Assembly: GCA_016938675.1 (NCBI GenBank)
Contig: JAFGUF010000031.1
Coordinates: 186,001 to 250,000, forward strand
From: Clostridia bacterium
GTDB lineage: Bacteria; Bacillota; Clostridia; Christensenellales; UMGS416
Direction of reading: 5' to 3'
DNA length: 64,000 nucleotides
The notes under the pieces are model-generated. The model was given only the letters and a program-made list of their open reading frames with translations, had not been told where the DNA came from and did not search any database. A program made the translations under genes and the position numbers. Shown one piece after another: positions 1 to 64,000 of this stretch (positions within the stretch are counted from its first letter, which is position 1; each line of letters opens with the position of its first letter).

Positions 1-2
1 GA

Positions 3-956
3 AAGCTTCATCCTCTTTCAGATCAGATGATGATGCCGGCGGATACAAGGAAATTTGCAACCGATATACTGGATAGAGAGCAGTGGGAAGAGCTCAACAA
101 AGTAGGGGAAATTGACCTTTCAATATCCGCTTCAGGAAAATTCCGTTACAGGGTAAACGTATATAAGCAAAGGGATTGCTATGCTGCTGCACTGAGGCTT
201 GTTAAGAGCGATATTCCAAATGCGGTGGATCTTGGATTGCCCCAGACAGTTATGGACCTTACCAATAATACAAGAGGGCTGGTTTTGGTTACGGGGCCTA
301 CAGGTTCTGGTAAATCGACTACTCTTGCAGCAATGATAAATTTGATTAATTCAACAAGAGGCGAGCATATTATCACAATTGAAGACCCGATAGAATATCT
401 GCATAAGCACAAGAAAAGCGTAATAAACCAAAGGGAAGTAGGAAGAGACACGCATTCATATGCTAACGCTCTGCGTGCTGCTCTGCGCCAGGATCCGGAT
501 ATTATACTTATCGGTGAGATGCGCGACCTTGAGACAATAGAAATTGCCCTCAGAGCGGCAGAAACAGGACACTTGGTTTTCTCAACATTGCATACTACCG
601 GAGCTGCAAAGACCATTGACCGTATAGTGGACGTTTTTCCGCCGCACCAGCAGACCCAGGTAAGAATGCAGCTTTCTACATCCATTCAGGGAATAGTTTC
701 CCAGCAGCTTATCCCTAGAGCTGACAAGGATGGCCGCTGCTGCTCAATAGAGATACTGAAAAGGTCGCCTGCAGTAAGCAACATGATTCGCGAAGGAAAG
801 ACCTCACAGGTTAACAATATTATGATGACTTCAGGCCAGCAGGGAATGATGCTTATGGATTATTCTATAGCAGGATTGTATAAGCAGGGCAAAATCTCCA
901 GAGAGAACGCAGTGAAGTATTCTCAGGACATTGATTACCTCAATAGGCTGATGTAA
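3..956 (+). CDS. pilT: Type IV pilus retraction ATPase PilT (5' end outside window)
   Basis: Hexameric cytoplasmic AAA-type ATPase that powers pilus retraction and twitching. The reading frame is open from the left edge of the window, so the gene is truncated at its N-terminus; the first Met (position 27) is internal, because residues before it (KLHPLSDQ) also fit the PilT N-domain. Walker A GPTGSGKST, a Walker B/Asp box ending GEMRDLET, the His box STLHT and the QQL region are all present, in the order expected for the GspE/PilT family. The C-terminal IREGK motif and the Q/GM segment favour PilT over PilB, which is longer and carries a zinc motif. Other pilus genes probably lie to the left. 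About 310 of the usual 345-370 residues are visible. Confidence 0.93.
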   Translation, partial: KLHPLSDQMMMPADTRKFATDILDREQWEELNKVGEIDLSISASGKFRYRVNVYKQRDCYAAALRLVKSDIPNAVDLGLPQTVMDLTNNTRGLVLVTGPTGSGKSTTLAAMINLINSTRGEHIITIEDPIEYLHKHKKSVINQREVGRDTHSYANALRAALRQDPDIILIGEMRDLETIEIALRAAETGHLVFSTLHTTGAAKTIDRIVDVFPPHQQTQVRMQLSTSIQGIVSQQLIPRADKDGRCCSIEILKRSPAVSNMIREGKTSQVNNIMMTSGQQGMMLMDYSIAGLYKQGKISRENAVKYSQDIDYLNRLM

Positions 957-1059
957 TATAGCGCCTTGTCATGATATCTGGCAAAGAGAAACAAGGGTAT
1001 TTTAGAGCTTTGTGTTTTAAGATATCCTTTTTGATTTTTTCATGCAGGAAGGAAACAAC

Positions 1060-2955
1060 ATGAAAAAATGGCAAAATGAAGAGCTCTCATTTGAAGAGAG
1101 AGCCGTGCATCTGACCAATGCCATGTCGCTGAAGGAAAAGGCGGGCCGGATGAATACAGTTTCAGAAGCTATACCAAACCTCGGAATTGCGGAGAAGAAC
1201 TGGGGTTTATTTGAATTGAGTGAAATGCAGAATATAGGTTTCCCATCAAGCATTAATATGGCTGCGACATTTAATGAGGAGCTGGTGCAGGATGTATCAG
1301 GGATCACAGATGGAGAGCAATTAGGATATGATGATTATAAAGAATGCAGCGCAATAATAAGGACTGAAAAGCTGAGCGATATATTAAAAAGATATGGCGA
1401 AGATAAATGCCTTGCAGCCAAAATCGCTGCAGCTCTAAGAGCAGGAAGTACGGAATACAAAAAAAACAGCGAAGCTGCTTATGCCATTCATATAGATATG
1501 GGGCATCATATTTTAGAAGATGACATATCAAAAAGACAGCTTTATGAAATGCTTTATTCCGCAATCGAGAACTTCAAAGAAAGCCTCGCAGCATTTATAG
1601 TTGATATCAACGCTAAGGATACAGACAGCAAAAACAGTGAAGTATTGACTATTTTAGCGAATATAGCAAGCGAAACGCAATTCCAAGGACTGATTATCGG
1701 AAAGTTGAATAACGTAGATAACAGCATATTATATGCCGCATGGGCAGTTAATAATGGCTGCCATATGTTAGCAGGCGCAGAAGAAGGTGCAATCTATAGT
1801 GCGGCGAAGAAAGGGCTGATAAAAGAGGAACTGATCAACAGCGCTGCACGCCGAGTGATGCTTGCTGAGATGCGCATTGAAAGCATGAAGCCAGATAACG
1901 GATTAACTGAAGCAAAGAAGAACGAGACAAACAAAAGGCTGGCAGCGGAAAGCCTAGTGCTGCTTAAAAATAAAAAACTGCTGCCGCTTCTGAGGGAAAA
2001 TGTAAAAAAGATCGCTCTTGTTGGCCCGAACGCGGACAATGAAAATGCTATGGCTGGAACGGAGAGCAGATGCATAACTGTATTAGATGGCTTGAAGCAG
2101 GCATATAGCGGCGCTGAGGTGATCTATGCGCAGGGCTGCGGCATAGACGGATATGAAGATGAGGCATTGCTTGAAGAGGCAGTGTGGGCTGCTGAGCAGG
2201 CAGATGTCGTGATAATCGCAACAGGCTTTGAAACAGGCGGACAAAGGGGGAATTCTTTACCCCCTGTTCAGGAGACGCTGATAGATGCAGTATGCGGCGT
2301 AGGTGTGCCAGCTGTGCTGATTAATTTCTCTGACGAATGGGTAGATCTGTCTCTGCCTGAAGAAGTGTGCACAGCTATTTTGCAGTGCTGGCATCCGGGC
2401 ATATTCGGCGGCGAAATAATAGCGGGCATGCTGTTTGGCGGATTAGTGCCGTGCGGCAAGCTGCCGGTGACATTCTATAAAGATATTGAAGGAACGGGAA
2501 GAACAGGGTATCCTTCCTACGGATATTATGAAGGCGAGCCGTTATATCCCTTTGGTTATGGGCTAAGCTATTCGTTTGTTGAATACTATCGAATTTATCT
2601 TTCGGAGGCAAAGATAAAAGCAGGAGAAGACATCACTGTCACTATATTTGTAAAAAATAAGGGCAGATATGAAACAAAGGATGTAATTCAGGCATATATT
2701 GCAGACGAGGAGTCAAAAGAGGATTTGCCGCTTATAAGGCTGGCTGCGCATAGAAAGGTATTCCTTCCGATTAATGAGGAAGTGAAGGTGTCTCTTACGA
2801 TAGAAGCTAGGCACATGCAGATTATAAAAGAGGACGGAAGCAGGATTATTGAGCCGGGAAGGTTTTCTATATATTTAGGCGGGGGACAGCCGGATGATAT
2901 CACGGCGGCTCTTTACAGAAGAGATTGCCTGCATATAGGATTTTTGGTAGAATAG
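1060..2955 (+). CDS. Glycoside hydrolase family 3-like protein, catalytic nucleophile missing
   Basis: The fold assignment is clear. The N-terminus has the GH3 opening (SLKEKAGRM, FPSSINMAATFNEELV), and the C-terminal half has the (alpha/beta)6 sandwich (ESLVLLKNKKLLPL, VALVGPNAD-like, PYPFGYGLSYS-like) and a terminal fibronectin-III-like domain. The TIM barrel is shortened: no KHF motif is seen, and the block that should read V-S/T-D-W reads LIIGKLNN, so residue 215 is Lys where the nucleophile Asp belongs. Total length is 631 residues, against about 700-800 for related beta-glucosidases. Start 1060 is chosen over the ATG at 1042 because AGGAAGGA at 1046-1053 sits six bases before it. It is probably an inactive homolog with a binding or structural role. 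There is no signal peptide. Confidence 0.85.
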   Translation: MKKWQNEELSFEERAVHLTNAMSLKEKAGRMNTVSEAIPNLGIAEKNWGLFELSEMQNIGFPSSINMAATFNEELVQDVSGITDGEQLGYDDYKECSAIIRTEKLSDILKRYGEDKCLAAKIAAALRAGSTEYKKNSEAAYAIHIDMGHHILEDDISKRQLYEMLYSAIENFKESLAAFIVDINAKDTDSKNSEVLTILANIASETQFQGLIIGKLNNVDNSILYAAWAVNNGCHMLAGAEEGAIYSAAKKGLIKEELINSAARRVMLAEMRIESMKPDNGLTEAKKNETNKRLAAESLVLLKNKKLLPLLRENVKKIALVGPNADNENAMAGTESRCITVLDGLKQAYSGAEVIYAQGCGIDGYEDEALLEEAVWAAEQADVVIIATGFETGGQRGNSLPPVQETLIDAVCGVGVPAVLINFSDEWVDLSLPEEVCTAILQCWHPGIFGGEIIAGMLFGGLVPCGKLPVTFYKDIEGTGRTGYPSYGYYEGEPLYPFGYGLSYSFVEYYRIYLSEAKIKAGEDITVTIFVKNKGRYETKDVIQAYIADEESKEDLPLIRLAAHRKVFLPINEEVKVSLTIEARHMQIIKEDGSRIIEPGRFSIYLGGGQPDDITAALYRRDCLHIGFLVE

Positions 2956-2960
2956 TTTTT

Positions 2961-3488
2961 ATGATGCAGAATAAGCAGGTAGTTGATGTGGAGATAAGAA
3001 AAGCGCTGAAGGAAGACAAACAGCAGATATCGGCAATAAGACCGTTGGTATACAAAAACATGATTGTATCCGGGCTGCGTCAGTGGGATGATGAATATCC
3101 TTCTGATGAAATCTTATTCGAAGATATTGACAGAGGAGAAATGCTTATTGCTTTGATTCGGGGTGAAATAGCCGGCTATGTCACTGTAAATAATGATATA
3201 CCAGCTGAATATGACAGCGTTGATCTGCAGTATAATTCCGAAATCTGCATACACAGGCTGAGTGTAAACCCGAAATTCCAGCGCAAAGGGGTTGCGTATG
3301 CATTAATGGAATATATCCACAGAATGTGTCTTCAGCAGGGGCATACTTCGATATGCCTTGATACCGCCGAGGAAAACACCGCTGCGGTTAATTTATATAG
3401 TAAACTGGGCTATGAAGCCCGTGGCTATGTTGCTTTCGGCAGAAGGCCGAATTATAGATTCCATGTGATGGAGATATCACTGCAGTAA
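2961..3488 (+). CDS. GNAT family N-acetyltransferase
   Basis: Acetyl-CoA-dependent acyltransferase of about 175 residues; substrate unknown. The acetyl-CoA pyrophosphate-binding stretch reads LSVNPKFQRKGVAYALM (the R/Q-x-x-G-x-A motif A), preceded by the beta-strand EICIHRL and followed by CLDTAEENTAAVNLYSKLGYE, the typical motif B with a terminal GYE. The start is uncertain: two adjacent ATGs at 2961 and 2964 have a weak ribosome binding site, while a GTG at 2988 has AGGTAG upstream. The gene begins five bases after the GH3-like gene and is probably cotranscribed with it. Confidence 0.85.
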   Translation: MMQNKQVVDVEIRKALKEDKQQISAIRPLVYKNMIVSGLRQWDDEYPSDEILFEDIDRGEMLIALIRGEIAGYVTVNNDIPAEYDSVDLQYNSEICIHRLSVNPKFQRKGVAYALMEYIHRMCLQQGHTSICLDTAEENTAAVNLYSKLGYEARGYVAFGRRPNYRFHVMEISLQ

Positions 3489-3513
3489 TTTAAAGAAAGG
3501 ACAGCAGATAACC

Positions 3514-4647
3514 TTGAGAGTACTAATGCTTGAAAAAAAACCGGGAAAAGAAAAAGTGGATTTCTGGCACCTATTAGGGAAGCAATGTGAATTGACAATA
3601 GCATTTGAGCAATACCCGAAAGAAGAAAAGGAATGGATATTCATAGCTGAAAGTTATAGCTTTACAAGCATATTTCTTCAGGTTCTCAGCATCAATGAAA
3701 ATGCGGCTATATCACTGAACTTGGCAAGGATAATCAATGAATATCAGTATGATGTGTATGTAGTAGGCGGTTGTGAATCTGCTATCGAAAGAGCTGCAAT
3801 AAGAGAATTTGCAATCAGTAATAAAAAATATATTATTGCTAGTGAAGGAAACTTCCCTGACGTGAATGAGAGCAGCCTAGCCAAAAGAAAGAAAGCAGGC
3901 TATTTGGCAGGCGCATCCTATTATCTTTCATGCGGCAGTGCATCCGATGCCTACCTTTCATCATATGGGGTTAATATGAGCAGGGTGTTCCGCTACAATT
4001 ACGCGGCCTTTATGGAAAAAGATATGCTGCAGTCCACGCCTATAACAGACATAAGGAGAAAAGCGCTGATAAAAAGATTTCGCCTAAGAGGCAGTGTTTT
4101 TATCTCAGTGATTGACTTTACGGAGGAGCAGGGCATAGACCTTCTTCTTGAAATATGGAAACTTTCAGGCATTAAGGAAGCAGACCTTTTGATTGTGAGC
4201 GATGCAAGAAAGCAAAGGAAATTATATAAGATGGCAAGGGACCTTGCTCTTAACAATGTGGTTTTGCTGGACTATCAGCCAAAGGAAATGATAAGAGAAC
4301 TGTACAAGGTATCGAATGCTATGATATATCCTGCAAGATACGATAGATGGGGAATGCAAGTGGTGGAGGCATTGAGTACGGGAACACCTGTGATATCATC
4401 GTATAATGTAGGCTCAGTTCACGATCTGGTGCACAATGATAAAACAGGATACATCCAAAGCATTGACGAACCGGCGGCCTGGGGCGAAAGAATGCGAGAG
4501 CTGATGAGGCGCGATACCCTGCTGAAGAAGATGCGCGAAAATGCTTTGTCATCTATGAGGCTCTATACTGTGGAGAGCAGGGTTAAGACATATATTGATG
4601 TATTTAAAAAGTGCGCAATAGCGCAAATTAAAAGACAAGGAGGCTAA
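3514..4647 (+). CDS. Glycosyltransferase, GT4-like (GT-B fold)
   Basis: Predicted to transfer an activated sugar to a cell-envelope acceptor; donor and acceptor are unknown. The C-terminal Rossmann half is recognisable: FISVIDFTEEQGIDLLLEIW, then YQPKEMIRELYKVSNAMIYPARYDRWGMQVVEALSTGTPVI. This resembles the E-x7-E region of GT4 enzymes (WGMQVVEAL), although the first Glu is replaced by Arg/Asp. The length of 377 residues is normal. The start is a TTG giving MRVLML, preceded by AAAGGA at 3495-3500. It follows the acetyltransferase closely and is followed directly by the flavodoxin, so all are likely in one transcript. Confidence 0.8.
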   Translation: MRVLMLEKKPGKEKVDFWHLLGKQCELTIAFEQYPKEEKEWIFIAESYSFTSIFLQVLSINENAAISLNLARIINEYQYDVYVVGGCESAIERAAIREFAISNKKYIIASEGNFPDVNESSLAKRKKAGYLAGASYYLSCGSASDAYLSSYGVNMSRVFRYNYAAFMEKDMLQSTPITDIRRKALIKRFRLRGSVFISVIDFTEEQGIDLLLEIWKLSGIKEADLLIVSDARKQRKLYKMARDLALNNVVLLDYQPKEMIRELYKVSNAMIYPARYDRWGMQVVEALSTGTPVISSYNVGSVHDLVHNDKTGYIQSIDEPAAWGERMRELMRRDTLLKKMRENALSSMRLYTVESRVKTYIDVFKKCAIAQIKRQGG

Positions 4648-4648
4648 T

Positions 4649-5134
4649 ATGCAAGGAATTGTTTATTATTCAAAAAACGGAAACACAGAAATTCTGGCAG
4701 AATTAATAGCTGAAAAATTGGGTGCAAAGCTAATAAAGCTGGAGGAAACAAAGAAACGCAGAGGTATAATAGGATTTATCAAGAGCGGCTATCAGGCAGT
4801 AAACAAAAAATGCTCAGAGCTCATCGGTACGCCTTGGGAGGAGATAAAAGAATGCGATGAAATATATTTGTGCACACCAGTTTGGGCTGGCAGCAGCACG
4901 CCTGCGATGAATACATTTATGGAAAAAGCGGACTTGAAAGGCAAAACTGTAAATATTGCTACAGTAATGGCAGACACTAAGCTCGAGGGAGCACAAAGAG
5001 TGCATGAATACATGAAAAGTGTGTTAAATGAAAAAGGCGCAGCAGTAAAGAACTGCATAGCCCTTAGTGGAACTTCGCCATTGAAACAAGGCGAAAGACA
5101 ACATATCCAAGCACAATTTGAGAAACTAGTATAA
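4649..5134 (+). CDS. Flavodoxin family protein
   Basis: Small FMN-binding electron carrier of 161 residues. The N-terminal phosphate-binding loop YYSKNGNTE matches the T/S-x-T-G-N-T pattern in a relaxed form, and the central CTPVWAGSSTPAMNTFM segment matches the FMN isoalloxazine loop of the flavodoxin_4/WrbA-like group. AAGGAGG precedes the ATG, which starts one base after the glycosyltransferase stop codon. It ends only six bases from the convergent MATE gene. The redox partner is not evident from its neighbours. Confidence 0.88.
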   Translation: MQGIVYYSKNGNTEILAELIAEKLGAKLIKLEETKKRRGIIGFIKSGYQAVNKKCSELIGTPWEEIKECDEIYLCTPVWAGSSTPAMNTFMEKADLKGKTVNIATVMADTKLEGAQRVHEYMKSVLNEKGAAVKNCIALSGTSPLKQGERQHIQAQFEKLV

Positions 5135-5140
5135 TTTCTG

Positions 5141-6538
5141 CTATATTTTATTATCAGTTATATCTAAGGCGTCTGGCTGTCTATCAATAGGAGTCAGATG
5201 CTTTATTTTTCTTCTGTATTCCCTGAATGCAAATATGATTACCAAAGTTACAGTTATAACCTCTGAGATTGGGAAGGCGAACCATGTTTCGCGGAGGCCG
5301 AAGGCGCGGCTGAGGATGATAGCGGCAGGAATTATTATTAGAAGCTGCCTGGTGATTGAGCCTATCATACTGAGGTATGCATCTCCGATAGCCTGAAAGA
5401 AAGTGGATAAAACTATACTTACGGCAGCCAGAACAAAGCAGCTGCTTATGATTCTAAAGGCAGGAACGCCGATTTTCGTTATACTTTCTGTCACGCTGAA
5501 TATGCTGAGTATCTGCCTTGGGAAGAACTGGAATGCCGCAGTTCCTACAAGCATTATGGAGACAGCTACAATTAAGCCGACTTTAAGAGTTTTCAGCACC
5601 CTTTCTTTGTTTCCGGCACCGTAATTATATCCAAGCACCGGCATCATTCCCTGGCATAGGCCGAAAACTGGCATAAATATAAGCGACTGAGTCTTGAAGT
5701 ATACTCCAAGGAGAGTGTAGGCGTCATCACCGAACTGCGAAAGGATTTTGTTAAGCGCGCCGAGCATTATGGAGCCTATGCCCTGCATAACCATAGCAGG
5801 AAGACCCACAGCCATAATATTTTTTGATATCTGTTTGTCTAGATGGAATTTTTTCAGGTTCAGCTTCAGCCGGCCTTTTTTCCTGGAATATATGATAAGG
5901 GCAAGAATCAAAGACATAAACTGCCCTGCTACAGTAGCTATGGCGGCACCTGCGACGCCCATTTCCGGGAATATCCACAGGCCGAATATTAAGAATGCAT
6001 CCAGTACAATGTTTGCTATCGCCCCTATTCCCTGGATAAACATAGCGCTCATCATGTCGCCTGTCGCCTGCAGGATGCTAATGAAAACCTGTGCCATAAT
6101 CCTACTGATGGAGAATATAAGTATAATTGATATATATGTGGTTCCAAAGGCTACTATTTCTTCGTTCTGAGTAAACTGCGCAAAGAAAATGTGGGGAAGC
6201 TTAATGGACAGAGCAAGCAAAAATATCCATATAATGAAGCCGAAAAAGAAGCCGTGCTCAGCAGAATTTACAGCTTCGTCATGCTTTTTCTCGCCCATCC
6301 TTCTGGAAATAACGGAATTTATTCCGACACCCAGCCCAACAAAGAGCGAGATTATTATCATCTGTATGGGGAAAGCCAAAGAAACAGCTGAAAGAGCGTT
6401 AAGATTATATTTAGCAAGGAACCAGCTGTCCACAATATTGTAAAGCGACTGCATCAGCATTGAGAAGATAGCAGGCGCAGACATTCTAAATATAAGAGAT
6501 GTGATTTTTGTTTGTCCTAGTTTTTCGTGGGTATTCAT
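5141..6538 (-). CDS. MATE family multidrug/Na+ (or H+) antiporter
   Basis: Twelve-helix inner-membrane exporter of 465 residues in the DinF/NorM-like branch common in Clostridia (TIGR00797 type). The N-terminal signature KITSLIFRMSAPAIFSMLMQSLYNIVDSWF and the duplicate half beginning ISKNIMAVGLPAMVMQGIGSIM are both seen. It expels cationic compounds by sodium or proton antiport; the substrate cannot be told from sequence. AAAGGTG lies upstream of the ATG. It is transcribed alone, divergent from the CoA-disulfide reductase gene. Confidence 0.9.
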   Translation of the reverse strand: MNTHEKLGQTKITSLIFRMSAPAIFSMLMQSLYNIVDSWFLAKYNLNALSAVSLAFPIQMIIISLFVGLGVGINSVISRRMGEKKHDEAVNSAEHGFFFGFIIWIFLLALSIKLPHIFFAQFTQNEEIVAFGTTYISIILIFSISRIMAQVFISILQATGDMMSAMFIQGIGAIANIVLDAFLIFGLWIFPEMGVAGAAIATVAGQFMSLILALIIYSRKKGRLKLNLKKFHLDKQISKNIMAVGLPAMVMQGIGSIMLGALNKILSQFGDDAYTLLGVYFKTQSLIFMPVFGLCQGMMPVLGYNYGAGNKERVLKTLKVGLIVAVSIMLVGTAAFQFFPRQILSIFSVTESITKIGVPAFRIISSCFVLAAVSIVLSTFFQAIGDAYLSMIGSITRQLLIIIPAAIILSRAFGLRETWFAFPISEVITVTLVIIFAFREYRRKIKHLTPIDRQPDALDITDNKI

Positions 6539-6626
6539 ATATACACCTTTCAGTATTTTTTGTGCACCCGAAAAGAATACAACGAATAAAAATATATGTC
6601 AACTTATTTTAAAAGCAGATAACTAC

Positions 6627-6666
6627 GTGATTTTATCACATAACAGAAAAAACTTTGTGATATAAT
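6627..6666 (+). promoter_or_regulatory. Promoter of the CoA-disulfide reductase gene with a palindromic operator
   Basis: An extended -10 element TGATATAAT ends at 6666. A perfect 13-bp palindrome, GTGATTTTATCAC, lies at 6627-6639, centred about 40 bases upstream of the predicted start point near 6673. That is the position of a class II activator site for a CRP/FNR-family regulator. There is no good -35 hexamer, which fits activator dependence. Confidence 0.55.
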
Positions 6667-6696
6667 ATACAAAAAGATTTTAAGGAGCAGTAAACC

Positions 6697-8370
6697 ATGG
6701 GCAAAAAGGTATTGATAGTGGGCGGGGTCGCAGGGGGAGCAAGCTGCGCGGCCAGGCTGAGAAGGCTGGATGAAAGCGCGGAAATAGTAATGTTTGAAAA
6801 AGGTGAGTATATTTCCTTCGCAAACTGCGGGCTGCCTTATCACATAAGCGGCGAGATAGAAGACAGGGAAGAGCTGATACTTCAGACGAAGGAAAGCTTT
6901 TATGAAAGATTCAACGTCGACGTCAGATTAAAAAATGAGGTTACAGCTATAGATAGAGCTGGAAAAACCGTAAAAGTCACAGATATTGAAAACGGCAGAG
7001 AATACACGGAAAGCTATGATACACTTGTGCTTTCCACCGGCTCATCTCCATTGAAGCCGCCGATACCCGGAATAGACAGCGAAAAAATAAACGTGCTATG
7101 GACCATTCCTGACATGGACGTAATAATTGAAAACCTCAAAAAAAATAATGTGAAAAAAGCCGTTGTAGTAGGCGGAGGATTCATAGGTATAGAAATGGCT
7201 GAGAACCTAACCCATGCCGGAGTCAAGGTTACAATTGTTGAGATGCTTAATCAGGTGATGGCGCCGCTTGACTGGGATATGGCGCAGATGGTTCACTTGC
7301 ACCTTGTGCAAAACGGAGTGGATCTGGTGCTTGGAGACGGCGTAAAAAGTTTCGAAGAAAAATCTGGCGGAATAACAGTTAATACAAACGGAGGGAAAGC
7401 GCTGGATGCAGATATGGTTATTCTGGCTATAGGCGTTCGACCGAATTCCAAACTGGCAATTGATGCTGGCCTTGAAGTCAATAAAAGAGGCGGCATTATA
7501 ATAGATGAATCCCTTAAAACCAGCGATGAAAATATCTACGCAATAGGGGATGTTGTAGATACCATAGACTTCCCTACAGGAGAAAGGACAATGGTTCCTT
7601 TGGCTGGGCCTGCTAATAAAATGGGCAGAATGGCAGCGGATAACATTGCGGGAATGAAAAGAACATATAGAGGCACACAGGGCTCGGCCGTTGCAAAAGT
7701 ATTCAGCATGACAGTTGCCAACACCGGCAAAAACGAAAAGCAGCTCAAAGCACTTGGCAAGGAGATAGACAAAGATTACAAAGTCACGATTACTCACCCG
7801 GGCTCTCACGCTGGGTATTATCCGGGCGCACTTCCGCTGACTTTGAAGATGATATTTGATAAAGATACCGGAAAGGTGCTGGGGGCACAAAGCGTAGGCT
7901 ATGACGGAGTGGACAAGAGGATTGATGTGCTGGCAACGGCTATTAATTTCGGAGCCACAGTATATGACCTGGAGGAGATTGAGCTTTGCTACGCACCCCC
8001 ATACTCTTCTGCAAAAGACCCTGTTAATATGAGTGGTTATTACGGAGAGAATATCCTAAGCGGAACTGTTGACAATATTTTGTTTACTCAGCTTAAGGAT
8101 CTGAATGAAAATCAGGTCATTTTGGATGTTCGCACAGAAGGTGAGGTGCTGGACGGAAACATTGAAGGCAGTATCAATATACCGGTAGACGAGCTGCGCG
8201 ACAGGCTGGATGAGCTGGATAAAACTAAAGAGTATGTAGTGTCCTGTCTGGTTGGCCAGCGTGCACATGTGGCCTGCAGAATACTGATGCAGAATGGATT
8301 CAAGAATGTGCGTAACCTCGCTGGAGGGTATGTGAGCTATTCAATATTAAGCAGGAACTATTCAAAATAG
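6697..8370 (+). CDS. CoA-disulfide reductase / polysulfide reductase-like flavoprotein with C-terminal rhodanese domain
   Basis: FAD- and NAD(P)H-dependent oxidoreductase of 557 residues. The N-terminal FAD site is IVGGVAGGASCAARLRR, the single redox Cys44 lies in FANCGLPYH (the CoADR/NADH peroxidase type with one Cys), the NAD site is VVVGGGFIGIEMAE, and the GD motif is IYAIGDVVD. Residues from about 460 form a rhodanese domain with an active-site Cys517 in SCLVGQR. This CoADR-RHD fusion reduces CoA disulfide, CoA persulfide or polysulfide in anaerobes, linking thiol redox balance and sulfane sulfur. It is monocistronic with its own promoter and terminator. Confidence 0.9.
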   Translation: MGKKVLIVGGVAGGASCAARLRRLDESAEIVMFEKGEYISFANCGLPYHISGEIEDREELILQTKESFYERFNVDVRLKNEVTAIDRAGKTVKVTDIENGREYTESYDTLVLSTGSSPLKPPIPGIDSEKINVLWTIPDMDVIIENLKKNNVKKAVVVGGGFIGIEMAENLTHAGVKVTIVEMLNQVMAPLDWDMAQMVHLHLVQNGVDLVLGDGVKSFEEKSGGITVNTNGGKALDADMVILAIGVRPNSKLAIDAGLEVNKRGGIIIDESLKTSDENIYAIGDVVDTIDFPTGERTMVPLAGPANKMGRMAADNIAGMKRTYRGTQGSAVAKVFSMTVANTGKNEKQLKALGKEIDKDYKVTITHPGSHAGYYPGALPLTLKMIFDKDTGKVLGAQSVGYDGVDKRIDVLATAINFGATVYDLEEIELCYAPPYSSAKDPVNMSGYYGENILSGTVDNILFTQLKDLNENQVILDVRTEGEVLDGNIEGSINIPVDELRDRLDELDKTKEYVVSCLVGQRAHVACRILMQNGFKNVRNLAGGYVSYSILSRNYSK

Positions 8371-8399
8371 CAACAAAAATTTAATTTATATGAATAAAG

Positions 8400-8426
8400 A
8401 AAAAGCCCTCTTACGGGGCTTTTTGG
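8400..8426 (+). terminator. Rho-independent terminator between CoADR-RHD and the aromatic acid operon
   Basis: The stem AAAAAGCCC/GGGGCTTTTT has a short loop and a T tract. It terminates the CoA-disulfide reductase transcript and, read on the other strand, could also serve the leftward operon that ends at 8537. Confidence 0.85.
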
Positions 8427-8536
8427 CATGATATGAGATTGCAAAGCAAACAAAAGAGAGATTCTACTAAAGCTATTATCTGCCCTGCAGCAAATAGCAT
8501 CAAGCATAATTCATTTCATTAAGCGGTGCTTAAGCT

Positions 8537-8962
8537 CTATCTCATCAAATCAGCTCTAGATAGAAGTGGCACGTTCTTTTCATTTAATGAATTCATTGCC
8601 TTTTCTACATCATCAACCTTAAATACAATCAGTGCGCTCTCGTGAGGCTTGTTTACAAAGGAATAGAGATACTCTATGCTGATATCGCTGTCTGTCAGTA
8701 CATCGAGAACGTGGCTCAGACCGCCCGGATGGTCGGGCACTGCTACTACAATAACGTCGTTTAGGCGAACTGTATAGCCGTGTTCCTTCAAAACTTTTGC
8801 AGCCTTTTCATCATCGCTGACTATAGTGCGCAGGATGCCGAAATTCGTGGTGTCTGCTATTGTAAGCGCAAACAGGTCTACGTCTGCTTCAGACAATACA
8901 CGAGTCATTTGAGATAATCTGCCCTTTGAGTTTTCCAAAAAAACGGATAATTGTTTAATCAT
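8537..8962 (-). CDS. ACT domain protein (tandem ACT, amino acid-binding)
   Basis: Small cytoplasmic protein of 141 residues with two ACT domains. The first starts IKQLSVFLENSKGRLSQMTRVL and the second has VAVPDHPGGLSHVLDVL. Similar ACT proteins regularly follow aryl-CoA ligase and indolepyruvate oxidoreductase genes in anaerobes. They are thought to sense aromatic amino acids, but the role is unproven. The start at 8962 is set by AAGGAGGAAATT just before it; the longer reading frame upstream overlaps paaK and is not used. It is the last gene of a leftward six-gene operon. Confidence 0.9.
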   Translation of the reverse strand: MIKQLSVFLENSKGRLSQMTRVLSEADVDLFALTIADTTNFGILRTIVSDDEKAAKVLKEHGYTVRLNDVIVVAVPDHPGGLSHVLDVLTDSDISIEYLYSFVNKPHESALIVFKVDDVEKAMNSLNEKNVPLLSRADLMR

Positions 8963-8978
8963 AATTTCCTCCTTGCGA

Positions 8979-10280
8979 TTACAGCTTTCTTTTGTCTTCG
9001 ACGCGCTTAGCCTTGCCCATGCTTCTCTCGATGGTTTTAGGCTCAACCAACTTTATATCGGCGGTTAATCCAAGAAGCGACTGTATATTGTCTTTGATCT
9101 TCTGGCGCACTTCTTCGATTTTTTTTACTTCATCCGAGAATAGTTCTTCACTCATCTCCACCCATATTTCCAGTGTATCCATATTGTTCTTGCGGTCAAC
9201 TACCAGCAGGTAATGAGGCTCAATCTCAGCCATATTTGCAAGAACGCTTTCCACCTGTGTAGGGAATACGTTAACCCCACGGATAATCAGCATATCGTCA
9301 CTTCTGCCCATCACTTTCTCCATGCGCACCAGTGTCCTTCCGCAGCCGCATTTATCATAACGAAGGGACGTAACATCTCTTGTGCGGTAGCGAATAAGCG
9401 GGATGCCCTCTTTGGTCAGAGTGGTGAAAACGAGCTCACCTTTCTGACCTTCTTTTAGAACTTCTCCTGTTTCGGGATTAATAATCTCCGGCAGGAAGTG
9501 ATCCTCCATTATATGCAGCCCATCCTGCAGTTCGCATTCGGTGGCTACGCCTGGCCCGATAATTTCAGACAGCCCATATATATCCGTGGCGCGAATTCCT
9601 AATTTCTCTTCGATTTGCGCCCTCATCTCGTGCGACCAGGGTTCCGCGCCGAATATGCCGTATTTAAGCTTCAGGTCTTTTCGGGGGTCTATGCCCATCT
9701 CGCCTAGTACTTCCGCCAGATAAAGGGCATAGGATGGCGTGCAGGCTATTGCGTCTGAACCGAAATCCTGTAGCAGCATAATCTGCTTTTGTGTATTTCC
9801 TCCGGAAATAGGTATAACAGATGCGCCTAATTTTTCAGCTCCGTAGTGGGCACCAAGTCCCCCTGTGAAGAGCCCGTAGCCATAGGCAACCTGTACAATA
9901 GAGTCTTCTCTGACCCCTGCAGCCGAAAATGTCCTTGCCATCACCTCCGCCCATGTTTCAAGGTCGGCTTTTGTATACCCGACTACGGTAGGCTTTCCTG
10001 TAGTTCCTGATGATGCGTGTATCCTTACAATATCCCTCATCGGCACTGCAAAGGCGTCGTATGGGTAGTTATCCCTCAAATCGTCCTTAACAGTAAAGGG
10101 AAGCCTGGATAAATCGGAAATGCTTTTTATGTCCTCCGGCTTAACACCGGCTTCATCCATCTTTTTTCTATAATATGTTACATTATCATATGAGTATGCT
10201 ACCAGCTTTCTCAGGCGTTCGGACTGAAGGTCTTCCATGTCCTGCCTGCTCATGCACTCGCAAGCTTCATTCCAGATCAT
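8979..10280 (-). CDS. paaK: Phenylacetate-CoA ligase-type enzyme, copy 1
   Basis: AMP-forming aryl-acid:CoA ligase of 433 residues from the ANL superfamily. The ATP-binding P-loop [16 protein letters not shown] and the hinge region with [11 protein letters not shown] are clear, together with [10 protein letters not shown]. In this setting it either activates arylacetates such as phenylacetate or indoleacetate, or runs in reverse to make ATP from the acyl-CoA produced by IorAB. It shares most motifs with copy 2 (12613-13917). It begins nine bases after iorB, with AGGAGG upstream. Confidence 0.92.
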
Positions 10281-10289
10281 TATTTCCTC

Positions 10290-10859
10290 CTATAGCTTAT
10301 ATCCGCGCTCGAAAGCCAAGATATTTACATCAACTGTTTTTGGCGGTACGCATGCGCGGACTGCTTCCAGCCATATGTCCTTGCTTCCGGCCATTATATT
10401 TGCAAGCTTTCCAATCATTACGGTGTTTACGGCTTTTATATTTCCTGCCTCTTTAGCTTCGCTCATTGCGTCGAAAACGAAAGTTTCGATTTTGTTTTTT
10501 AGCCTGTCTATTATGCCATTGGGATAGTCAGCAGTACCTGTTATAACCGGCATGGGGTCAATCTTCTGGCCGTTTACTATTATTTTGCCGCTCTTTTTCA
10601 TCAGCTGAATATAGCGAAGAGCTTCAAGCTTTTCAAAGGCCAGCATATATTCAGCTTCGCCTTCTTCAATAATTGGTGAAGCGATTTTATCTCCCATGCG
10701 CACATATGTAATAACGCTGCCTCCGCGCTGTGCCATGCCATGAACTTCTGAAACCTTAACATCATATCCTGAAAGCTGCGCATATTTACCCAGAATCCTG
10801 CTGCTTAGCAGCGTTCCCTGTCCGCCGACTCCTACAATCAATATGGATAGAGTATTCAT
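10290..10859 (-). CDS. iorB: Indolepyruvate:ferredoxin oxidoreductase, beta subunit
   Basis: Gamma-type subunit (POR_gamma family, 189 residues) of the indolepyruvate:ferredoxin oxidoreductase, which converts aryl 2-oxoacids to aryl-acyl-CoA plus CO2 with reduction of ferredoxin. The N-terminal VGVGGQGTLLSSRIL is the hallmark of the family, followed by VSEVHGMAQRGGSVITYVR. The start ATG at 10859 overlaps the iorA stop by four bases (ATGA), indicating translational coupling. The longer open frame upstream lies within iorA and is not coding. Confidence 0.94.
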   Translation of the reverse strand: MNTLSILIVGVGGQGTLLSSRILGKYAQLSGYDVKVSEVHGMAQRGGSVITYVRMGDKIASPIIEEGEAEYMLAFEKLEALRYIQLMKKSGKIIVNGQKIDPMPVITGTADYPNGIIDRLKNKIETFVFDAMSEAKEAGNIKAVNTVMIGKLANIMAGSKDIWLEAVRACVPPKTVDVNILAFERGYKL

Positions 10860-12592
10860 GTGTTCTCTCCGTTCCCGATTGCACCCGTCGGGCAGACGCT
10901 TACGCAGAGGCCGCAGCCAACGCAAAGCGTGCCATCGATTTTTACTTTTTTGCCGTCTTTTACTAATGCGGGGCATCCCAGTTTCAGGCAGGAGCCGCAT
11001 CCAATGCACACATCTTTGTCTATGCTTAATGCAGGCATCCATTTCTTCTTATCGAGCAGCGCGCATTCTCTTTTGGAGATAATAACAGATGCACCTTGAA
11101 AATTCAGAGCTTCTTTAAGGCCTGTCTCAAAGCCTTTCAAATCAAACGGGTCAATGGTTTTTATGAAGCCGACACCTATTGCCTCGCATAGCTTTTCAAA
11201 ATCAATTTCCGGTGCGGAAGCTCCTTTGATATTTTTGCCGTTTGTAGGGTTATTTTGGTGACCGGTCATGCCTGTTGTTCTGTTGTCAACTATAATGACT
11301 GTTGAATTGCCGCTATTATAAACAACATTGATAAGGCCTGTAACACCTGAATGCATAAATGTGGAGTCGCCGATTATGGCTACTGATTTGCCGGAGGATT
11401 CTGTGCCTCTGGCTTTTTCCATTCCATGGTTCATGCCTATGGAGGCGCCCATGCATACGCAGGTATCCATAGCGCTCAGCGGAGCCAGAGCACCGAGAGT
11501 ATAGCAGCCTATGTCGCCGTTAACAACGAGCTTCAGTTTCTTCATGATATAGTATGCGCCTCTATGCGGACAGCCGGGGCACATAATAGGCGGGCGTACA
11601 GGCAAATCGGATTCAGCTGCTATTTCGCCGGCATCTTCGCCAAGAATTGCTTTTTTAATCATGTTTGCCGAGTATTCGCCTTGCACAGTAAAGAGGCTCT
11701 TGCCTTCGCAGTCAATTCCGTTTGATTTCAATTCCTTTTCAATCAGAGGCTCAAGCTCTTCCAAAACATAGAGCTTTTCGACTTTCGCGGCGAAAGACTT
11801 GATCTTTTCAATAGGCAAGGGGTAAACCATGCCGAGCTTTAAAACCGATGCGTCGGGCAAAGCCTGCAGAGTATATTGATAAACAAGGCCTGATGTTATG
11901 ACGCCGATTTTTGTGCCGTTCATTATTTCCTGGTTTATTTCAAGGCTATTGCAGTCAGCGGCCAATGTGCTTTCTCGCTGCTCTAAAACTTTGTGCCTGA
12001 GCCTTGCCATTCCCGGCATCATTACGTATTTTTTTACGTCCTTTACGTAGTCTTTAAGGTCGACTTGCTGCCGCTCCTCAAGCTCTACAATCCCGCGAGA
12101 GTGGCTGACTCTTGTAGTAAGCCTGACTAATACGGGAGTGTCGTAGCGCTCAGATAGGTCAAAGGCTAGCTTCACAAAATCCTTTGCTTCCTGCGAGGAT
12201 GAAGGCTCCAGCATAGGTATATGGGCGGATTTGGCGTAATAGCGGCTGTCCTGCTCATTCTGTGATGAGTGCATGCCTGGGTCATCGGCGACTATTATTA
12301 CAAGCCCGCCGTTTACCCCAGTATAGCTGGCGGTAAACAATGGATCCGCTGCTACATTAAGCCCAACATGCTTCATGCACACCATGGTCCTGGCTCCTGC
12401 GAAGGACGCGCCGATTCCCACCTCCAGAGCTACCTTCTCATTGGGTGACCATTCAGAATATATGTCGTCATATTTGGCGATGTTTTCTGTGATTTCAGTG
12501 CTTGGCGTTCCGGGATAGGCAGCGACGACTCTGCATCCTGCTTCCCATGCACCTCTGGCAACAGCTTCGTTGCCTAGATATAGTTCTTGCAT
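10856..12592 (-). CDS. iorA: Indolepyruvate:ferredoxin oxidoreductase, alpha subunit
   Basis: Thiamine-diphosphate enzyme subunit of 578 residues. The N-terminal pyrimidine-binding region begins LGNEAVARGAWEAGCRVVAAYPGTPSTEI. The TPP pyrophosphate-binding region has GDSTFMHSGVTGLINVVYN with NNPT. At the C-terminus are two [4Fe-4S] ferredoxin motifs, CIGCGSCLKLGC and CVGCGLCVSVCP. With IorB it oxidatively decarboxylates transaminated Trp, Phe and Tyr. It lies between the two aryl-CoA ligases, as in other aromatic amino acid fermenters. Confidence 0.95.
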   Translation of the reverse strand: MQELYLGNEAVARGAWEAGCRVVAAYPGTPSTEITENIAKYDDIYSEWSPNEKVALEVGIGASFAGARTMVCMKHVGLNVAADPLFTASYTGVNGGLVIIVADDPGMHSSQNEQDSRYYAKSAHIPMLEPSSSQEAKDFVKLAFDLSERYDTPVLVRLTTRVSHSRGIVELEERQQVDLKDYVKDVKKYVMMPGMARLRHKVLEQRESTLAADCNSLEINQEIMNGTKIGVITSGLVYQYTLQALPDASVLKLGMVYPLPIEKIKSFAAKVEKLYVLEELEPLIEKELKSNGIDCEGKSLFTVQGEYSANMIKKAILGEDAGEIAAESDLPVRPPIMCPGCPHRGAYYIMKKLKLVVNGDIGCYTLGALAPLSAMDTCVCMGASIGMNHGMEKARGTESSGKSVAIIGDSTFMHSGVTGLINVVYNSGNSTVIIVDNRTTGMTGHQNNPTNGKNIKGASAPEIDFEKLCEAIGVGFIKTIDPFDLKGFETGLKEALNFQGASVIISKRECALLDKKKWMPALSIDKDVCIGCGSCLKLGCPALVKDGKKVKIDGTLCVGCGLCVSVCPTGAIGNGENT

Positions 12593-12612
12593 TTATTACC
12601 TCAATTAGCTGT

Positions 12613-13917
12613 TTATTTTTTCTCCCGCAGGTCTGTTACGCGCTGAGCTTTGCCCTGGAAACGCTTCAGTGTAGCGGGCTGGACTAAGGTAACCGTAGCA
12701 TCAATTGACAGTATTGTTCTTAAATCCGATTTAATTTTGTTTTGCAGCTTTTCCAGTTTTGAGTAGTTGTCCAGCAGGCGCTCATCTGCCAGCTCGACCA
12801 GCACTTCCAGCTGATCAAGCCAGTTCTCACGTCTGACAATTATTTCATAGTGCGGCTCGACATCCTGCGAGCTAAGGAGCACGGACTCAATCTGAGACGG
12901 GAATACATTGACGCCGCGGATAATCAGCATGTCGTCGCTTCTTCCCGTTATTTTTGCCATGCGCTTCAATGTACGCCCGCATGAGCATTTATCCGGTATA
13001 AGATAGGAGATATCCTTTGTACGGTATCTTAGAATTGGCAGCGCTTCCTTGCTGACGGCGCTTATAACTACCTCGCCGGGTGTGCCATCCGGCAGCACTT
13101 CACCAGTTTTCGGATCGATTATTTCAACGATAAAATGGTCTTCATTTATGTGCATGCCGCATTTGTGGGTGCATTCCCCGGATACGCCCGGGCCGATAAT
13201 TTCTGAAAGCCCGTAGTTTTCTGTGGCGGTAATATTTAGCCGCTCTTCGAGCTGGGCTCTCATCTCCTCAGTAGATGCCTCCGCACCGAAAAGCCCGTAC
13301 TTGAGCTTCAAATCTTTTTTAGGGTCAATTCCCATCTGCTCCATCACTTCTGAAATATAAAGCGCATAGGAAGGCGTGGAAATGAGCACAGTGGTTTCGA
13401 AATCCTTCATCAGCATAATCTGCTTTTCAGTATTCCCGGAGGATGCGGGAATAACCATTGCGCCAATTTTTTCAAGAGCGTAATGCAGCCCGAAAGCGCC
13501 CGTAAAAAGCCCATATCCAAAGGCAACCTGAGCAGTATCATGCGGGGTCACGCCGCCGGCGCAGCATAGCCGCGCCATGACGGAGGACCACATATTAAGG
13601 TCATTTTGAGTGTATCCGACGACTGTCGGTTTACCGGTAGTTCCTGAAGATGCATGTACCCTGACAACTTTCTCCTTTGGAACAGCAAACATGCCGAAAG
13701 GATAGGTATCCCTTAAATCATCCTTTACTGTGAAGGGCAGCTTCTTTAAATCATTTAGAGATTTGATATCTTCCGGTTTTATCCCCGCGTCATCAAATTT
13801 CTTTTTGTACAATGGTACATTTTCATATACTCTTTTTGCAGCATCTTTCAGCCTTTCAAGCTGCAGGTTTTCTATGGTTTCTCTTGATGCAGTCTCGATT
13901 TTCTCTTCAAAAAACAT
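12613..13917 (-). CDS. paaK: Phenylacetate-CoA ligase-type enzyme, copy 2
   Basis: 434-residue paralog of the ligase at 8979, with the same P-loop [16 protein letters not shown] and the same RGVNVFPSQIE hinge. The cysteine pair near the C-domain (DKCSCGRTLKRM) is conserved in both copies. Two ligases flanking iorAB suggest either different aryl substrates or one acting in CoA activation and the other in ATP recovery. The start has GGGAAAGGTTG upstream. The gap to iorA is 20 bases. Confidence 0.92.
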   Translation of the reverse strand: MFFEEKIETASRETIENLQLERLKDAAKRVYENVPLYKKKFDDAGIKPEDIKSLNDLKKLPFTVKDDLRDTYPFGMFAVPKEKVVRVHASSGTTGKPTVVGYTQNDLNMWSSVMARLCCAGGVTPHDTAQVAFGYGLFTGAFGLHYALEKIGAMVIPASSGNTEKQIMLMKDFETTVLISTPSYALYISEVMEQMGIDPKKDLKLKYGLFGAEASTEEMRAQLEERLNITATENYGLSEIIGPGVSGECTHKCGMHINEDHFIVEIIDPKTGEVLPDGTPGEVVISAVSKEALPILRYRTKDISYLIPDKCSCGRTLKRMAKITGRSDDMLIIRGVNVFPSQIESVLLSSQDVEPHYEIIVRRENWLDQLEVLVELADERLLDNYSKLEKLQNKIKSDLRTILSIDATVTLVQPATLKRFQGKAQRVTDLREKK

Positions 13918-13932
13918 ATCGCAACCTTTCCC

Positions 13933-15399
13933 TTATTCTGTAACACCTACTGTCTTCAAATACTCTTTAGGCATCGGCTTAGTAATAAAGCTGACAAGCG
14001 GAGTAACCACTAAAGATGTCGCCATTGCGAATGTGCCTGCCATAGGTGAATTAATAGACGGGATGAAAATATTAAGCAGGACTGCAACTGCAAAGCCTGA
14101 GAGCATTCCTGCCCATGCTCCTGCACTTGTTGTACGCTTCATATATAGGCCGAATATAAACGGACCGATGAATGCACCTGAGAGCGTTCCCCATGAAAGT
14201 GACATCAGTGTAATAATAGTTGCAAATTTTCCAAGAGCGAGCACAACAGAAAGAGCCACGAAAACAACGCATAGCACGCGCATTGTCGTCTTGATTTTTG
14301 TTTTGTCAATATTCGGCTTAACTGCGCCTAAGAGGTCAATGCTGATTGCTGAGCTTGAAACCAGAACCAGTGAAGAAAGGGTGGACATACTGGCGGATAA
14401 AACCAGCACCACTATTACGCCGATTAATACGCCTACATTGTTAAGGGCAGCTTCCAGCATTTTCGGCATAATCATATCGAAGTTGGCCGCGCCTGTTGCA
14501 GGGTCGATTGGCACCTCCGTTAAAAACAGCCTTCCGAATATGCCGATGAAGTATGCTCCGCCCGCTATAATGAATGCAAATACCGTTGATATAATGGTGC
14601 CTCTTGAGATGGCCTTAACGTCTTTTATTGCGTAGAATTTATGGACCATCTGCGGGAGAGCCCAGCTGCCTAAGCTTGTGAGGATTACAAGAGATAAAAG
14701 CGGCCACCAGCCCGGAGGGCCAACAGGAGCAACGAGTTTCGGTTCAATGGCTTTAAGTTTATCAAGGCCGTTCATCAGTCCGTCTACATTCGGGTGCTTA
14801 AGCACGAAGAAGATGACAAGGCTGATTCCGGCGAGCATTATGATTCCCTGAATAAAATCAGACAACGCAGTAGCAAGATATCCTCCGGCTACCAGATATG
14901 CAGCTGTAAGCACAGCCATACCTAATACGCAGTATAAGAATGGGATGTTGAAAATTTCTTCGAAAAGATAGCTGAGGCCCTGATATACTGACGCTGAATA
15001 TGGAACAAGGAAAACAAATATCAAAATTGCAGCAAATATTTTCATTCCGCGGCTTGAGAAACGCTTTTCAAAAAATTCGGGCATCGTTGATACGTCCATT
15101 CTGTGGGTCAGAGACCTTGTGCGTTTGCCAAGAACAAGCCATGCCAGCAGGCTGCCGATGATAGCGTTGCCAACGCCTATCCATGCGGCGGAGAGGCCGA
15201 AGGACCAGCCCAGCTTTCCAGCATATCCGATGAATATTACCGCTGAAAAATAGGAAGTACCAAAAGCGAACGCGCTCATCCAGGCACCCATCTTTCTTCC
15301 GCCAAGGAAGAAATCGTCAAGTGTTTTAGCCTTTTTCGATGTGTAGATTGCGATGCCAATCAAAAGCAGCGCATAAACAGCCAAAATTACGTATTTCAT
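13933..15399 (-). CDS. Sodium:solute symporter family protein (SSS)
   Basis: Integral membrane transporter of 488 residues with about 13 helices in the PutP/PanF family. LDDFFLGGRKMGAWMSAFAFGTSYFSAV is the typical SSS N-terminal pattern, and the sodium-binding helix region LVLSASMSTLSSLVLVSSSAISIDLL is present. As the first gene of the aromatic acid operon it probably imports an aromatic amino acid or aryl acid with Na+. The substrate is inferred only from context. The Na+ gradient could come from the decarboxylase pump at 22848-27738. Confidence 0.87.
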   Translation of the reverse strand: MKYVILAVYALLLIGIAIYTSKKAKTLDDFFLGGRKMGAWMSAFAFGTSYFSAVIFIGYAGKLGWSFGLSAAWIGVGNAIIGSLLAWLVLGKRTRSLTHRMDVSTMPEFFEKRFSSRGMKIFAAILIFVFLVPYSASVYQGLSYLFEEIFNIPFLYCVLGMAVLTAAYLVAGGYLATALSDFIQGIIMLAGISLVIFFVLKHPNVDGLMNGLDKLKAIEPKLVAPVGPPGWWPLLSLVILTSLGSWALPQMVHKFYAIKDVKAISRGTIISTVFAFIIAGGAYFIGIFGRLFLTEVPIDPATGAANFDMIMPKMLEAALNNVGVLIGVIVVLVLSASMSTLSSLVLVSSSAISIDLLGAVKPNIDKTKIKTTMRVLCVVFVALSVVLALGKFATIITLMSLSWGTLSGAFIGPFIFGLYMKRTTSAGAWAGMLSGFAVAVLLNIFIPSINSPMAGTFAMATSLVVTPLVSFITKPMPKEYLKTVGVTE

Positions 15400-15711
15400 A
15401 AAATAACCATCCCTCTTTTTAAATTTTTTTGGAATCTTTTTTATAAGTCAAAAAAGAAAATATAGTGAATATTATAAAGGTTTTGTTGAAATTATTCAAA
15501 TAATTTATCGCTTTAGTAGGATAGAATGTAAAAAAATATCCTATTTTGTCAACATTAATATTGGTGCAGGCAAAATACCCGATATACGCAGACCAAGATG
15601 GCCTTGATTTGAACTGATATTTCACCTCTAAAAATCCAAAATTTGGAGCATAATTTGTGTTTTTAAAGATTTTGGTATAAGATATAGTTAATGAGTTCAT
15701 TGGAGGAAAGA
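15400..15711. promoter_or_regulatory. Divergent promoter region between the symporter operon and rplY
   Basis: Leftward: the reverse strand carries TTGACA (15547-15552) and TACATT (15525-15530) separated by 16 bases, giving the symporter operon a leader of about 118 nt. An imperfect palindrome, TTGAAATTATTCAA, lies near 15486-15499 inside that leader. Rightward: an extended -10 TGGTATAAG at 15673-15681 drives rplY. A small open frame on the minus strand here has no ribosome binding site or recognisable product. Confidence 0.55.
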
Positions 15712-16335
15712 ATGGAAAATTACAAATTAAAATGTAAAAAACGAGATTTAGCTGTAAAAGCTAAAAAGATCAAACAGGCAGGGTTCACCCTTGCTAATGT
15801 TTATGGCCATCATATGGAGCCGACAAGTATCCAGATTAATGAGCTGGAAGCAGCAAAGTTTCTAAAAGCCCACGCAGTTGGATCAAAAGTGCTTCTTGAT
15901 ATTGAAGGCGATGAGAATCTGGCTATATTCAAAGATGCCCAGAGAGATCCATTGAGTTACAAGGTAATTCATATTGACTTTCAGGTATTGACAAAGGGAG
16001 AGAAGATAAAGGTAACAGTGCCGATTATATTCAAGAATAAGGAATCCCTAAGCAAAGACAACGTTCTTCAGGAGCAGCTGAGTGAAATCGAGATTTCAAC
16101 ACTGCCTAAATTCCTGATTGACCATGTAGACCTTGATGTATCTAAGTACAAAATAGGCGATTCAATTACGGTAAGCGACCTGGATGTATCCGGCGACAAA
16201 AACATCGATGTTATTACTCCGCCAGATGCACAGCTATGCGTAATATCCCACGCGGCTAAGTACTCCGAAGTGCCGGCAGATGGTGAAGGGGCTACAAACG
16301 AGGTGGCCGTAGAAGCAGAGACCACAGAAGAATAA
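15712..16335 (+). CDS. rplY: 50S ribosomal protein L25, general stress (Ctc) form
   Basis: 5S rRNA-binding protein of 207 residues with the N-terminal L25 beta-barrel and the additional C-terminal TL5/Ctc domain (SEIEISTLPKFLIDHVDLDVSKYKIGDSITVSDL). The tail is acidic and rich in Glu and Ala, as is common. The start at 15712 is selected because GGAGGAAAG at 15701-15709 directly precedes it; an in-frame ATG at 15691 would leave almost no leader after the promoter. It is monocistronic, with a terminator just downstream. Confidence 0.93.
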   Translation: MENYKLKCKKRDLAVKAKKIKQAGFTLANVYGHHMEPTSIQINELEAAKFLKAHAVGSKVLLDIEGDENLAIFKDAQRDPLSYKVIHIDFQVLTKGEKIKVTVPIIFKNKESLSKDNVLQEQLSEIEISTLPKFLIDHVDLDVSKYKIGDSITVSDLDVSGDKNIDVITPPDAQLCVISHAAKYSEVPADGEGATNEVAVEAETTEE

Positions 16336-16342
16336 AAAAACC

Positions 16343-16384
16343 AAAGGAGCTGTTCCTTCCAATTTGAGGGCAGCTCCTTTTTTA
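16343..16384. terminator. Bidirectional terminator between rplY and the flavin reductase gene
   Basis: A 10-bp perfect stem AAAGGAGCTG/CAGCTCCTTT is flanked by a T run on the plus strand and an A run on the other side, so it can stop transcripts from both convergent genes. Confidence 0.88.
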
Positions 16385-16405
16385 TTCATTGAGTTTCTAT
16401 TTCTT

Positions 16406-16897
16406 TTAGTCAGTGATATAGCATTCAACTACTTCGCCGAAATACAGCGTGTGAAAATCGCTGCCTGAGTACCAGTTCTTAATAATTGCTTCTGACATGT
16501 GGCTTTCGTTCATATCTATTTTGGCAATTATCCGGCATTCATAGTGCAGGTATGCTTCGCCAATGATAGGTGTATCCACTGATTTTGCGGGCTTTGCTGT
16601 AAATTTGCATTCCTTGAATTTATCAACGTCCCTGCCGGAGTTAGCGCCGCAGTAGCCTATTTTTTTGGCTATTTCATTGTATTTTGGCACAGACACTGTG
16701 AAGTTATCTGATTCTTCCAGCAGGTCATGGGTGTATCTGGACTTTCGGACTGGAACAATCAATACGTTTTTGCCCCAGTATTCAGATATAGATCCCCATC
16801 CAATGGTCATTGTGTTTATTGTATCCCCCGCTTTAGAGGTGAGCAGCACTCCGCCCCTTGTCAGCCGGTCGAGCAAATGGTCTGCGTGAAGTTTCAT
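16406..16897 (-). CDS. Flavin reductase-like domain protein
   Basis: 163-residue FMN-binding split-barrel protein of the flavin reductase/flavoredoxin family. TSKAGDTINTMTIGWGSISEYWGKNVLIVPVRKSRYTHDLLEE fits the FMN-binding N-terminal region. Cys-rich YCGANSGRDVDKF follows, as in clostridial flavoredoxin-like proteins that reduce flavins or act as electron carriers. AAAGGAGG precedes the ATG. It is followed by the convergent rplY terminator and may be the last gene of the rqcH transcript. Confidence 0.85.
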   Translation of the reverse strand: MKLHADHLLDRLTRGGVLLTSKAGDTINTMTIGWGSISEYWGKNVLIVPVRKSRYTHDLLEESDNFTVSVPKYNEIAKKIGYCGANSGRDVDKFKECKFTAKPAKSVDTPIIGEAYLHYECRIIAKIDMNESHMSEAIIKNWYSGSDFHTLYFGEVVECYITD

Positions 16898-16916
16898 TTT
16901 TGCCTCCTTTATAGTT

Positions 16917-18671
16917 TTAAATTTGTTTGATATTATTCATTCTTTCCTCACTCGGAGTTACATTAATAGTGGAGTGAGTGGAGTATATAACATACCCTGG
17001 CTTAGCTCCGTTTGGCTTTTTTATGTTCTTTCTAAGCGTATAGTCGACCGGAACATTGCTGGATGCTTTAGCTTTTGAATAGTAAGCTGCCAGAATGGCT
17101 CCTTCACTTAATGCCTGGCGAGACACCTTGCCGTCTATTGATTTTACAATTACATGAGACCCCGGTATTTTCTGGGTATGCATAAATACATCATCGGCAC
17201 CAGCCTCCTTCATAGTCATGTGGTCATTTTGAGAATTGTTTCTCCCCACATAGATATGGTATCCGTCTTCTGATACATAATGCCTGGGTTTGGAGCTCGT
17301 GTATTTGCGTGTATCTTTTTTTGCTGTTTTCTTTATGTAACCCTGGCTTATGAATTCATCAATTATTTCTTTAGCGGCCGATATATCCCCGCAGTTTTCT
17401 ATGGCTGTTTCCATGCCTTCCAGATAGTCCAGCTCCTCTTTTGTCTGATGCACCTGTTCTAAGGCCAGCTTTGCTGCGCGGCTTAGCTTCTGGTATTTTT
17501 TATAGTATATCTGCGCGTTTACATTTGCGGATTTTTCCGGATTTAAGGGTATCTTCACTCTTTCTGCGCTTTCGCTGTAGTAGTTAGAGAGCTCCACTTC
17601 ATTTGCGCCCTTTGGCACGCTGGACTGGAATGCCGTAAGCAGCTCGCCGTATAGTCTGTACTGATCTGCATGTGAGCTGTCCTCTAATATAGCCTCTTGC
17701 TTTGAAAGTTTTTTCTTTGTTCGTTTGAGAATTATTTTGAGTGTCTGCTTGAGCGAATTTGTCAGCTGCTTAAGCTGAGTGCTAAGCTCAATTTCCGCAT
17801 AGTACCTATCAAGCATTTCGCTGGCATTTGTACATTCTGTTATTTTGCTGCCATTAACAGGAGGCTTATGGAGAATAGCAAAGTCATCGATAAGCCCTGT
17901 CGCTGCGTCAGCCATCAGATAATAGCCGATTTTGTTTTCTTTCAGGCAGTTATAGTATTCATATATATTTTGTGCGGCTGTTGCTATTTCGCTGCCGGAT
18001 AACTGATTGGTGGGTTTATCCATATCAATCTCATCAAAGCCAAGATACTTTGCACTGGCAATGGAGAGTCCCATAATATTTCTGTTGAGAGAAACTGCAG
18101 GGCTGAGGTTTTCGTTTTTAATTATCAATTCGTGGAACGCATCTTTATCCATCATAAAAGGGTCTAGCTTGTCCTGCTCGGGCGGATACTCGTATTTTAT
18201 CTTCGGCAGCACCTGCCGCACTCTGCTTTTGTCCTCATCTATCCGCTTTATAGAATCCATGATCATTCCGTCTCTGCAAAGGATGATATTGCTGTGTCTG
18301 CCCATGATCTCATGAATCAAAACATACTGTATATCGTTTCCCAGTTCGTCACGGGAATCTATCACTATTTCTGCAATCCTCTCCACAGAATGCTGCCGTA
18401 CTTCTGCGATCTTTCCGCTGCCTATATACTTGCGAAGCATCATACAGAACATGGGCGGCTTTTGAGGGTTGTCAGCAGGCTGGTTTGTTATGTGAATGCG
18501 AGCGTCATTTGCAGACGCCGATAAAAGCAGGCGCTTAGCACCTGCTTTGGTTCTAATATTTATTCTAAGCTGTTCTTTTGATATCTGGTGGATTTTGTCT
18601 ATCCTGCCGCCTGAAAGCTGCTCATTTAGCTCCAATGCCACAGCATGCAGCGCAGCGCCGTCAAATGCCAT
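16917..18671 (-). CDS. rqcH: Ribosome quality control factor RqcH (NFACT family, Rqc2-like)
   Basis: 584-residue protein that binds obstructed 50S subunits carrying peptidyl-tRNA and adds C-terminal Ala tails to mark stalled chains for proteolysis. The NFACT-N domain opens FDGAALHAVALELNEQLSGGRIDKIHQ, a long charged coiled coil covers about residues 290-430, and the C-terminal NFACT-R domain has YHIYVGRNNSQND and HVIVKS. Older annotations call it a fibronectin-binding protein. The length is normal. It lies downstream of trkA in the same orientation. Confidence 0.93.
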   Translation of the reverse strand: MAFDGAALHAVALELNEQLSGGRIDKIHQISKEQLRINIRTKAGAKRLLLSASANDARIHITNQPADNPQKPPMFCMMLRKYIGSGKIAEVRQHSVERIAEIVIDSRDELGNDIQYVLIHEIMGRHSNIILCRDGMIMDSIKRIDEDKSRVRQVLPKIKYEYPPEQDKLDPFMMDKDAFHELIIKNENLSPAVSLNRNIMGLSIASAKYLGFDEIDMDKPTNQLSGSEIATAAQNIYEYYNCLKENKIGYYLMADAATGLIDDFAILHKPPVNGSKITECTNASEMLDRYYAEIELSTQLKQLTNSLKQTLKIILKRTKKKLSKQEAILEDSSHADQYRLYGELLTAFQSSVPKGANEVELSNYYSESAERVKIPLNPEKSANVNAQIYYKKYQKLSRAAKLALEQVHQTKEELDYLEGMETAIENCGDISAAKEIIDEFISQGYIKKTAKKDTRKYTSSKPRHYVSEDGYHIYVGRNNSQNDHMTMKEAGADDVFMHTQKIPGSHVIVKSIDGKVSRQALSEGAILAAYYSKAKASSNVPVDYTLRKNIKKPNGAKPGYVIYSTHSTINVTPSEERMNNIKQI

Positions 18672-18681
18672 ATTATTATCC

Positions 18682-19344
18682 TTACTTGTGGTTTTTAGCC
18701 CTTGAATCGATTTTTCTTATGTCTTCGTTAGTGCCTATTACCACTATTGTGTCGCCTTTTTCAAGCACATCCTGTGCCTTGGGGGATACGTTTATAACGC
18801 CGCCGTGTTTTATTGCCATAATGTTTACGCCGTATTTTGCACGGATATTCAGATCCATAATCGAAGTATCTTCCCATTTTTCAGGCACATTTATTTCAAC
18901 CAGTGAATGGTCAGAAGAGAGCTCGATGAATTCAAGCACGTTGGAAGAAACGAGATTTCTTGCAAGGCGCATGCCCATGTCACGCTCCGGGAATACTATT
19001 TTGTCCACACCAATTTTGCGCAGCACCCTAGCATGCAGGTCGCTCTGTGCTTTTGCGATTACTTTTTTTATGCCAAGCTCTATGCACAGCAAGCACACAA
19101 GTATGCTTGCCTGCATGTCGCCGCCGATTGTAATTACAGCTACATCCAGATTATTTATGCCGAGTGATTTAAGCGTCTGCTCATCTGTAGCATCTCCTGT
19201 GACTGCGTGGGTAACATAATCGCTTACAGCAGCAATTTTTTCTTCATTTATGTCAATTGCCAGCACATCATTTCCGAGTGAATACAGTGTCTGCGCTAAA
19301 GATGTTCCGAACCGTCCCATTCCTATTATTGCAAATTGTTTCAT
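18682..19344 (-). CDS. trkA: Potassium uptake regulatory subunit TrkA/KtrA
   Basis: Peripheral RCK protein of 220 residues that gates the TrkH/KtrB channel. The N-terminal Rossmann motif IIGMGRFGTSLAQTL ends with an acidic residue for NAD/ATP binding (AIDINEEK). A C-terminal RCK_C domain, from about residue 135, is the usual c-di-AMP-binding module in Bacillota. One RCK pair only, so it is KtrA-like rather than the duplicated TrkA of proteobacteria. It lies just downstream of trkH. Confidence 0.93.
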   Translation of the reverse strand: MKQFAIIGMGRFGTSLAQTLYSLGNDVLAIDINEEKIAAVSDYVTHAVTGDATDEQTLKSLGINNLDVAVITIGGDMQASILVCLLCIELGIKKVIAKAQSDLHARVLRKIGVDKIVFPERDMGMRLARNLVSSNVLEFIELSSDHSLVEINVPEKWEDTSIMDLNIRAKYGVNIMAIKHGGVINVSPKAQDVLEKGDTIVVIGTNEDIRKIDSRAKNHK

Positions 19345-19379
19345 ACTTCTACCATTCCTTTGTAAAATATGCTAAGTAT

Positions 19380-20747
19380 TTATCCTACCATTATCTTTCC
19401 TTCAGGGAAAGAGTATTTTATATTCGTGTTGCGAGCCCTGTTTGCAAAGGCCAGTGTCAAGGTTAGAGGGCCTACTCTGCCGATAAACATTGTAATGATC
19501 ATGAATACTTTGCTCACCGGGCTGATGGATGGCGTTATTCCTGAGGAAAGCCCTACTGTAGCGAAGGCGGATGTAGCCTCGTAGAGAATATTTTCAAATG
19601 ACGCAAGACCGCTGGCATTGCCCTGCTCGGCGATTGAAAGCACCATCGTGAATATTATTACGATAGCAAAAGCTATCATGCTGATTGCCAATGCCTTGTA
19701 CGCAGTGGTTCTGCTTACTCTGCGGTCATAGAGCGTTATTTCCTTATTACCTTTTATAACGGTTATTATCATTAATATAATAACTGCGAATGTAGTCGTT
19801 TTTATTCCGCCGCCGGTTCCTGCAGGGGAAGCGCCGATAAACATAAGTATGATAGTCATCAACTTACCAGGGTTTGAAAGCCCGTCCTGGCTTATTGTGT
19901 TAAATCCCGCAGTCCTCGTTGTAACTGACTGAAAGAAAGAGGCTAAGACTTTCGATCTGAAATTCAGGCTGCCCAGTGTTTCGGGGTTATTGTATTCCAC
20001 GAGCAGGAAAAAAAGGAACCCAGCTGCAAGCAGAAAGCCTGTTATAAAAAGCACAACCTTTGAGTGAAGCGAGAGCTTTGAAAATCTTTTTTCCCTTGCA
20101 ATATCCAGAAGTACGGTGAATCCGAGGCCACCTACAACAATTAAAACGATTAACGTTATATTTACTACTGCATCTGAAGTATATGCAGTAAATGATGAAT
20201 ACGGCCCGTAAGAGGACCCCATCAGGTCAAAGCCGGCGTTGCAGAAGGCGGATATTGAATGGAACAGGCTGTATGAAAGCCCTTTTACAAATCCGAATTG
20301 AGGAATAAATCGGGTGCTCAGTATTGCTGCTCCAAATATCTCAATTGCTAAAGTAAGCACTACGATTTTCTGTATCAGAGCCACCAGCCCCTTAAGAGAA
20401 AATTCATTGAGCGCTTCCTGAATTATTAGCCGGTCTCTAAGCCGTATCTTTCTGCCCATGATAATTAGGATAACGGTCGCCATTGTCATAAATCCAAGGC
20501 CGCCTATCTGAATGAGCGATATTATCACTATGTGTCCAAAAGTTGACCACTCTGTTGCTGTATCCCTGACTACGAGCCCAGTGACGCACACAGCGGAAGT
20601 TGCCGTGAAAACGCTGTCTAAATACGGTGCGGAATTGCCGTCGGCGGAAGCTGCAGGCAGAGTGAGCAGCAATGAGCCAAGCAGAATAAGGCCTAGGAAT
20701 CCTAGTACTAATACCTGTGTCGGGTCCAGCTTAATTCTGTTCTTCAT
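19380..20747 (-). CDS. trkH: Potassium uptake membrane subunit TrkH/KtrB
   Basis: 455-residue K+ channel-like transporter with four M1-P-M2 repeats. Selectivity-filter regions are visible as TSAVCVTGLVVRDT, SAFCNAGFDLMG, ASPAGTGGGIKTTTF and SAFATVGLSSGIT. The partner TrkA is encoded next. The start codon overlaps the dapB stop codon (ATGA at 20744-20747), so K+ uptake is translationally coupled to lysine/diaminopimelate synthesis genes. Confidence 0.94.
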   Translation of the reverse strand: MKNRIKLDPTQVLVLGFLGLILLGSLLLTLPAASADGNSAPYLDSVFTATSAVCVTGLVVRDTATEWSTFGHIVIISLIQIGGLGFMTMATVILIIMGRKIRLRDRLIIQEALNEFSLKGLVALIQKIVVLTLAIEIFGAAILSTRFIPQFGFVKGLSYSLFHSISAFCNAGFDLMGSSYGPYSSFTAYTSDAVVNITLIVLIVVGGLGFTVLLDIAREKRFSKLSLHSKVVLFITGFLLAAGFLFFLLVEYNNPETLGSLNFRSKVLASFFQSVTTRTAGFNTISQDGLSNPGKLMTIILMFIGASPAGTGGGIKTTTFAVIILMIITVIKGNKEITLYDRRVSRTTAYKALAISMIAFAIVIIFTMVLSIAEQGNASGLASFENILYEATSAFATVGLSSGITPSISPVSKVFMIITMFIGRVGPLTLTLAFANRARNTNIKYSFPEGKIMVG

Positions 20748-21493
20748 AGCATGTCATCCATATTGTAGTGTCCGGGCTCTTTGGCGCATATAAATTTTGC
20801 GGCCCTTATTGCCCCTGCGGCAAATATATTTCTTGAAAGCGATGTGTGCTTGATTTCTATTATCTCATCAAGGCCCGCAAATATTACTTCATGTTCTCCG
20901 ACAATCGTGCCGCCGCGCACAGCGTGGATGCCTATTTCGCTTTTTTTTCTTTTCGCATCCTTGCCGCATCTTGTGCAGTTATACTCTTTCTTTTCTTCAA
21001 ATGTTTCATTTAGCGCATCCGCCAAAAGCAGCGCCGTGCCGCTTGGAGCATCCAGCTTTCTGCTGTGATGCCGTTCAATGATTTCGATGTCAAAATCATC
21101 TCCTAATGCCGATGCCGCCTTCTTAATAAGTGTCTTCATTAAATTTATTCCCATAGACATAGAACCTGACTGGAAAATGGGAATTTCGCTGCTCGCCATA
21201 AGTATCTTCTCGTTTTGCTCGTCTGTGTAGCCTGTAACTGCCAGAACGAGAGCGCATTTTTTTGAAACTGCAAATTCCAGCATATCATTAAGGACGCTGG
21301 GGTGCGAAAAATCTATTATGACATCAGCCGATTCTCTGCATTCAGAGAATGAAGAATAAACAGGATATTTTCTGCCTTCGGTAGTAAATTTGTCTATGCC
21401 AACTGTAATATTCATTTCGCTGTCGTTTTCAATAAGGCCGGTTACTACATTTCCCATGTATCCGCCGCAGCCGCTTAGCATTATGTTTATCAT
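20744..21493 (-). CDS. dapB: 4-hydroxy-tetrahydrodipicolinate reductase
   Basis: Second step of the dap pathway to meso-diaminopimelate and lysine: NAD(P)H-dependent reduction of hydroxytetrahydrodipicolinate. 249 residues. The Rossmann motif is LSGCGGYMGNVV, the substrate/catalytic motif is ERHHSRKLDAPSGTALLLAD, and the dimerisation region has GIHAVRGGTIVGEHEVIF. The start is placed at 21493 (MINIMLSG); the longer frame reaches back into dapA without a ribosome binding site. The neighbouring dapA supplies its substrate. Confidence 0.95.
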   Translation of the reverse strand: MINIMLSGCGGYMGNVVTGLIENDSEMNITVGIDKFTTEGRKYPVYSSFSECRESADVIIDFSHPSVLNDMLEFAVSKKCALVLAVTGYTDEQNEKILMASSEIPIFQSGSMSMGINLMKTLIKKAASALGDDFDIEIIERHHSRKLDAPSGTALLLADALNETFEEKKEYNCTRCGKDAKRKKSEIGIHAVRGGTIVGEHEVIFAGLDEIIEIKHTSLSRNIFAAGAIRAAKFICAKEPGHYNMDDML

Positions 21494-21506
21494 ATTTCTA
21501 ACCTTC

Positions 21507-22385
21507 TTACAAAAGCTGCATATCGGCAAGGATATGCCTAAGCTTCTCCTTATCTTTGCCTTCCATATCAATTAAGGGCATACGCACATTGCCTGCATCC
21601 ATTCCGAGCATGTTCATAGCAGATTTCACAGGTATCGGGTTTACCTGAACGAAAAGCTGCTTTATAAGCGGCGCAAGCGAATAATGTATCTGCCGGGCTT
21701 TGGCTATATCTCCTGACATGTATGATGAAATGAGCTGAGCGCTCTTATCAGGGCAGATATTGCTGACAACCGAGATTGCTCCGATTCCACCGCATGCAAG
21801 CAGTGGGAAAGTAAGGTTGTCTTCTCCTGAATAGATATCTATATCGCCTGAGCACAGCCTGATCATATCCATAACCTGAAATATGGCATTATTGCCCTCT
21901 TTATGGGCGACTATGTTTTCATGCTTTGCTATTTTTGCTAAAGTTTCAGCTTCCAGATTAAGCCCTGTTCTCGAAGGAACATTATATGTAATTATTGGAA
22001 TGCTGACTGAATCGGCAACGGCTTCAAAGTGCCTTACGAGGCCTTCCTGTGTTGTTTTGTTGTAATACGGCGTAACAACCAGCAGCGCATCTGCGCCGAG
22101 ATTTTGAGCCTCTTTGGAGTTTTCTATTGTTCTTTGCGTGCTGTTGCATCCCGTGCCAAATATAACAGGCACGCGCTTGGCAGATTGTTTGACTGCAAAC
22201 TTAAGGAGCGCCTTTTTTTCATCGTCTGACATTGTCGCAGGCTCACCGGTGGTTCCTGCGATTACAAGAGCGGCTGTGCCGTTTTCTATCTGAAACTCAA
22301 TATGCTTTTCAAACGCAGCATAATTGACTCCTTTTTCATTAAACGGAGTAATCATCGCAGTTGCGTTGCCGGTAAAAATACTCAT
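21507..22385 (-). CDS. dapA: 4-hydroxy-tetrahydrodipicolinate synthase
   Basis: TIM-barrel class I aldolase of 292 residues that condenses pyruvate with aspartate semialdehyde. Visible are GTTGEPATMSDDEK (substrate loop), TPYYNKTTQEGLVRHF with the catalytic Tyr, YNVPSRTG, and the Schiff-base Lys in IVAHKEGN. It is the first gene of the leftward dapA-dapB-trkH-trkA-rqcH run, with AAGGAGAATT upstream and its own sigma-A-type promoter. Confidence 0.95.
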   Translation of the reverse strand: MSIFTGNATAMITPFNEKGVNYAAFEKHIEFQIENGTAALVIAGTTGEPATMSDDEKKALLKFAVKQSAKRVPVIFGTGCNSTQRTIENSKEAQNLGADALLVVTPYYNKTTQEGLVRHFEAVADSVSIPIITYNVPSRTGLNLEAETLAKIAKHENIVAHKEGNNAIFQVMDMIRLCSGDIDIYSGEDNLTFPLLACGGIGAISVVSNICPDKSAQLISSYMSGDIAKARQIHYSLAPLIKQLFVQVNPIPVKSAMNMLGMDAGNVRMPLIDMEGKDKEKLRHILADMQLL

Positions 22386-22847
22386 AAGAGAATTCTCCTT
22401 ATTTGTACGTTTTTTGTTTAGTTTTCGGTTTAATATTATTCATTAAATTATAATATCGCTTAATTTATTTGATAGTAGCAAACGGCGTGCTTTTTGTCAA
22501 ATTTAAAAGAGCCTTTGCAATCAGAATAATTTAACTGATTAACGGGAATATTATATAATTATTATAAGAGTAATGAAAGCTTTTTCTTAATATTTGCCTC
22601 GTCAGGGGATTTATACGCAAAATATGCATGTTCTATTTGCAAATTAGCCGTTAATATAATAAAATAAAAATTGCACGAAGGAAAAAAGGAATATATGTAG
22701 AATATATGAATATGGCGGAGGATTGGAATTTCTTTTGCCGTTGTTGTATATTTAGTTAATTATTTATAAAGAATAATGCATGTAAGTAATTATTATTCAT
22801 TCATATAGCAATGTTAATAAAAAATTTTATATTGGAGGTAACGACAC
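22386..22847. promoter_or_regulatory. Divergent promoter region between dapA and the decarboxylase operon
   Basis: The leftward dapA promoter is TTGACA (22495-22500) and TACTAT (22472-22477) on the minus strand with 17-base spacing, giving a leader of about 80 nt, too short for a lysine riboswitch. Two tandem rightward candidates for the carboxyltransferase operon are TTGCAA/TAAAAT (22637-22642 and 22660-22665, spacing 17) and TTGTTG/TATAAA (22741-22746 and 22765-22770, spacing 18). An inverted repeat GAATAAT/ATTATTC (22771-22798) overlaps the start point of the second promoter. No riboswitch motif is recognised. Confidence 0.6.
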
Positions 22848-24332
22848 ATGGGCAGCAATGCACCTTATGTGCTTGCACAGAAAGAGAAGCTTCTTCACGG
22901 CGGAAACAAAGAAGCGGTCGAGGCACAGCACAGTGCCGGCAAGCAGACTGCTCGGGAGCGTGTAAATGCGATTCTTGATAAATCTACTTTTGTAGAAGTC
23001 GACGTATTTGCATCCTCAAGGGCCAATGATTTTACTGCGGAAGTGCCATGCGAAGGATTGGTTGCGGGATTCGGAACAATAGGCGGAAGACCCGTATATA
23101 TCTATTCTCAGGACTACACAGTAATGGACGGCTCCGTTGGTAAGGCAAACGGAGAAAAAATCTGCAAGGTTATGAAAATGGCCGCAGAAAATGGCGTTCC
23201 GGTTATCGGAATATTAGACAGCGCAGGAGCAAGAGTTGCCGAGGGCGTAGACGCACTGGATGCATTCGCCAAAGTGATGAGCCTAGCGTCAGCGCTTAAG
23301 GGTTTAATCCCGCAGGTAAGCCTTGTTTTGGGCCCATGCATAGGAGCAAGCGCGATAGCGGCAAGGATTTCAGATGTAGTACTTGGAGTATCCGAAATAT
23401 CCTCAATGGGTGCCTACAGCGGATATGTATATGACGCTATTGAGGGAAAAGAAAACAGTACTGGTATATGTTCAGCTGAATACTGCTCTAAGGAATCAGG
23501 ACTTATTGATGTAGTGTATGGCAGTGAAGCCGCCTGCATAGCCGGACTTAAAGATTTGCTTGCATATCTTCCCTCCAGTTGCTGCGATATGCCTGTTGCA
23601 GACTGTTCTGACGACCTTAACAGAGACATACCCGAATTTGACGCGTTTATGGACAGCGAATATGACGTACGTGACGTCATATCAAAAATTGCTGACAACA
23701 ATTCAGTATTTGAATTAGCGGCTGGATTTTCATCATCTGTAGTCACTTCACTCATCAGGATAAACGGCAAAACAATTGGAGTGGTTGCCAACCAGGCAAA
23801 AGAAAGCGAAAGCTTAAAACTATCTGGAATGAAAAAAGCTTCTAAGTTTATTGAAACATGCGATTTAATGGGAATATCACTGCTTACTTTAGTAGACAAC
23901 AAAGGATTAAGCAAGAGCACATGTGCAGAAGCTCACGGAATAGTCTCCGCAGGGGCTGACCTTGTGCAGGCATATGCCAACGCCACTGTTTCTAAGGTCG
24001 CATTGATTTTAAATAATGCTATAGGTTCTGGCTACACAGTGATGGCTTCCAAATCACTTGGCGTGGATATGGTATATTCATGGCCTAGCGCTCAGATATC
24101 CGCTATGGATGCCGTCAGCTCAGCTCAGGTTGTATATGCGAAGGAAATTGCAGAGAGCGAAGATCCCGTTGCGGCACGCCGTGAATACACAGAGAAATTC
24201 GCAAAATACAACGGCAATCCTATAAATGCCGCAAAGAGTGGGCTTATTGATGATATTATTGACCCCATCAACACACGCCCTGTACTGGTTGCTGCGTTTG
24301 AAATGCTTGGCTTTTCAAATGGCTGCTGCTAA
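22848..24332 (+). CDS. mmdA: Acyl-CoA carboxyltransferase subunit of a decarboxylase Na+ pump (MmdA/PccB-like, divergent)
   Basis: 494-residue carboxyltransferase of the crotonase-fold biotin enzyme family (PccB, MmdA, GcdA). GKQTARERVNAILDKSTFVEVD and GRPVYIYSQDYTVMDGSVG are typical. It transfers CO2 from an acyl-CoA, probably (S)-methylmalonyl-CoA, to the biotin carrier encoded at 24644. The oxyanion-hole segments are altered: GPCIGASAI (162-170) where relatives usually have GPCAGGA, and AIGSGY (391-396) where GGAY is usual. Substrate is therefore uncertain, and glutaconyl-, malonyl- or another acyl-CoA is possible. GGAGGT precedes the ATG. Confidence 0.85.
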   Translation: MGSNAPYVLAQKEKLLHGGNKEAVEAQHSAGKQTARERVNAILDKSTFVEVDVFASSRANDFTAEVPCEGLVAGFGTIGGRPVYIYSQDYTVMDGSVGKANGEKICKVMKMAAENGVPVIGILDSAGARVAEGVDALDAFAKVMSLASALKGLIPQVSLVLGPCIGASAIAARISDVVLGVSEISSMGAYSGYVYDAIEGKENSTGICSAEYCSKESGLIDVVYGSEAACIAGLKDLLAYLPSSCCDMPVADCSDDLNRDIPEFDAFMDSEYDVRDVISKIADNNSVFELAAGFSSSVVTSLIRINGKTIGVVANQAKESESLKLSGMKKASKFIETCDLMGISLLTLVDNKGLSKSTCAEAHGIVSAGADLVQAYANATVSKVALILNNAIGSGYTVMASKSLGVDMVYSWPSAQISAMDAVSSAQVVYAKEIAESEDPVAARREYTEKFAKYNGNPINAAKSGLIDDIIDPINTRPVLVAAFEMLGFSNGCC

Positions 24333-24343
24333 GGAGGCGAAAT

Positions 24344-24628
24344 ATGAGTAATTTAAGCTGGGGTATAACAGGATTAGTATTAGGCTTGGGTTCGGTTTTT
24401 ACAGTATTATTTCTTCTTATCTTTTTCATTTTTTTAATGGGCAAAATAGTTCAGAAAAGTGACAAGAAAGCAAATAATTCACCTGCACCTAAAAGCATAC
24501 CGGCCAAGCAAGAAGTATCATCTGCAGACAATGAAGATGAAATAATCGCAGCAATTACTGCTGCAATAGCCTGCATGGCACAGCGCGAAGGCAAGAAATT
24601 CAAGATCAGCTCTTTTAAGAGAGTATAA
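24344..24628 (+). CDS. OadG/MmdD-type small membrane subunit of the decarboxylase pump
   Basis: 94-residue protein with one N-terminal membrane helix (about residues 8-35), a linker rich in Lys, Pro and Ala, and a C-terminal segment IIAAITAAIACMAQREGKKFKISSFKRV. The AAI-A stretch and the final basic tail are typical of OadG/MmdD (Pfam OAD_gamma), which ties the carboxyltransferase to the membrane beta subunit. It sits between the carboxyltransferase and biotin carrier genes, with AAGGAGG upstream. Confidence 0.85.
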   Translation: MSNLSWGITGLVLGLGSVFTVLFLLIFFIFLMGKIVQKSDKKANNSPAPKSIPAKQEVSSADNEDEIIAAITAAIACMAQREGKKFKISSFKRV

Positions 24629-24643
24629 TAAGGAGTAAGTATT

Positions 24644-25009
24644 ATGAGAAAATTTAATATAAAAGTTAATGGCAAAGCTTACGAAGTAGAAGTAGAAGAA
24701 TTAGGCGGAATACAGTCAGCTGCACCTGTTCAGGTTTCAGCTCCGTCAGCAGCTCCAGCTGCACCGGCGGCAGCAGCAGATGCTGCGCCATCAGGCTCTA
24801 CAGAAGTTAATGCTCCGATGCCGGGCACAATAATTTCGGTTGCAGTATCAAATGGTGATACTGTGAAAGAAGGGGATGTGCTTTGCGTTCTGGAAGCGAT
24901 GAAAATGGAAAATGAAATAAAAGCAACATGTTCCGGTAAAATTGTAGCAGTGGGCGTTGCAAAGGGAGCAACTGTAAATGCAGGTGACTTGATTGCTGCG
25001 ATAGGCTGA
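24644..25009 (+). CDS. mmdC: Biotin carboxyl carrier subunit
   Basis: 121-residue swinging-arm protein. An N-terminal segment, [19 protein letters not shown], is followed by an Ala/Pro-rich flexible linker (about residues 24-53) and a biotinyl domain with the biotinylation motif EAMKMEN. The domain order matches MmdC and the 1.3S subunit of transcarboxylase. It receives CO2 from the carboxyltransferase(s) and delivers it to the membrane beta subunit. It is probably shared by the MmdA-like and OadA-like subunits of this operon. Confidence 0.95.
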
Positions 25010-25031
25010 CAATGAAAGCCAGGAGGAACAT

Positions 25032-26288
25032 ATGGAACAATTAAAAGAATTCATGGGGTCTTTTATTTCTGACATGGGCATTATGCAGTTTTTCAATACG
25101 GACACAGGCTATCTTAACTTGATTATGATTTTGTTGTCTATGCTGCTTCTATATTTGGCCATTGTTAAGAAATATGAGCCTTTACTACTGCTTCCCATAG
25201 CATTTGGAATGCTTCTTACAAACCTTCCGGGAGCAGAGCTTTTTCACTCGGAGCTTTGGACGCTGAGTGAGGAGCAGACACATGTAGATATAGTGCATGT
25301 CCTCGAAAACGGCGGGCTTTTAGACCTGCTTTATATCGGCGTTAAGCTGGGCATTTATCCGCCACTTATATTCTTGGGCGTTGGGGCAATGACGGATTTC
25401 GGCCCGCTAATTGCTAACCCAAAATCTCTGCTTCTTGGTGCTGCAGCGCAGCTTGGCATATTTATTGCCTTTTTCGGCGCTTTGGCAATTGGCTTTCTGC
25501 CTGAAGAAGCAGCAGCTATAGGAATTATCGGAGGAGCTGACGGGCCTACTGCAATATATTCGGCATCGAAGCTGGCACCTAGGCTTCTAGGGCCAATAGC
25601 TGTCGCTGCATATTCATATATGGCATTGGTGCCAATCATCCAGCCGCCGATTATGAAGGCACTTACAACAAAAAAAGAGCGCTTGATAGTAATGGAACAA
25701 TTGCGTCCGGTATCAAAAAAGGAAAAGATTATTTTCCCGATAGCCGTTACAATAGTTGTTGCCCTTATTCTGCCATCCGCAGCTCCGCTTATCGGAATGC
25801 TGATGCTGGGTAATCTGTTCCGCGAATCAGGAGTGGTTGAAAGGCTGAACAAAACAGCCCAAAATGAACTTAATAACATAGTGGTAATATTCCTAGGCGT
25901 TACCGTAGGAGCTACGGCAACCGGCCCTACTTTCCTCGACTTTATCCCGAAAATGGCGGCATCGGATTCATTTGCGTCTGCGATGCAAGCCTTGTTTAAC
26001 AGCCCGATAGGAATACTTGGAATGGGACTTATAGCCTTCTGCTTCGGAACAGCTGGCGGAGTGTTGCTTGCTAAATTGATGAATGTATTATCAGGCGGAA
26101 AGATAAATCCGCTTATAGGCTCTGCAGGAGTTTCTGCTGTGCCTATGGCAGCCCGCGTAACGCAGACTGTCGGAGCGGAAGAGAACCCGCATAACTTCCT
26201 GCTGATGCACGCAATGGGCCCGAACGTTGCAGGCGTAATAGGCTCTGCTGTTGCGGCCGGCGTATTCTTGTCAATGTTGGCAGGATAA
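25032..26288 (+). CDS. mmdB: Decarboxylase beta subunit, Na+-pumping membrane protein
   Basis: Integral membrane subunit of 418 residues that decarboxylates carboxybiotin and exports Na+. The family hallmarks are [33 protein letters not shown] (containing the essential Asp) and [18 protein letters not shown]. An N-terminal extension with one extra helix explains a length greater than the usual 375-400. AGGAGG lies before the ATG. The pump stores decarboxylation energy (about one to two Na+ per CO2 in the family) as a membrane gradient. Confidence 0.95.
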
Positions 26289-26340
26289 TATGGTTTATAG
26301 ATATCCTAACAAAATCTAAATCTAAAATCAGGAGAAAATA

Positions 26341-27738
26341 ATGGCAAAAGTATATATAACAGATACGATACTGCGCGATGCCCACCAATCTCAGGCGGCT
26401 ACACGCATGCGTACAGATGAAATGCTGCCGGTAGCTGATAAACTGGACGCTATCGGATATTGGTCATTGGAAATGTGGGGTGGAGCAACTTTTGACTCAT
26501 GCCTTCGTTTCTTAAAAGAAGACCCATGGGAAAGGCTGCGCAAGCTTCGCAAGGCTATGCCTAATACAAAGCTGCAGATGCTATTAAGAGGCCAAAATAT
26601 ATTAGGATATAAACACTACAGCGACGAAGTAGTGGATATGTTTGTAAAGAAATCCGTTGAAAATGGAATCGATGTATTCAGGATTTTTGACGCACTGAAT
26701 GACATACGCAATATGAAGCAGGCTATGGAGTCAGTTAAAAAATACGGCGGCATTGTAGAGGCAAGCATATGCTACACAACAAGCCCGGTGCACACACGTG
26801 AGTATTTTGTAAACATGGCAAAAGAGCTTGAATCAATGGGCGCAGACACGATATGCATTAAGGATATGGCATGCCTGCTGCTTCCATATGAAGCATATGA
26901 ACTGGTTAAAGAACTCAAAGCGAATGTAAAGATTCCTATTCATCTTCATACACATAATACGACAGGAACTGGTAATATGATACTTCTTAAGGCTGTCGAA
27001 GCGGGAGTTGACATAGTTGATACAGCTCTTTCACCATTAGGCTCAGGCACAGCTCAGCCGGCGACAGAGCCATTTGTAAAGACGTTGGAAGGAACAGAAT
27101 ATGACACTGGAATAAAGGTTGAAGCGCTCAATGAAATAGCTGACTATTTTAAAGGCGTTGCCCAGCGCCTGAGAGACGATGGATTCCTGGATCCGCGTGT
27201 GCTGCAGGTGGATATTAGAACCCTTCTTTATCAGGTTCCTGGCGGAATGCTTTCAAACCTGATGTCGCAGATCAAAAAGCAGGGAGCAGATGACAAGTTC
27301 GACGAAGTTTTGGCAGAGGTGCCAAGAGTACGCGCAGACTTTGGCTATCCGCCTCTTGTTACCCCTTCATCACAGATAGTCGGAACGCAGGCGGTTCTTA
27401 ATGTGCTTTCAGGTGAAAGATACAAGATGATTACAAAAGAGTCTAAAGCATTGCTAAAGGGCGAATATGGCAGGCTGCCGGCAGAGCCAAACCCTGAAGT
27501 AGTGAAAAAAGCGCTGGGAGACGAAGAGAGGATCACACACCGCCCGGCGGATGATATCCCTGCTGACCTTGATAAATACCGTGAAGAGATGAAAGAATAC
27601 ATGGAGCAGGAAGAAGATGTATTGTCATACGCTCTTTTCCCGCAGGTGGCTATGGACTTCTTTAAGTACAGGCGCGCACAGAAATATGGAATGGACGCTT
27701 CACTATATGATGAGAAAGAAAAGGTTCATCCGGTATAA
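26341..27738 (+). CDS. oadA: Pyruvate/oxaloacetate carboxyltransferase subunit (OadA N-domain, 5S-like) without biotin domain
   Basis: 465-residue HMGL-like TIM-barrel carboxyltransferase. ITDTILRDAHQSQAATRMRT, the carbamyl-Lys metal site CIKDMACLL and the metal-binding HLHTHNTTG are diagnostic for the OadA/pyruvate carboxylase CT/transcarboxylase 5S group. The C-terminal biotin domain found in full-length OadA (about 590 residues) is absent, so it must use the free carrier at 24644. With the MmdA-like subunit this makes either a transcarboxylase-like exchange or a pump with two entry points. It is the last gene of the operon and is followed by a strong terminator. Confidence 0.93.
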   Translation: MAKVYITDTILRDAHQSQAATRMRTDEMLPVADKLDAIGYWSLEMWGGATFDSCLRFLKEDPWERLRKLRKAMPNTKLQMLLRGQNILGYKHYSDEVVDMFVKKSVENGIDVFRIFDALNDIRNMKQAMESVKKYGGIVEASICYTTSPVHTREYFVNMAKELESMGADTICIKDMACLLLPYEAYELVKELKANVKIPIHLHTHNTTGTGNMILLKAVEAGVDIVDTALSPLGSGTAQPATEPFVKTLEGTEYDTGIKVEALNEIADYFKGVAQRLRDDGFLDPRVLQVDIRTLLYQVPGGMLSNLMSQIKKQGADDKFDEVLAEVPRVRADFGYPPLVTPSSQIVGTQAVLNVLSGERYKMITKESKALLKGEYGRLPAEPNPEVVKKALGDEERITHRPADDIPADLDKYREEMKEYMEQEEDVLSYALFPQVAMDFFKYRRAQKYGMDASLYDEKEKVHPV

Positions 27739-27758
27739 GGATTCATTAAATAACTTTG

Positions 27759-27788
27759 AAAGGCATACCATGTGGTATGCCTTTTTTG
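27759..27788 (+). terminator. Terminator of the decarboxylase operon
   Basis: A perfect stem AAGGCATACCA/TGGTATGCCTT with a two-base loop is followed directly by TTTTTT. It lies 20 bases after the oadA stop codon. Confidence 0.92.
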
Positions 27789-27806
27789 TATCAATTAGCT
27801 GGAGCT

Positions 27807-27836
27807 TTGATATGAACTTATATATGTATATATAAT
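27807..27836 (+). promoter_or_regulatory. Promoter of the glycerate kinase gene
   Basis: TTGATA (27807-27812) and TATAAT (27831-27836) are separated by 18 bases, within a run of alternating A and T. The leader to the start codon is about 40 nt. Confidence 0.6.
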
Positions 27837-27882
27837 AAAATAGTGTTACAATATTAGAATAAATAATCAACGAGGGAAACAT

Positions 27883-29016
27883 ATGAAAATAATTATTGCA
27901 CCGGATTCTTTTAAGGGCTCTCTGAGCTCAGCAGAGGTAATAAAAATTATTGGCAAAGAAGCAAAAAACGCTTTCGACGAAGCGGAAATTATAGGTGTCC
28001 CTTTGGCGGACGGCGGAGAAGGAACAGTGGATGCTATGCTTTTTGATGATGCGGGCGTGAAAAAAACATGTGCTGTCAGCGGGCCGCTTGGCAAAATAGT
28101 TAATGCTGAATATGGAATGATGGATGATACGGCTATTATAGAGATGGCATCGTGCAGCGGCCTTACCCTTGTGCCAGAAAGCTTGCGCAACCCAATGAAA
28201 ACCACCAGCCGGGGAACAGGAGAGATGATAAAACATGTTCTGGATGAGGGCATAAGGAATATTATAATAGGCATAGGAGGAAGCGCAACAAACGACGGCG
28301 GCATAGGCGCGATGCAGGCATTAGGCGCGGAATTCTATGACGCTGAGAATAATTTAATAAATACAGGAAACGGAGAAAAACTATCTGAAATTAGCAGAAT
28401 AGAGCTGAAAAACTTTGATAAAAGGGTACGGAATTGCAGAATCAAAGTTATGTGCGATGTAACCAATCCGCTGACAGGTGAGCGAGGAGCGACATATACA
28501 TATAGCAGGCAAAAGGGAGCGGATGAAGAAACTCTGGATTTGCTGGAAAAAGGCATGCGTAATTATGAAGATATTTTAAATAAATGCTTTGGAAGAGAAA
28601 TATCAAAAATATCTGGCGCAGGAGCTGCGGGCGGAATGGGCGCAGCGCTGCTTGGATTCTGCGGGGCGGAGCTAGTAAGCGGTATTGGCTTGCTGCTGGA
28701 GATTAAAAAATTCAGCGAAAGGATAAAGGGAGCCGATCTGATAATAACAGGCGAAGGCAGAGTGGACGGGCAGTCCGCCTATGGCAAGGCTGTTCAAGGA
28801 ATCGCTGGATACGCTGATAAGGCAAATGTTCCTGTAATTGTGATTGCGGGGAGTGTTGGCGAAGGCTATGAAAAGGCATATGACTTCGGTGTAAAAGCTA
28901 TTTTTTCAATCGCAGATAGGCCGATGAGCTTGGATGAATGCATGAATAAATCAAAAAGCTTGCTTAGAAGCATAGCGAAGAATATTTTTGAACTGATAAG
29001 CCTATTTACAAATTAA
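27883..29016 (+). CDS. glxK: Glycerate kinase
   Basis: 377-residue GarK/GlxK-type kinase that phosphorylates D-glycerate, usually to 2-phosphoglycerate, feeding lower glycolysis. The N-terminal IIAPDSFKGSLSSAEV and PLADGGEGTVDAM, the central GIGGSATNDGGIGAMQALG and the C-terminal TGEGRVDGQSAYGKAVQGIA are family signatures. It is monocistronic, with its own promoter and no sugar-acid transporter next to it. The symbol is approximate, since garK and glxK products cannot be separated by sequence. Confidence 0.94.
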   Translation: MKIIIAPDSFKGSLSSAEVIKIIGKEAKNAFDEAEIIGVPLADGGEGTVDAMLFDDAGVKKTCAVSGPLGKIVNAEYGMMDDTAIIEMASCSGLTLVPESLRNPMKTTSRGTGEMIKHVLDEGIRNIIIGIGGSATNDGGIGAMQALGAEFYDAENNLINTGNGEKLSEISRIELKNFDKRVRNCRIKVMCDVTNPLTGERGATYTYSRQKGADEETLDLLEKGMRNYEDILNKCFGREISKISGAGAAGGMGAALLGFCGAELVSGIGLLLEIKKFSERIKGADLIITGEGRVDGQSAYGKAVQGIAGYADKANVPVIVIAGSVGEGYEKAYDFGVKAIFSIADRPMSLDECMNKSKSLLRSIAKNIFELISLFTN

Positions 29017-29097
29017 TATAGGTGAAAGCGGGTTCCTTGGCGCAATTTTTTATATAAACACTCATTTTCGAACAAGAACAACAAAAATATATTGAAA

Positions 29098-29141
29098 AAC
29101 AATAAAATATTGTTGACAAAGACATATTATTATGCTAATCT
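29098..29141 (+). promoter_or_regulatory. Promoter with overlapping 17-bp palindrome upstream of DUF2975/XRE genes
   Basis: TTGACA (29113-29118) and TAATCT (29136-29141) have 17-base spacing. The palindrome AACAATAAAATATTGTT (29098-29114) overlaps the upstream edge of the -35 element, a natural place for a repressor site. The XRE-family regulator encoded two genes downstream is the obvious candidate to bind it. Confidence 0.55.
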
Positions 29142-29174
29142 GCACTTGGAAATAATAAAGGGCAGGTAACATAT

Positions 29175-29645
29175 ATGAAACATGTGGGAAAAAAGTCCGT
29201 ATCATTCGCAATGGAGATAATTTTAGTTTTGCTTATGGTTGTAAACGCGGCGGTTTTAATATTCCTTCCGAAGGTAATTACATTTTATTTAGAGCATGAT
29301 TATAACATACTGGATGTGTTTTCTACGGAAAAGACAATTCTTCTTGCGATATTATATCCATGCGGCCTGAGTGCGCTGATTGTTGAATTCAGTTTATTTA
29401 AGATTTTCAGGACATTGGTGGACGGCGATCCCTTTGTACAGAGCAATGTAAGATATCTTAATGTTATGGGGACTGCAATGATCGTCGTCACGGCTTTTCT
29501 TATAGCAAAGATATTTTTACTTAATTCCATTATGACAATGCTGGGCGGCCTTGCAAGCGGCCTTTTGGCAGTGTTCTGTTTTGTGCTGGCGGATGTATTT
29601 CAGCAGGCGGTGTATTATAAGCAGGACAATGAACTGACTATATAG
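29175..29645 (+). CDS. DUF2975 family membrane protein
   Basis: 156-residue integral membrane protein with four predicted helices (about residues 10-32, 50-72, 95-115 and 118-140), matching the DUF2975 pattern, including DGDPFVQSNVRYLNVMG between helices 2 and 3. No enzymatic function is known. DUF2975 genes are very often followed by a small YozG-like XRE regulator, as here, so it is likely part of a small regulated membrane module. Confidence 0.85.
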   Translation: MKHVGKKSVSFAMEIILVLLMVVNAAVLIFLPKVITFYLEHDYNILDVFSTEKTILLAILYPCGLSALIVEFSLFKIFRTLVDGDPFVQSNVRYLNVMGTAMIVVTAFLIAKIFLLNSIMTMLGGLASGLLAVFCFVLADVFQQAVYYKQDNELTI

Positions 29646-29653
29646 GTGGTATC

Positions 29654-29875
29654 ATGAGTATAATAGTAAATTTGGATGTAATGATGGCAAAGAGGAAAAA
29701 ACGAGCAGGAGACCTTGCGAATGAAATTGGCATAACAGGGGCGAACCTTTCAATACTTAAAAATTCCAAGGCGAAAGCCATTCGGTTTTCCACCCTTGAG
29801 GCATTGTGCAAAGCATTGGAGTGCCAGCCGGGGGACATACTTGAATATCAGGAGGATGAAGAAGATGGAAAATAA
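29654..29875 (+). CDS. XRE/YozG-like helix-turn-helix regulator
   Basis: 73-residue Cro/C1-type DNA-binding protein. The sequence IIVNLDVMMAKRKKRAGDLANEIGITGANLSILKNSKAKAI... ends FSTLEALCKALECQPGDILEY, the typical C-terminal half of the YozG/HTH_26 family. It starts eight bases after the DUF2975 gene and overlaps the next gene by 11 bases. It may autoregulate through the palindrome at 29098-29114. Confidence 0.92.
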   Translation: MSIIVNLDVMMAKRKKRAGDLANEIGITGANLSILKNSKAKAIRFSTLEALCKALECQPGDILEYQEDEEDGK

Positions 29876-31448
29876 AATAGAAAACAATCTAGAAGCCAAG
29901 GCAGGAAGAGCACCTGTTTTTGGCAGCCGCAGCCTGGACTTAAGTGCGGTAATCATTTCAATTATTGTGGGGGCGGCGTTTTCGCTGCTGGTTATTAAAG
30001 AATATATAGGCATCAACCTTTTTCTCTTCAGCTTGATAGCAATTTCAGGAATCGGATACATTCTTTATAAGGATGATAACCTAGATATAAAGAACTTTGT
30101 TTTTTTTGGAGGAGCTTTCATCGTATATGCGTCATATTTTTTAAGGCTCAGGCATGGGGTATTTAACGGGCTTACGATAGTTATATTGGTTGGTTTGCTT
30201 GTAATCACTTCGATGTTTTCATCAAAAAGGAGTGCAGAAAAAGGAGTTCTTACATATTTGTACAGGCAGTTTGGCCCTGTTGCTAGGATTGATAAGATTT
30301 TCGCAGGATTTGCGGCGCTGAAGAAAAGTGACAATCAGAAAGCGCATAAGTCTTTACAGATTATTCTGGGCGTACTCATATCTATAGTGCTCCTTATTAT
30401 AGTTATTCCACTGATGATGAGCGCGGAGGCGGCCTTCGAATCCTTTATACAAAATGTTGTTGACAAAATAAAGATAGACTTTGACCTTACGACATTTTTC
30501 TGGAAGATAATAGCGGGGGGCGCAATCGCAATCATTTTTTGCGGATTCCTCTTCACCTTTACGAGGGATAAAATGATTGGCTCAAAGAAGGCAGAAAAAG
30601 CAGTAGATGGCAAGGACAACCACGCACTTATATTAACTGTACTTTTTATAATGGGAACTGTATTTTTATTCTTTGCGGTAATCCAGTTCGGTGCACTTTT
30701 TGCAAGCCGTGAATCGATAGTAGAAAAGTCTACATTTGCACAAACTGCAAGAGAAGGGTATTTCCAGCTGGTTGTGTTGTCAATTATCAATTTTATTATG
30801 GTGCTGGTCTTCAACAGAGCGCAGCGCGGCAGCAATAAGCTAACTGGCAAAATAATTAAGTATATGACTACTTATTTCACATTGCTCAATGTGTACCTTC
30901 TTGCTTCCTCAGCCTACAAGATGACATTGTATTATAATGCGTATGGATTGTCCGTTGACAGGCTGCTCGTATATATATTGCTGGTATATGAATTTATCGC
31001 CATTGTCCTGCTTACGATAAAGATATATAAGCCTGATATGAAGTTTTTCACCATAATGGTCTATTTCACTGTGGGATTCTGGGCGATAGTCAGCCTTATT
31101 AATATACAAGGCTGGGTGGCAGATTCCAACCTTAACAGATATAAAGAAACAGGAAAAATTGACGTTGAATATATTACATGGCTAAGTGATGACGTCAGCA
31201 GCCAGGTAAAGGAACTCTATTTTGATAATTATGATAAGCTTACAGTTGACGAGAGATATCGGATTGTTGAATACTATTACAAGAGGCCATTTACCTGGGA
31301 TAATAGTAGGCCAAAGTTAAGCATTGAAGATATAACAAAATACAAAGATGACGAGGCTTTTGAGAGCTGGCTGGCCTTCAATATATCCAGAAGCAAAAGT
31401 TACGCGGACGGGCTGGAGGTGCTTGAGGATTTCATAAGCAAAAATTGA
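29865..31448 (+). CDS. DUF4173/DUF4153-type polytopic membrane protein
   Basis: 527-residue protein with roughly 12 hydrophobic helices. The pattern (VYASYFLRLRHGVFNGLTIVILVGLLVI; then AREGYFQLVVLSIINFIMVLVFNRAQRGS; then YYNAYGLSVDRLL) matches DUF4173 proteins, which in Bacillota usually sit next to small XRE regulators and DUF2975 proteins. The C-terminal about 110 residues are soluble. The start at 29865 is chosen because GGAGG lies nine bases upstream; the longer frame has none. Function unknown. Confidence 0.85.
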   Translation: MENKIENNLEAKAGRAPVFGSRSLDLSAVIISIIVGAAFSLLVIKEYIGINLFLFSLIAISGIGYILYKDDNLDIKNFVFFGGAFIVYASYFLRLRHGVFNGLTIVILVGLLVITSMFSSKRSAEKGVLTYLYRQFGPVARIDKIFAGFAALKKSDNQKAHKSLQIILGVLISIVLLIIVIPLMMSAEAAFESFIQNVVDKIKIDFDLTTFFWKIIAGGAIAIIFCGFLFTFTRDKMIGSKKAEKAVDGKDNHALILTVLFIMGTVFLFFAVIQFGALFASRESIVEKSTFAQTAREGYFQLVVLSIINFIMVLVFNRAQRGSNKLTGKIIKYMTTYFTLLNVYLLASSAYKMTLYYNAYGLSVDRLLVYILLVYEFIAIVLLTIKIYKPDMKFFTIMVYFTVGFWAIVSLINIQGWVADSNLNRYKETGKIDVEYITWLSDDVSSQVKELYFDNYDKLTVDERYRIVEYYYKRPFTWDNSRPKLSIEDITKYKDDEAFESWLAFNISRSKSYADGLEVLEDFISKN

Positions 31449-31462
31449 GAATAGACAAATTG

Positions 31463-31494
31463 AAAGCGGCAGTTTTTACTGCCGCTTTTTGCGT
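31463..31494 (+). terminator. Terminator after the DUF4173 gene
   Basis: The stem AAAGCGGCAGT/ACTGCCGCTTT has a three-base loop and a following T run. It may also act for the convergent RACo-like gene ending at 31512. Confidence 0.9.
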
Positions 31495-31511
31495 TTTCAG
31501 AAATTTTTTTT

Positions 31512-33071
31512 TTAAAAGAGCATATTTTCAATAAATAAATCGTTGAATGATTTATTGAAAGACAGCTCAATATATTCAACTTTTTGTGTTAATGCAGCAA
31601 GTGATTGGAGCACATTGTCAGACAGCAGCGACTTAATGCTGCCCATTCCGGCGGTGTTGCCTGCGCTAATGCATTTCGACTCCAGAGCTCTGTTTATAAG
31701 CCCTATTTTTACGGCGCTTTTAATATTGAGGTATGTGCCAAATCCACCTGACAGATATACATTTTCAACATCATCAAAGCCTATTCCTGCTGCGTGTATC
31801 AATACCTCCGCTCCCGCGGCTACGGCGGACTTCGCCAGCTGAATTTCCCTTATATCTTTTTGACTTATGTATATATCTTCTGTAATGTAATATGCTGTTT
31901 CGCCGTCTGCTTGGCCGCACTTTTCTTCATCCATCGAGCCGGTGCTGTCTAATATGCCGCTATCTATTAGGAAGGCAGTGATATCCAGAAGCCCGGAGCC
32001 GCATATTCCTACTGGTGAAGAGTTACCTATTGTATCAAAAGCAAGCTGGCCATCAACAGAATATGCTTTGCTTATAGCGCCCTTTATGCCTCCGACGCCG
32101 TATTTGATATGTTCACCCTCAAATGCAGGGCCTGCAGCCACGGAGCAAGCATACATTTTACCTTTATGGCTCAATACCATTTCGCCGTTTGTGCCGATGT
32201 CAATTAATAGGGATGTGCGGATATCTTTATCCATGCCTACAGCAAGAATGCCGGAGACGATATCCCCGCCCACATAGCCGGAGATAGAATTAGTAATAAT
32301 GCATTCAGCATCGGGCATGATGTTTAACCTTAGCACAGATGCGGGCATCTTTTGCTGCTCAGTAAATACAGGTGCATATGGCGCGACTGTAATCGGGAAC
32401 GGATTAACTCCGCAGAGTATGTGCTGCATTATAGTGTTGCCAGAGATAGCAGCTCGAAAGATTTTCATCTTATCAATCTTATTTTCATCAGCCAAAGCGT
32501 CTGTAAGTTCATTTATTTTGCCGATTGCAGAAAGCCTTAATTCATTAAGCCCATTTTCATGAGAGTTGATATACTCGCTTCTGGTTATTACATTGTCTCC
32601 GTATTGTCTTTGGGGATTCATGCCTGATTTTGCGCCAAGTATTCTGCCGTCTGATAATTTGGTCAGGTAAACAACAATAGTAGTAGTGCCTAAATCCACC
32701 GCAATGCCATATCCTTCTTTCAGAGAATGGTCAAGCAAGTATAGTTCGTTTATGCCGGAAATACCGTGCTCAACAGCGGCGTAGCTGGCCCTTTCGGTTA
32801 TTTCAATCACTGCATCTTGGCTGACGGTGCATTTGCACGAAAGCCTGCAGCCCATATCAAGCTCTTTTTGATTAAAAATATTTTCATCCTCATTGTTAGG
32901 CGAAGGAGCACCGGATACAAACCTTACTGCGCATTTTCCGCATGTTCCTTTTCCGCTGCAGGCTCTATCGATAAAGATACCGTTGGATACAAGTACCTGT
33001 GCTAGATTGCCCGGCTCATTCAGATGAATGATTTTATTTTTACTGTCTGTTTTTATTTGCAGGGTATACAT
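31512..33071 (-). CDS. RACo-like ASKHA protein: reductive activator of corrinoid proteins, with N-terminal [2Fe-2S] domain
   Basis: 519-residue protein. The N-terminal plant-type ferredoxin domain has Cys in RACSGKGTCGKCAVRF and CRLSCKC. The large ASKHA ATPase region (DUF4445/RamA_C-like) has IAVDLGTTTIVVYL and SLLIDIGTNGEMVL, with GSGLLDITAFLID. Family members use ATP hydrolysis to drive reduction of inactive Co(II) corrinoid proteins to Co(I). No corrinoid protein or methyltransferase gene is nearby, so the target is unknown. The Met at 33071 is preferred over one at 33107 because a weak GAGCG precedes it. It is divergent from rfbB. Confidence 0.87.
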   Translation of the reverse strand: MYTLQIKTDSKNKIIHLNEPGNLAQVLVSNGIFIDRACSGKGTCGKCAVRFVSGAPSPNNEDENIFNQKELDMGCRLSCKCTVSQDAVIEITERASYAAVEHGISGINELYLLDHSLKEGYGIAVDLGTTTIVVYLTKLSDGRILGAKSGMNPQRQYGDNVITRSEYINSHENGLNELRLSAIGKINELTDALADENKIDKMKIFRAAISGNTIMQHILCGVNPFPITVAPYAPVFTEQQKMPASVLRLNIMPDAECIITNSISGYVGGDIVSGILAVGMDKDIRTSLLIDIGTNGEMVLSHKGKMYACSVAAGPAFEGEHIKYGVGGIKGAISKAYSVDGQLAFDTIGNSSPVGICGSGLLDITAFLIDSGILDSTGSMDEEKCGQADGETAYYITEDIYISQKDIREIQLAKSAVAAGAEVLIHAAGIGFDDVENVYLSGGFGTYLNIKSAVKIGLINRALESKCISAGNTAGMGSIKSLLSDNVLQSLAALTQKVEYIELSFNKSFNDLFIENMLF

Positions 33072-33191
33072 TTTTCGCTCAATTCTATTTGAAGTTGCAT
33101 TTATCATGCTAATAAATAACTTAATATTGAATAGTGGTATTATACATCCATATAATAAAATGTCAATAAATCGGCCGCAGCAACAAAAGAC

Positions 33192-33221
33192 CTGACAGCA
33201 TAAAAAGCAATATGTTATAAT
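33192..33221 (+). promoter_or_regulatory. Promoter of rfbB
   Basis: CTGACA (33192-33197) and TATAAT (33216-33221) with 18-base spacing give a predicted start point about 40 bases before the rfbB ATG. Confidence 0.6.
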
Positions 33222-33267
33222 AATTTAGGCCGTGATTATTGGCACATAAAAAGCGAAGGACGAATGA

Positions 33268-34293
33268 ATGAAAACTTATCTGGTAACAGGCGGTGCCGGC
33301 TTTATTGGCTCCAATTATATAAACTATCTATTCGAAGAATATCACCATGATATTTTCTTAATCAATTTGGACAAGCTGACCTATGCTGGCAATCTGGAGA
33401 ACCTTAAGAAGGTTGAGAATAATCCTAATTATAAATTTATAAAGGCAGATATATGCGACAAAGATACTTTGAAAAATATATTTGCTGAGTATGATATAGA
33501 TTACGTAGTGAATTTTGCCGCAGAGAGTCATGTAGATAGGAGCATAGAGAGCTCGAATGTATTCGTAAAAACCAATATTTTGGGAACGCATACACTACTT
33601 AATGCTGCAAAGAATGCATGGGCCGCAGGAAATGGCTTTTTAGAAAATAAAAAATTTCTTCAGATATCTACAGATGAGGTCTATGGTTCGCTGGGCGCAA
33701 ACGGCAAATTCACTGAGGATACTCCGCTTGCCCCGCATAACCCCTATTCAGCCAGCAAGGCATCAGCAGACCTTATTGTAAAGGCGTATTATGATACGTA
33801 TGCTTTTCCCTGCAATATTACAAGGTGCTCAAATAATTATGGAGAGTATCAGTACCCTGAGAAGCTGATACCACTGATTATAAATAACGCAATGAAGCAT
33901 GAAGATTTGCCGGTCTATGGCGACGGCAAGCAGATACGCGACTGGCTCTACGTTCAGGATCATATCAGAGCAGTTGAAAAAGTTTTAAGGAAAGCGGAGC
34001 CGGGAGAAGTATACAATATCGGCGGAAATAACGAATATGAAAATATATATTTAGTAAATAAAATTATTGAAATCCTGAGCTTAGAGCTAAAAGACAGTGA
34101 AATAAACGGCTCATTAATCAAGCATGTAAAAGACAGGCTGGGTCATGACAGGCGCTACGCACTGGATTCATCGAAAATAGCAAGGGACCTTGGCTGGCAG
34201 CCGGAAGTTGCGTTCGACGCTGGAATAGAGCGCATAGTAAAATGGTATATAAACAATGCAGTATGGATGAAAAACGCTATGCGTAATGGATGA
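33268..34293 (+). CDS. rfbB: dTDP-glucose 4,6-dehydratase
   Basis: Extended short-chain dehydrogenase of 341 residues that makes dTDP-4-keto-6-deoxyglucose, the branch point to L-rhamnose and other deoxysugars. The NAD-binding GGAGFIGSNYINYL, STDEVYGSLG with its catalytic Asp/Glu, and YSASKASADLIV (Tyr-x3-Lys) are present, as is the DRRYALDSSKI C-terminal signature. The other rhamnose genes (rfbA, C, D) are not in the window; instead a glycosyltransferase follows at 34395. The start has GAAGGA upstream. Confidence 0.94.
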   Translation: MKTYLVTGGAGFIGSNYINYLFEEYHHDIFLINLDKLTYAGNLENLKKVENNPNYKFIKADICDKDTLKNIFAEYDIDYVVNFAAESHVDRSIESSNVFVKTNILGTHTLLNAAKNAWAAGNGFLENKKFLQISTDEVYGSLGANGKFTEDTPLAPHNPYSASKASADLIVKAYYDTYAFPCNITRCSNNYGEYQYPEKLIPLIINNAMKHEDLPVYGDGKQIRDWLYVQDHIRAVEKVLRKAEPGEVYNIGGNNEYENIYLVNKIIEILSLELKDSEINGSLIKHVKDRLGHDRRYALDSSKIARDLGWQPEVAFDAGIERIVKWYINNAVWMKNAMRNG

Positions 34294-34325
34294 TGCCTGC
34301 AAAGGTTTAATCTTACTTTTATGTA

Positions 34326-34334
34326 TGATATAAT
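34326..34334 (+). promoter_or_regulatory. Extended -10 promoter element before the glycosyltransferase gene
   Basis: TGATATAAT with no good -35 element. A small hairpin, TATCCTG/CAGGATA (34360-34380), lies between it and the start codon. Confidence 0.45.
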
Positions 34335-34394
34335 AGTTAACTGAATTTAAAAACGAAGGTATCCTGGATTATTCAGGATAAAATGGAGAACAAA

Positions 34395-35672
34395 ATGAAG
34401 ATTCTTTGGATATGTAATATTGAGCTGCCCATCATTTCGGAGGCACTTAATAAGGAGGTTGATTTCGGCGGCGGATGGATGGACATAATATCCAGAAGTC
34501 TTGTAGGCGAAGGGCACGAACTGCACGTAATATATGCAAACAGTGAAGTAAACAAGACAGTAACTTTAGATGCAGGCGCCGTAACTGCGTATCAGATCCC
34601 TCATAAAAGGCGAAACAACAGCTATTATGATAAAAGATATGAAGGCATATTTCGTGGGATACTAAAAGGATCCAGCTTTGACTGCATTCATATATGGGGT
34701 GAGGAACTTCCGCGGACATTATCATTGCTTAAGGTATGCAAAGAGCTTAACCTTCTGGACAGGACTATTGTGGAGATTCAGGGCATACGCCATTTCATAG
34801 CGAAAAATTTCTATGCGTCTCTGCCAAACAGAATCATTCGCAGAAAAAGACTGCATGACATATATTTAAATAACAGCATAAAGAACGCAAAGCGTAGGCA
34901 TGAGAGAGCCGGAAAGTATGAGCTGGAATCCATAAGAACAACAAAAAATATAATGGGCAGGACAGATTGGGACCTTGCCTGCGTAAAATCAATAAACCCC
35001 GAAGTTAATTACTATAAATGCAACAGGATACTGCGCAAGTCATTTTCTGAAAACCAATGGGAATTGGATAAATGCAGCAGGTATTCGCTTCTAGCTAGCA
35101 GCTATGGTGACTCAGCAAAGGGGCTGCATTATGTAATTGAAGCCATGCCTATAATACTGCAGGAGTTCCCGGAGGCGCACCTATACGTTGTAGGCTACTA
35201 TACGCCGCTCAATTCGCTGAAAGCAAAATTGAAGCTAAACGGCTACGGCAAATATATCTATGAGCTGATAGATAAATATAATCTTGAAAATAATGTTACA
35301 TTTTTGAGTAGCTTAAACGAGGCAAAGATGTGTGAGCAGACCAAGAATACTCATGTGTGCATTTCAGCCTCCACAATGGAAGATGCGCCTAATACTGTTG
35401 CTGAGGCCATGAAATTAGGAGTGCCGGTTGTTTCTTCGCTGGTGGGCGGAGTAGCGAGTATGGTTGATCACGGCGTTGATGGATTCCTGTATCAGTATGA
35501 CGCGCCCTATATGATGGCTTTTTATGTAAAAGAAATCTTCAGGTCTGATGCGCTTGCGCTAAGTTTATCAGAAAATGCGAAAAAGAGAGCGAAAAAGGCA
35601 TACGACACGGAAACAAATTATAATACTTTGTTGAATGTATACAGGAAGCTTTCCGAACAAGAAAATGGCTGA
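34395..35672 (+). CDS. Glycosyltransferase, GT4 family
   Basis: Cytoplasmic GT-B enzyme of 425 residues. The N-terminal acceptor domain opens MKILWICNIELP and contains GGGWMDIISRSLVGEGHELHVI. The C-terminal donor-binding domain has DSAKGLHYVIEAMPIILQEFPEAHLYVVG and STMEDAPNTVAEAMKLGVPVVSSLVGG, the E-x7-E type motif (EDAPNTVAE). It probably builds a surface polysaccharide, possibly with sugars made via RfbB. The start at 34395 has GGAG eight bases upstream; an in-frame ATG at 34383 is the alternative. Confidence 0.88.
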   Translation: MKILWICNIELPIISEALNKEVDFGGGWMDIISRSLVGEGHELHVIYANSEVNKTVTLDAGAVTAYQIPHKRRNNSYYDKRYEGIFRGILKGSSFDCIHIWGEELPRTLSLLKVCKELNLLDRTIVEIQGIRHFIAKNFYASLPNRIIRRKRLHDIYLNNSIKNAKRRHERAGKYELESIRTTKNIMGRTDWDLACVKSINPEVNYYKCNRILRKSFSENQWELDKCSRYSLLASSYGDSAKGLHYVIEAMPIILQEFPEAHLYVVGYYTPLNSLKAKLKLNGYGKYIYELIDKYNLENNVTFLSSLNEAKMCEQTKNTHVCISASTMEDAPNTVAEAMKLGVPVVSSLVGGVASMVDHGVDGFLYQYDAPYMMAFYVKEIFRSDALALSLSENAKKRAKKAYDTETNYNTLLNVYRKLSEQENG

Positions 35673-35693
35673 AAACTTTTTTAAATAATAATT

Positions 35694-35742
35694 CAGGCAG
35701 TATTAAAGAGAGGTGATGTCTCTTAATACTGCCTGTTATTTT
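35694..35742. terminator. Bidirectional terminator between glycosyltransferase and MFS genes
   Basis: A 13-bp perfect stem CAGGCAGTATTAA/TTAATACTGCCTG (35694-35706 and 35723-35735) is followed by a T tract on the plus strand. It lies between convergent genes. Confidence 0.9.
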
Positions 35743-36974
35743 TAAAACTCGTGGTTGTATATTTTTCTGACTTCGGCTTTATTTCTTACTAAAATCACAT
35801 ATACTGCTATTATTACAATGATTGATCCGCCTAAGGCTATGTAGGGGATGTATATATATTCTGCAAGAGCTCCGGCGATAAGCCCGAGCACGGAGCCGCC
35901 AAATACTGTAAGCGTCTGGAATGTGCCGTTGAACCGCGCGCGCAATTCATTGGGAACGTAATTTTGTGTTGAGGACATTCTCAAATTATACGTAGTTACC
36001 GACAGCAACCCCTGAATAAACATAAATAATATCATAATGGGCAGTATTGTCAGCATATAAGTTCCCTGCGTAACAGACATTATTATGAAGGCAATAACAG
36101 CAACCATATATTTTTTGGCGTCTTTCAGTCGTGTGCTGTAGTGGTAGGCGCTTCCCATCAGCCTGCCTAAAACCAGCGCCGCGCCGACATATATATATTT
36201 GTCTATGCCGAGCCATTCCGTTGACTTGAAGAATGGAAGCGTCAGCGTAAAGTTGACACTGCCGAATGAAGTAAGCACAGTATAGAACAGCACAATATAC
36301 ATCAGACCTTTATTCTGAGCCAGATAGTTGAGCCCCAGCTTAAAGTCATTGAAATATGTTTTGATGTTGTACTTTGATACCAGCTCTTTTATCTGTGACT
36401 CGTTAACCCGTATCAATGTTTCAAACACTGCAGCTATAAAGAACGTAACGGCATTGAATGCAAACAGCGGAGCTGTGCCTACTGAATTATATACAATAGC
36501 AGCAAGAGGTAGCGCTATCTGAGCTATATTGCCGATTACTGCGGATACAGAGTATGCCTTTGTGTAGTTCTCCTTCGCGATAAGCAGAGGGAAGAGGCTC
36601 TCGTAAGCCAGCATATATATGCTGTCAATTGTTCCTATAATTACGCATAATAGCAGCACTATAGCATAGTTAAACTGATTTGTATGTGAGATAATAGCTA
36701 TAGCAGCGTAGATGCCTGCAGAAATAAAGTCCAGCACGTACATTGCTTTTCGCCTTGAGAACTTATCCAAAAACGGCCCGGAAAGCGAGGGCATAATGAT
36801 CTTTGGCAGGTTATATAGAACCATTGTGAGTGCATACAGGAATACAGAATTTGTATAGTCAAGTATCAGCAGGCCGATTGCGAACCCTGAAACTGCATTG
36901 CCCAGCATGGAAATGACAGACCCGCCAATCATTATCGTAAAGTTTCTATTCCAAAGTTTTTTGCCCGGCTCCAT
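35742..36974 (-). CDS. Major facilitator superfamily transporter
   Basis: 410-residue permease with 12 predicted helices. The loop 2-3 motif appears as SGPFLDKFSRRKAMYVLDF, typical of the MFS_3/EntS-like exporter group. Substrate unknown. The reading frame can start at a GTG (36980) or at the ATG used here; the ATG has GAGGT seven bases upstream, whereas the GTG would lie too close to it. It has its own promoter. Confidence 0.87.
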   Translation of the reverse strand: MEPGKKLWNRNFTIMIGGSVISMLGNAVSGFAIGLLILDYTNSVFLYALTMVLYNLPKIIMPSLSGPFLDKFSRRKAMYVLDFISAGIYAAIAIISHTNQFNYAIVLLLCVIIGTIDSIYMLAYESLFPLLIAKENYTKAYSVSAVIGNIAQIALPLAAIVYNSVGTAPLFAFNAVTFFIAAVFETLIRVNESQIKELVSKYNIKTYFNDFKLGLNYLAQNKGLMYIVLFYTVLTSFGSVNFTLTLPFFKSTEWLGIDKYIYVGAALVLGRLMGSAYHYSTRLKDAKKYMVAVIAFIIMSVTQGTYMLTILPIMILFMFIQGLLSVTTYNLRMSSTQNYVPNELRARFNGTFQTLTVFGGSVLGLIAGALAEYIYIPYIALGGSIIVIIAVYVILVRNKAEVRKIYNHEF

Positions 36975-37006
36975 ATGCACTACCTCGTAAATTTAATCCG
37001 TCAAGT

Positions 37007-37035
37007 ATTTTATCATAGAAGCACTATTCATTCAA
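37007..37035 (-). promoter_or_regulatory. Promoter of the MFS gene
   Basis: On the minus strand, TTGAAT (37030-37035) and TAAAAT (37007-37012) are separated by 17 bases; the leader is about 25-30 nt. Confidence 0.6.
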
Positions 37036-37088
37036 TGTATATTATGGCAATATTTAAGTTTGAATATTATCATGCACCGGAAACTTAA

Positions 37089-37733
37089 TTAACTATTTCT
37101 TTTTTCGAAGTCTTCTTTCACGTCCTTTTTCCATTCGGGAGATATATGGTTGCTTTTCCTTAGCTCACTAACGGCTGATGCTACAGCGCCGTAGCTCATG
37201 CGAACGCCCTCTGAATCTGCGCGATAGTCGACGGATTTATCTGGAGATATTCCATATTTTTGCGCTGTGGATACGGCATCTATATTGGCACCCAAGAAAA
37301 TAAATTCCCAGCCGTCGTTTTTTTCGGCATCCTTGACCATCTTCTTTATTTTTTCTGCTGAGTATTCCCTGCTGGCATTTTCGAGGCCGTCAGTTACTAT
37401 TACGAAGAGCACCTTCTCTGCTTTATTACTACCGAGAGCCTTCTGCACCTTCGCTATTTTTTTGATTGTCGCACCCAAAGCATCCAGCAGTGCTGTCGTT
37501 CCGCGCACAAAGTATTCCTTTTCTGTAACGGCGCATACATCTTTAAGCGGTATGCGGTCATGGAGAAGCTCATATTCATTGTCGAAAAGCACAGTTGTAA
37601 CTATGGCTTCATCGGGCAATTTTTTCTGCTTTTCTATCATGGAGTTAAATCCGCCTACGGTGTCGCTTTCAAGCCCGGACATTGACCCGCTCCTGTCGAG
37701 GATAAAAACCAATTCTGTTTTGTTTGAGTTCAT
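37089..37733 (-). CDS. von Willebrand factor type A domain protein (TerY-like)
   Basis: 214-residue soluble vWA protein. The metal-dependent adhesion site is intact, with DRSGS (Asp13, Ser15, Ser17), then TTALLDALG supplying the Thr and VTDGLENAS supplying the Asp. It resembles the stand-alone TerY-like vWA proteins of stress and phage-response gene sets. GGAGGT precedes the ATG. It follows the macro-domain gene by 77 bases in the same direction and is probably cotranscribed, suggesting linked roles. Confidence 0.88.
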   Translation of the reverse strand: MNSNKTELVFILDRSGSMSGLESDTVGGFNSMIEKQKKLPDEAIVTTVLFDNEYELLHDRIPLKDVCAVTEKEYFVRGTTALLDALGATIKKIAKVQKALGSNKAEKVLFVIVTDGLENASREYSAEKIKKMVKDAEKNDGWEFIFLGANIDAVSTAQKYGISPDKSVDYRADSEGVRMSYGAVASAVSELRKSNHISPEWKKDVKEDFEKRNS

Positions 37734-37810
37734 CTTAATACCTCCGTTTATTTGATGAACCCAAGTATAGCAGCAATTATTATGGAAATGGTCGCATGGA
37801 AAGCGACAAA

Positions 37811-38809
37811 TCAGACAAGAAGATTTTCTTCAAATGCAAAAAGAGTTTCATTTATTTCATAGAGGTCATAGTTTTTTTGCTCTATAAAGTATTTTATGAT
37901 AAGGTCAAATTTATAGCTGTTGGATAGTGTGTATCCGGCCTTGCCAAGAAGGTCAAGGGACTCATCCAGATTCAGCCTTAGCGCTATGCAAAAGGCGATA
38001 GCGGTCTGCTTTCCCGGCCTGTAACCAAGATTGGTTCTGATTTTTGAAAATAGCTTTCTGTCTATATTTGCTCTTTTGTATGTTTCTACATCAGTCATGC
38101 CTTTTTCATCAATAAGCCGCATCAGCATTTCAGAGAAAGTCTCTTCAGTCTTAATAAGTATATCCTCAAGTTGTTTTTCGTTAGCAATCTTGCAGCTGGA
38201 TAAATTGAAGTTATCAGCTTTTTCTTTTTTTGTGAGATTATTTATTGGTACTGCCGGGGCGGCGGAGCGCATAGCAAAGCCGGTGTAGCTGCTGTGTATA
38301 TATTTTTCTATATGGGCATACCGGGCAGGCGCGAAAGAAATGGCGTCTTGTTCATATATTACGAGGATCACTTCAAGGTCACTTGACTTGAGGTATTCAC
38401 TTATTGCCGAGATTGCTTCGCGATAAGCTTCGTATTTAGGGAAGCCATAGACTCCTGCTGAGATTAGAGGAAAAGCGATGGAAAGGCAGCCGTATTCTTC
38501 CGCCAGCTTAAGTGAATTGGTGTAGCAGCTGCGAAGCAGCTCAGGCTCTCCGTCGCTGCCGCCTCTCCACACGGGGCCGGGAGTGTGGATAATATATTTT
38601 GCCGGAAGGCTGTATCCTTTTGTAATTATGGCTTCACCAGTTTTGCAATATCCATGAGCGTTGCATTCGTCTTGGAGCATGGGGCTGGCGGCGGCATCAA
38701 AAATAGCGCCGCAGACTCCGCTGCCTTTTTTCAGGCTGCAGTTTGCCGCGTTTACTATGGCATCAGTATGCATTTTTGTTATGTCGCCGCGGACAATATT
38801 AAAAGGCAT
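37811..38809 (-). CDS. Macro domain protein with C-terminal helical (XRE-like) domain
   Basis: 332 residues. The N-terminal macro domain (about 1-155) has IVRGDITKMHTDAIVNAANCSLKKGSGVCGAIFDAA, with the Asn/Gly residues of the ADP-ribose pocket, then SIAFPLISAGVYGFPKYEA for the diphosphate loop. It is expected to bind or hydrolyse ADP-ribose or O-acetyl-ADP-ribose. A linker (about 155-215) leads to a helical domain, LMRLIDEKGMTDVETYKRANIDRKLFSKIR and onward, that resembles a helix-turn-helix. The same two-domain layout is seen in other Clostridia. AAAGGAAG precedes the ATG. Confidence 0.9.
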   Translation of the reverse strand: MPFNIVRGDITKMHTDAIVNAANCSLKKGSGVCGAIFDAAASPMLQDECNAHGYCKTGEAIITKGYSLPAKYIIHTPGPVWRGGSDGEPELLRSCYTNSLKLAEEYGCLSIAFPLISAGVYGFPKYEAYREAISAISEYLKSSDLEVILVIYEQDAISFAPARYAHIEKYIHSSYTGFAMRSAAPAVPINNLTKKEKADNFNLSSCKIANEKQLEDILIKTEETFSEMLMRLIDEKGMTDVETYKRANIDRKLFSKIRTNLGYRPGKQTAIAFCIALRLNLDESLDLLGKAGYTLSNSYKFDLIIKYFIEQKNYDLYEINETLFAFEENLLV

Positions 38810-38858
38810 AAATAGCTTCCTTTATATTTAATACATATATAATAGCATAATAATAAAT

Positions 38859-38890
38859 TTCCGGCATTGTTAATGCCGGAATAATTGGAG
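38859..38890 (-). terminator. Hairpin terminator after the glycosyltransferase gene (minus strand)
   Basis: A 10-bp perfect stem TTCCGGCATT/AATGCCGGAA with a three-base loop lies directly after the leftward gene ending at 38892. The following tract is only moderately T-rich (ATTTATTATT on the minus strand). Confidence 0.65.
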
Positions 38891-38891
38891 T

Positions 38892-40148
38892 TTACTTTCT
38901 ATCTTTCTTGTTGTATGTCCGTCTCAGGTTGAATTCGGCAAGAATATCGATCTGGTCTAAGGTTATCTTCTTTCTTCGCTTATGGGGTGTCTTATTCCAT
39001 TCTTCAATAATCCTGCTGTATTCTGTTGTTACCTTTTCAAGCACCTCATCCCAGGACATAAATATAGTTTCTCTGGCGTTTTCGCCCATCTTTTTCATGT
39101 CATACCTGTAGATGGCATCATCTATGCCTATTGCTATATCTGAGACCCTTTCTTCGGTTAAGATTCCGTTTTCGCCGTCGGTTACGCCCTCTGCTGAGTT
39201 GCTGCCCTTGATAAGCAACGAAGCGCAGCCGCATGCTGCTGCCTCTCTTACTACGAGAGGAGCATTGTCGTATACAGATGGAAATATGAACAAATCGGAG
39301 GATGCATATATATTCCGCAGCTTTTCTCTGTCCATTACTTTGCCTGCGAATTTGACACAGTCATCCATATCAAGGCTTTTTACAAGGCTTTGGAGTGTTT
39401 TCATGTCCTCTCCTCCGCCCACAAATAGCATAGAAAACTCTCTGCCTCGCCTTTTTAGAGCGCCAAGTGCCTTAACGATAAGGTGGATATTCTTAGTATA
39501 GGTTATTCTGCCTACAAAAAGGAAAATGGGTTTATCATTATTAAGTCCGTATTCTTCTGCTATGCTTTTTCTGGTTTCTGCGTCTCTATAGGTAACCGGC
39601 ATATCGCATCCGTTGGGCATCACCGTTATTTCGCCCTTGTAGCCATATTCTTTTAGCGTCTGAGCAGTACCGCTGCTTACTGCCCATACATAGTCGCACT
39701 TATCATAGAAGGCGGATACATATCTGGCGACAAGCTCGCCGGGCAGGTTCAGGTTAAGCCTGAGGCGATTGTTAACATCATCTTTGAATTTTGAGTGAAA
39801 GGTGGATATATGCGGCAGGCCTCTCTTTTTTGCCAGCCTCTGCGCGAGTATCCCCGAAACAAAAGGACAGTGAGAGTGAATCAAGTCAATCGGTATTTCA
39901 CCTAAAGTCTTGCTAAGCTTTGGAGATATGGGTATGCCAATTGTGTACTGGTCAGCAATAATTGGCTTGGTAGCGGGATATTGTATGATCTGGTAAGGGA
40001 AAGATTCGGCGTCCCGTGATTTATCCTTGGGCACAATTACATAGGAAGTGCCGTATTTTTCATTTATGATTTTTGCGTAGTTTTGCGTGCATACGGCAAC
40101 GCCGTCATATTGGGGCGCAAAAGATTCGTTCGCCAATGCTATTCTCAT
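38892..40148 (-). CDS. Glycosyltransferase, GT4 (diacylglycerol/phosphatidylinositol glycosyltransferase-like)
   Basis: 418-residue GT-B enzyme. RIALANESFAPQYDGVAVCTQNYAKII, then HSHCPFVSGILAQRLAKKRGLPHISTFHSKFKDD, are typical of 1,2-diacylglycerol 3-glucosyltransferases and PimB-like enzymes. The donor site has FVGRITYTKNIHLIVKAL and FPSVYDNAPLVVREAAACGCASLLI, with Glu in VVREAAA. It probably makes a membrane glycolipid. AAAGGAGCC precedes the ATG. Confidence 0.88.
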   Translation of the reverse strand: MRIALANESFAPQYDGVAVCTQNYAKIINEKYGTSYVIVPKDKSRDAESFPYQIIQYPATKPIIADQYTIGIPISPKLSKTLGEIPIDLIHSHCPFVSGILAQRLAKKRGLPHISTFHSKFKDDVNNRLRLNLNLPGELVARYVSAFYDKCDYVWAVSSGTAQTLKEYGYKGEITVMPNGCDMPVTYRDAETRKSIAEEYGLNNDKPIFLFVGRITYTKNIHLIVKALGALKRRGREFSMLFVGGGEDMKTLQSLVKSLDMDDCVKFAGKVMDREKLRNIYASSDLFIFPSVYDNAPLVVREAAACGCASLLIKGSNSAEGVTDGENGILTEERVSDIAIGIDDAIYRYDMKKMGENARETIFMSWDEVLEKVTTEYSRIIEEWNKTPHKRRKKITLDQIDILAEFNLRRTYNKKDRK

Positions 40149-40213
40149 ATTTTCAGGCTCCTTTACCGCTTGCGTAAAATAGTTATAAATTACGTTGGTT
40201 TATTCCAACAAAT

Positions 40214-40244
40214 ATTATAGCACAAATTAAGGCAGAAGTTGCAA
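40214..40244 (-). promoter_or_regulatory. Promoter of the GT4 gene (minus strand)
   Basis: On the minus strand, an extended -10 TGCTATAAT (TATAAT at 40214-40219) with TTGCAA at 40239-40244, spacing 19. A small hairpin TTGG/CCAA lies in the leader. Confidence 0.5.
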
Positions 40245-40392
40245 TAATGCGATGTATATTGTGTGATTGGATGCAAAAATTTACATACACAAAACACTAC
40301 CTGAAAATGAGAGCACATTAAAACATCAAATTTGTTTATTTCTAATTAATATATGTTATTATAAAGTTATAGATTTCCGGGGGATGTAGAAT

Positions 40393-41214
40393 ATGAAAAA
40401 GCTACAAATATATATGCTTATTATTGTGCTGGCTACAGTTTTTTTGGTTGCCTGCGAAGAGCCGGAGGAAACCGAGCAGGTTTATACCGGGGATGAACTG
40501 CTGGATAAAATGGAGGGTTTCTGGGTGTTTGCAGGATATAAGGAAGGCAGCGACGAATACGCAAAGCTGCAGGGCATAGCCTACGGTATAGACTCCAGAG
40601 GAATGGACATATACTCGAATTTTGAATTGCAGAACAAAGATATGCAGATAGACATCAAAAAAGGCAACACAATTGTATATTATGAAGGCAGTGAAAGAAA
40701 AGAAGCAGATGTCAGCTTTGACACACGCGACGGATATGAGCTGATGGTTTTGGAAAGCGTAGACGGAACAACGCTTTATGAAAAAATGCGAATGAGTGAA
40801 TATTATCTATATGAAGGATTTGCAGAAAATAAAAGCGCAAGTTATGATGCGTCAACTTATCTGTCGTATGAACTTACTGACAAGGATCTTGAATGGTATC
40901 TTGAGGACACCTACTGGAATGAGTTTTACTACATTTATCCCGACGGCACAACAGAGACCATGAATTCATTTATGATGGTTATGTATTCATCCGACAGAAC
41001 CGGAATAATGGACTATATTGATGAGACTATTAATGTGACTTGGGAGGTATATGACCAGAGGCTTTACCTTACATATGAAGACGGAGAGACATATTATTTC
41101 CCAATAGACTATGAATACGACAGTGAAACAAAATATGCTTACCTTTATCTGTACGATACAGAGGAAGGCTACGAAGGCTGCGCGTGGGTATTGTGGAACT
41201 ATGTCGGCGATTGA
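40393..41214 (+). CDS. Predicted lipoprotein of unknown function
   Basis: 273 residues. The N-terminal signal MKKLQIYMLIIVLATVFLVAC ends in a lipobox (LVAC), so the mature protein should be lipid-anchored outside the cytoplasmic membrane. The mature part is acidic and rich in Tyr, Glu and Asp, with many repeated Y-x-Y and D/E-Y motifs and predicted beta structure. No family is recognised. GGGGGATG lies upstream of the ATG. The next gene also encodes an exported protein, 27 bases downstream. Confidence 0.85.
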   Translation: MKKLQIYMLIIVLATVFLVACEEPEETEQVYTGDELLDKMEGFWVFAGYKEGSDEYAKLQGIAYGIDSRGMDIYSNFELQNKDMQIDIKKGNTIVYYEGSERKEADVSFDTRDGYELMVLESVDGTTLYEKMRMSEYYLYEGFAENKSASYDASTYLSYELTDKDLEWYLEDTYWNEFYYIYPDGTTETMNSFMMVMYSSDRTGIMDYIDETINVTWEVYDQRLYLTYEDGETYYFPIDYEYDSETKYAYLYLYDTEEGYEGCAWVLWNYVGD

Positions 41215-41241
41215 TTTAGCTCAGATAATTAAAGCTATAAA

Positions 41242-42240
41242 ATGAAGAAAAATATTATATTTTTAAGTATTATTATATTGCTTTTGTCTGCCCTGGCAGA
41301 TTGCAGCGGGGGAACGCCTAATCAGTATGAAAGTGAAACGGGCGAATTCAGCTACAGGGATGCTATGCGCAGCTGGGTAATAAAGATAAGCGAAATTGCG
41401 AAGTCATATGACTCCTCATTTCTGATTATACCTCAGAACTGCGCGCCGCTATTTACCAGCACAGGGATGATAGAAGGCGAGCTTTGTGAGGAATTTATAT
41501 CAGCTATTGACGGAACAGGGCAGGAGGGCATCTTCTGCGGAAATGAAAAATACAATAAGCCGAGGGATACTAAAAGCAGAGAGTATATTTCAGGACTCCT
41601 AAATATTGCGCAGGCACAAGGAATAACTGTACTGTCTGTTAATTACTGCGACATAGAGGGTATGGCTGCAGAGGCATTGGAGTTTGATTCGAAAAACGGC
41701 TTTCTATCCTATATTTCCCCATCATATGGTTTGGATGAGCTTCCGGAGGGTCAGCCAATAAATGAAAACAGCGATAATGTAGATTTATTAAGCTTAGCTA
41801 AAAACTGGGCAATTATTCTTAATCCCGAAAAGTACTCAACTAAAGAAGCATATATCCATGCGCTGTGTGAAACGAACTATGATATTCTGGTAATTGACGC
41901 CTACTTTGATGATAATAAAATGCTCAATAGTACGGACGTTGAAAAACTAAAAATCAAGAAAAACGGCACCAGAAGGCTTGTTATATCATACCTTAGCATT
42001 GGCGAAGCGGAGGACTACAGGTATTACTGGCTTGATGAATATTATGATAATCCACCCGAATGGATCGTGGGGGAGAACCCGGAGTGGCAAGGGAATTACC
42101 CGGTTGAATACTGGAATGACGAGTGGCAAAGCATAATAGCTACGGGTGAAAACAGCTACTTAATGAAGATCATAAATGCCGGATTTGACGGTGTATATCT
42201 GGATATAGTCGATGGATATGAAACCTTTGAAGACAACTAA
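41242..42240 (+). CDS. MJ1477/TM1410 family putative glycoside hydrolase (GH114-like), exported
   Basis: 332 residues with a signal peptide ending in an atypical lipobox (LADC). The C-terminal half carries strong family motifs: YDILVIDAYF, RRLVISYLSIGEAEDYRYYW, PEWIVGENPEWQGNY and GFDGVYLDIVDGYETFED. These match the TM1410/MJ1477 family, related to endo-alpha-1,4-polygalactosaminidases. The N-terminal half (RSWVIKISEIAKSY, FLIIPQNCAPLF, AIDGTGQEGIF) resembles the segment that normally follows the YLDIVD motif in TM1410-type proteins, so the halves appear swapped relative to those. It is probably an extracellular polysaccharide-degrading enzyme. Confidence 0.8.
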   Translation: MKKNIIFLSIIILLLSALADCSGGTPNQYESETGEFSYRDAMRSWVIKISEIAKSYDSSFLIIPQNCAPLFTSTGMIEGELCEEFISAIDGTGQEGIFCGNEKYNKPRDTKSREYISGLLNIAQAQGITVLSVNYCDIEGMAAEALEFDSKNGFLSYISPSYGLDELPEGQPINENSDNVDLLSLAKNWAIILNPEKYSTKEAYIHALCETNYDILVIDAYFDDNKMLNSTDVEKLKIKKNGTRRLVISYLSIGEAEDYRYYWLDEYYDNPPEWIVGENPEWQGNYPVEYWNDEWQSIIATGENSYLMKIINAGFDGVYLDIVDGYETFEDN

Positions 42241-42266
42241 AAAAGGCTGCCCGCAGGCAGCCTTTT
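42241..42266. terminator. Bidirectional terminator between the MJ1477-family gene and the sigma-linked operon
   Basis: An 11-bp perfect stem AAAAGGCTGCC/GGCAGCCTTTT with a four-base loop lies between convergent genes and provides T-rich 3' ends on both strands. Confidence 0.9.
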
Positions 42267-42280
42267 GAATACAAGATGAT

Positions 42281-42757
42281 CTATTCCTCTGTGTCATCTT
42301 CCTTGTTTTTCATATATTGGCGGAAGCTTTCTTCGCCTTTATCTTCCCACCATTTTTCGTAAAGCTCATCATAGTCCTGATTTGTGTTTTCGTGCTTTTT
42401 TAGTTCCTCGTCGAACTTTTTGTCGAATTCTTTGTCAAATTCCTTCTCAAATTCTTTTTTTATTTCTTTTCTTATTGTCGCACCAGGCTTTGTTTTCTTT
42501 TTTGAGCTGTCATTTGAGCTTCCTCCTATACCGCCGAAGAGGATTTTAGCCAGGATGAATATTCCTACAGCCTGCCAGTATGTCAATTCTTTTAACCCGA
42601 ACAGCATAGGCATCAGCCAGTTCCAAAGCCACATTACGACGAACCCGAAAAGTATTGCCAGGCCTATTCCAAGGATTGTGAATCCTATTATCATTACAAC
42701 TTTCTTTGCTCCTTTTCGCGCCATCTCTCTGTCGCCGCACACGTTTTCTTTTGTCAT
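42281..42757 (-). CDS. Small membrane protein with charged coiled-coil tail, partner of the sigma factor
   Basis: 158 residues: a short basic N-terminus, two adjacent hydrophobic helices (about residues 18-48 and 60-75), then a long, very charged helix made of near-tetrapeptide repeats (KEFE, KEFD, KEFD, KKFD, EELKK). AAAGGAGC precedes the ATG, which begins one base after the sigma factor stop codon. By position it could be an anti-sigma-like or accessory membrane protein, but no anti-sigma motif is seen. Confidence 0.75.
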   Translation of the reverse strand: MTKENVCGDREMARKGAKKVVMIIGFTILGIGLAILFGFVVMWLWNWLMPMLFGLKELTYWQAVGIFILAKILFGGIGGSSNDSSKKKTKPGATIRKEIKKEFEKEFDKEFDKKFDEELKKHENTNQDYDELYEKWWEDKGEESFRQYMKNKEDDTEE

Positions 42758-42758
42758 T

Positions 42759-43265
42759 TTATATTGCTCCTTTCACGTAATCTTTTAGTATTTGTTCCAG
42801 CTTTTTCATTGCTCGTGATTTTCTGGAGAGCAATGTGCCGAGCTTTATTCCTGTTTCTACGGAAACTGTTTTGTAGCTCTTGCCCTTAAGCTCCGTTTCA
42901 ATAAAAATAAACCTGCTTTTTTCGTCCAGTTTGTCTATTGCTTCCTTAAGCACATTTTTCAGTTCCTTTATCAAAAGCTCATCTTCCGCTGTCAGTGTTT
43001 CGCCATCGGGAAGCTCATCGCCGAGTATTTCCCGGTTTCTTTTCTTTAAAAGGTCATATGCGCCGTTTCTTATCGACTTATAAATATAGGAAGTCATGTT
43101 CTGTATGCTAAGCGCGTCGTTACCCTTATAGAGGAGCTTGACTACAGTCTGCTGAATGATATCCTCAGCGTCATACTCATTTATATGGTCGAACCTAGAA
43201 ACAAGATATGACTTGAAGTTTTTATAGTCGTTTCTGAATACATCTTCTATTATCTCTTTCAGCAT
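42759..43265 (-). CDS. RNA polymerase sigma factor, ECF/sigma-70 family
   Basis: 168 residues with sigma-70 region 2 (VSRFDHINEYDAEDIIQQTVVKLLYKG, then MTSYIYKSIRNGAYDLLKKR) and region 4 (LKEAIDKLDEKSRFIFIETELKGKSYKTVSVETGIKLGTLLSRKSRAMKKL). The layout fits an ECF factor that controls a small regulon, probably including its own operon. GGAGGTGACC precedes the ATG. It is cotranscribed with the downstream membrane protein. Confidence 0.9.
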   Translation of the reverse strand: MLKEIIEDVFRNDYKNFKSYLVSRFDHINEYDAEDIIQQTVVKLLYKGNDALSIQNMTSYIYKSIRNGAYDLLKKRNREILGDELPDGETLTAEDELLIKELKNVLKEAIDKLDEKSRFIFIETELKGKSYKTVSVETGIKLGTLLSRKSRAMKKLEQILKDYVKGAI

Positions 43266-43622
43266 ATGCGGTCACCTCCTTTTTTTGTTTTCTGCCGGCT
43301 TCATATGTATGACGATTGAAAGGCTGAATTATTGCAAAATAAATAAAACTTTTTATTTATTATAAGGCTTTTTTCCTTAAAATACATTATGATGTTTTTG
43401 CGCATTGCATAAACTCTCGGCAAAAAAACACCACTATGTCAAAATAAAGTAAATTAATGAATTATAAGCAACTTAATTTGTTAAAAGGTTCTAAAAATGC
43501 TTGTAAATAATTTGTGCACATTGTATAATAATATACAAAGATTGCTCAGCCCTACGATGCTGACACAGAGAATCTGATTATATTCTTATTATATTTATGC
43601 ATTTTTTGCCGGGAGGAAAAAT
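43266..43622. promoter_or_regulatory. Divergent intergenic region: sigma factor leader and promoter of the coiled-coil gene
   Basis: Rightward: a very good promoter, TTGTAA (43501-43506) and TATAAT (43524-43529), spacing 17, with a leader of about 85 nt to 43623. Leftward: a TATAAT on the minus strand (43359-43364) without a clear -35, followed by an 11-bp AT-only hairpin AATAAATAAAA/TTTTATTTATT (43338-43361) in the sigma factor leader. Nothing else recognisable lies between 43390 and 43500. Confidence 0.6.
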
Positions 43623-43928
43623 ATGAAGCAAATCGTAGACTTACTCAGAGAGAAAAGCCAGCTCCAGTATCATATTAACGCAATTCGAGAATATATCAAC
43701 GACAAGAACTATGATATGAGGCTAAAAGAGGTATGGGATTCCTACAATAAGGACCTAGAAGCGGTTGACGCAAAGCTGGATGAGCTGAGTATGCCGGCAC
43801 TTGAAGAATTCGAGCAGGAGAAATTAAGGCTGCTGGGCGAAATCAAAGAGCATGAAGACGCCTTGGAAAAGTGCAGGGAACAAATTAAAGAGCTTCAGAG
43901 ACTGACAAAGCTGATCAACAAGGCATAA
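43623..43928 (+). CDS. Small coiled-coil protein of unknown function
   Basis: 101 residues, almost entirely predicted helix with heptad-like spacing of Leu and Ile in two segments (about 1-55 and 58-98), separated by SMPALEE. There is no signal peptide, membrane helix or cysteine cluster. GGGAGGAAAAA precedes the ATG and a strong promoter lies upstream, so it is probably well expressed. It is transcribed toward the hydrogenase operon but is separated from it by 280 bases containing the Rex-like sites. Confidence 0.8.
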   Translation: MKQIVDLLREKSQLQYHINAIREYINDKNYDMRLKEVWDSYNKDLEAVDAKLDELSMPALEEFEQEKLRLLGEIKEHEDALEKCREQIKELQRLTKLINKA

Positions 43929-43972
43929 AGCAATTATGGCCGCAATTCGCTGCGGCATTTATATAATATAGT

Positions 43973-43990
43973 GTGTTAAAAAATTCACAA
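43973..43990 (+). promoter_or_regulatory. Rex-like operator 1 upstream of the hydrogenase operon
   Basis: GTGTTAAAAAATTCACAA fits the clostridial Rex consensus TTGTTAA-N4-TTAACAA with two differences (G for T at position 1, C for A in the right arm). Rex is an NADH/NAD+-sensing repressor. Confidence 0.75.
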
Positions 43991-44040
43991 TAAAAACATA
44001 TGTCAATAACTTTTTTTAAAGCGGCGTATTTTGCGCATCT

Positions 44041-44058
44041 ATGTTAAAAAATTCACAA
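44041..44058 (+). promoter_or_regulatory. Rex-like operator 2 upstream of the hydrogenase operon
   Basis: ATGTTAAAAAATTCACAA repeats the core of operator 1 exactly 68 bases downstream. The copies share a 19-base identical core followed by a shared ACATATGTCA. Confidence 0.75.
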
Positions 44059-44061
44059 TAT

Positions 44062-44073
44062 TGACATATGTCA
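44062..44073. promoter_or_regulatory. 12-bp palindrome TGACATATGTCA between Rex-like sites
   Basis: A perfect palindrome directly follows Rex-like operator 2; a ten-base version (ACATATGTCA, 43996-44005) follows operator 1 at the same distance. It may be a second regulator's site. The TTGACA inside it could serve as a -35 element, but no convincing -10 is found at the right distance. Confidence 0.5.
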
Positions 44074-44103
44074 TTTATATTTTTGGGGTTGGTTTGCGGG
44101 GAA

Positions 44104-44121
44104 GTGTTAAAATTTTAACAA
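44104..44121 (+). promoter_or_regulatory. Rex-like operator 3 (best match) upstream of nuoE
   Basis: GTGTTAAAATTTTAACAA matches the Rex consensus at every defined position except the first base and is nearly palindromic. It lies about 90 bases before the nuoE start, so bound protein would block transcription into the operon. Confidence 0.8.
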
Positions 44122-44210
44122 ACAGGAAAGTGCTTTAAGGAGAAACACAAAGCCAAGGAACGGCTTTAATATTAAATGAAAATAATTATATTTTAATAGG
44201 AGGTTTTAAA

Positions 44211-44705
44211 TTGGAAGCAAAAGTACACGAGTGCGGTCAGATGACCGAAAAGGAACAGTACTCATTACTTGAGCAGTCTATCAAAGACTTTGAGTACAGA
44301 GAGGACAACCTTATACAGATTCTGCATATGGCCCAGGCTATATTCGGATATCTGCCTGCAGAAGTGCAGAAATTCATTGCTGAGAAGATGGATATTTCAT
44401 TGTCACATGTTTCAGGTGTGGTAACGTTCTATTCGTTTTTCTCCACCCAGCCAAAGGGCAAGTACAAAATACAGATTTGCCTGGGTACCGCCTGCTACGT
44501 GCGAGGCGGCAAGAAGATTGTAGACGCGCTGAAAGACGAGCTGGGAATAGACATTGCTGAGACTACACCGGACAGAAAATTCTCTCTGGAAGTTATGCGG
44601 TGCATAGGGGCCTGCGGGCTTGCGCCGGCAATAAGCATCAACGACCAAGTATACAAAAGAGTGAACCCAAAGAAGATTCACGAGATACTTAGCCAGTATG
44701 AATAG
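44211..44705 (+). CDS. NuoE/HydC-like [2Fe-2S] subunit of an NAD-linked [FeFe] hydrogenase complex
   Basis: 164-residue thioredoxin-fold ferredoxin of the NuoE family. The [2Fe-2S] ligands are in CLGTACYVRGG and CIGACGLAP, and the N-terminal helical part AQAIFGYLPAEVQKFIAEKMDISLSHVSGVVTFYSFF is typical of HydC/HndA. It is the electron-transfer subunit next to the NAD-binding HydB-like protein. The start codon is TTG with AGGAGGT seven bases before it. It is the first gene of a tight three-gene operon. Confidence 0.94.
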   Translation: MEAKVHECGQMTEKEQYSLLEQSIKDFEYREDNLIQILHMAQAIFGYLPAEVQKFIAEKMDISLSHVSGVVTFYSFFSTQPKGKYKIQICLGTACYVRGGKKIVDALKDELGIDIAETTPDRKFSLEVMRCIGACGLAPAISINDQVYKRVNPKKIHEILSQYE

Positions 44706-44719
44706 GGAAGGAGAGAAAT

Positions 44720-47700
44720 ATGAGTAAAGCAATAAATGAAGCAATAAAAAACGTTGCCGATTTAACTAGCATTAAGGATAAATTCGCAGAAAGCGATAAG
44801 GCATATGAATATAAGCTATTGGTATGCTACGGAGCAAGCTGCATTTCATCCAACTGCAAGTCAATTCATCAAAAGCTTATTGAAAAGCTCGATGAATACA
44901 AGATAGCAGATAAAGTGAAAATTAAGCTGACCGGGTGCATAGGAACATGCGCTGTCGGCCCGACATTGACTGTTGAGCCGGATGGAGCATTCTACTGCAA
45001 CTTAAGACCTGAAGATATCGACACTATTGTGCGCGAACACCTGGTGGGCAAAAAGATTGTTGAGGAGCTTTGCTATGTGGATTCCAACAGCGGAAAGCGC
45101 ATACTGAACATAAAAGATATTGAATACTTCAATTCTCAGCATAAAATAGTCATGAAAAACTGCGGCAGGATAGACTATGCCTCACTGGAAGAATACATTT
45201 CAAACGATGGATACTATGCGCTGCAGAATGTATTATCATCATTAAAGCCCGAGGACGTGGTAGCCGAGGTAGAAAAATCCGGCCTGCGCGGCAGAGGCGG
45301 CGGCGGATTCCCCACGGGATTCAAATGGAAGCTGGCGGCTATGAATGAAAGCGACCAAAAATATGTAATATGTAACGCTGACGAGGGCGACCCAGGCGCA
45401 TTTATGGATAGGTGCTTGATTGAAGGAGACGCTTATCTAGTAATAGAAGGTATGACTATAGCAGGCTACGCAATAGGCGCAAGCAAGGGCGTTGTGTATG
45501 TCCGTGCGGAATACCCCATAGCAATAGAAAGGCTGGAAGCTGCAATTGAGGAAGCGAGAAAAAGACAGCTTTTAGGCAGCAATATCTTCGGTTCGGGCTT
45601 TGGCTTTGATATCGAGATAAGGATAGGCGCAGGCGCATTTGTATGCGGCGAAGAGACTGCATTGATGGCATCCATAGAAGGCAGGCGAGGCGAACCAAGG
45701 CAGAAGCCGCCGTTCCCGTCTGACAAAGGACTATACGGCAAGCCTTCCATAATAAATAATGTTGAAACCTTTGGCAACATAGCGTCAATTTTCCTTAAGG
45801 GCGCAAGCTGGTTTAATAACATCGGCACAGCAAAGAGCAAGGGAACAAAGGTGTTTGCTCTGGCAGGCGATGTAAACAACACAGGAATAGTCGAAGTGCC
45901 GATGGGCACAACGTTGGGCGAGATCATTTTTGATATCGGCGGCGGCATTCCAAACGGAAAGAAGTTTAAGGTAGCCCAGACTGGCGGCCCATCCGGCGGA
46001 TGCCTGACAGCGGAGCACCTTAATACTCCGGTTGACTATGATTCTTTGATTGAGCTGGGCGCTATAATGGGCTCCGGCGGGCTTATCTGCATGGATGAAG
46101 ATACCTGCATGGTGGACGTAGCAAGATACTTCATGGAATTTGTTCAGGAGGAAAGCTGCGGCAAGTGCGTAGCGTGCAGAATAGGCACAAAGAGAATGCT
46201 GGATATATTAGAGCGCATTACAAAGGGCCTTGGCGAAGAGGGCGACGTCGAAAAGCTAATTGAGCTTGGCGAAACCATAAAAGACACTGCCCTATGCGGG
46301 CTTGGACAGACAGCGCCAAACCCGGTACTGAGCACAATAAAATATTTCCGCGAAGAATACGATGAGCACATAAGGAACAAAAAGTGCAGAGCTGGTGTAT
46401 GCGCTGACCTGTTTATCTCTCCTTGCGAAAATGCATGCCCGGCCGGCGTCAATGTTCCGGGATATATCGCGCTTATTGCAGAGGGCAGAGTGGAGGATGC
46501 ATACAAATTAATCAGGCAGGAGAACCCATTCCCATCTGTATGCGGCAGAGTATGCACGCACCCATGCGAACAGAGCTGCAGAAGGGCGCAGTTGGATGAG
46601 CCAATTGCTATAGTTGACCTGAAGAGGTTTGCGGCAGATGAGGTAATGAAGCGCAACGAACCGATTAAAGAAATCATTTACCCATCAAATGGCAAGTCGG
46701 TAGGCATAGTGGGAGCAGGCCCTTCAGGGCTTACCTGCGCGTACTATCTTGGAAAGCTGGGCTATGACGTATATGTATATGAAGCGCAGCCCGTAGCCGG
46801 CGGAATGCTGGCGGTTGGTATCCCTGAATACAGGCTTCCGAAGGGAGTGCTGGAAAAGGAAATACACACAATTACCCAGATAGGCATAAACATACAGACC
46901 AACACAAAAGTCGGCGAGGATATAGAGTTCGAAGAGCTGCTTAAAAAGCATGATGCTGTATACACAGCAACAGGCACGCAGATATCGCGCCGTATAGGTA
47001 TAGACGGCGAAGACCTAGGCGGCGTCTACCACGGAATAGACTTCCTAAAGGATGTAAACCTAGGCAAGGTAACAAGCGTATCCGGAAAGGTTGCAGTAAT
47101 AGGCGGCGGAAACACCGCAATTGACGCAGCACGCACAGCATTGAGGCTGGGAGCTGACGAGGTGCACATATTATACCGCAGGACAATTGAAGACATGCCA
47201 GCCGAAAAGCGCGAGATACGCGATGCAATGGAAGAAGGCATAAAGGTGCATACTCTGGTTGCTCCGCTTGAACTGCAGGGCAAGAAAAAGGTGGACAAAA
47301 TCAGATGCATTCGAATGGAACTCAAGGGCTTCGACAGATCCGGACGTAAAGTGCCGACAGAAGTCAAAGGCAGCGAGTTTGATTTCCCGGTTGATATGGT
47401 TATCCCAGCTGTCAGCCAGCAGGTCGACCTTCCATTTATAGGCGGCAGTGAAGTGAAGATGACGAGATGGGGCACTGTTTCAGTGGATACTGACACTATG
47501 ATGACGACAAGGCCGGGCGTATTTGCAGGCGGCGACGATGTGCGCGGAGCAGATGTGGTTATAACGGCTATTGCAGACGGAAAGAAGGCAGCCCAGTCTA
47601 TTGACAGATATTTAGGCGGAAAGGGAATACTCAATAAGGGTGAAAAGATTGATATACCTGTGCCTAAGGATGATGAGGAAATAGTTGAGCATGAGCGATT

Positions 47701-47821
47701 CGAGATGAAATACCTCTCACCGGAAGAAAGATGCACCAACTGTAAAGAGGTTGCTTTGGGATTCCATCGCTTGAACGCATACGCAGAAGCAATGAGATGC
47801 CTGCGCTGCGACAGACGTTAG
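44720..47821 (+). CDS. NuoF/HydB-like NADH subunit fused to a GltD/NfnB-like FAD-NAD(P)H module
   Basis: 1033 residues. Residues 1-110: thioredoxin-like [2Fe-2S] domain (C36, C41, C73, C77). Residues 150-545: NuoF module with the FMN/NAD site GLRGRGGGGFPTGFKW, CNADEGDPGAFMDR and the [4Fe-4S] site C480, C483, C486, C526. HydB proteins usually continue with two [4Fe-4S] ferredoxin motifs. Here residues about 555-1033 are instead a GltD/NfnB-type module: helical [4Fe-4S] domain (C569, C573, C608, C612, C616, C620), FAD motif VGIVGAGPSG, pyridine-nucleotide motif VAVIGGGNTAID and a Cys-pair tail. It may couple NADH, NADPH and ferredoxin to H2. Confidence 0.95.
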   Translation: MSKAINEAIKNVADLTSIKDKFAESDKAYEYKLLVCYGASCISSNCKSIHQKLIEKLDEYKIADKVKIKLTGCIGTCAVGPTLTVEPDGAFYCNLRPEDIDTIVREHLVGKKIVEELCYVDSNSGKRILNIKDIEYFNSQHKIVMKNCGRIDYASLEEYISNDGYYALQNVLSSLKPEDVVAEVEKSGLRGRGGGGFPTGFKWKLAAMNESDQKYVICNADEGDPGAFMDRCLIEGDAYLVIEGMTIAGYAIGASKGVVYVRAEYPIAIERLEAAIEEARKRQLLGSNIFGSGFGFDIEIRIGAGAFVCGEETALMASIEGRRGEPRQKPPFPSDKGLYGKPSIINNVETFGNIASIFLKGASWFNNIGTAKSKGTKVFALAGDVNNTGIVEVPMGTTLGEIIFDIGGGIPNGKKFKVAQTGGPSGGCLTAEHLNTPVDYDSLIELGAIMGSGGLICMDEDTCMVDVARYFMEFVQEESCGKCVACRIGTKRMLDILERITKGLGEEGDVEKLIELGETIKDTALCGLGQTAPNPVLSTIKYFREEYDEHIRNKKCRAGVCADLFISPCENACPAGVNVPGYIALIAEGRVEDAYKLIRQENPFPSVCGRVCTHPCEQSCRRAQLDEPIAIVDLKRFAADEVMKRNEPIKEIIYPSNGKSVGIVGAGPSGLTCAYYLGKLGYDVYVYEAQPVAGGMLAVGIPEYRLPKGVLEKEIHTITQIGINIQTNTKVGEDIEFEELLKKHDAVYTATGTQISRRIGIDGEDLGGVYHGIDFLKDVNLGKVTSVSGKVAVIGGGNTAIDAARTALRLGADEVHILYRRTIEDMPAEKREIRDAMEEGIKVHTLVAPLELQGKKKVDKIRCIRMELKGFDRSGRKVPTEVKGSEFDFPVDMVIPAVSQQVDLPFIGGSEVKMTRWGTVSVDTDTMMTTRPGVFAGGDDVRGADVVITAIADGKKAAQSIDRYLGGKGILNKGEKIDIPVPKDDEEIVEHERFEMKYLSPEERCTNCKEVALGFHRLNAYAEAMRCLRCDRR

Positions 47822-47838
47822 GAAAGGATGATAACGAT

Positions 47839-49662
47839 ATGGTAAATATTAAGATAAACGGCAAAGATATTCAGGCCCGTGATGACATGACGATATTGGA
47901 GGCCGCAAGAGAAAATAATATACAGATTCCCACATTGTGTCATCTGGAAGGAATACACGAGATGGGAGCATGCAGAATGTGTGTAGTGGAGGTTGCCGGC
48001 GCAAAGGCGCTGCAGGCATCATGCATAGCGCCTGTAAGAGAAGGAATGGAAGTATGCACTCATTCAAAAAGAGTGCGTGAGCGCAGGAAGGTATTATATG
48101 AGCTGATACTTTCTGACCATCCGAAGGACTGCCTCAACTGCGGCAGGAACCTAAGCTGTGAGCTTCAGGCATTGGGAGACATAATTCAGGCGGATGAAGC
48201 CCGGTTTAAAGGTGAGCTATCAAGCGATACTGTGGATTTATCCAGTGAGTCAATAGTCAGAGACAGCGCAAAGTGCATTCTCTGCAGGCGCTGCGTGACC
48301 ATGTGCAACGAAGTGCAGCAGGTTAAAATACTCAACGCACAGGAGAGAGGATTCGCGACTCTGATTGGCCCGGGCAACGACCTCTTGATGGGCACATCAA
48401 CATGCGTCAACTGCGGCCAGTGCACAACTGTATGCCCGACAAATGCGCTGCATGAAAAAGACGCGATAGAAACAGTATGGGATGCTTTGGCTGACCCGAA
48501 TAAAAAGGTAGTGGTGCAGACAGCTCCTGCTGTACGCGTGGCAATAGGCGAGGAATTCGGATATCCTGCAGGAACAATAGTAACAGGCAAGATGGCACAG
48601 GCGCTGCACGATTTAGGATTCGACTATGTATTCGATACAAACTTCGCAGCTGACCTTACTATTATGGAAGAGGGCTATGAGCTTCTAAGCAGGCTGGTCG
48701 GATTTATGGTAGGTGCTGGCAAGGTGACAGAGAAGCAGGCAGAGGAACTGGGATTCAAAGGAAAGCTGAGGCAGCCCGTTTTGCCCATGATAACCAGCTG
48801 TTCACCGGGATGGATAAAGTATATTGAGCACTATTATAATGGGCAGCTAGGGCATCTTTCCTCTTGCAAATCCCCGCATATGATGCTGGGAGCGCTCGTA
48901 AAGAGCTACTTCGCTGAAAAGGAAAAGATTGACCCTAAAGATATGTTTGTAGTTTCTGTAATGCCATGTACGGCAAAGAAATACGAAATCACCAGAGAAG
49001 AGATGGTTAACGGCGGATACCCCAATGTTGACGCCGTGCTGACAACCCGCGAATTGGCAGTAATGTGCAAGCAGGCGGGCATCGACCTGAAAAAACTTGA
49101 AGACGGCAAATTTGACAATCCTTTGGGATTGTCATCAGGAGCTGCTGATATATTCGGAGCGACAGGCGGCGTTATGGAGGCCGCGCTGCGCACAGTGTAT
49201 GAGCTTTTGACAGGCAGAGAGATTCCTTTTGACAATCTTCACGTTGAGCCGATTAAAGGCCTTGAAAAGATTAAGAGCGCTGCAATTACATTAGAAGGCG
49301 TCAAGGACGAGTGGAAGTTCCTTGAAGGCGTAGAGGTGAAAGTTGCGGTAACCAGCGGCCTTGCCGGTGCATCGACATTGCTAGACCAGATAAAGAAAGG
49401 CGAAAGCCCGTATCACTTTATTGAGGTAATGGCATGCCCGGGTGGATGCATAACAGGTGGAGGACAGCCTAGAAGCGATGATGCTGACGTGCGCGCCAAG
49501 CGTATGAACGCCATCTACGCAGAGGACGAGGGAAAGACATTGCGCAAATCACACGAAAACAAAGATTTGCAGCAGCTATATAAGGATTTCCTCGGCGAGC
49601 CATTGGGTCATGTATCCCATGAGCTTCTGCATACGGAGTATGTTCAGAGGAACAGGTACTAA
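47839..49662 (+). CDS. hydA: [FeFe] hydrogenase catalytic subunit HydA with a variant L1 motif
   Basis: 607-residue catalytic subunit of the M3 type: [2Fe-2S] domain (C34, C45, C48, C62), His-ligated [4Fe-4S] (H94, C98, C101, C107), two [4Fe-4S] motifs (C146-C156 and C189-C199) and an H-cluster domain. L2 is MPCTAKK and L3 is MACPGGCITGGG. L1 reads TSCSPGW instead of TSCCPGW, so one of the paired cysteines (residue 322) is Ser. The C-terminal small-subunit-like tail ends SHELLHTEYVQRNRY. The start at 47839 has GGAAAGGA upstream. Maturation genes hydE, F and G are not in the window. Confidence 0.95.
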   Translation: MVNIKINGKDIQARDDMTILEAARENNIQIPTLCHLEGIHEMGACRMCVVEVAGAKALQASCIAPVREGMEVCTHSKRVRERRKVLYELILSDHPKDCLNCGRNLSCELQALGDIIQADEARFKGELSSDTVDLSSESIVRDSAKCILCRRCVTMCNEVQQVKILNAQERGFATLIGPGNDLLMGTSTCVNCGQCTTVCPTNALHEKDAIETVWDALADPNKKVVVQTAPAVRVAIGEEFGYPAGTIVTGKMAQALHDLGFDYVFDTNFAADLTIMEEGYELLSRLVGFMVGAGKVTEKQAEELGFKGKLRQPVLPMITSCSPGWIKYIEHYYNGQLGHLSSCKSPHMMLGALVKSYFAEKEKIDPKDMFVVSVMPCTAKKYEITREEMVNGGYPNVDAVLTTRELAVMCKQAGIDLKKLEDGKFDNPLGLSSGAADIFGATGGVMEAALRTVYELLTGREIPFDNLHVEPIKGLEKIKSAAITLEGVKDEWKFLEGVEVKVAVTSGLAGASTLLDQIKKGESPYHFIEVMACPGGCITGGGQPRSDDADVRAKRMNAIYAEDEGKTLRKSHENKDLQQLYKDFLGEPLGHVSHELLHTEYVQRNRY

Positions 49663-49680
49663 CTTTATAATTAAACTTAA

Positions 49681-49711
49681 AAGGCCCTCTTCATAGTTTG
49701 AAGAGGGCCTT
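49681..49711. terminator. Bidirectional terminator after hydA
   Basis: A 12-bp perfect stem AAGGCCCTCTTC/GAAGAGGGCCTT lies between convergent hydA and the CapA-like gene, with T-rich flanks on both sides. Confidence 0.93.
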
Positions 49712-49729
49712 AAAATTATTATTTTTATT

Positions 49730-51166
49730 CTACCGAACCGCGGTAATCATCGATTCACCCAGCACCTGAGTTGTCTCCGTCCATACGCTTTTTAGCCGAG
49801 CCTGCGCCGTTGAATTAAGCTGGCTGAAGAGTTCCTGATCGTCTATATATTTGCCCACGGGGATAATTGTGTAGTTTTTGTCGTCGGTATCTGTGTCATC
49901 CACGCTCACCCACGTAGGCACATAATTCACATCTATGAGCGTTACTTTGCCTGTTGTTGAATTATGCTGGTATGTGAGGTTGAGTATTACTCCGCTGTCA
50001 TAATATTTGCTCCGCTGTGCAGTGATAAAAGAGCCCAAAGAATAGGCTACAATACAGTCTGCCGTTGTTCCGTCATTTCTGGTTACGGTTTTTCTGGTAA
50101 TCGGCTGCAGAACCTGCGGGTGCGCGCCCAGCACCACATCAACCCCTGCCTCCATCATGGCCTGCGCATATGTTTTTGCGTGGTCGGAAGCTGACATATG
50201 GCCGATTTCTCCCCATGCAACATAGGCTATTATCAGGTCCACATTGGATTCGTAGCATATATTTACGTCCCGGTTGACGCTTGACATTTTCAGTTCCTTT
50301 ATTGCATAGCTCATCTGGCTGGTGGTTATTCTTGGCTTTATCGCATCTATTATTTCTTCGTCAGCGTAGTTGAGAATAGCTATCTTTACGCCTTCTATAG
50401 TTACGATTAGAGGCTTATAATATTCGCCTTCACTTAAATAGGTACCGGTTGAGATCATGTCCGCCTCTCGGATAAAGTTAGTCGTGAACTGCAGTCCCGC
50501 CCATCCCTGATGGAATAAGCTTTCGTTTGCGGTTACCAATACATCAAATCCTGCATCTGCAATTGCAGTTAGTGCGGATTCAGGAACATTAAAGCTCTGC
50601 GGATCGCCGGAATACCCAACCGCGCTGCCAGCAGCCGAGGAATTGAAGCTGGCAATTGCCAGATCCGCGCCTTGAATATACGGCGCAATCTCCGAGAAGT
50701 TATGGCTAAAATCGTATGTTCCTGTGTATTGGTCGTAGGCGTCCACTATCTGAGAGTTGTAGAAATTTAAATCACCTACAGCACTTATTGTAAACTGGAT
50801 CACCTCAGGCCGTGGCGTCGTTGTGGGCTGCGGGTTTGGCGAAACTGTAGGGTCCGGCGTTGCTGTGCCCGATAATGTAGGTGTAGGCGAAGGCATGGAT
50901 GTAGGCATAGGGGTAGGCGTAAATATTACCTCACCCTTTAAGCTGCTTACTACGGCTGTAATGCTATCCCAGTTAAAGTAGGAATATAAAGCCGCTGCAA
51001 GTACAACGATAATTATTAAAACAAAAATAAACACACCGGCCTGAGCATTGCGGTATCTCTGGTTGTGTGCCATTTTGCTCATTTTTCTTTTTGTGGTTGT
51101 AGAGTATCTTCCTGATCTGGAGCGGTCTCTTTCCGGATAACGGCCGCCTGAATTTCTGCCTGTCAT
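49730..51166 (-). CDS. CapA-family (PGA_cap) membrane-anchored phosphoesterase-like protein
   Basis: 478 residues. A basic N-terminal cytoplasmic tail rich in Arg, Ser and Gly is followed by one membrane helix (about residues 35-57), a Pro/Thr-rich linker (TPTPMPTSMPSPTPTLSG and onward) and an extracellular PGA_cap domain. That domain has ISAVGDLNFY, DVLVTANESLFHQGW and GAHPQVLQPI, a calcineurin-like metal site, though the usual N-H-x-D motif is altered. CapA proteins are linked to poly-gamma-glutamate or other surface polymers. The start at 51166 has AGGAGATA upstream. Confidence 0.85.
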   Translation of the reverse strand: MTGRNSGGRYPERDRSRSGRYSTTTKRKMSKMAHNQRYRNAQAGVFIFVLIIIVVLAAALYSYFNWDSITAVVSSLKGEVIFTPTPMPTSMPSPTPTLSGTATPDPTVSPNPQPTTTPRPEVIQFTISAVGDLNFYNSQIVDAYDQYTGTYDFSHNFSEIAPYIQGADLAIASFNSSAAGSAVGYSGDPQSFNVPESALTAIADAGFDVLVTANESLFHQGWAGLQFTTNFIREADMISTGTYLSEGEYYKPLIVTIEGVKIAILNYADEEIIDAIKPRITTSQMSYAIKELKMSSVNRDVNICYESNVDLIIAYVAWGEIGHMSASDHAKTYAQAMMEAGVDVVLGAHPQVLQPITRKTVTRNDGTTADCIVAYSLGSFITAQRSKYYDSGVILNLTYQHNSTTGKVTLIDVNYVPTWVSVDDTDTDDKNYTIIPVGKYIDDQELFSQLNSTAQARLKSVWTETTQVLGESMITAVR

Positions 51167-51223
51167 TTGAATATCTCCTATGAAAATCGCACGTATAGCG
51201 CGGAATAATAATTTTACTAGGTA

Positions 51224-51229
51224 ATTATA
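51224..51229 (-). promoter_or_regulatory. Extended -10 promoter of the CapA-like gene (minus strand)
   Basis: The minus strand reads TGCTATAAT here, the same extended -10 as at 40214. No clear -35 is seen. The leader is about 50 nt. Confidence 0.5.
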
Positions 51230-51358
51230 GCACAAGTTATTGATTTTTTACATAAAGTTAAAAAAAGCTGCGGTTTATTCGGCCGCTGGTCTTTTTCTTA
51301 TTTGAGTATAAGAATGTAGAAATTGCAAAAAAGGCTTTTGGCTGTTTTATAATTATGT

Positions 51359-51694
51359 TATACTCAATAATTATGAGAGAAGAGATTTTATAGAATAAAA
51401 TCTCCAACCCAATAAATAGAAAAATGATGTGGAATCTGTTCCCGCCCACCACCCAATAATTAAGGGCAGCGCCCTTAACACCGCCCTTTATCAGGAGATA
51501 TCGGGATAGTGAATGAAAACAAACTGAAAGGGCAAGAGGCAGGAAAAAGCAGATAAAGCAAGGAGATTTGTGAAAAAATCTCCGATGTAAAAAAATAATA
51601 AACAGACAGGCTTGACTTGCTTTCAGAGAAGTGAGACAAGCACTCGGCAACAACGCGATACAGCATAGGATTACGTAAAACTAGGAGAAAAGAA
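51359..51694 (+). ncRNA. Candidate structured leader RNA upstream of the thioesterase gene
   Basis: An extended -10 element TGTTATACT (51356-51364) would start a transcript near 51371, leaving about 320 nt before the ATG at 51695. The stretch contains several strong hairpins: GAGATTTTAT/ATAAAATCTC (51382-51404, 10 bp), TTAAGGGC/GCCCTTAA (51460-51478, 8 bp), GGAGATTT/AAATCTCC (51562-51583, 8 bp) and GCTTGACTT with AAGT and CAAGC (51610-51641). A long-range pairing GCCCTTT (51483-51489) with AAAGGGC (51527-51533) is possible. None matches a riboswitch, T-box, tmRNA, SRP or RNase P motif that I know. Confidence 0.45.
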
Positions 51695-52081
51695 ATGAAT
51701 TTAGGTGTAGGCATAAAGCATTCAATTAAATGCATAGTTGAGCCGGATATGACCGCCGACAGAGTGGGAAGCGGTTCTCTAGCGGTGTTCTCTACGCCTT
51801 CGCTCCTGGCATTGATGGAGGCTGCGGCCTTCGAATTGGCTGAAAACGGAATGGATACAGGGTATACTACAGTTGGCTCATATATTGAGCTTCACCATAT
51901 GTCTCCTACTCCTATAGGTATAATGGTGGAAGCGGAAGCCAAGCTTACAAAAATACTGGACAATAGGATTACATTTAAAATAATGGTTTATGATAAGTCC
52001 GGCCTTATTGCTGAGGCTACACATATAAGGTACATAGTTGACAGAAAAAAATTCATGAGAGCCGCTGAAAAAAAACTATGA
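51695..52081 (+). CDS. Hot-dog fold thioesterase, fluoroacetyl-CoA thioesterase-like
   Basis: 128-residue hot-dog protein of the FlK-like family. The pattern STPSLLALMEAAAFELAENGMDTGYTTVGSYIELHHMSPTPIGIMVEAEAKLTKI matches these small CoA thioesterases, with conserved Thr, Glu and His residues (T in STPSLL, E in MEAAA, H in LHHM). It probably hydrolyses a short or unusual acyl-CoA. AGGAGAAAAG precedes the ATG. Its last four bases (ATGA) overlap the start of the aminotransferase, so the two are translationally coupled. Confidence 0.87.
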   Translation: MNLGVGIKHSIKCIVEPDMTADRVGSGSLAVFSTPSLLALMEAAAFELAENGMDTGYTTVGSYIELHHMSPTPIGIMVEAEAKLTKILDNRITFKIMVYDKSGLIAEATHIRYIVDRKKFMRAAEKKL

Positions 52082-53250
52082 TTTATCCGCAGAGAATGAA
52101 AAAACTGATGGCGGAAGGGATATTCCTGAAGCTTTATGAAATAAAGAAAAGGCTGATTAATGAAGGGAAGAGCGTTGTCGACCTTTCGGTGGGCTCGCCC
52201 AGCTTTGCACCATCAAAAAATGCAATGGAAACGCTTAGCAAAGAATGCCTTAACCCTGATAATTACAGGTATGCTATAACAGACACAGCTGAGCTGAGGC
52301 AGGCGGCAGCATCATGGTATAAAAGAAGATTTCAAGTGGAGCTGAACCCAGAGAGTGAGATAACGTCACTTTTAGGTTCGCAGGAAGGGCTTGCGCACAT
52401 TTGCCTTGCACTTACTGACGCTGGAGATATAGTGATGGTGCACGACCCGGGATACCCCATCTACCACGCCGGGCCGCAGATAGCGCAGAATATCCTGTAT
52501 CCGATGCCATGCCGCGAAAACAGCGCTCTGATAGATTTTGATAAAATTCCGCCAAGGATAGCGCGAAAGGCAAAGCTGATGATAGTAAGCTATCCCAATA
52601 ACCCGACTACCCAGATCGCGGATGAAAGCTTCTACAGGCAGCTGGTGGCCTTTGCAAAAAAATATGACATCATGGTAATGCACGATAATGCATACTGCGA
52701 GCTGACATACGACGGATACAGGGCAGGTTCATTTCTTAATACACCTGGAGCCAAAGATATCGGAATAGAGCTCAATTCACTTTCGAAGACATATAACCTT
52801 GCAGGAATAAGGGTTGGCTTTGCTTTGGGCAACAGCAGAATGATAAAATGCATTTCAGCAATAAAAAGCCATATGGATTACGGCATATTTATACCTGTGC
52901 AAAGGTGCGCAGCCGAAGCATTAATCGGTGACCAGAGCATTGTGGAAAAAACCAGAAGTGCATATGAGCACAGAAGGAACATATTGTGCGATGGATTGGC
53001 AAGCATAGGCTGGAATATTGAAAAACCCAAGGCGACAATGTTCGTATGGGCGGAAATCCCTGAGCATTTTAAAAATTCCGATGAATTTGCCATGAAACTC
53101 GCAAGCGAAACGGGAGTGATTGTCACTCCGGGGGCAGCATTTGGCAAAAACGGCGAAAATCATGTGAGGATGGCTCTGGTGGCAGAAAACAGCGATATAG
53201 AAACCGCTGTTAAAAATTTAAGGAAAAGTGACCTTTTTATTACGAAATAA
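52078..53250 (+). CDS. PLP-dependent class I/II aminotransferase
   Basis: 390-residue fold-type I aminotransferase. VVDLSVGSPSFAPS is the N-terminal substrate region, SYPNNPTTQIAD holds the PLP Asn, MHDNAYCEL the Asp and Tyr, SLSKTYNLAGIRVGFALGN the Schiff-base Lys, and the C-terminal Arg is in ENHVRMAL. It resembles the LL-diaminopimelate/alanine/aspartate aminotransferase branch (DapL- and AlaA-like) but the substrate cannot be fixed. Coupling to a thioesterase is unusual and may point to a specific pathway. Confidence 0.9.
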   Translation: MIYPQRMKKLMAEGIFLKLYEIKKRLINEGKSVVDLSVGSPSFAPSKNAMETLSKECLNPDNYRYAITDTAELRQAAASWYKRRFQVELNPESEITSLLGSQEGLAHICLALTDAGDIVMVHDPGYPIYHAGPQIAQNILYPMPCRENSALIDFDKIPPRIARKAKLMIVSYPNNPTTQIADESFYRQLVAFAKKYDIMVMHDNAYCELTYDGYRAGSFLNTPGAKDIGIELNSLSKTYNLAGIRVGFALGNSRMIKCISAIKSHMDYGIFIPVQRCAAEALIGDQSIVEKTRSAYEHRRNILCDGLASIGWNIEKPKATMFVWAEIPEHFKNSDEFAMKLASETGVIVTPGAAFGKNGENHVRMALVAENSDIETAVKNLRKSDLFITK

Positions 53251-53281
53251 TGAAAAAAAGCAAAGAAAATCGTAATTTTTG

Positions 53282-53310
53282 TTGAAATATTCAGTAAAAT
53301 CCTATACAAT
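53282..53310 (+). promoter_or_regulatory. Promoter of the VanW-family gene
   Basis: TTGAAA (53282-53287) and TACAAT (53305-53310) have the ideal 17-base spacing, giving a leader of about 60 nt. Confidence 0.65.
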
Positions 53311-53380
53311 GTTTACGCGTTTAATATATTTATAGCAATACAAAGATTATTTCTTTTTTTAAATACTAAAGGAGGAAAAA

Positions 53381-55144
53381 ATGACAGGAAATAATAGACG
53401 GCACAGCACGGAATCTTCACGGGGCACCAGCTCCAGAGGATATTCCTCCAGGGGAGGCAGTACACGCTCGGGAAGTTCGCGCAGCGCAGCAGCATCGAGA
53501 AGCACTAGCAGCCAGAGAGGCGGCGGGAGACCCGCAGGCGCGAGCATAGCAGGAATGATAGCGGTTGTTCTTGTGGTAGTTATTGTGGTTGCAGCTGTGG
53601 GCGGAGTGCTCTTTTGGACAAATGTAAAATATCTTTATGATTATACAACAATTATACCAGGGGTAGAAATTGAAGGCGTTGACATTGGCGGAATGACTGC
53701 AGATGAAGCCATAGTTGCACTGAACTCAAGGCTGCAGGAAAAAATAGGACAGCTTTCAATAACATTAAAACATGGTGATATGGCGCCGTGGAAATATGAC
53801 GCGTCCAATATCGGCGCATCCGGCGATATCACAAGCATAGTAGCGGAGGCCATGAGATACGGGCATGTAGGAGAATTGAAAGACAGAATAAATGAAGCAA
53901 AATATGTGCTTAATAATCCTGAAACTTTCAGCATCTCTTTCGGATATGATAAAACATCAATTACCACAATTGTTGAAGCATTGAAAGCAGACATAGATGT
54001 GCCTGCAGTTGAACCGGACTTGGAATTCGACAAGGACGCAGGGCAGATAACTCAAATTGACGAGAAAGTCTCTTTGCTTTATAATCCTTTGAAGTATGAC
54101 ACTTCTGTATCGGTTAATGGTGTTCCTGCAGAAGTATATGTTGACGCAAACGGAAATTATCAGGTAGCTGCGGATATATTCACCATCACCCCTGGTTCAT
54201 CAGGATATGTGGTGGATGTTGAGGCGACAGTAAACGCCATCATTTCAGATTTGGCTGACGACTCAGTAGCAAATGTTGATATTGTAACGATACCTGTAGA
54301 ACCGACTCTGACAGAGGAAGAATTACTTGAGTGCACATCTTTGGTTTATCATTCCAAGTCAGGCATAGCGTATACATCAAACTACGAGAGAGACATGAAT
54401 ATTCAGGTTGCCTTAAATAGCTTTGACGGCCTCGTAATTAGGCCGGGGCAGACAATATCATTTAACGAGACAACGGGAGAAAGAAGCCAGGCAAACGGAT
54501 ACTTCTTGGCTCCGGGAATAGCACAGGATAAATCGCACGAGCTTGTATGGGGCGGCGGCGTATGCCAGGCGGCAACAGTAATATTCAATGCTGCAATCAT
54601 GTCAGGCATGACAATACTTGACAAGGACTCGCACTCATGGCCTTTGTATACGGCAGCGGATGACTACGGCGAGGACGCAAGAGACGCGATGGTAAACTGG
54701 GGAACATCAGACCTGGTATTCAGGAATGATACTGAGTACCCGATTTACTTTGATACATACCTCCATTGGAGAAGCTCAGACAACGCGGACTATGCATACT
54801 GCAACGCATATTCAAAGCTTCTTCCTAACGGCGAGAGCTATGACTATGAGCCGCGCTTAGTTGAATCAGAAGTAGCTCCTGAGCCTGTATACAAAGCTCT
54901 CAAGGACACCACAGAATATAGCGACGCTAAATGGGAATGGGATTCAGACCTTCAGCTTTTAGTTTACGAATATGCTCCCTCCAAGCCGAAGAAATACTAT
55001 GATGTCTATCAGAGGCTGCTTGACGCTCAGGGAAACTTGATTTCTGAACAGTTATGGTATAGGTCACATTATGATTTGATACAGGGGTTATACTATACGA
55101 AGCCGGACCCAAATAAAACCACTCCAGACGGTGGTGTAGGATAA
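53381..55144 (+). CDS. VanW family protein with membrane anchor and peptidoglycan-binding-like domains
   Basis: 587 residues. The first about 45 residues are Arg/Ser/Gly-rich and cytoplasmic. A membrane helix follows (about 55-80), then putative peptidoglycan-binding domains of the PG_binding_4 type (IIPGVEIEGVDIGGMTADEAIVALNSRL), and a VanW domain (about 345-480) with RPGQTISFNETTGERSQANGY, GGGVCQAATVIFNAAIMSG and DARDAMVNWGTSDLVFRN. VanW is found in some vancomycin-resistance clusters, but most genomic copies are general envelope proteins of unknown role. AAAGGAGG precedes the ATG. Confidence 0.88.
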   Translation: MTGNNRRHSTESSRGTSSRGYSSRGGSTRSGSSRSAAASRSTSSQRGGGRPAGASIAGMIAVVLVVVIVVAAVGGVLFWTNVKYLYDYTTIIPGVEIEGVDIGGMTADEAIVALNSRLQEKIGQLSITLKHGDMAPWKYDASNIGASGDITSIVAEAMRYGHVGELKDRINEAKYVLNNPETFSISFGYDKTSITTIVEALKADIDVPAVEPDLEFDKDAGQITQIDEKVSLLYNPLKYDTSVSVNGVPAEVYVDANGNYQVAADIFTITPGSSGYVVDVEATVNAIISDLADDSVANVDIVTIPVEPTLTEEELLECTSLVYHSKSGIAYTSNYERDMNIQVALNSFDGLVIRPGQTISFNETTGERSQANGYFLAPGIAQDKSHELVWGGGVCQAATVIFNAAIMSGMTILDKDSHSWPLYTAADDYGEDARDAMVNWGTSDLVFRNDTEYPIYFDTYLHWRSSDNADYAYCNAYSKLLPNGESYDYEPRLVESEVAPEPVYKALKDTTEYSDAKWEWDSDLQLLVYEYAPSKPKKYYDVYQRLLDAQGNLISEQLWYRSHYDLIQGLYYTKPDPNKTTPDGGVG

Positions 55145-55151
55145 AAAGATA

Positions 55152-55183
55152 AAAAAGGTTACCAGAATATAGGTAACCTTTTT
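55152..55183 (+). terminator. Terminator between the VanW gene and the prs-like gene
   Basis: A 12-bp perfect stem AAAAAGGTTACC/GGTAACCTTTTT with an eight-base loop ends only seven bases before the AGGAGG of the next gene. No separate promoter for that gene is visible, so partial readthrough is likely. Confidence 0.88.
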
Positions 55184-55203
55184 AAATTTAGGAGGATTTA
55201 TAT

Positions 55204-56196
55204 ATGGCGTGGCGTAAGGGCATACAGATCTTTGCAGGCTCAACGGGGGGTGCATTTGCTCAAAGAATGTGTGACTATCTAAAAGTGGATTTGGGCAAGT
55301 CCCAGGCAAAGATTTTTTCCGAGGGAAATACTTTCGTGAGAATATTGGAGACTGTGCGTGCTAAGGATGTCTTTCTGGTTCAGCCAATCGGGCTTAAGCC
55401 AAATGACGAGTTTACAGAAATACTTTTCTGGATGGACGCATTCAAGAGGGCAAGCGCAAAATCGGTGACAGCTGTTATCCCGTATTTCGGCTATGCAAAG
55501 GGCGACAAGAAGGATGAACCGAGGGTTTCCATAAGAGGAAGGGTGTGCGCAGAGAGCATAGAGCTGGCAGGGGCTGACAGAGTGGTCACTATGGATTTGC
55601 ACTCGCCGCAGGTACAGGGATTCTTCAAGTGCCCTGTAGACCATCTTTTCGGTGCGCCCATTCTTTCAGAGTATATTAAGACGCTGGGGCTGGGCGAGTT
55701 TTCAGTGGTTGCTCCTGATGCAGGATTTGCAAAGGAGGCAAGGAGCTTTGCAGGCAGGCTTAAGGTGCCCACTATAATCTGCGATAAAACCAGGCATGGT
55801 CATGATGAAAAGGCTGAGATACTCGAAGTAATAGGAACAGTAAGCAACCGGACGTGCGTGATAGTCGATGATTTTACTATTTCCGGGGGGACTCTAATTG
55901 AGGTTGCTAAGGAGCTTAAGGATCGTGGAGCAAAAAGGGTGATAGCGTGCGTGTCTCATGCCCTGCTGAATAAGGACGGCATTGAAAAGCTAAGAAACTC
56001 TGATATAGAAATGCTGATAACAACGGATTCCATAGAAAACCATGAGGTTATAAACTGCGAGAAAACCAGGGTTATATCGGTTGCTCCGCTTTTCGCGGAC
56101 GCCGTGCGCAGAATATATATGAATATTACAGTCAGTGAGCTATTCGACCATACGCCTATCTATATGATTGAAAACCTTAAAGAAGTGAAAGAATAA
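55204..56196 (+). CDS. Ribose-phosphate pyrophosphokinase-like protein (divergent PRPP synthetase paralog)
   Basis: 330 residues with the two tandem PRTase-fold domains of PRPP synthetases. VIPYFGYAKGDKKDEPRVSIRGRVCAESIELAGADRVVTMDLHSPQVQGFF and VVAPDAGFAKEARSFAGRL are clear. Differences from canonical Prs: the ATP-contact Arg-Gln pair in YARQDRK is Lys-Gly here (99-100), and the ribose-5-phosphate loop usually ending DTAGT/DTGGT reads ISGGT (226-230), so the second Asp group is lost. It may be a Prs paralog with altered regulation or substrate. AGGAGG precedes the ATG. Confidence 0.83.
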   Translation: MAWRKGIQIFAGSTGGAFAQRMCDYLKVDLGKSQAKIFSEGNTFVRILETVRAKDVFLVQPIGLKPNDEFTEILFWMDAFKRASAKSVTAVIPYFGYAKGDKKDEPRVSIRGRVCAESIELAGADRVVTMDLHSPQVQGFFKCPVDHLFGAPILSEYIKTLGLGEFSVVAPDAGFAKEARSFAGRLKVPTIICDKTRHGHDEKAEILEVIGTVSNRTCVIVDDFTISGGTLIEVAKELKDRGAKRVIACVSHALLNKDGIEKLRNSDIEMLITTDSIENHEVINCEKTRVISVAPLFADAVRRIYMNITVSELFDHTPIYMIENLKEVKE

Positions 56197-56221
56197 CCGG
56201 AAACGCAAAAAAACAATCTCG

Positions 56222-56249
56222 AAGGCCGGAATATTAGCTTCGGCCTTTT
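56222..56249 (+). terminator. Terminator after the prs-like gene
   Basis: The stem AAGGCCG/CGGCCTT is followed by a short T run. It lies about 25 bases past the stop codon. Confidence 0.8.
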
Positions 56250-56283
56250 AATGCGTTCATCAGTGGATTTTTGAACATATAAA

Positions 56284-56292
56284 TGATATAAT
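56284..56292 (+). promoter_or_regulatory. Extended -10 promoter of mnmA
   Basis: TGATATAAT, the same extended -10 as before the CoA-disulfide reductase and the glycosyltransferase at 34395. No strong -35. Confidence 0.5.
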
Positions 56293-56322
56293 CAGTTTGC
56301 TTTATGCAGAAACGGAGTAAGC

Positions 56323-57432
56323 ATGGCTGAGGGCAGCAAGAATAATAAAATAGTGGTCGGAATGTCCGGAGGTGTTGACAGCGCTGTTGCAGCATACCTT
56401 CTTAAAAAACAGGGGTATGAAACCATAGGCGTATTCATGAGAAACTGGGAAGAAAGCGATGATGACGGCGTCTGCACGGCTGATGAAGACTATAATTATG
56501 TAAGGAAAGTCTGCGAGCAGATTGGCATCTCATATTACACGGTGAACTTCACAAGGGAATACTGGGACAGGGTGTTTGAATACTTTCTGAAAGAGCTCAG
56601 GGCAGGCAGGACGCCAAACCCTGACGTAATGTGCAACAAGGAAATAAAGTTCAAGGCCTTTTTGGAATTCGCGATGAAGCTGGATGCGTCATTTTTGGCT
56701 ACAGGCCATTACGCAAGAATAGCAGAGAAGGATGGCAAAAAGCTGCTGTTAAGAGGCGAAGACGACAATAAGGACCAGACCTATTTCCTATACAACCTTG
56801 GGCAGAAAGAGCTTGAAAAAACGATGTTCCCCATAGGAGAAATAAAAAAAAGCGAAGTAAGACGGATAGCCAAAGAGGCTGGCCTGGCTTCCGCACAAAG
56901 GAAGGACTCCACAGGCATATGCTTTATCGGGGAAAGGGATTTCAATAAATTTATAGCAAAATACCTGCCGTCTGAAGGGGGCGACATAATCAACATAAAA
57001 ACAGGGGAAAAAGCAGGCAGCCACAATGGGCTGATGTTCTATACATTAGGTCAAAGAAAAGGGCTGGGCATAGGCGGCAATTCAAAAATGTCGGAGCCAT
57101 GGTTTGTGGCTGGTAAAGATATTGAAAACAATATACTTTATGCTGTACAGGGCGATGACGATGTGTTATATTCTACAGGCTGCGAGGTATCCGGCCTATC
57201 CTTCGTTGCTGGCAGTGCGCCCTCTGATGAGTTTAAGTGCACAGTAAGGCTGCGCCACAGGCAAAAGGACAGGGGCTGCACAGTGAAAGTAGAAGGCGAC
57301 GCAGCACAGGTTATATTTGATGACAGGCAGAGAGCCGTTACGCCCGGGCAGTCGGCGGTATTTTATGACGGCGAGGTTTGCCTCGGCGGAGGAATAGTGG
57401 AGAAGGCATGGAGCGCGAATGATACAGTTTAA
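56323..57432 (+). CDS. mnmA: tRNA 2-thiouridine(34) synthase MnmA
   Basis: 369-residue ATP-dependent enzyme that thiolates U34 of Lys, Glu and Gln tRNAs using sulfur from IscS. The PP-loop motif GMSGGVDSAVAAYLL, the catalytic Cys in NPDVMCNKEIKF and the persulfide-forming Cys in STGICFIGERDF are all present. The C-terminal beta-barrel has the usual VRLRHRQKDRGCTV. Downstream small genes overlap or abut it, suggesting one transcript with the membrane protein and sortase-like protein. Confidence 0.96.
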   Translation: MAEGSKNNKIVVGMSGGVDSAVAAYLLKKQGYETIGVFMRNWEESDDDGVCTADEDYNYVRKVCEQIGISYYTVNFTREYWDRVFEYFLKELRAGRTPNPDVMCNKEIKFKAFLEFAMKLDASFLATGHYARIAEKDGKKLLLRGEDDNKDQTYFLYNLGQKELEKTMFPIGEIKKSEVRRIAKEAGLASAQRKDSTGICFIGERDFNKFIAKYLPSEGGDIINIKTGEKAGSHNGLMFYTLGQRKGLGIGGNSKMSEPWFVAGKDIENNILYAVQGDDDVLYSTGCEVSGLSFVAGSAPSDEFKCTVRLRHRQKDRGCTVKVEGDAAQVIFDDRQRAVTPGQSAVFYDGEVCLGGGIVEKAWSANDTV

Positions 57433-57901
57433 TGAAATGAACTCAGGCGGGGAGAAAAAAGGAAATACCCTGTTTTATAGAATTGTAAGAATAACGCTGA
57501 TGATCATTAGCGGCATTATGATGTTCTATTATATGCTCGGAGTAGTTAACTACCTAATGTCAGGGCCCAGTATTACGCTGCTGGATGATCTTACAACGGA
57601 ATTTGTGGTGCAGGTAATCCTATTGGGCCTAAGCCTATTTTTCCTGATTGTGGCATGGTTCAGGCATATATCGTACGGCATCATATCGCTCGTGTTCATT
57701 TGCATATATACGGCATACTCGTCGCTGCTTTTGGGAGGGCTGACAATTGGCTTTGTGCCAATCGCTGTTGCTTCGGCTGCGACAGGATTTATTCTGCTTG
57801 GAATAATTAAAAAGCACAGTGAAAAGAAGGACTTCGATTTGTATGCTGAGCCCATAATAGACGACTATGAAGGGCCGGACATTTTTAATTTCAGGATATA
57901 A
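57419..57901 (+). CDS. Small four-helix membrane protein of unknown function
   Basis: 160 residues with four hydrophobic helices (about residues 20-48, 60-82, 83-105 and 108-128) and an acidic C-terminal tail. No family recognised. It overlaps mnmA by 14 bases with GGAG upstream of its ATG inside mnmA, so it is translationally coupled. The next gene starts one base after its stop. It may be a membrane partner of the sortase-like protein. Confidence 0.75.
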   Translation: MIQFNEMNSGGEKKGNTLFYRIVRITLMIISGIMMFYYMLGVVNYLMSGPSITLLDDLTTEFVVQVILLGLSLFFLIVAWFRHISYGIISLVFICIYTAYSSLLLGGLTIGFVPIAVASAATGFILLGIIKKHSEKKDFDLYAEPIIDDYEGPDIFNFRI

Positions 57902-57902
57902 G

Positions 57903-58772
57903 ATGAAGAATACGAATAATATATTTGAAAATACCACTCCGAGTAAAAAGAGAAGCGACATAAAAGACATTAAGAATATCGGAAGAAATTCCGGGTATCT
58001 CCATGAGTGGAAGGAAGAGCAAAAGAAGCGGCGCATATCAGCGTTTAAAAAGATAGGTTTATTCGGAGGAATACTCATTCTTACTGCGTCCATAACGATT
58101 TTCATTAATTATCAAAACGTTAAGGATATTTGGGCGGAACAGGAAAGAATATTGGCGTCCATAACGCCTGCGCCCACACAGCGGGTTGAAAGGCCAACTG
58201 AAGAGCCCGTTGTATATTCACAGGAGCTAACAGAAGCAATCAGAAAGTATGAAGACACCGTGGGCTATCTTAAGATTGCAGATACAAATATGGATTTCCC
58301 TATCGTTCAGGGAGAGGACAATTTCTTTTACGAAAATAGAAACTATGACAGGTCATATTCAGAAGTTGCCGCAACATATATGCTGACAGAATGCGACGCG
58401 GAAACATCCCGCCATATTGTTATATACGGCGAAAACGTGGATGCCGCAGGCAGGCTGGGAGAGCTTAATAAATATTTGGACTACGACTTTTTCCATACAC
58501 ACGAATTTATAACCTTGGAGCTTTTGGACGGCGCACAAGTATGGCAGGTGTTTTCCGTCCACTTATCAAGCATTACTTTTGATTACAAGGATATTGAATT
58601 TGAAAGCAACACTGAATACCTTGCCTATATTAGGATGTTCCAGACGATGTCCCAATTTAAAAGGGATGTTAACCTGACCGAGGAAGACCAGATTCTCACC
58701 TTAGTTACAGACTATCATGATCTGGACCTTGATGAAGGGTACCTAATGATTCACGCAAGGCGCATCAATTAA
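57903..58772 (+). CDS. Sortase B-like protein lacking catalytic His and Cys (pseudoenzyme)
   Basis: 289 residues: a charged N-terminal region, one membrane helix (about 50-69), a Pro-rich stalk (ITPAPTQRVERPTEEP) and a sortase class B beta-barrel starting GYLKIADTNMDFPIVQGEDNFFYENRNYD. The catalytic His segment, normally YGHNM, reads YGENV (Glu177). The catalytic Cys segment, normally TLxTC, reads TLVTDY (Asp270). The Arg-containing final strand (MIHARR) is kept. Two of the three catalytic residues are therefore replaced and transpeptidation is unlikely. Start 57903 has AGGATATA upstream. Confidence 0.85.
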   Translation: MKNTNNIFENTTPSKKRSDIKDIKNIGRNSGYLHEWKEEQKKRRISAFKKIGLFGGILILTASITIFINYQNVKDIWAEQERILASITPAPTQRVERPTEEPVVYSQELTEAIRKYEDTVGYLKIADTNMDFPIVQGEDNFFYENRNYDRSYSEVAATYMLTECDAETSRHIVIYGENVDAAGRLGELNKYLDYDFFHTHEFITLELLDGAQVWQVFSVHLSSITFDYKDIEFESNTEYLAYIRMFQTMSQFKRDVNLTEEDQILTLVTDYHDLDLDEGYLMIHARRIN

Positions 58773-60210
58773 ACCTGGAAGACAGGTACCCCTGCATGCA
58801 TCCGGCGCTTTCCATCTGGGACAGGTATTCTCCCCAATCCCAGTCAAGTGATTTTTCTCCCTTTATAAATGCTGTCCACCATTCATACTGCAAGTTTTCA
58901 ACGGAATCCCTTACTATCTGCTTAGGCAGGTACGAAGTATAGGCAATCTGGCTTGACGGCACTAAAAATCCGTTTTCTGGCAGGTACTTTCGCATATCTA
59001 TGAGTTCATTTAATAATGCTTCATCATATTTGGCCCAGCTGTTATAGTAAATTCCCGGCAGTCCTTCAGGAGTGAGCCCCTGCTCTTTCCATTGGTAATC
59101 TCCGCTGCCTGAAAAAGGCACCAGATACTCAATGGATCCGTCTGTATGAGACAGGGTATGCAGCTTGTCTTCTCCGTAATTTAAAAGCGCTCTGCCGTCC
59201 TCTGAAAAACATGAGTTAATAAACTTAAGCACATTTATTTCGTTGCCCGTTCCTGCGATTATACCGCCTGTCTTGGAGGGCTCAAGAGGATAAGAAGGGA
59301 TGTATGCATCTTCAGAGAAATTCAGCATTACAGGGCTGTATCCCTCGTCATAAAGCCATTCGAAATCATCTTCTGTGCCTAATATAACTCCAGCGGTATT
59401 ATCAGCAGCCCCGATTTCTGTCCTGCTGGGCGGGCTGTATTCGTAGTCTTCTGGAATTATTCCTGCAGAGTAGAATTCATTAAGAGTCTTCAGCATTTCA
59501 CGGAATTCATCGCTTGAAGGGCCGTATATCATTTGCTCATCTTTTGTGTACCAATAGTCAGACGTGCCGAAATATGGGGCAATAAGCTGCACGAGCTCTC
59601 TGGTTGAGCCATAGAACATCAATTGCTTACCCGTCATGAATTCCTTGAACTCATTAAGAGTCAGTATATTGGTATTGCGCAGTGATGCATCGGCAAAAGC
59701 GCAGCCCATAAAAATATTGCTGTCTTCTCTGAACGGAAAATATGTAATAGGTTGTCCATAGGCATAAGCACTGGCAAACGAAGGCCACGAAAGAGCCCAG
59801 TCGCGGAAATCCGGTGCATATTCATCAAGGTATGGGGCTATATCAAGCAGATGGTCATTGTATACATAGGCACTGTAGCTGTCGAGCTCAACGAAATCGT
59901 ACCCTTCACCGGAGGACATTATTCTGCCTATGGTATCGGTCCAGTCCACCGGGCGTATGGTTTTGAAATTTGCCTTAACGCCAGAGAGGCCGTATAGTTT
60001 TTTAATTACAGGCCACGACTCCATAACATAATCATCTGTAACTAAAGCCATATTGACGGTGCTATCGTATGCTGCTTCCGTTTCCTGAGGCTGCGGCGTG
60101 AGGTATTCTTCCGGGGCTGCAGGCTCCGGAGGAGCGAAGCAGGCGGAGAGCATCAGAACGAGAACCAATATTATTACCGCTGTAAATCTATAATAAAAAA
60201 TGTTCTTCAC
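58765..60210 (-). CDS. Extracellular solute-binding lipoprotein (ABC transporter family 1-like)
   Basis: 481 residues with a signal peptide and lipobox (LSAC) followed by an acidic Pro-rich linker. The mature domain resembles sugar/oligosaccharide-binding lipoproteins: NMALVTDDYVMESWPVIKKLYGLSGVKANFKTI and a typical family 1 hinge, with a Trp-rich C-terminal region (NLQYEWWTAFIKGEKSLDWDWGEYLSQM). No permease or ATPase gene is adjacent, so it is an orphan binding protein or a sensor component. The start codon is GTG with AAGGAAG upstream. Its 3' end overlaps the sortase-like gene by eight bases. Confidence 0.85.
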   Translation of the reverse strand: MKNIFYYRFTAVIILVLVLMLSACFAPPEPAAPEEYLTPQPQETEAAYDSTVNMALVTDDYVMESWPVIKKLYGLSGVKANFKTIRPVDWTDTIGRIMSSGEGYDFVELDSYSAYVYNDHLLDIAPYLDEYAPDFRDWALSWPSFASAYAYGQPITYFPFREDSNIFMGCAFADASLRNTNILTLNEFKEFMTGKQLMFYGSTRELVQLIAPYFGTSDYWYTKDEQMIYGPSSDEFREMLKTLNEFYSAGIIPEDYEYSPPSRTEIGAADNTAGVILGTEDDFEWLYDEGYSPVMLNFSEDAYIPSYPLEPSKTGGIIAGTGNEINVLKFINSCFSEDGRALLNYGEDKLHTLSHTDGSIEYLVPFSGSGDYQWKEQGLTPEGLPGIYYNSWAKYDEALLNELIDMRKYLPENGFLVPSSQIAYTSYLPKQIVRDSVENLQYEWWTAFIKGEKSLDWDWGEYLSQMESAGCMQGYLSSRFN

Positions 60211-60510
60211 AAATAAACTTCCTTATTTTTTATTAAACAAGCATTGCTTATTTCCAGAATAATTATATAATAACTGTATGCACTAATGCAAATTATATAA
60301 ATAATTGCTGGCTTTCCGCAGGATTTTTGGCTAAATACGCTCTGCTGCGTTTAAGCTTTGCCGCGGTGTATAGAAAATCAATATTTTGTCTTGCAAAATA
60401 GACAAAACAATGGTAAAATATCTAACGCTGTATACTATTATTATGCAATACACATAGAAACTAAAAAAGTAATTAAAACCATCTATATGGTTTGAAAGGA
60501 ATGATACATT
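60211..60510. promoter_or_regulatory. Intergenic region with the rpmB promoter and an overlapping inverted repeat
   Basis: TTGCAA (60391-60396) and TAAAAT (60414-60419) with 17-base spacing drive rpmB. A perfect 7-bp inverted repeat TTTTGTC/GACAAAA (60384-60390 and 60401-60407) brackets the -35 element, so a dimeric regulator could bind there. The segment 60211-60380 holds the leader of the leftward lipoprotein gene and nothing else that I recognise. Confidence 0.55.
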
Positions 60511-60702
60511 ATGGCAAACAAGTGTCAAATCTGCGGAAAGAAATCTGTACACGGAAACAATGTTTCTCACTCAAACAGGAAGACAAAGAGAACATGGAAA
60601 CCGAACATTCAAAAGGTACGTGCAATAATGGGCGGAACACCAAAATCAGTCTATGTATGTACTGCATGCCTGAGAGACGGCAAGGTAGAACGCAATATTT
60701 AA
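60511..60702 (+). CDS. rpmB: 50S ribosomal protein L28
   Basis: 63-residue ribosomal protein near the exit region of the large subunit. The sequence MANKCQICGKKSVHGNNVSHSNRKTKRTWKPNIQ is typical, and it is the zinc-ribbon (C+) form with CxxC pairs CQIC and CTAC. AAAGGAA precedes the ATG. It stands alone, about 100 bases before glmM. Confidence 0.97.
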   Translation: MANKCQICGKKSVHGNNVSHSNRKTKRTWKPNIQKVRAIMGGTPKSVYVCTACLRDGKVERNI

Positions 60703-60805
60703 TCTGTAGCACTGCTGCAAAATCAATCCAAGTTCTAAACAGCTGGTCGTAAGGTCAGCTTTGATTTTGTAACAGACATTTTGAGCTGATACCGGGAGAA
60801 GAAAT

Positions 60806-62152
60806 ATGCAAAGACTTTTTGGAACAGATGGCGTAAGAGGAATAGCAGGCACAGGCTTAAGCTGCCAAATGGCCTATGATTTAGGCAGAGCGGGAGCGCA
60901 TGTGTTGACTGACGGTGCGCATCACCCCAAAATACTTGTAGGCAGAGACACCAGAATATCCGGACAGATGCTGGAAAGCGCATTGTGCGCCGGCATATGC
61001 TCAACTGGAGCAAAGGTGCTTCTGGTGGATGTAATGCCTACCCCCGCCATTGCATACCTAACACGTAAATACAACGCCGATGCAGGGGTTGTTATTAGTG
61101 CATCCCATAATCCGATGGAATACAACGGAATCAAATTTTTTAATTCAAAAGGCTACAAATTATCGGATGAGATAGAAGACAGGATACAAAGTATAATCGA
61201 TAACGGCTGTCGCGAAGTAGAGGTGGCAACCGGAGCGCATGTGGGCGGAATAGAGGATATGAAGCACGCAGAAGATGATTATATTGACTATCTTGTTTCG
61301 CTTAACAATACGGACCTTTCAACTATAAAGGTGGCTATCGACTGCGCAAACGGAGCAGCCAGCAGCATAGCGCCGAAGCTGCTTGACAGGCTGAATGTGC
61401 AGTACGTAGCAATATTTGACCATCCCAACGGAATAAACATAAATGATAACTGCGGCTCAACCCATATGGAAAATCTCAGCGCACTTGTACGCGACACAAA
61501 ATGCGACATCGGTCTTGCTTTCGACGGAGACGCGGACAGAATGCTGGCCGTTGATGAAAACGGCGAGCTGATAGACGGCGACCAGATAATGGCTATATTC
61601 GCCAGAGAAATGATGAAAGACAATACTCTTAAGGACAATACTCTGGTAGCAACAGTCATGAGCAATCTTGGGCTGACTATCTTCGCGCGTGAAGCAGGCA
61701 TAAATATGGAAGTTACAAAAGTTGGCGACAGGTATGTACTGGAAAAGATGATTGAGAAAGGCTACAGCCTGGGCGGAGAGCAGAGCGGGCATATTATATT
61801 CCTGAATGATAATACCACAGGCGACGGCGTACTCTCAGGCCTTAGGCTTTTGGAGGCGCTGGCAAAAAATTCTTGCCAATCATCAAAATTAAGTGGTATA
61901 ATGAGTAGACTTCCGCAGGTTCTTGTCAATGTAACGGTTTCTGAAAAGAAGAAGCACGAATACGGCAATGACAAGGAGATCGCGGACAGAATAGACTCTC
62001 TGGATAAAAAGTACGCAGGCAGCGGAAGGGTGCTAATCAGGCCATCGGGCACGGAGAATCTGGTACGGGTTATGATAGAAGGCGTTGACCAGGATGTGAT
62101 AAAGCAGGACGCGGAGAGCCTGGCAGAGCTCATCAAGAAGAACCTCGTATAG
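60806..62152 (+). CDS. glmM: Phosphoglucosamine mutase
   Basis: 448-residue alpha-D-phosphohexomutase that converts glucosamine-6-phosphate to glucosamine-1-phosphate on the way to UDP-GlcNAc. GTDGVRGIAG at the N-terminus, the phosphoserine loop VISASHNPMEYNGIKFF, the metal loop DGDADR and the C-terminal RPSGTENLVRVMIEG are all present. It is directly upstream of the glmS ribozyme and glmS, so GlcN-6-P synthesis and use are encoded together. Confidence 0.97.
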   Translation: MQRLFGTDGVRGIAGTGLSCQMAYDLGRAGAHVLTDGAHHPKILVGRDTRISGQMLESALCAGICSTGAKVLLVDVMPTPAIAYLTRKYNADAGVVISASHNPMEYNGIKFFNSKGYKLSDEIEDRIQSIIDNGCREVEVATGAHVGGIEDMKHAEDDYIDYLVSLNNTDLSTIKVAIDCANGAASSIAPKLLDRLNVQYVAIFDHPNGININDNCGSTHMENLSALVRDTKCDIGLAFDGDADRMLAVDENGELIDGDQIMAIFAREMMKDNTLKDNTLVATVMSNLGLTIFAREAGINMEVTKVGDRYVLEKMIEKGYSLGGEQSGHIIFLNDNTTGDGVLSGLRLLEALAKNSCQSSKLSGIMSRLPQVLVNVTVSEKKKHEYGNDKEIADRIDSLDKKYAGSGRVLIRPSGTENLVRVMIEGVDQDVIKQDAESLAELIKKNLV

Positions 62153-62202
62153 CAGAAAAAAAGAAAGAGGTGATATAAAAAAGAAAATGACAATTGAATA
62201 CT

Positions 62203-62350
62203 AGCGCCAGACCCTTATAGATATTTGAATAAAAATCTTTAGGGTGACGAGGACAGGGTTAATCGAAAATTCGGCGGGTGCCCTGCGGCAGTTATGTCAG
62301 CCGTCAAAATCTCTACAAAAGCACATTGGAAACAGGTGAACAAAGTGGGA
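62203..62350 (+). ncRNA. glmS ribozyme-riboswitch
   Basis: Self-cleaving RNA activated by glucosamine-6-phosphate. The sequence starts AGCGCCAG, with the predicted cleavage between A62203 and G62204, then the P2 stem GACCC/GGGT, the core GACGAGGACAGGGTTAATCGA, and TTCGGCGGGTGCCCTGCGGC of the pseudoknotted P2.1/P3 region, all matching the family consensus. Downstream bases to about 62350 form the P4 region. In Bacillota, cleavage exposes glmS mRNA to RNase J and lowers GlmS. Confidence 0.92.
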
Positions 62351-62404
62351 TGGACATACAGAGACTTAACGAGTATGTGGTAAGTATATTTATTATACTT
62401 TTGC

Positions 62405-62431
62405 AGTACACCATAAGGGTGTGCTTTTTTT
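62405..62431 (+). terminator. Terminator-like hairpin between glmS ribozyme and glmS
   Basis: Stem AGTACACC/GGTGTGCT (one G-T wobble), loop ATAAG, then seven T. A smaller AT-rich hairpin AAGTATA/TATACTT precedes it (62382-62400). The position between ribozyme and coding sequence is unusual. Confidence 0.75.
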
Positions 62432-62432
62432 A

Positions 62433-62460
62433 TTGAAATTTCGCGTACTCAGTGTAAAAT
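62433..62460 (+). promoter_or_regulatory. Candidate promoter directly upstream of glmS
   Basis: TTGAAA (62433-62438) and TAAAAT (62455-62460) with 16-base spacing lie just after the terminator-like hairpin. A transcript from here would start about 18 bases before the glmS ATG and would lack the ribozyme. Confidence 0.45.
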
Positions 62461-62484
62461 TTTATTTTTGAAAGGGAACTAATT

Positions 62485-64000
62485 ATGTGTGGAATAGTTG
62501 GATATATCGGAGAGAAGAAATCAACAGATGTTTTATTGGACGGGCTTTCAAAGCTGGAGTACAGAGGCTATGACTCAGCAGGAGTAGCAGTATTAAGCGG
62601 CGACAAGATGGAAATCAGGAAGAAGAAGGGCAGACTCAAGGTTCTTGGGGATGACCTTATAAAAATGCCGATTGAGGGCGGCATGGGAATAGGCCACACA
62701 AGGTGGGCAACCCACGGTGCACCATCAGATGAGAACGCCCATCCGCACGCAACAGCCAGCGGAGACATAGCGGTGGTTCACAACGGCATAATAGAAAACT
62801 ACATGAAATTAAAAGACTATCTGGGAACAAAAGGCTATACCTTTGTTTCGCAGACAGACACAGAAGTAATTGCCCACCTGATAGACCACTATTACGAAGG
62901 CAGCCTTTATGAAGCGGTACAGGAAGCTATGAAGCGCCTAGAGGGCAGCTATGCACTTGCAGTAATATCCAAAAAAGACCCCGACGAGCTTATCGCAGTG
63001 CGCAAGGATTCACCGCTTATTATAGGGCTGGGTGAAGGCGAAAACTTCATAGCCAGCGACATACCGGCTATACTAGCATATACGAGGAATGTATACCTAT
63101 TAAATGATGATGAAGTAGCTAGGGTAAGAAAAGACGGTGTGGATGTTTTCGATAAATACGGCATACCGGTGCAGCATGACATATTCAAGGTTGACTGGGA
63201 TGTTGAAGCGGCAGAGAAGGGCGGATACCAGCACTTCATGATCAAGGAAATCCACGAAGAGCCAAAGGCGCTTAAGGATACTTTATCGCCAAGGATAACC
63301 AAGGAAGGGGAAATAGACCTTAAAAATCTTGATATAAGCCACAGAAAGATAAAGAATATCCAAAAAATTGTTATAGTAGCCTGCGGAACGGCATATCATG
63401 CGGGGCTTGTAGCCAAGTACGCCTTTGAGGAGAAACTGCGCATACCGGTTGAGATAGACATTGCATCCGAATATAGATACAGGAATCCCATTGTAGGGCC
63501 GGATGATCTGTATATCATAATAAGCCAGTCAGGGGAAACGGCGGACACCATGGCAGCCATGAGGATGGCAAAAAAAGAAGGAGCGCAGATACTGGCAATT
63601 ACCAATGTAGTTGGCTCTACGCTATCGAGAGAGGCTGACTATGTAATGTATACATGGGCGGGCCCGGAAATAGCGGTGGCCTCCACGAAGGCATACACAA
63701 CGCAGCTATTGTGCCTCTACCTTCTGATGCTGGAATTCGGAAAGGTTCGCGGAGCAATAGATGAGCTGGACTACGCTGCGTACATAACGGAGCTTAAAGC
63801 AATACCGGCAAAAGCAGCGGAGATAATAACAGAAGACAGCATAAAGCAGATAATGAAAAGTGCGCATAAGCACTGTACTGTTGAGGACACATATTTCCTT
63901 GGCAGAAATCTGGACTATGCAGTTGCACTGGAGGGCTCACTGAAGCTGAAGGAAATATCCTATATTCATTCGGAGGCTTTCCCTGCGGGTGAACTAAAGC
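62485..64000 (+). CDS. glmS: Glutamine--fructose-6-phosphate aminotransferase (isomerizing), 3' end outside window
   Basis: Makes glucosamine-6-phosphate from fructose-6-phosphate and glutamine, the first step of amino sugar and cell wall synthesis. The N-terminal Cys2 nucleophile is in MCGIVGYIG, followed by LEYRGYDSAGVAV, HTRWATHG and HNGIIENY. The first SIS domain has ACGTAYHAGLVAKY and SQSGETADT. The frame runs off the window at 64000, giving about 505 of roughly 608 residues. AAAGGGA precedes the ATG. Confidence 0.97.
   Translation, partial: MCGIVGYIGEKKSTDVLLDGLSKLEYRGYDSAGVAVLSGDKMEIRKKKGRLKVLGDDLIKMPIEGGMGIGHTRWATHGAPSDENAHPHATASGDIAVVHNGIIENYMKLKDYLGTKGYTFVSQTDTEVIAHLIDHYYEGSLYEAVQEAMKRLEGSYALAVISKKDPDELIAVRKDSPLIIGLGEGENFIASDIPAILAYTRNVYLLNDDEVARVRKDGVDVFDKYGIPVQHDIFKVDWDVEAAEKGGYQHFMIKEIHEEPKALKDTLSPRITKEGEIDLKNLDISHRKIKNIQKIVIVACGTAYHAGLVAKYAFEEKLRIPVEIDIASEYRYRNPIVGPDDLYIIISQSGETADTMAAMRMAKKEGAQILAITNVVGSTLSREADYVMYTWAGPEIAVASTKAYTTQLLCLYLLMLEFGKVRGAIDELDYAAYITELKAIPAKAAEIITEDSIKQIMKSAHKHCTVEDTYFLGRNLDYAVALEGSLKLKEISYIHSEAFPAGELK

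Follow-up and report, generated by a model that had tools for sequence, protein, structure and literature searches.

Inactive relatives with a job of their own are well known among kinases and proteases. The described systems closest to the locus reported here are the class B sortases and SipA of S. pyogenes. In B. anthracis SrtB, residues H140, C233 and R243 are catalytic, and Tyr191, Glu240, Ser231 and Lys143 are named as ligand contacts in the available part of the report (PMC11987632); a Cys-His-Arg triad is described for C. difficile SrtB as well (excerpts of PMC5118464). SipA is an inactive homologue of signal peptidase that keeps the fold and the peptide cleft, with the catalytic Ser replaced by Asp and the Lys by Gly. 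According to the available sections of its report (PMC4049620), its crystal structure has been determined, it is essential for pilus polymerisation, it was without peptidase activity when assayed, and it is proposed to act by binding in pilus assembly. A search of open-licence literature with narrow terms, which is weak evidence of absence, found no description of a natural sortase with a replaced active site.

The window analysed here is a stretch of 64,000 nucleotides from the genome of a Clostridia bacterium (2.62 Mb, 45 contigs, 96% complete; the sole genome of its genus in our list of relatives). It contains a gene for a protein of 289 residues that is homologous to class B sortases, has an intact reading frame and a confident fold model, and has all three catalytic residues replaced. 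As in SipA, an enzyme fold is kept and the catalytic residues are replaced, the pattern by which a pseudoenzyme is recognised, and the protein is hereafter referred to as the pseudosortase. The features of the locus are as follows:

56323..57432, + strand: gene that we take from its sequence to be mnmA (tRNA 2-thiouridylase); first of three closely packed genes (frame; homologues in 56 of 61 genomes)
57419..57901, + strand: 160-residue multi-pass membrane protein of no known family (frame; hydropathy; no Pfam match over cut-off)
57893..57896, + strand: probable ribosome-binding site (AGGA), six bases upstream of the ATG (sequence reading)
57903..58772, + strand: pseudosortase gene, 289 residues, ATG to stop (open frame without internal stop)
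58053..58109, + strand: membrane helix, residues 51–69 (top 19-residue hydropathy 2.05; within model helix 31–85)
58158..58214, + strand: Pro-rich stalk, residues 86–104 (sequence; model without strand or helix at 86–106)
58221..58769, + strand: class B sortase-fold domain, residues 107–289 (5b23_A, Z 27.4, rmsd 1.5, 180 aligned)
58431..58433, + strand: Glu177 (GAA) replacing the catalytic His (alignments)
58710..58712, + strand: Asp270 (GAC) replacing the catalytic Cys (alignments)
58740..58742, + strand: Tyr280 (TAC) replacing the catalytic Arg (alignments)

The other two forward frames of the pseudosortase gene hold 12 and 26 stops, and its codon use resembles that of the neighbouring genes. 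By simple codon counting, a fully neutral frame of 289 codons would be free of stops with a probability of about 1e-6. The mnmA and 160-residue genes overlap by 14 bases, and a single base separates the latter from the pseudosortase gene; as far as spacing goes, this bears out the tight operon of the original prediction, and the intact membrane helix and Pro-rich stalk that it listed were also recovered. With the helix at residues 51–69 (hydropathy 2.05) the protein has the N-terminal membrane anchor of class B sortases. The 160-residue membrane protein is a possible candidate for its partner. The end of the pseudosortase gene is overlapped by 8 bases by a convergent gene (58765-60210, − strand, 481 residues), the product of which starts with what resembles a lipoprotein signal and has no Pfam match. 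Another cell-envelope gene lies nearby and encodes a VanW-like protein that carries a putative peptidoglycan-binding domain (53381-55144, + strand; PF04294, E 3.4e-34; PF12229, E 2.4e-13). A glmS ribozyme (RF00234, 99.8 bits) is found at 62192-62362 (+ strand), before a glmS-like gene at 62485.

The NCBIfam model of class B sortases (TIGR03064) matches residues 64–269 with an E value of 6.6e-33. The score of 114 bits is below the equivalog cut-off of 153.75, and two intact class B paralogs score 172 and 182.8 bits. Comparison with Pfam gave no match up to E 1, and so none to Sortase (PF04203). A search against the sequences of solved structures returned 15 matches, all of them SrtB or class B by name, with a best E value of 1.2e-26; identity to solved class B sortases is 23–30%. 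The AlphaFold2 model has a mean pLDDT of 85.8, with residues 101–289 mostly above 90. Its input was an alignment of 41 sequences, the pseudosortase and 40 active-type relatives, and these relatives would favour the family fold, a caveat on the model. SrtB entries matched the model with Z of 20.6–27.4, compared with 13.2 and less for other sortase classes, a ranking that comes from re-scoring Foldseek's list and covers the families on that list. The best solved match was C. perfringens SrtB (5b23), with Z 27.4 and rmsd 1.5 over 180 residues. The profile match and the Z values support the class B fold that had been read across the whole domain from the letters alone, and the structure prediction proposed as a check returned a confidently modelled class B sortase domain.

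Alignment of the pseudosortase to B. anthracis SrtB is gap-free from the catalytic His to the end and places His140, Cys233 and Arg243 opposite Glu177, Asp270 and Tyr280. Pairwise and multiple alignments agree that Glu177 of YGEN and Asp270 of TLVTD occupy the His and Cys columns, as originally predicted. The accompanying statement that only the final Arg strand is kept holds in part: the last strand is present, but its catalytic Arg is gone. Arg286 and Arg287 lie in an 'AR[R]' at the end of the strand, a feature that several relatives have on top of the catalytic Arg. The claim that Cys transpeptidation cannot be performed is now on firmer ground, with the Arg replaced too and the sole Cys (residue 164) located 106 residues ahead of the TLxTC site.

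Under the genetic code, each of the three replacements takes a minimum of two base changes, which makes six or more in total. A sequencing error in the intact frame, which resequencing would correct by restoring Cys and His, is on this count rejected as very unlikely. An alternative alignment that returns Cys and His to the active site is rejected too, the pairwise and multiple alignments being concordant against it. One might still picture a working sortase with a relocated site, built from Cys164 and a His (residue 171) just before strand 4; with Cys164 so far from the TLxTC site, an Asp in the Cys column and the Arg replaced as well, we find this hardly credible.

Conserved columns after the His are changed as well (Met179, Gly182, Met184 and Phe185). 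The substrate-contact Tyr191 of B. anthracis SrtB is kept as Tyr228 and the ligand contact Glu240 becomes Asp277, while Ser231 and Lys143 are replaced by Val and Asp. Since the loop after the His is eroded and the last two contacts are changed, ordinary sorting-signal binding may also have been lost, to judge by these substitutions. Of the 31 conserved columns outside the catalytic residues, the pseudosortase retains 18 (58%), compared with a median of 87% in relatives; a lower value was obtained for one of 127 relatives, a fragment.

To place these replacements, a census was made of 127 distinct related frames from loci fetched among the order-search matches listed. The His is retained in 125 of them, the Cys in 123 and the Arg in 116. 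Both His and Cys are kept in 122 of the 126 homologues readable at both sites, and none of these 126 is without both. The four exceptions (L104, L112, L113 and L119) each lack at most one of the two. L113 has Ala in the Cys column, but its sequence is probably cut short or wrongly aligned at this point, and we do not count it as an example. Also in the set is L116, which is a fragment. His, Cys and Arg are all present in the 28 additional loci taken from the class search. For the ten loci taken from the phylum search the expression used already required the His, and the Cys is present in each of them. Tyr in the Arg column is less remarkable and occurs also in L049:1114-2040, L052:1192-2040 and L245, where His and Cys are kept. 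In the class B homologue L104 (= L244:4340-5101) the Cys is kept, but the catalytic His has become Gln and the Arg Lys.

Homologues with the same Glu/Asp pair, the first check proposed with the original prediction, did not turn up: there are none among the 126 of the census, and a DNA pattern for YGEN and TLxTD at class B spacing, run over the genome contigs, gave 19 stretches in which a profile search found no sortase. The pattern covered 31 spacings with TAT as the only Tyr codon (the window uses TAC) and is a partial test. Peptide patterns for close relatives picked out ten stretches on genome contigs and one on a viral contig, none of which was confirmed. These results weigh against the idea that the protein is a different enzyme built on the sortase fold, in which the carboxylates of Glu177 and Asp270, together with Tyr280, would carry out acid-base hydrolysis or hold a catalytic metal. 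Both catalytic positions are indeed acidic, as is the domain (net charge −22, a value equalled or undercut by 5 of 126 relatives). We nevertheless judge such an enzyme very unlikely, given that neither the order census nor the pattern search with its one Tyr codon produced a relative with the pair, and that we know of no sortase-fold enzyme with a carboxylate pair of this kind.

The protein was searched for in 61 relatives and in 396 order, 391 class and 398 phylum genomes, which are overlapping draws. No pseudosortase ortholog was found in these samples; among the matches listed, other than the protein itself, identity is 35% or less. All eight genomes of the family in the collection were searched. 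Among the other seven, three are at least 90% complete (G001, G003 and G005), and their best matches are either none or at most 26% identical. A tree built from 80 class B sequences gives the pseudosortase an end branch of 1.75 against a median of 0.44; as seven rows, this one included, are flagged as long, the branch length does not stand out on its own. No well-supported group in this tree holds the pseudosortase, and its placement is unsure.

No conserved link between the pseudosortase and the 160-residue gene was found in the eight family genomes and the order search. Besides itself, the 160-residue protein has one homologue in the family genomes (29%, G002), at a contig end, and four further order matches with E values of 1.4e-4 to 7.2e-4. 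In the family genomes G002 and G005, a 16S rRNA gene lies downstream of mnmA (L089:4455-4813 and L090:4427-5946), in place of the 160-residue gene and the sortase.

The main rival to the pseudosortase reading is that of a decaying sortase gene, which would have lost catalysis, have little or no function left and owe its open frame to recent loss or luck. Confinement to a single genome, with no ortholog in the seven other family genomes or in the order, class and phylum samples, fits such decay, and so does erosion of the conserved columns to 58%. It sits poorly with a gene that has no stop or frameshift, that uses ordinary codons and that has kept the fold, the membrane helix and the spacing of the three-gene cluster. 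Identity to any relative listed is also no higher than 35%, and drift long enough to account for this under neutrality would hardly leave the frame open. We consider decay unlikely.

Two intact class B sortases are encoded in the same genome (L095:5676-6518, on contig C38, and L096:5886-6791). Two sorting signals pass the srtB_target cut-off, at 28 and 26.4 bits (contig C45:11588-11683 and 13503-13595, −), and belong to two neighbouring genes (L269 and L270); none of 14 control genomes passes this cut-off. One match in the same genome passes the LPXTG-anchor cut-off. The C45 proteins are probably substrates of these two intact enzymes, and the presence of two intact class B sortases and two sorting signals means that there is a sorting system for the pseudosortase to act on.

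Contig C38 carries a second sortase-like gene without the Cys (L095:6594-7184, − strand), for a class D-like protein of 196 residues. In its TLVSQYPF motif Gln175 (CAG) takes the place of the Cys, which is present in this column in all 12 alignable relatives (of 13 loci); His119 and an Arg are kept, and the protein passes the Pfam Sortase cut-off. The gene sits 75 bases upstream of the intact class B sortase L095:5676-6518 (listed start), and an inverted repeat was read by eye between the two. In the order, two species of genus g139 (family f11) have the class B homologues L112 and L119 (= L242:5272-6228 and L243:5561-6466), in which Ala or Val stands in for the canonical Cys and another Cys lies two residues earlier (SFCVA, TFCVV). 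Across an alignment of 302 codons, part of which precedes the likely start, the two are 73.5% identical, with dN 0.19 and dS 0.99; by these values the pair is under purifying selection. It may represent a shifted nucleophile or a selected pseudosortase, and the Cys two residues earlier suggests that it may still be active. The class D-like protein and this pair show that sortase folds lacking the canonical Cys, though rare, occur more than once.

We favour, at a probability of roughly 58%, the reading that the protein is a class B pseudosortase and works through non-covalent binding. That the gene makes a live protein and that this protein functions through such binding, in line with the non-enzymatic scaffold or binding role originally suggested, is plausible. 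The N-terminal helix would anchor it in the membrane with the domain outside the cell. With the class B fold kept and the His-Cys-Arg site lost, an acyl-enzyme would not be expected to form, and the most economical reading would be that the chemical step was lost and the binding fold kept. At the membrane surface it might bind a peptide, from either a sorting signal or the cell wall, or else a partner protein, which might be an active sortase or the 160-residue membrane protein. That the acidic pocket (Glu, Asp, and a domain of net charge −22) might favour a cationic ligand or a metal ion is only a guess. The intact frame, ordinary codon use, helix and stalk, the 18 of 31 columns and the retained Tyr228 all argue for this reading, and the L112/L119 pair, the class D-like gene and SipA may serve as precedents by analogy. 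Against it stand the missing ortholog, the retention of 58% of columns, the changed post-His loop and ligand contacts, a model alignment that would favour the family fold, and a partner or ligand that was not found. More tentatively, and with the odds against it in our estimate, pseudosortases might be a working kind of protein, membrane-anchored non-catalytic receptors or regulators of surface-protein sorting, of which the source genome would have two, the class B protein and the class D-like one, alongside its two intact class B sortases.

If sorting signals or cell-wall peptides are bound uncut, the protein would be a control point on what reaches the cell wall, and it would offer a natural non-covalent probe of substrate binding by class B sortases. 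There is also a consequence for annotation. Where names are given by fold, inactive proteins can end up among the sortases, and the Pfam Sortase model misses the class B pseudosortase and accepts the Cys-less class D-like protein.

Compared with known class B sortases such as those of C. perfringens (5b23) and B. anthracis (1rz2), the pseudosortase has the same fold, the N-terminal anchor, the helix between strands 6 and 7, and the TL-T of TLxTC. It differs from them in that His, Cys and Arg are all replaced, the NCBIfam cut-off is not reached and the Pfam Sortase family is not matched. Lacking the three residues and scoring below the family cut-off, it counts as a class B homologue and not as a sortase in the strict sense. 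The L112/L119 proteins share with it the class B domain and the replaced canonical Cys; they differ in retaining His and Arg, in having a Cys two positions earlier and in standing apart in the tree. The 196-residue protein of the same genome likewise has a sortase domain with the Cys replaced (Gln175); unlike the pseudosortase, it is class D-like, keeps His and an Arg and is accepted by the Pfam Sortase model. SipA belongs to another fold and family, and its structure, role and inactivity come from experiment, as far as the available part of PMC4049620 goes, whereas the structure of the pseudosortase is a model and its role and inactivity are predicted. What the two proteins have in common is a membrane-anchored fold of a surface-assembly enzyme in which the catalytic residues have been replaced.
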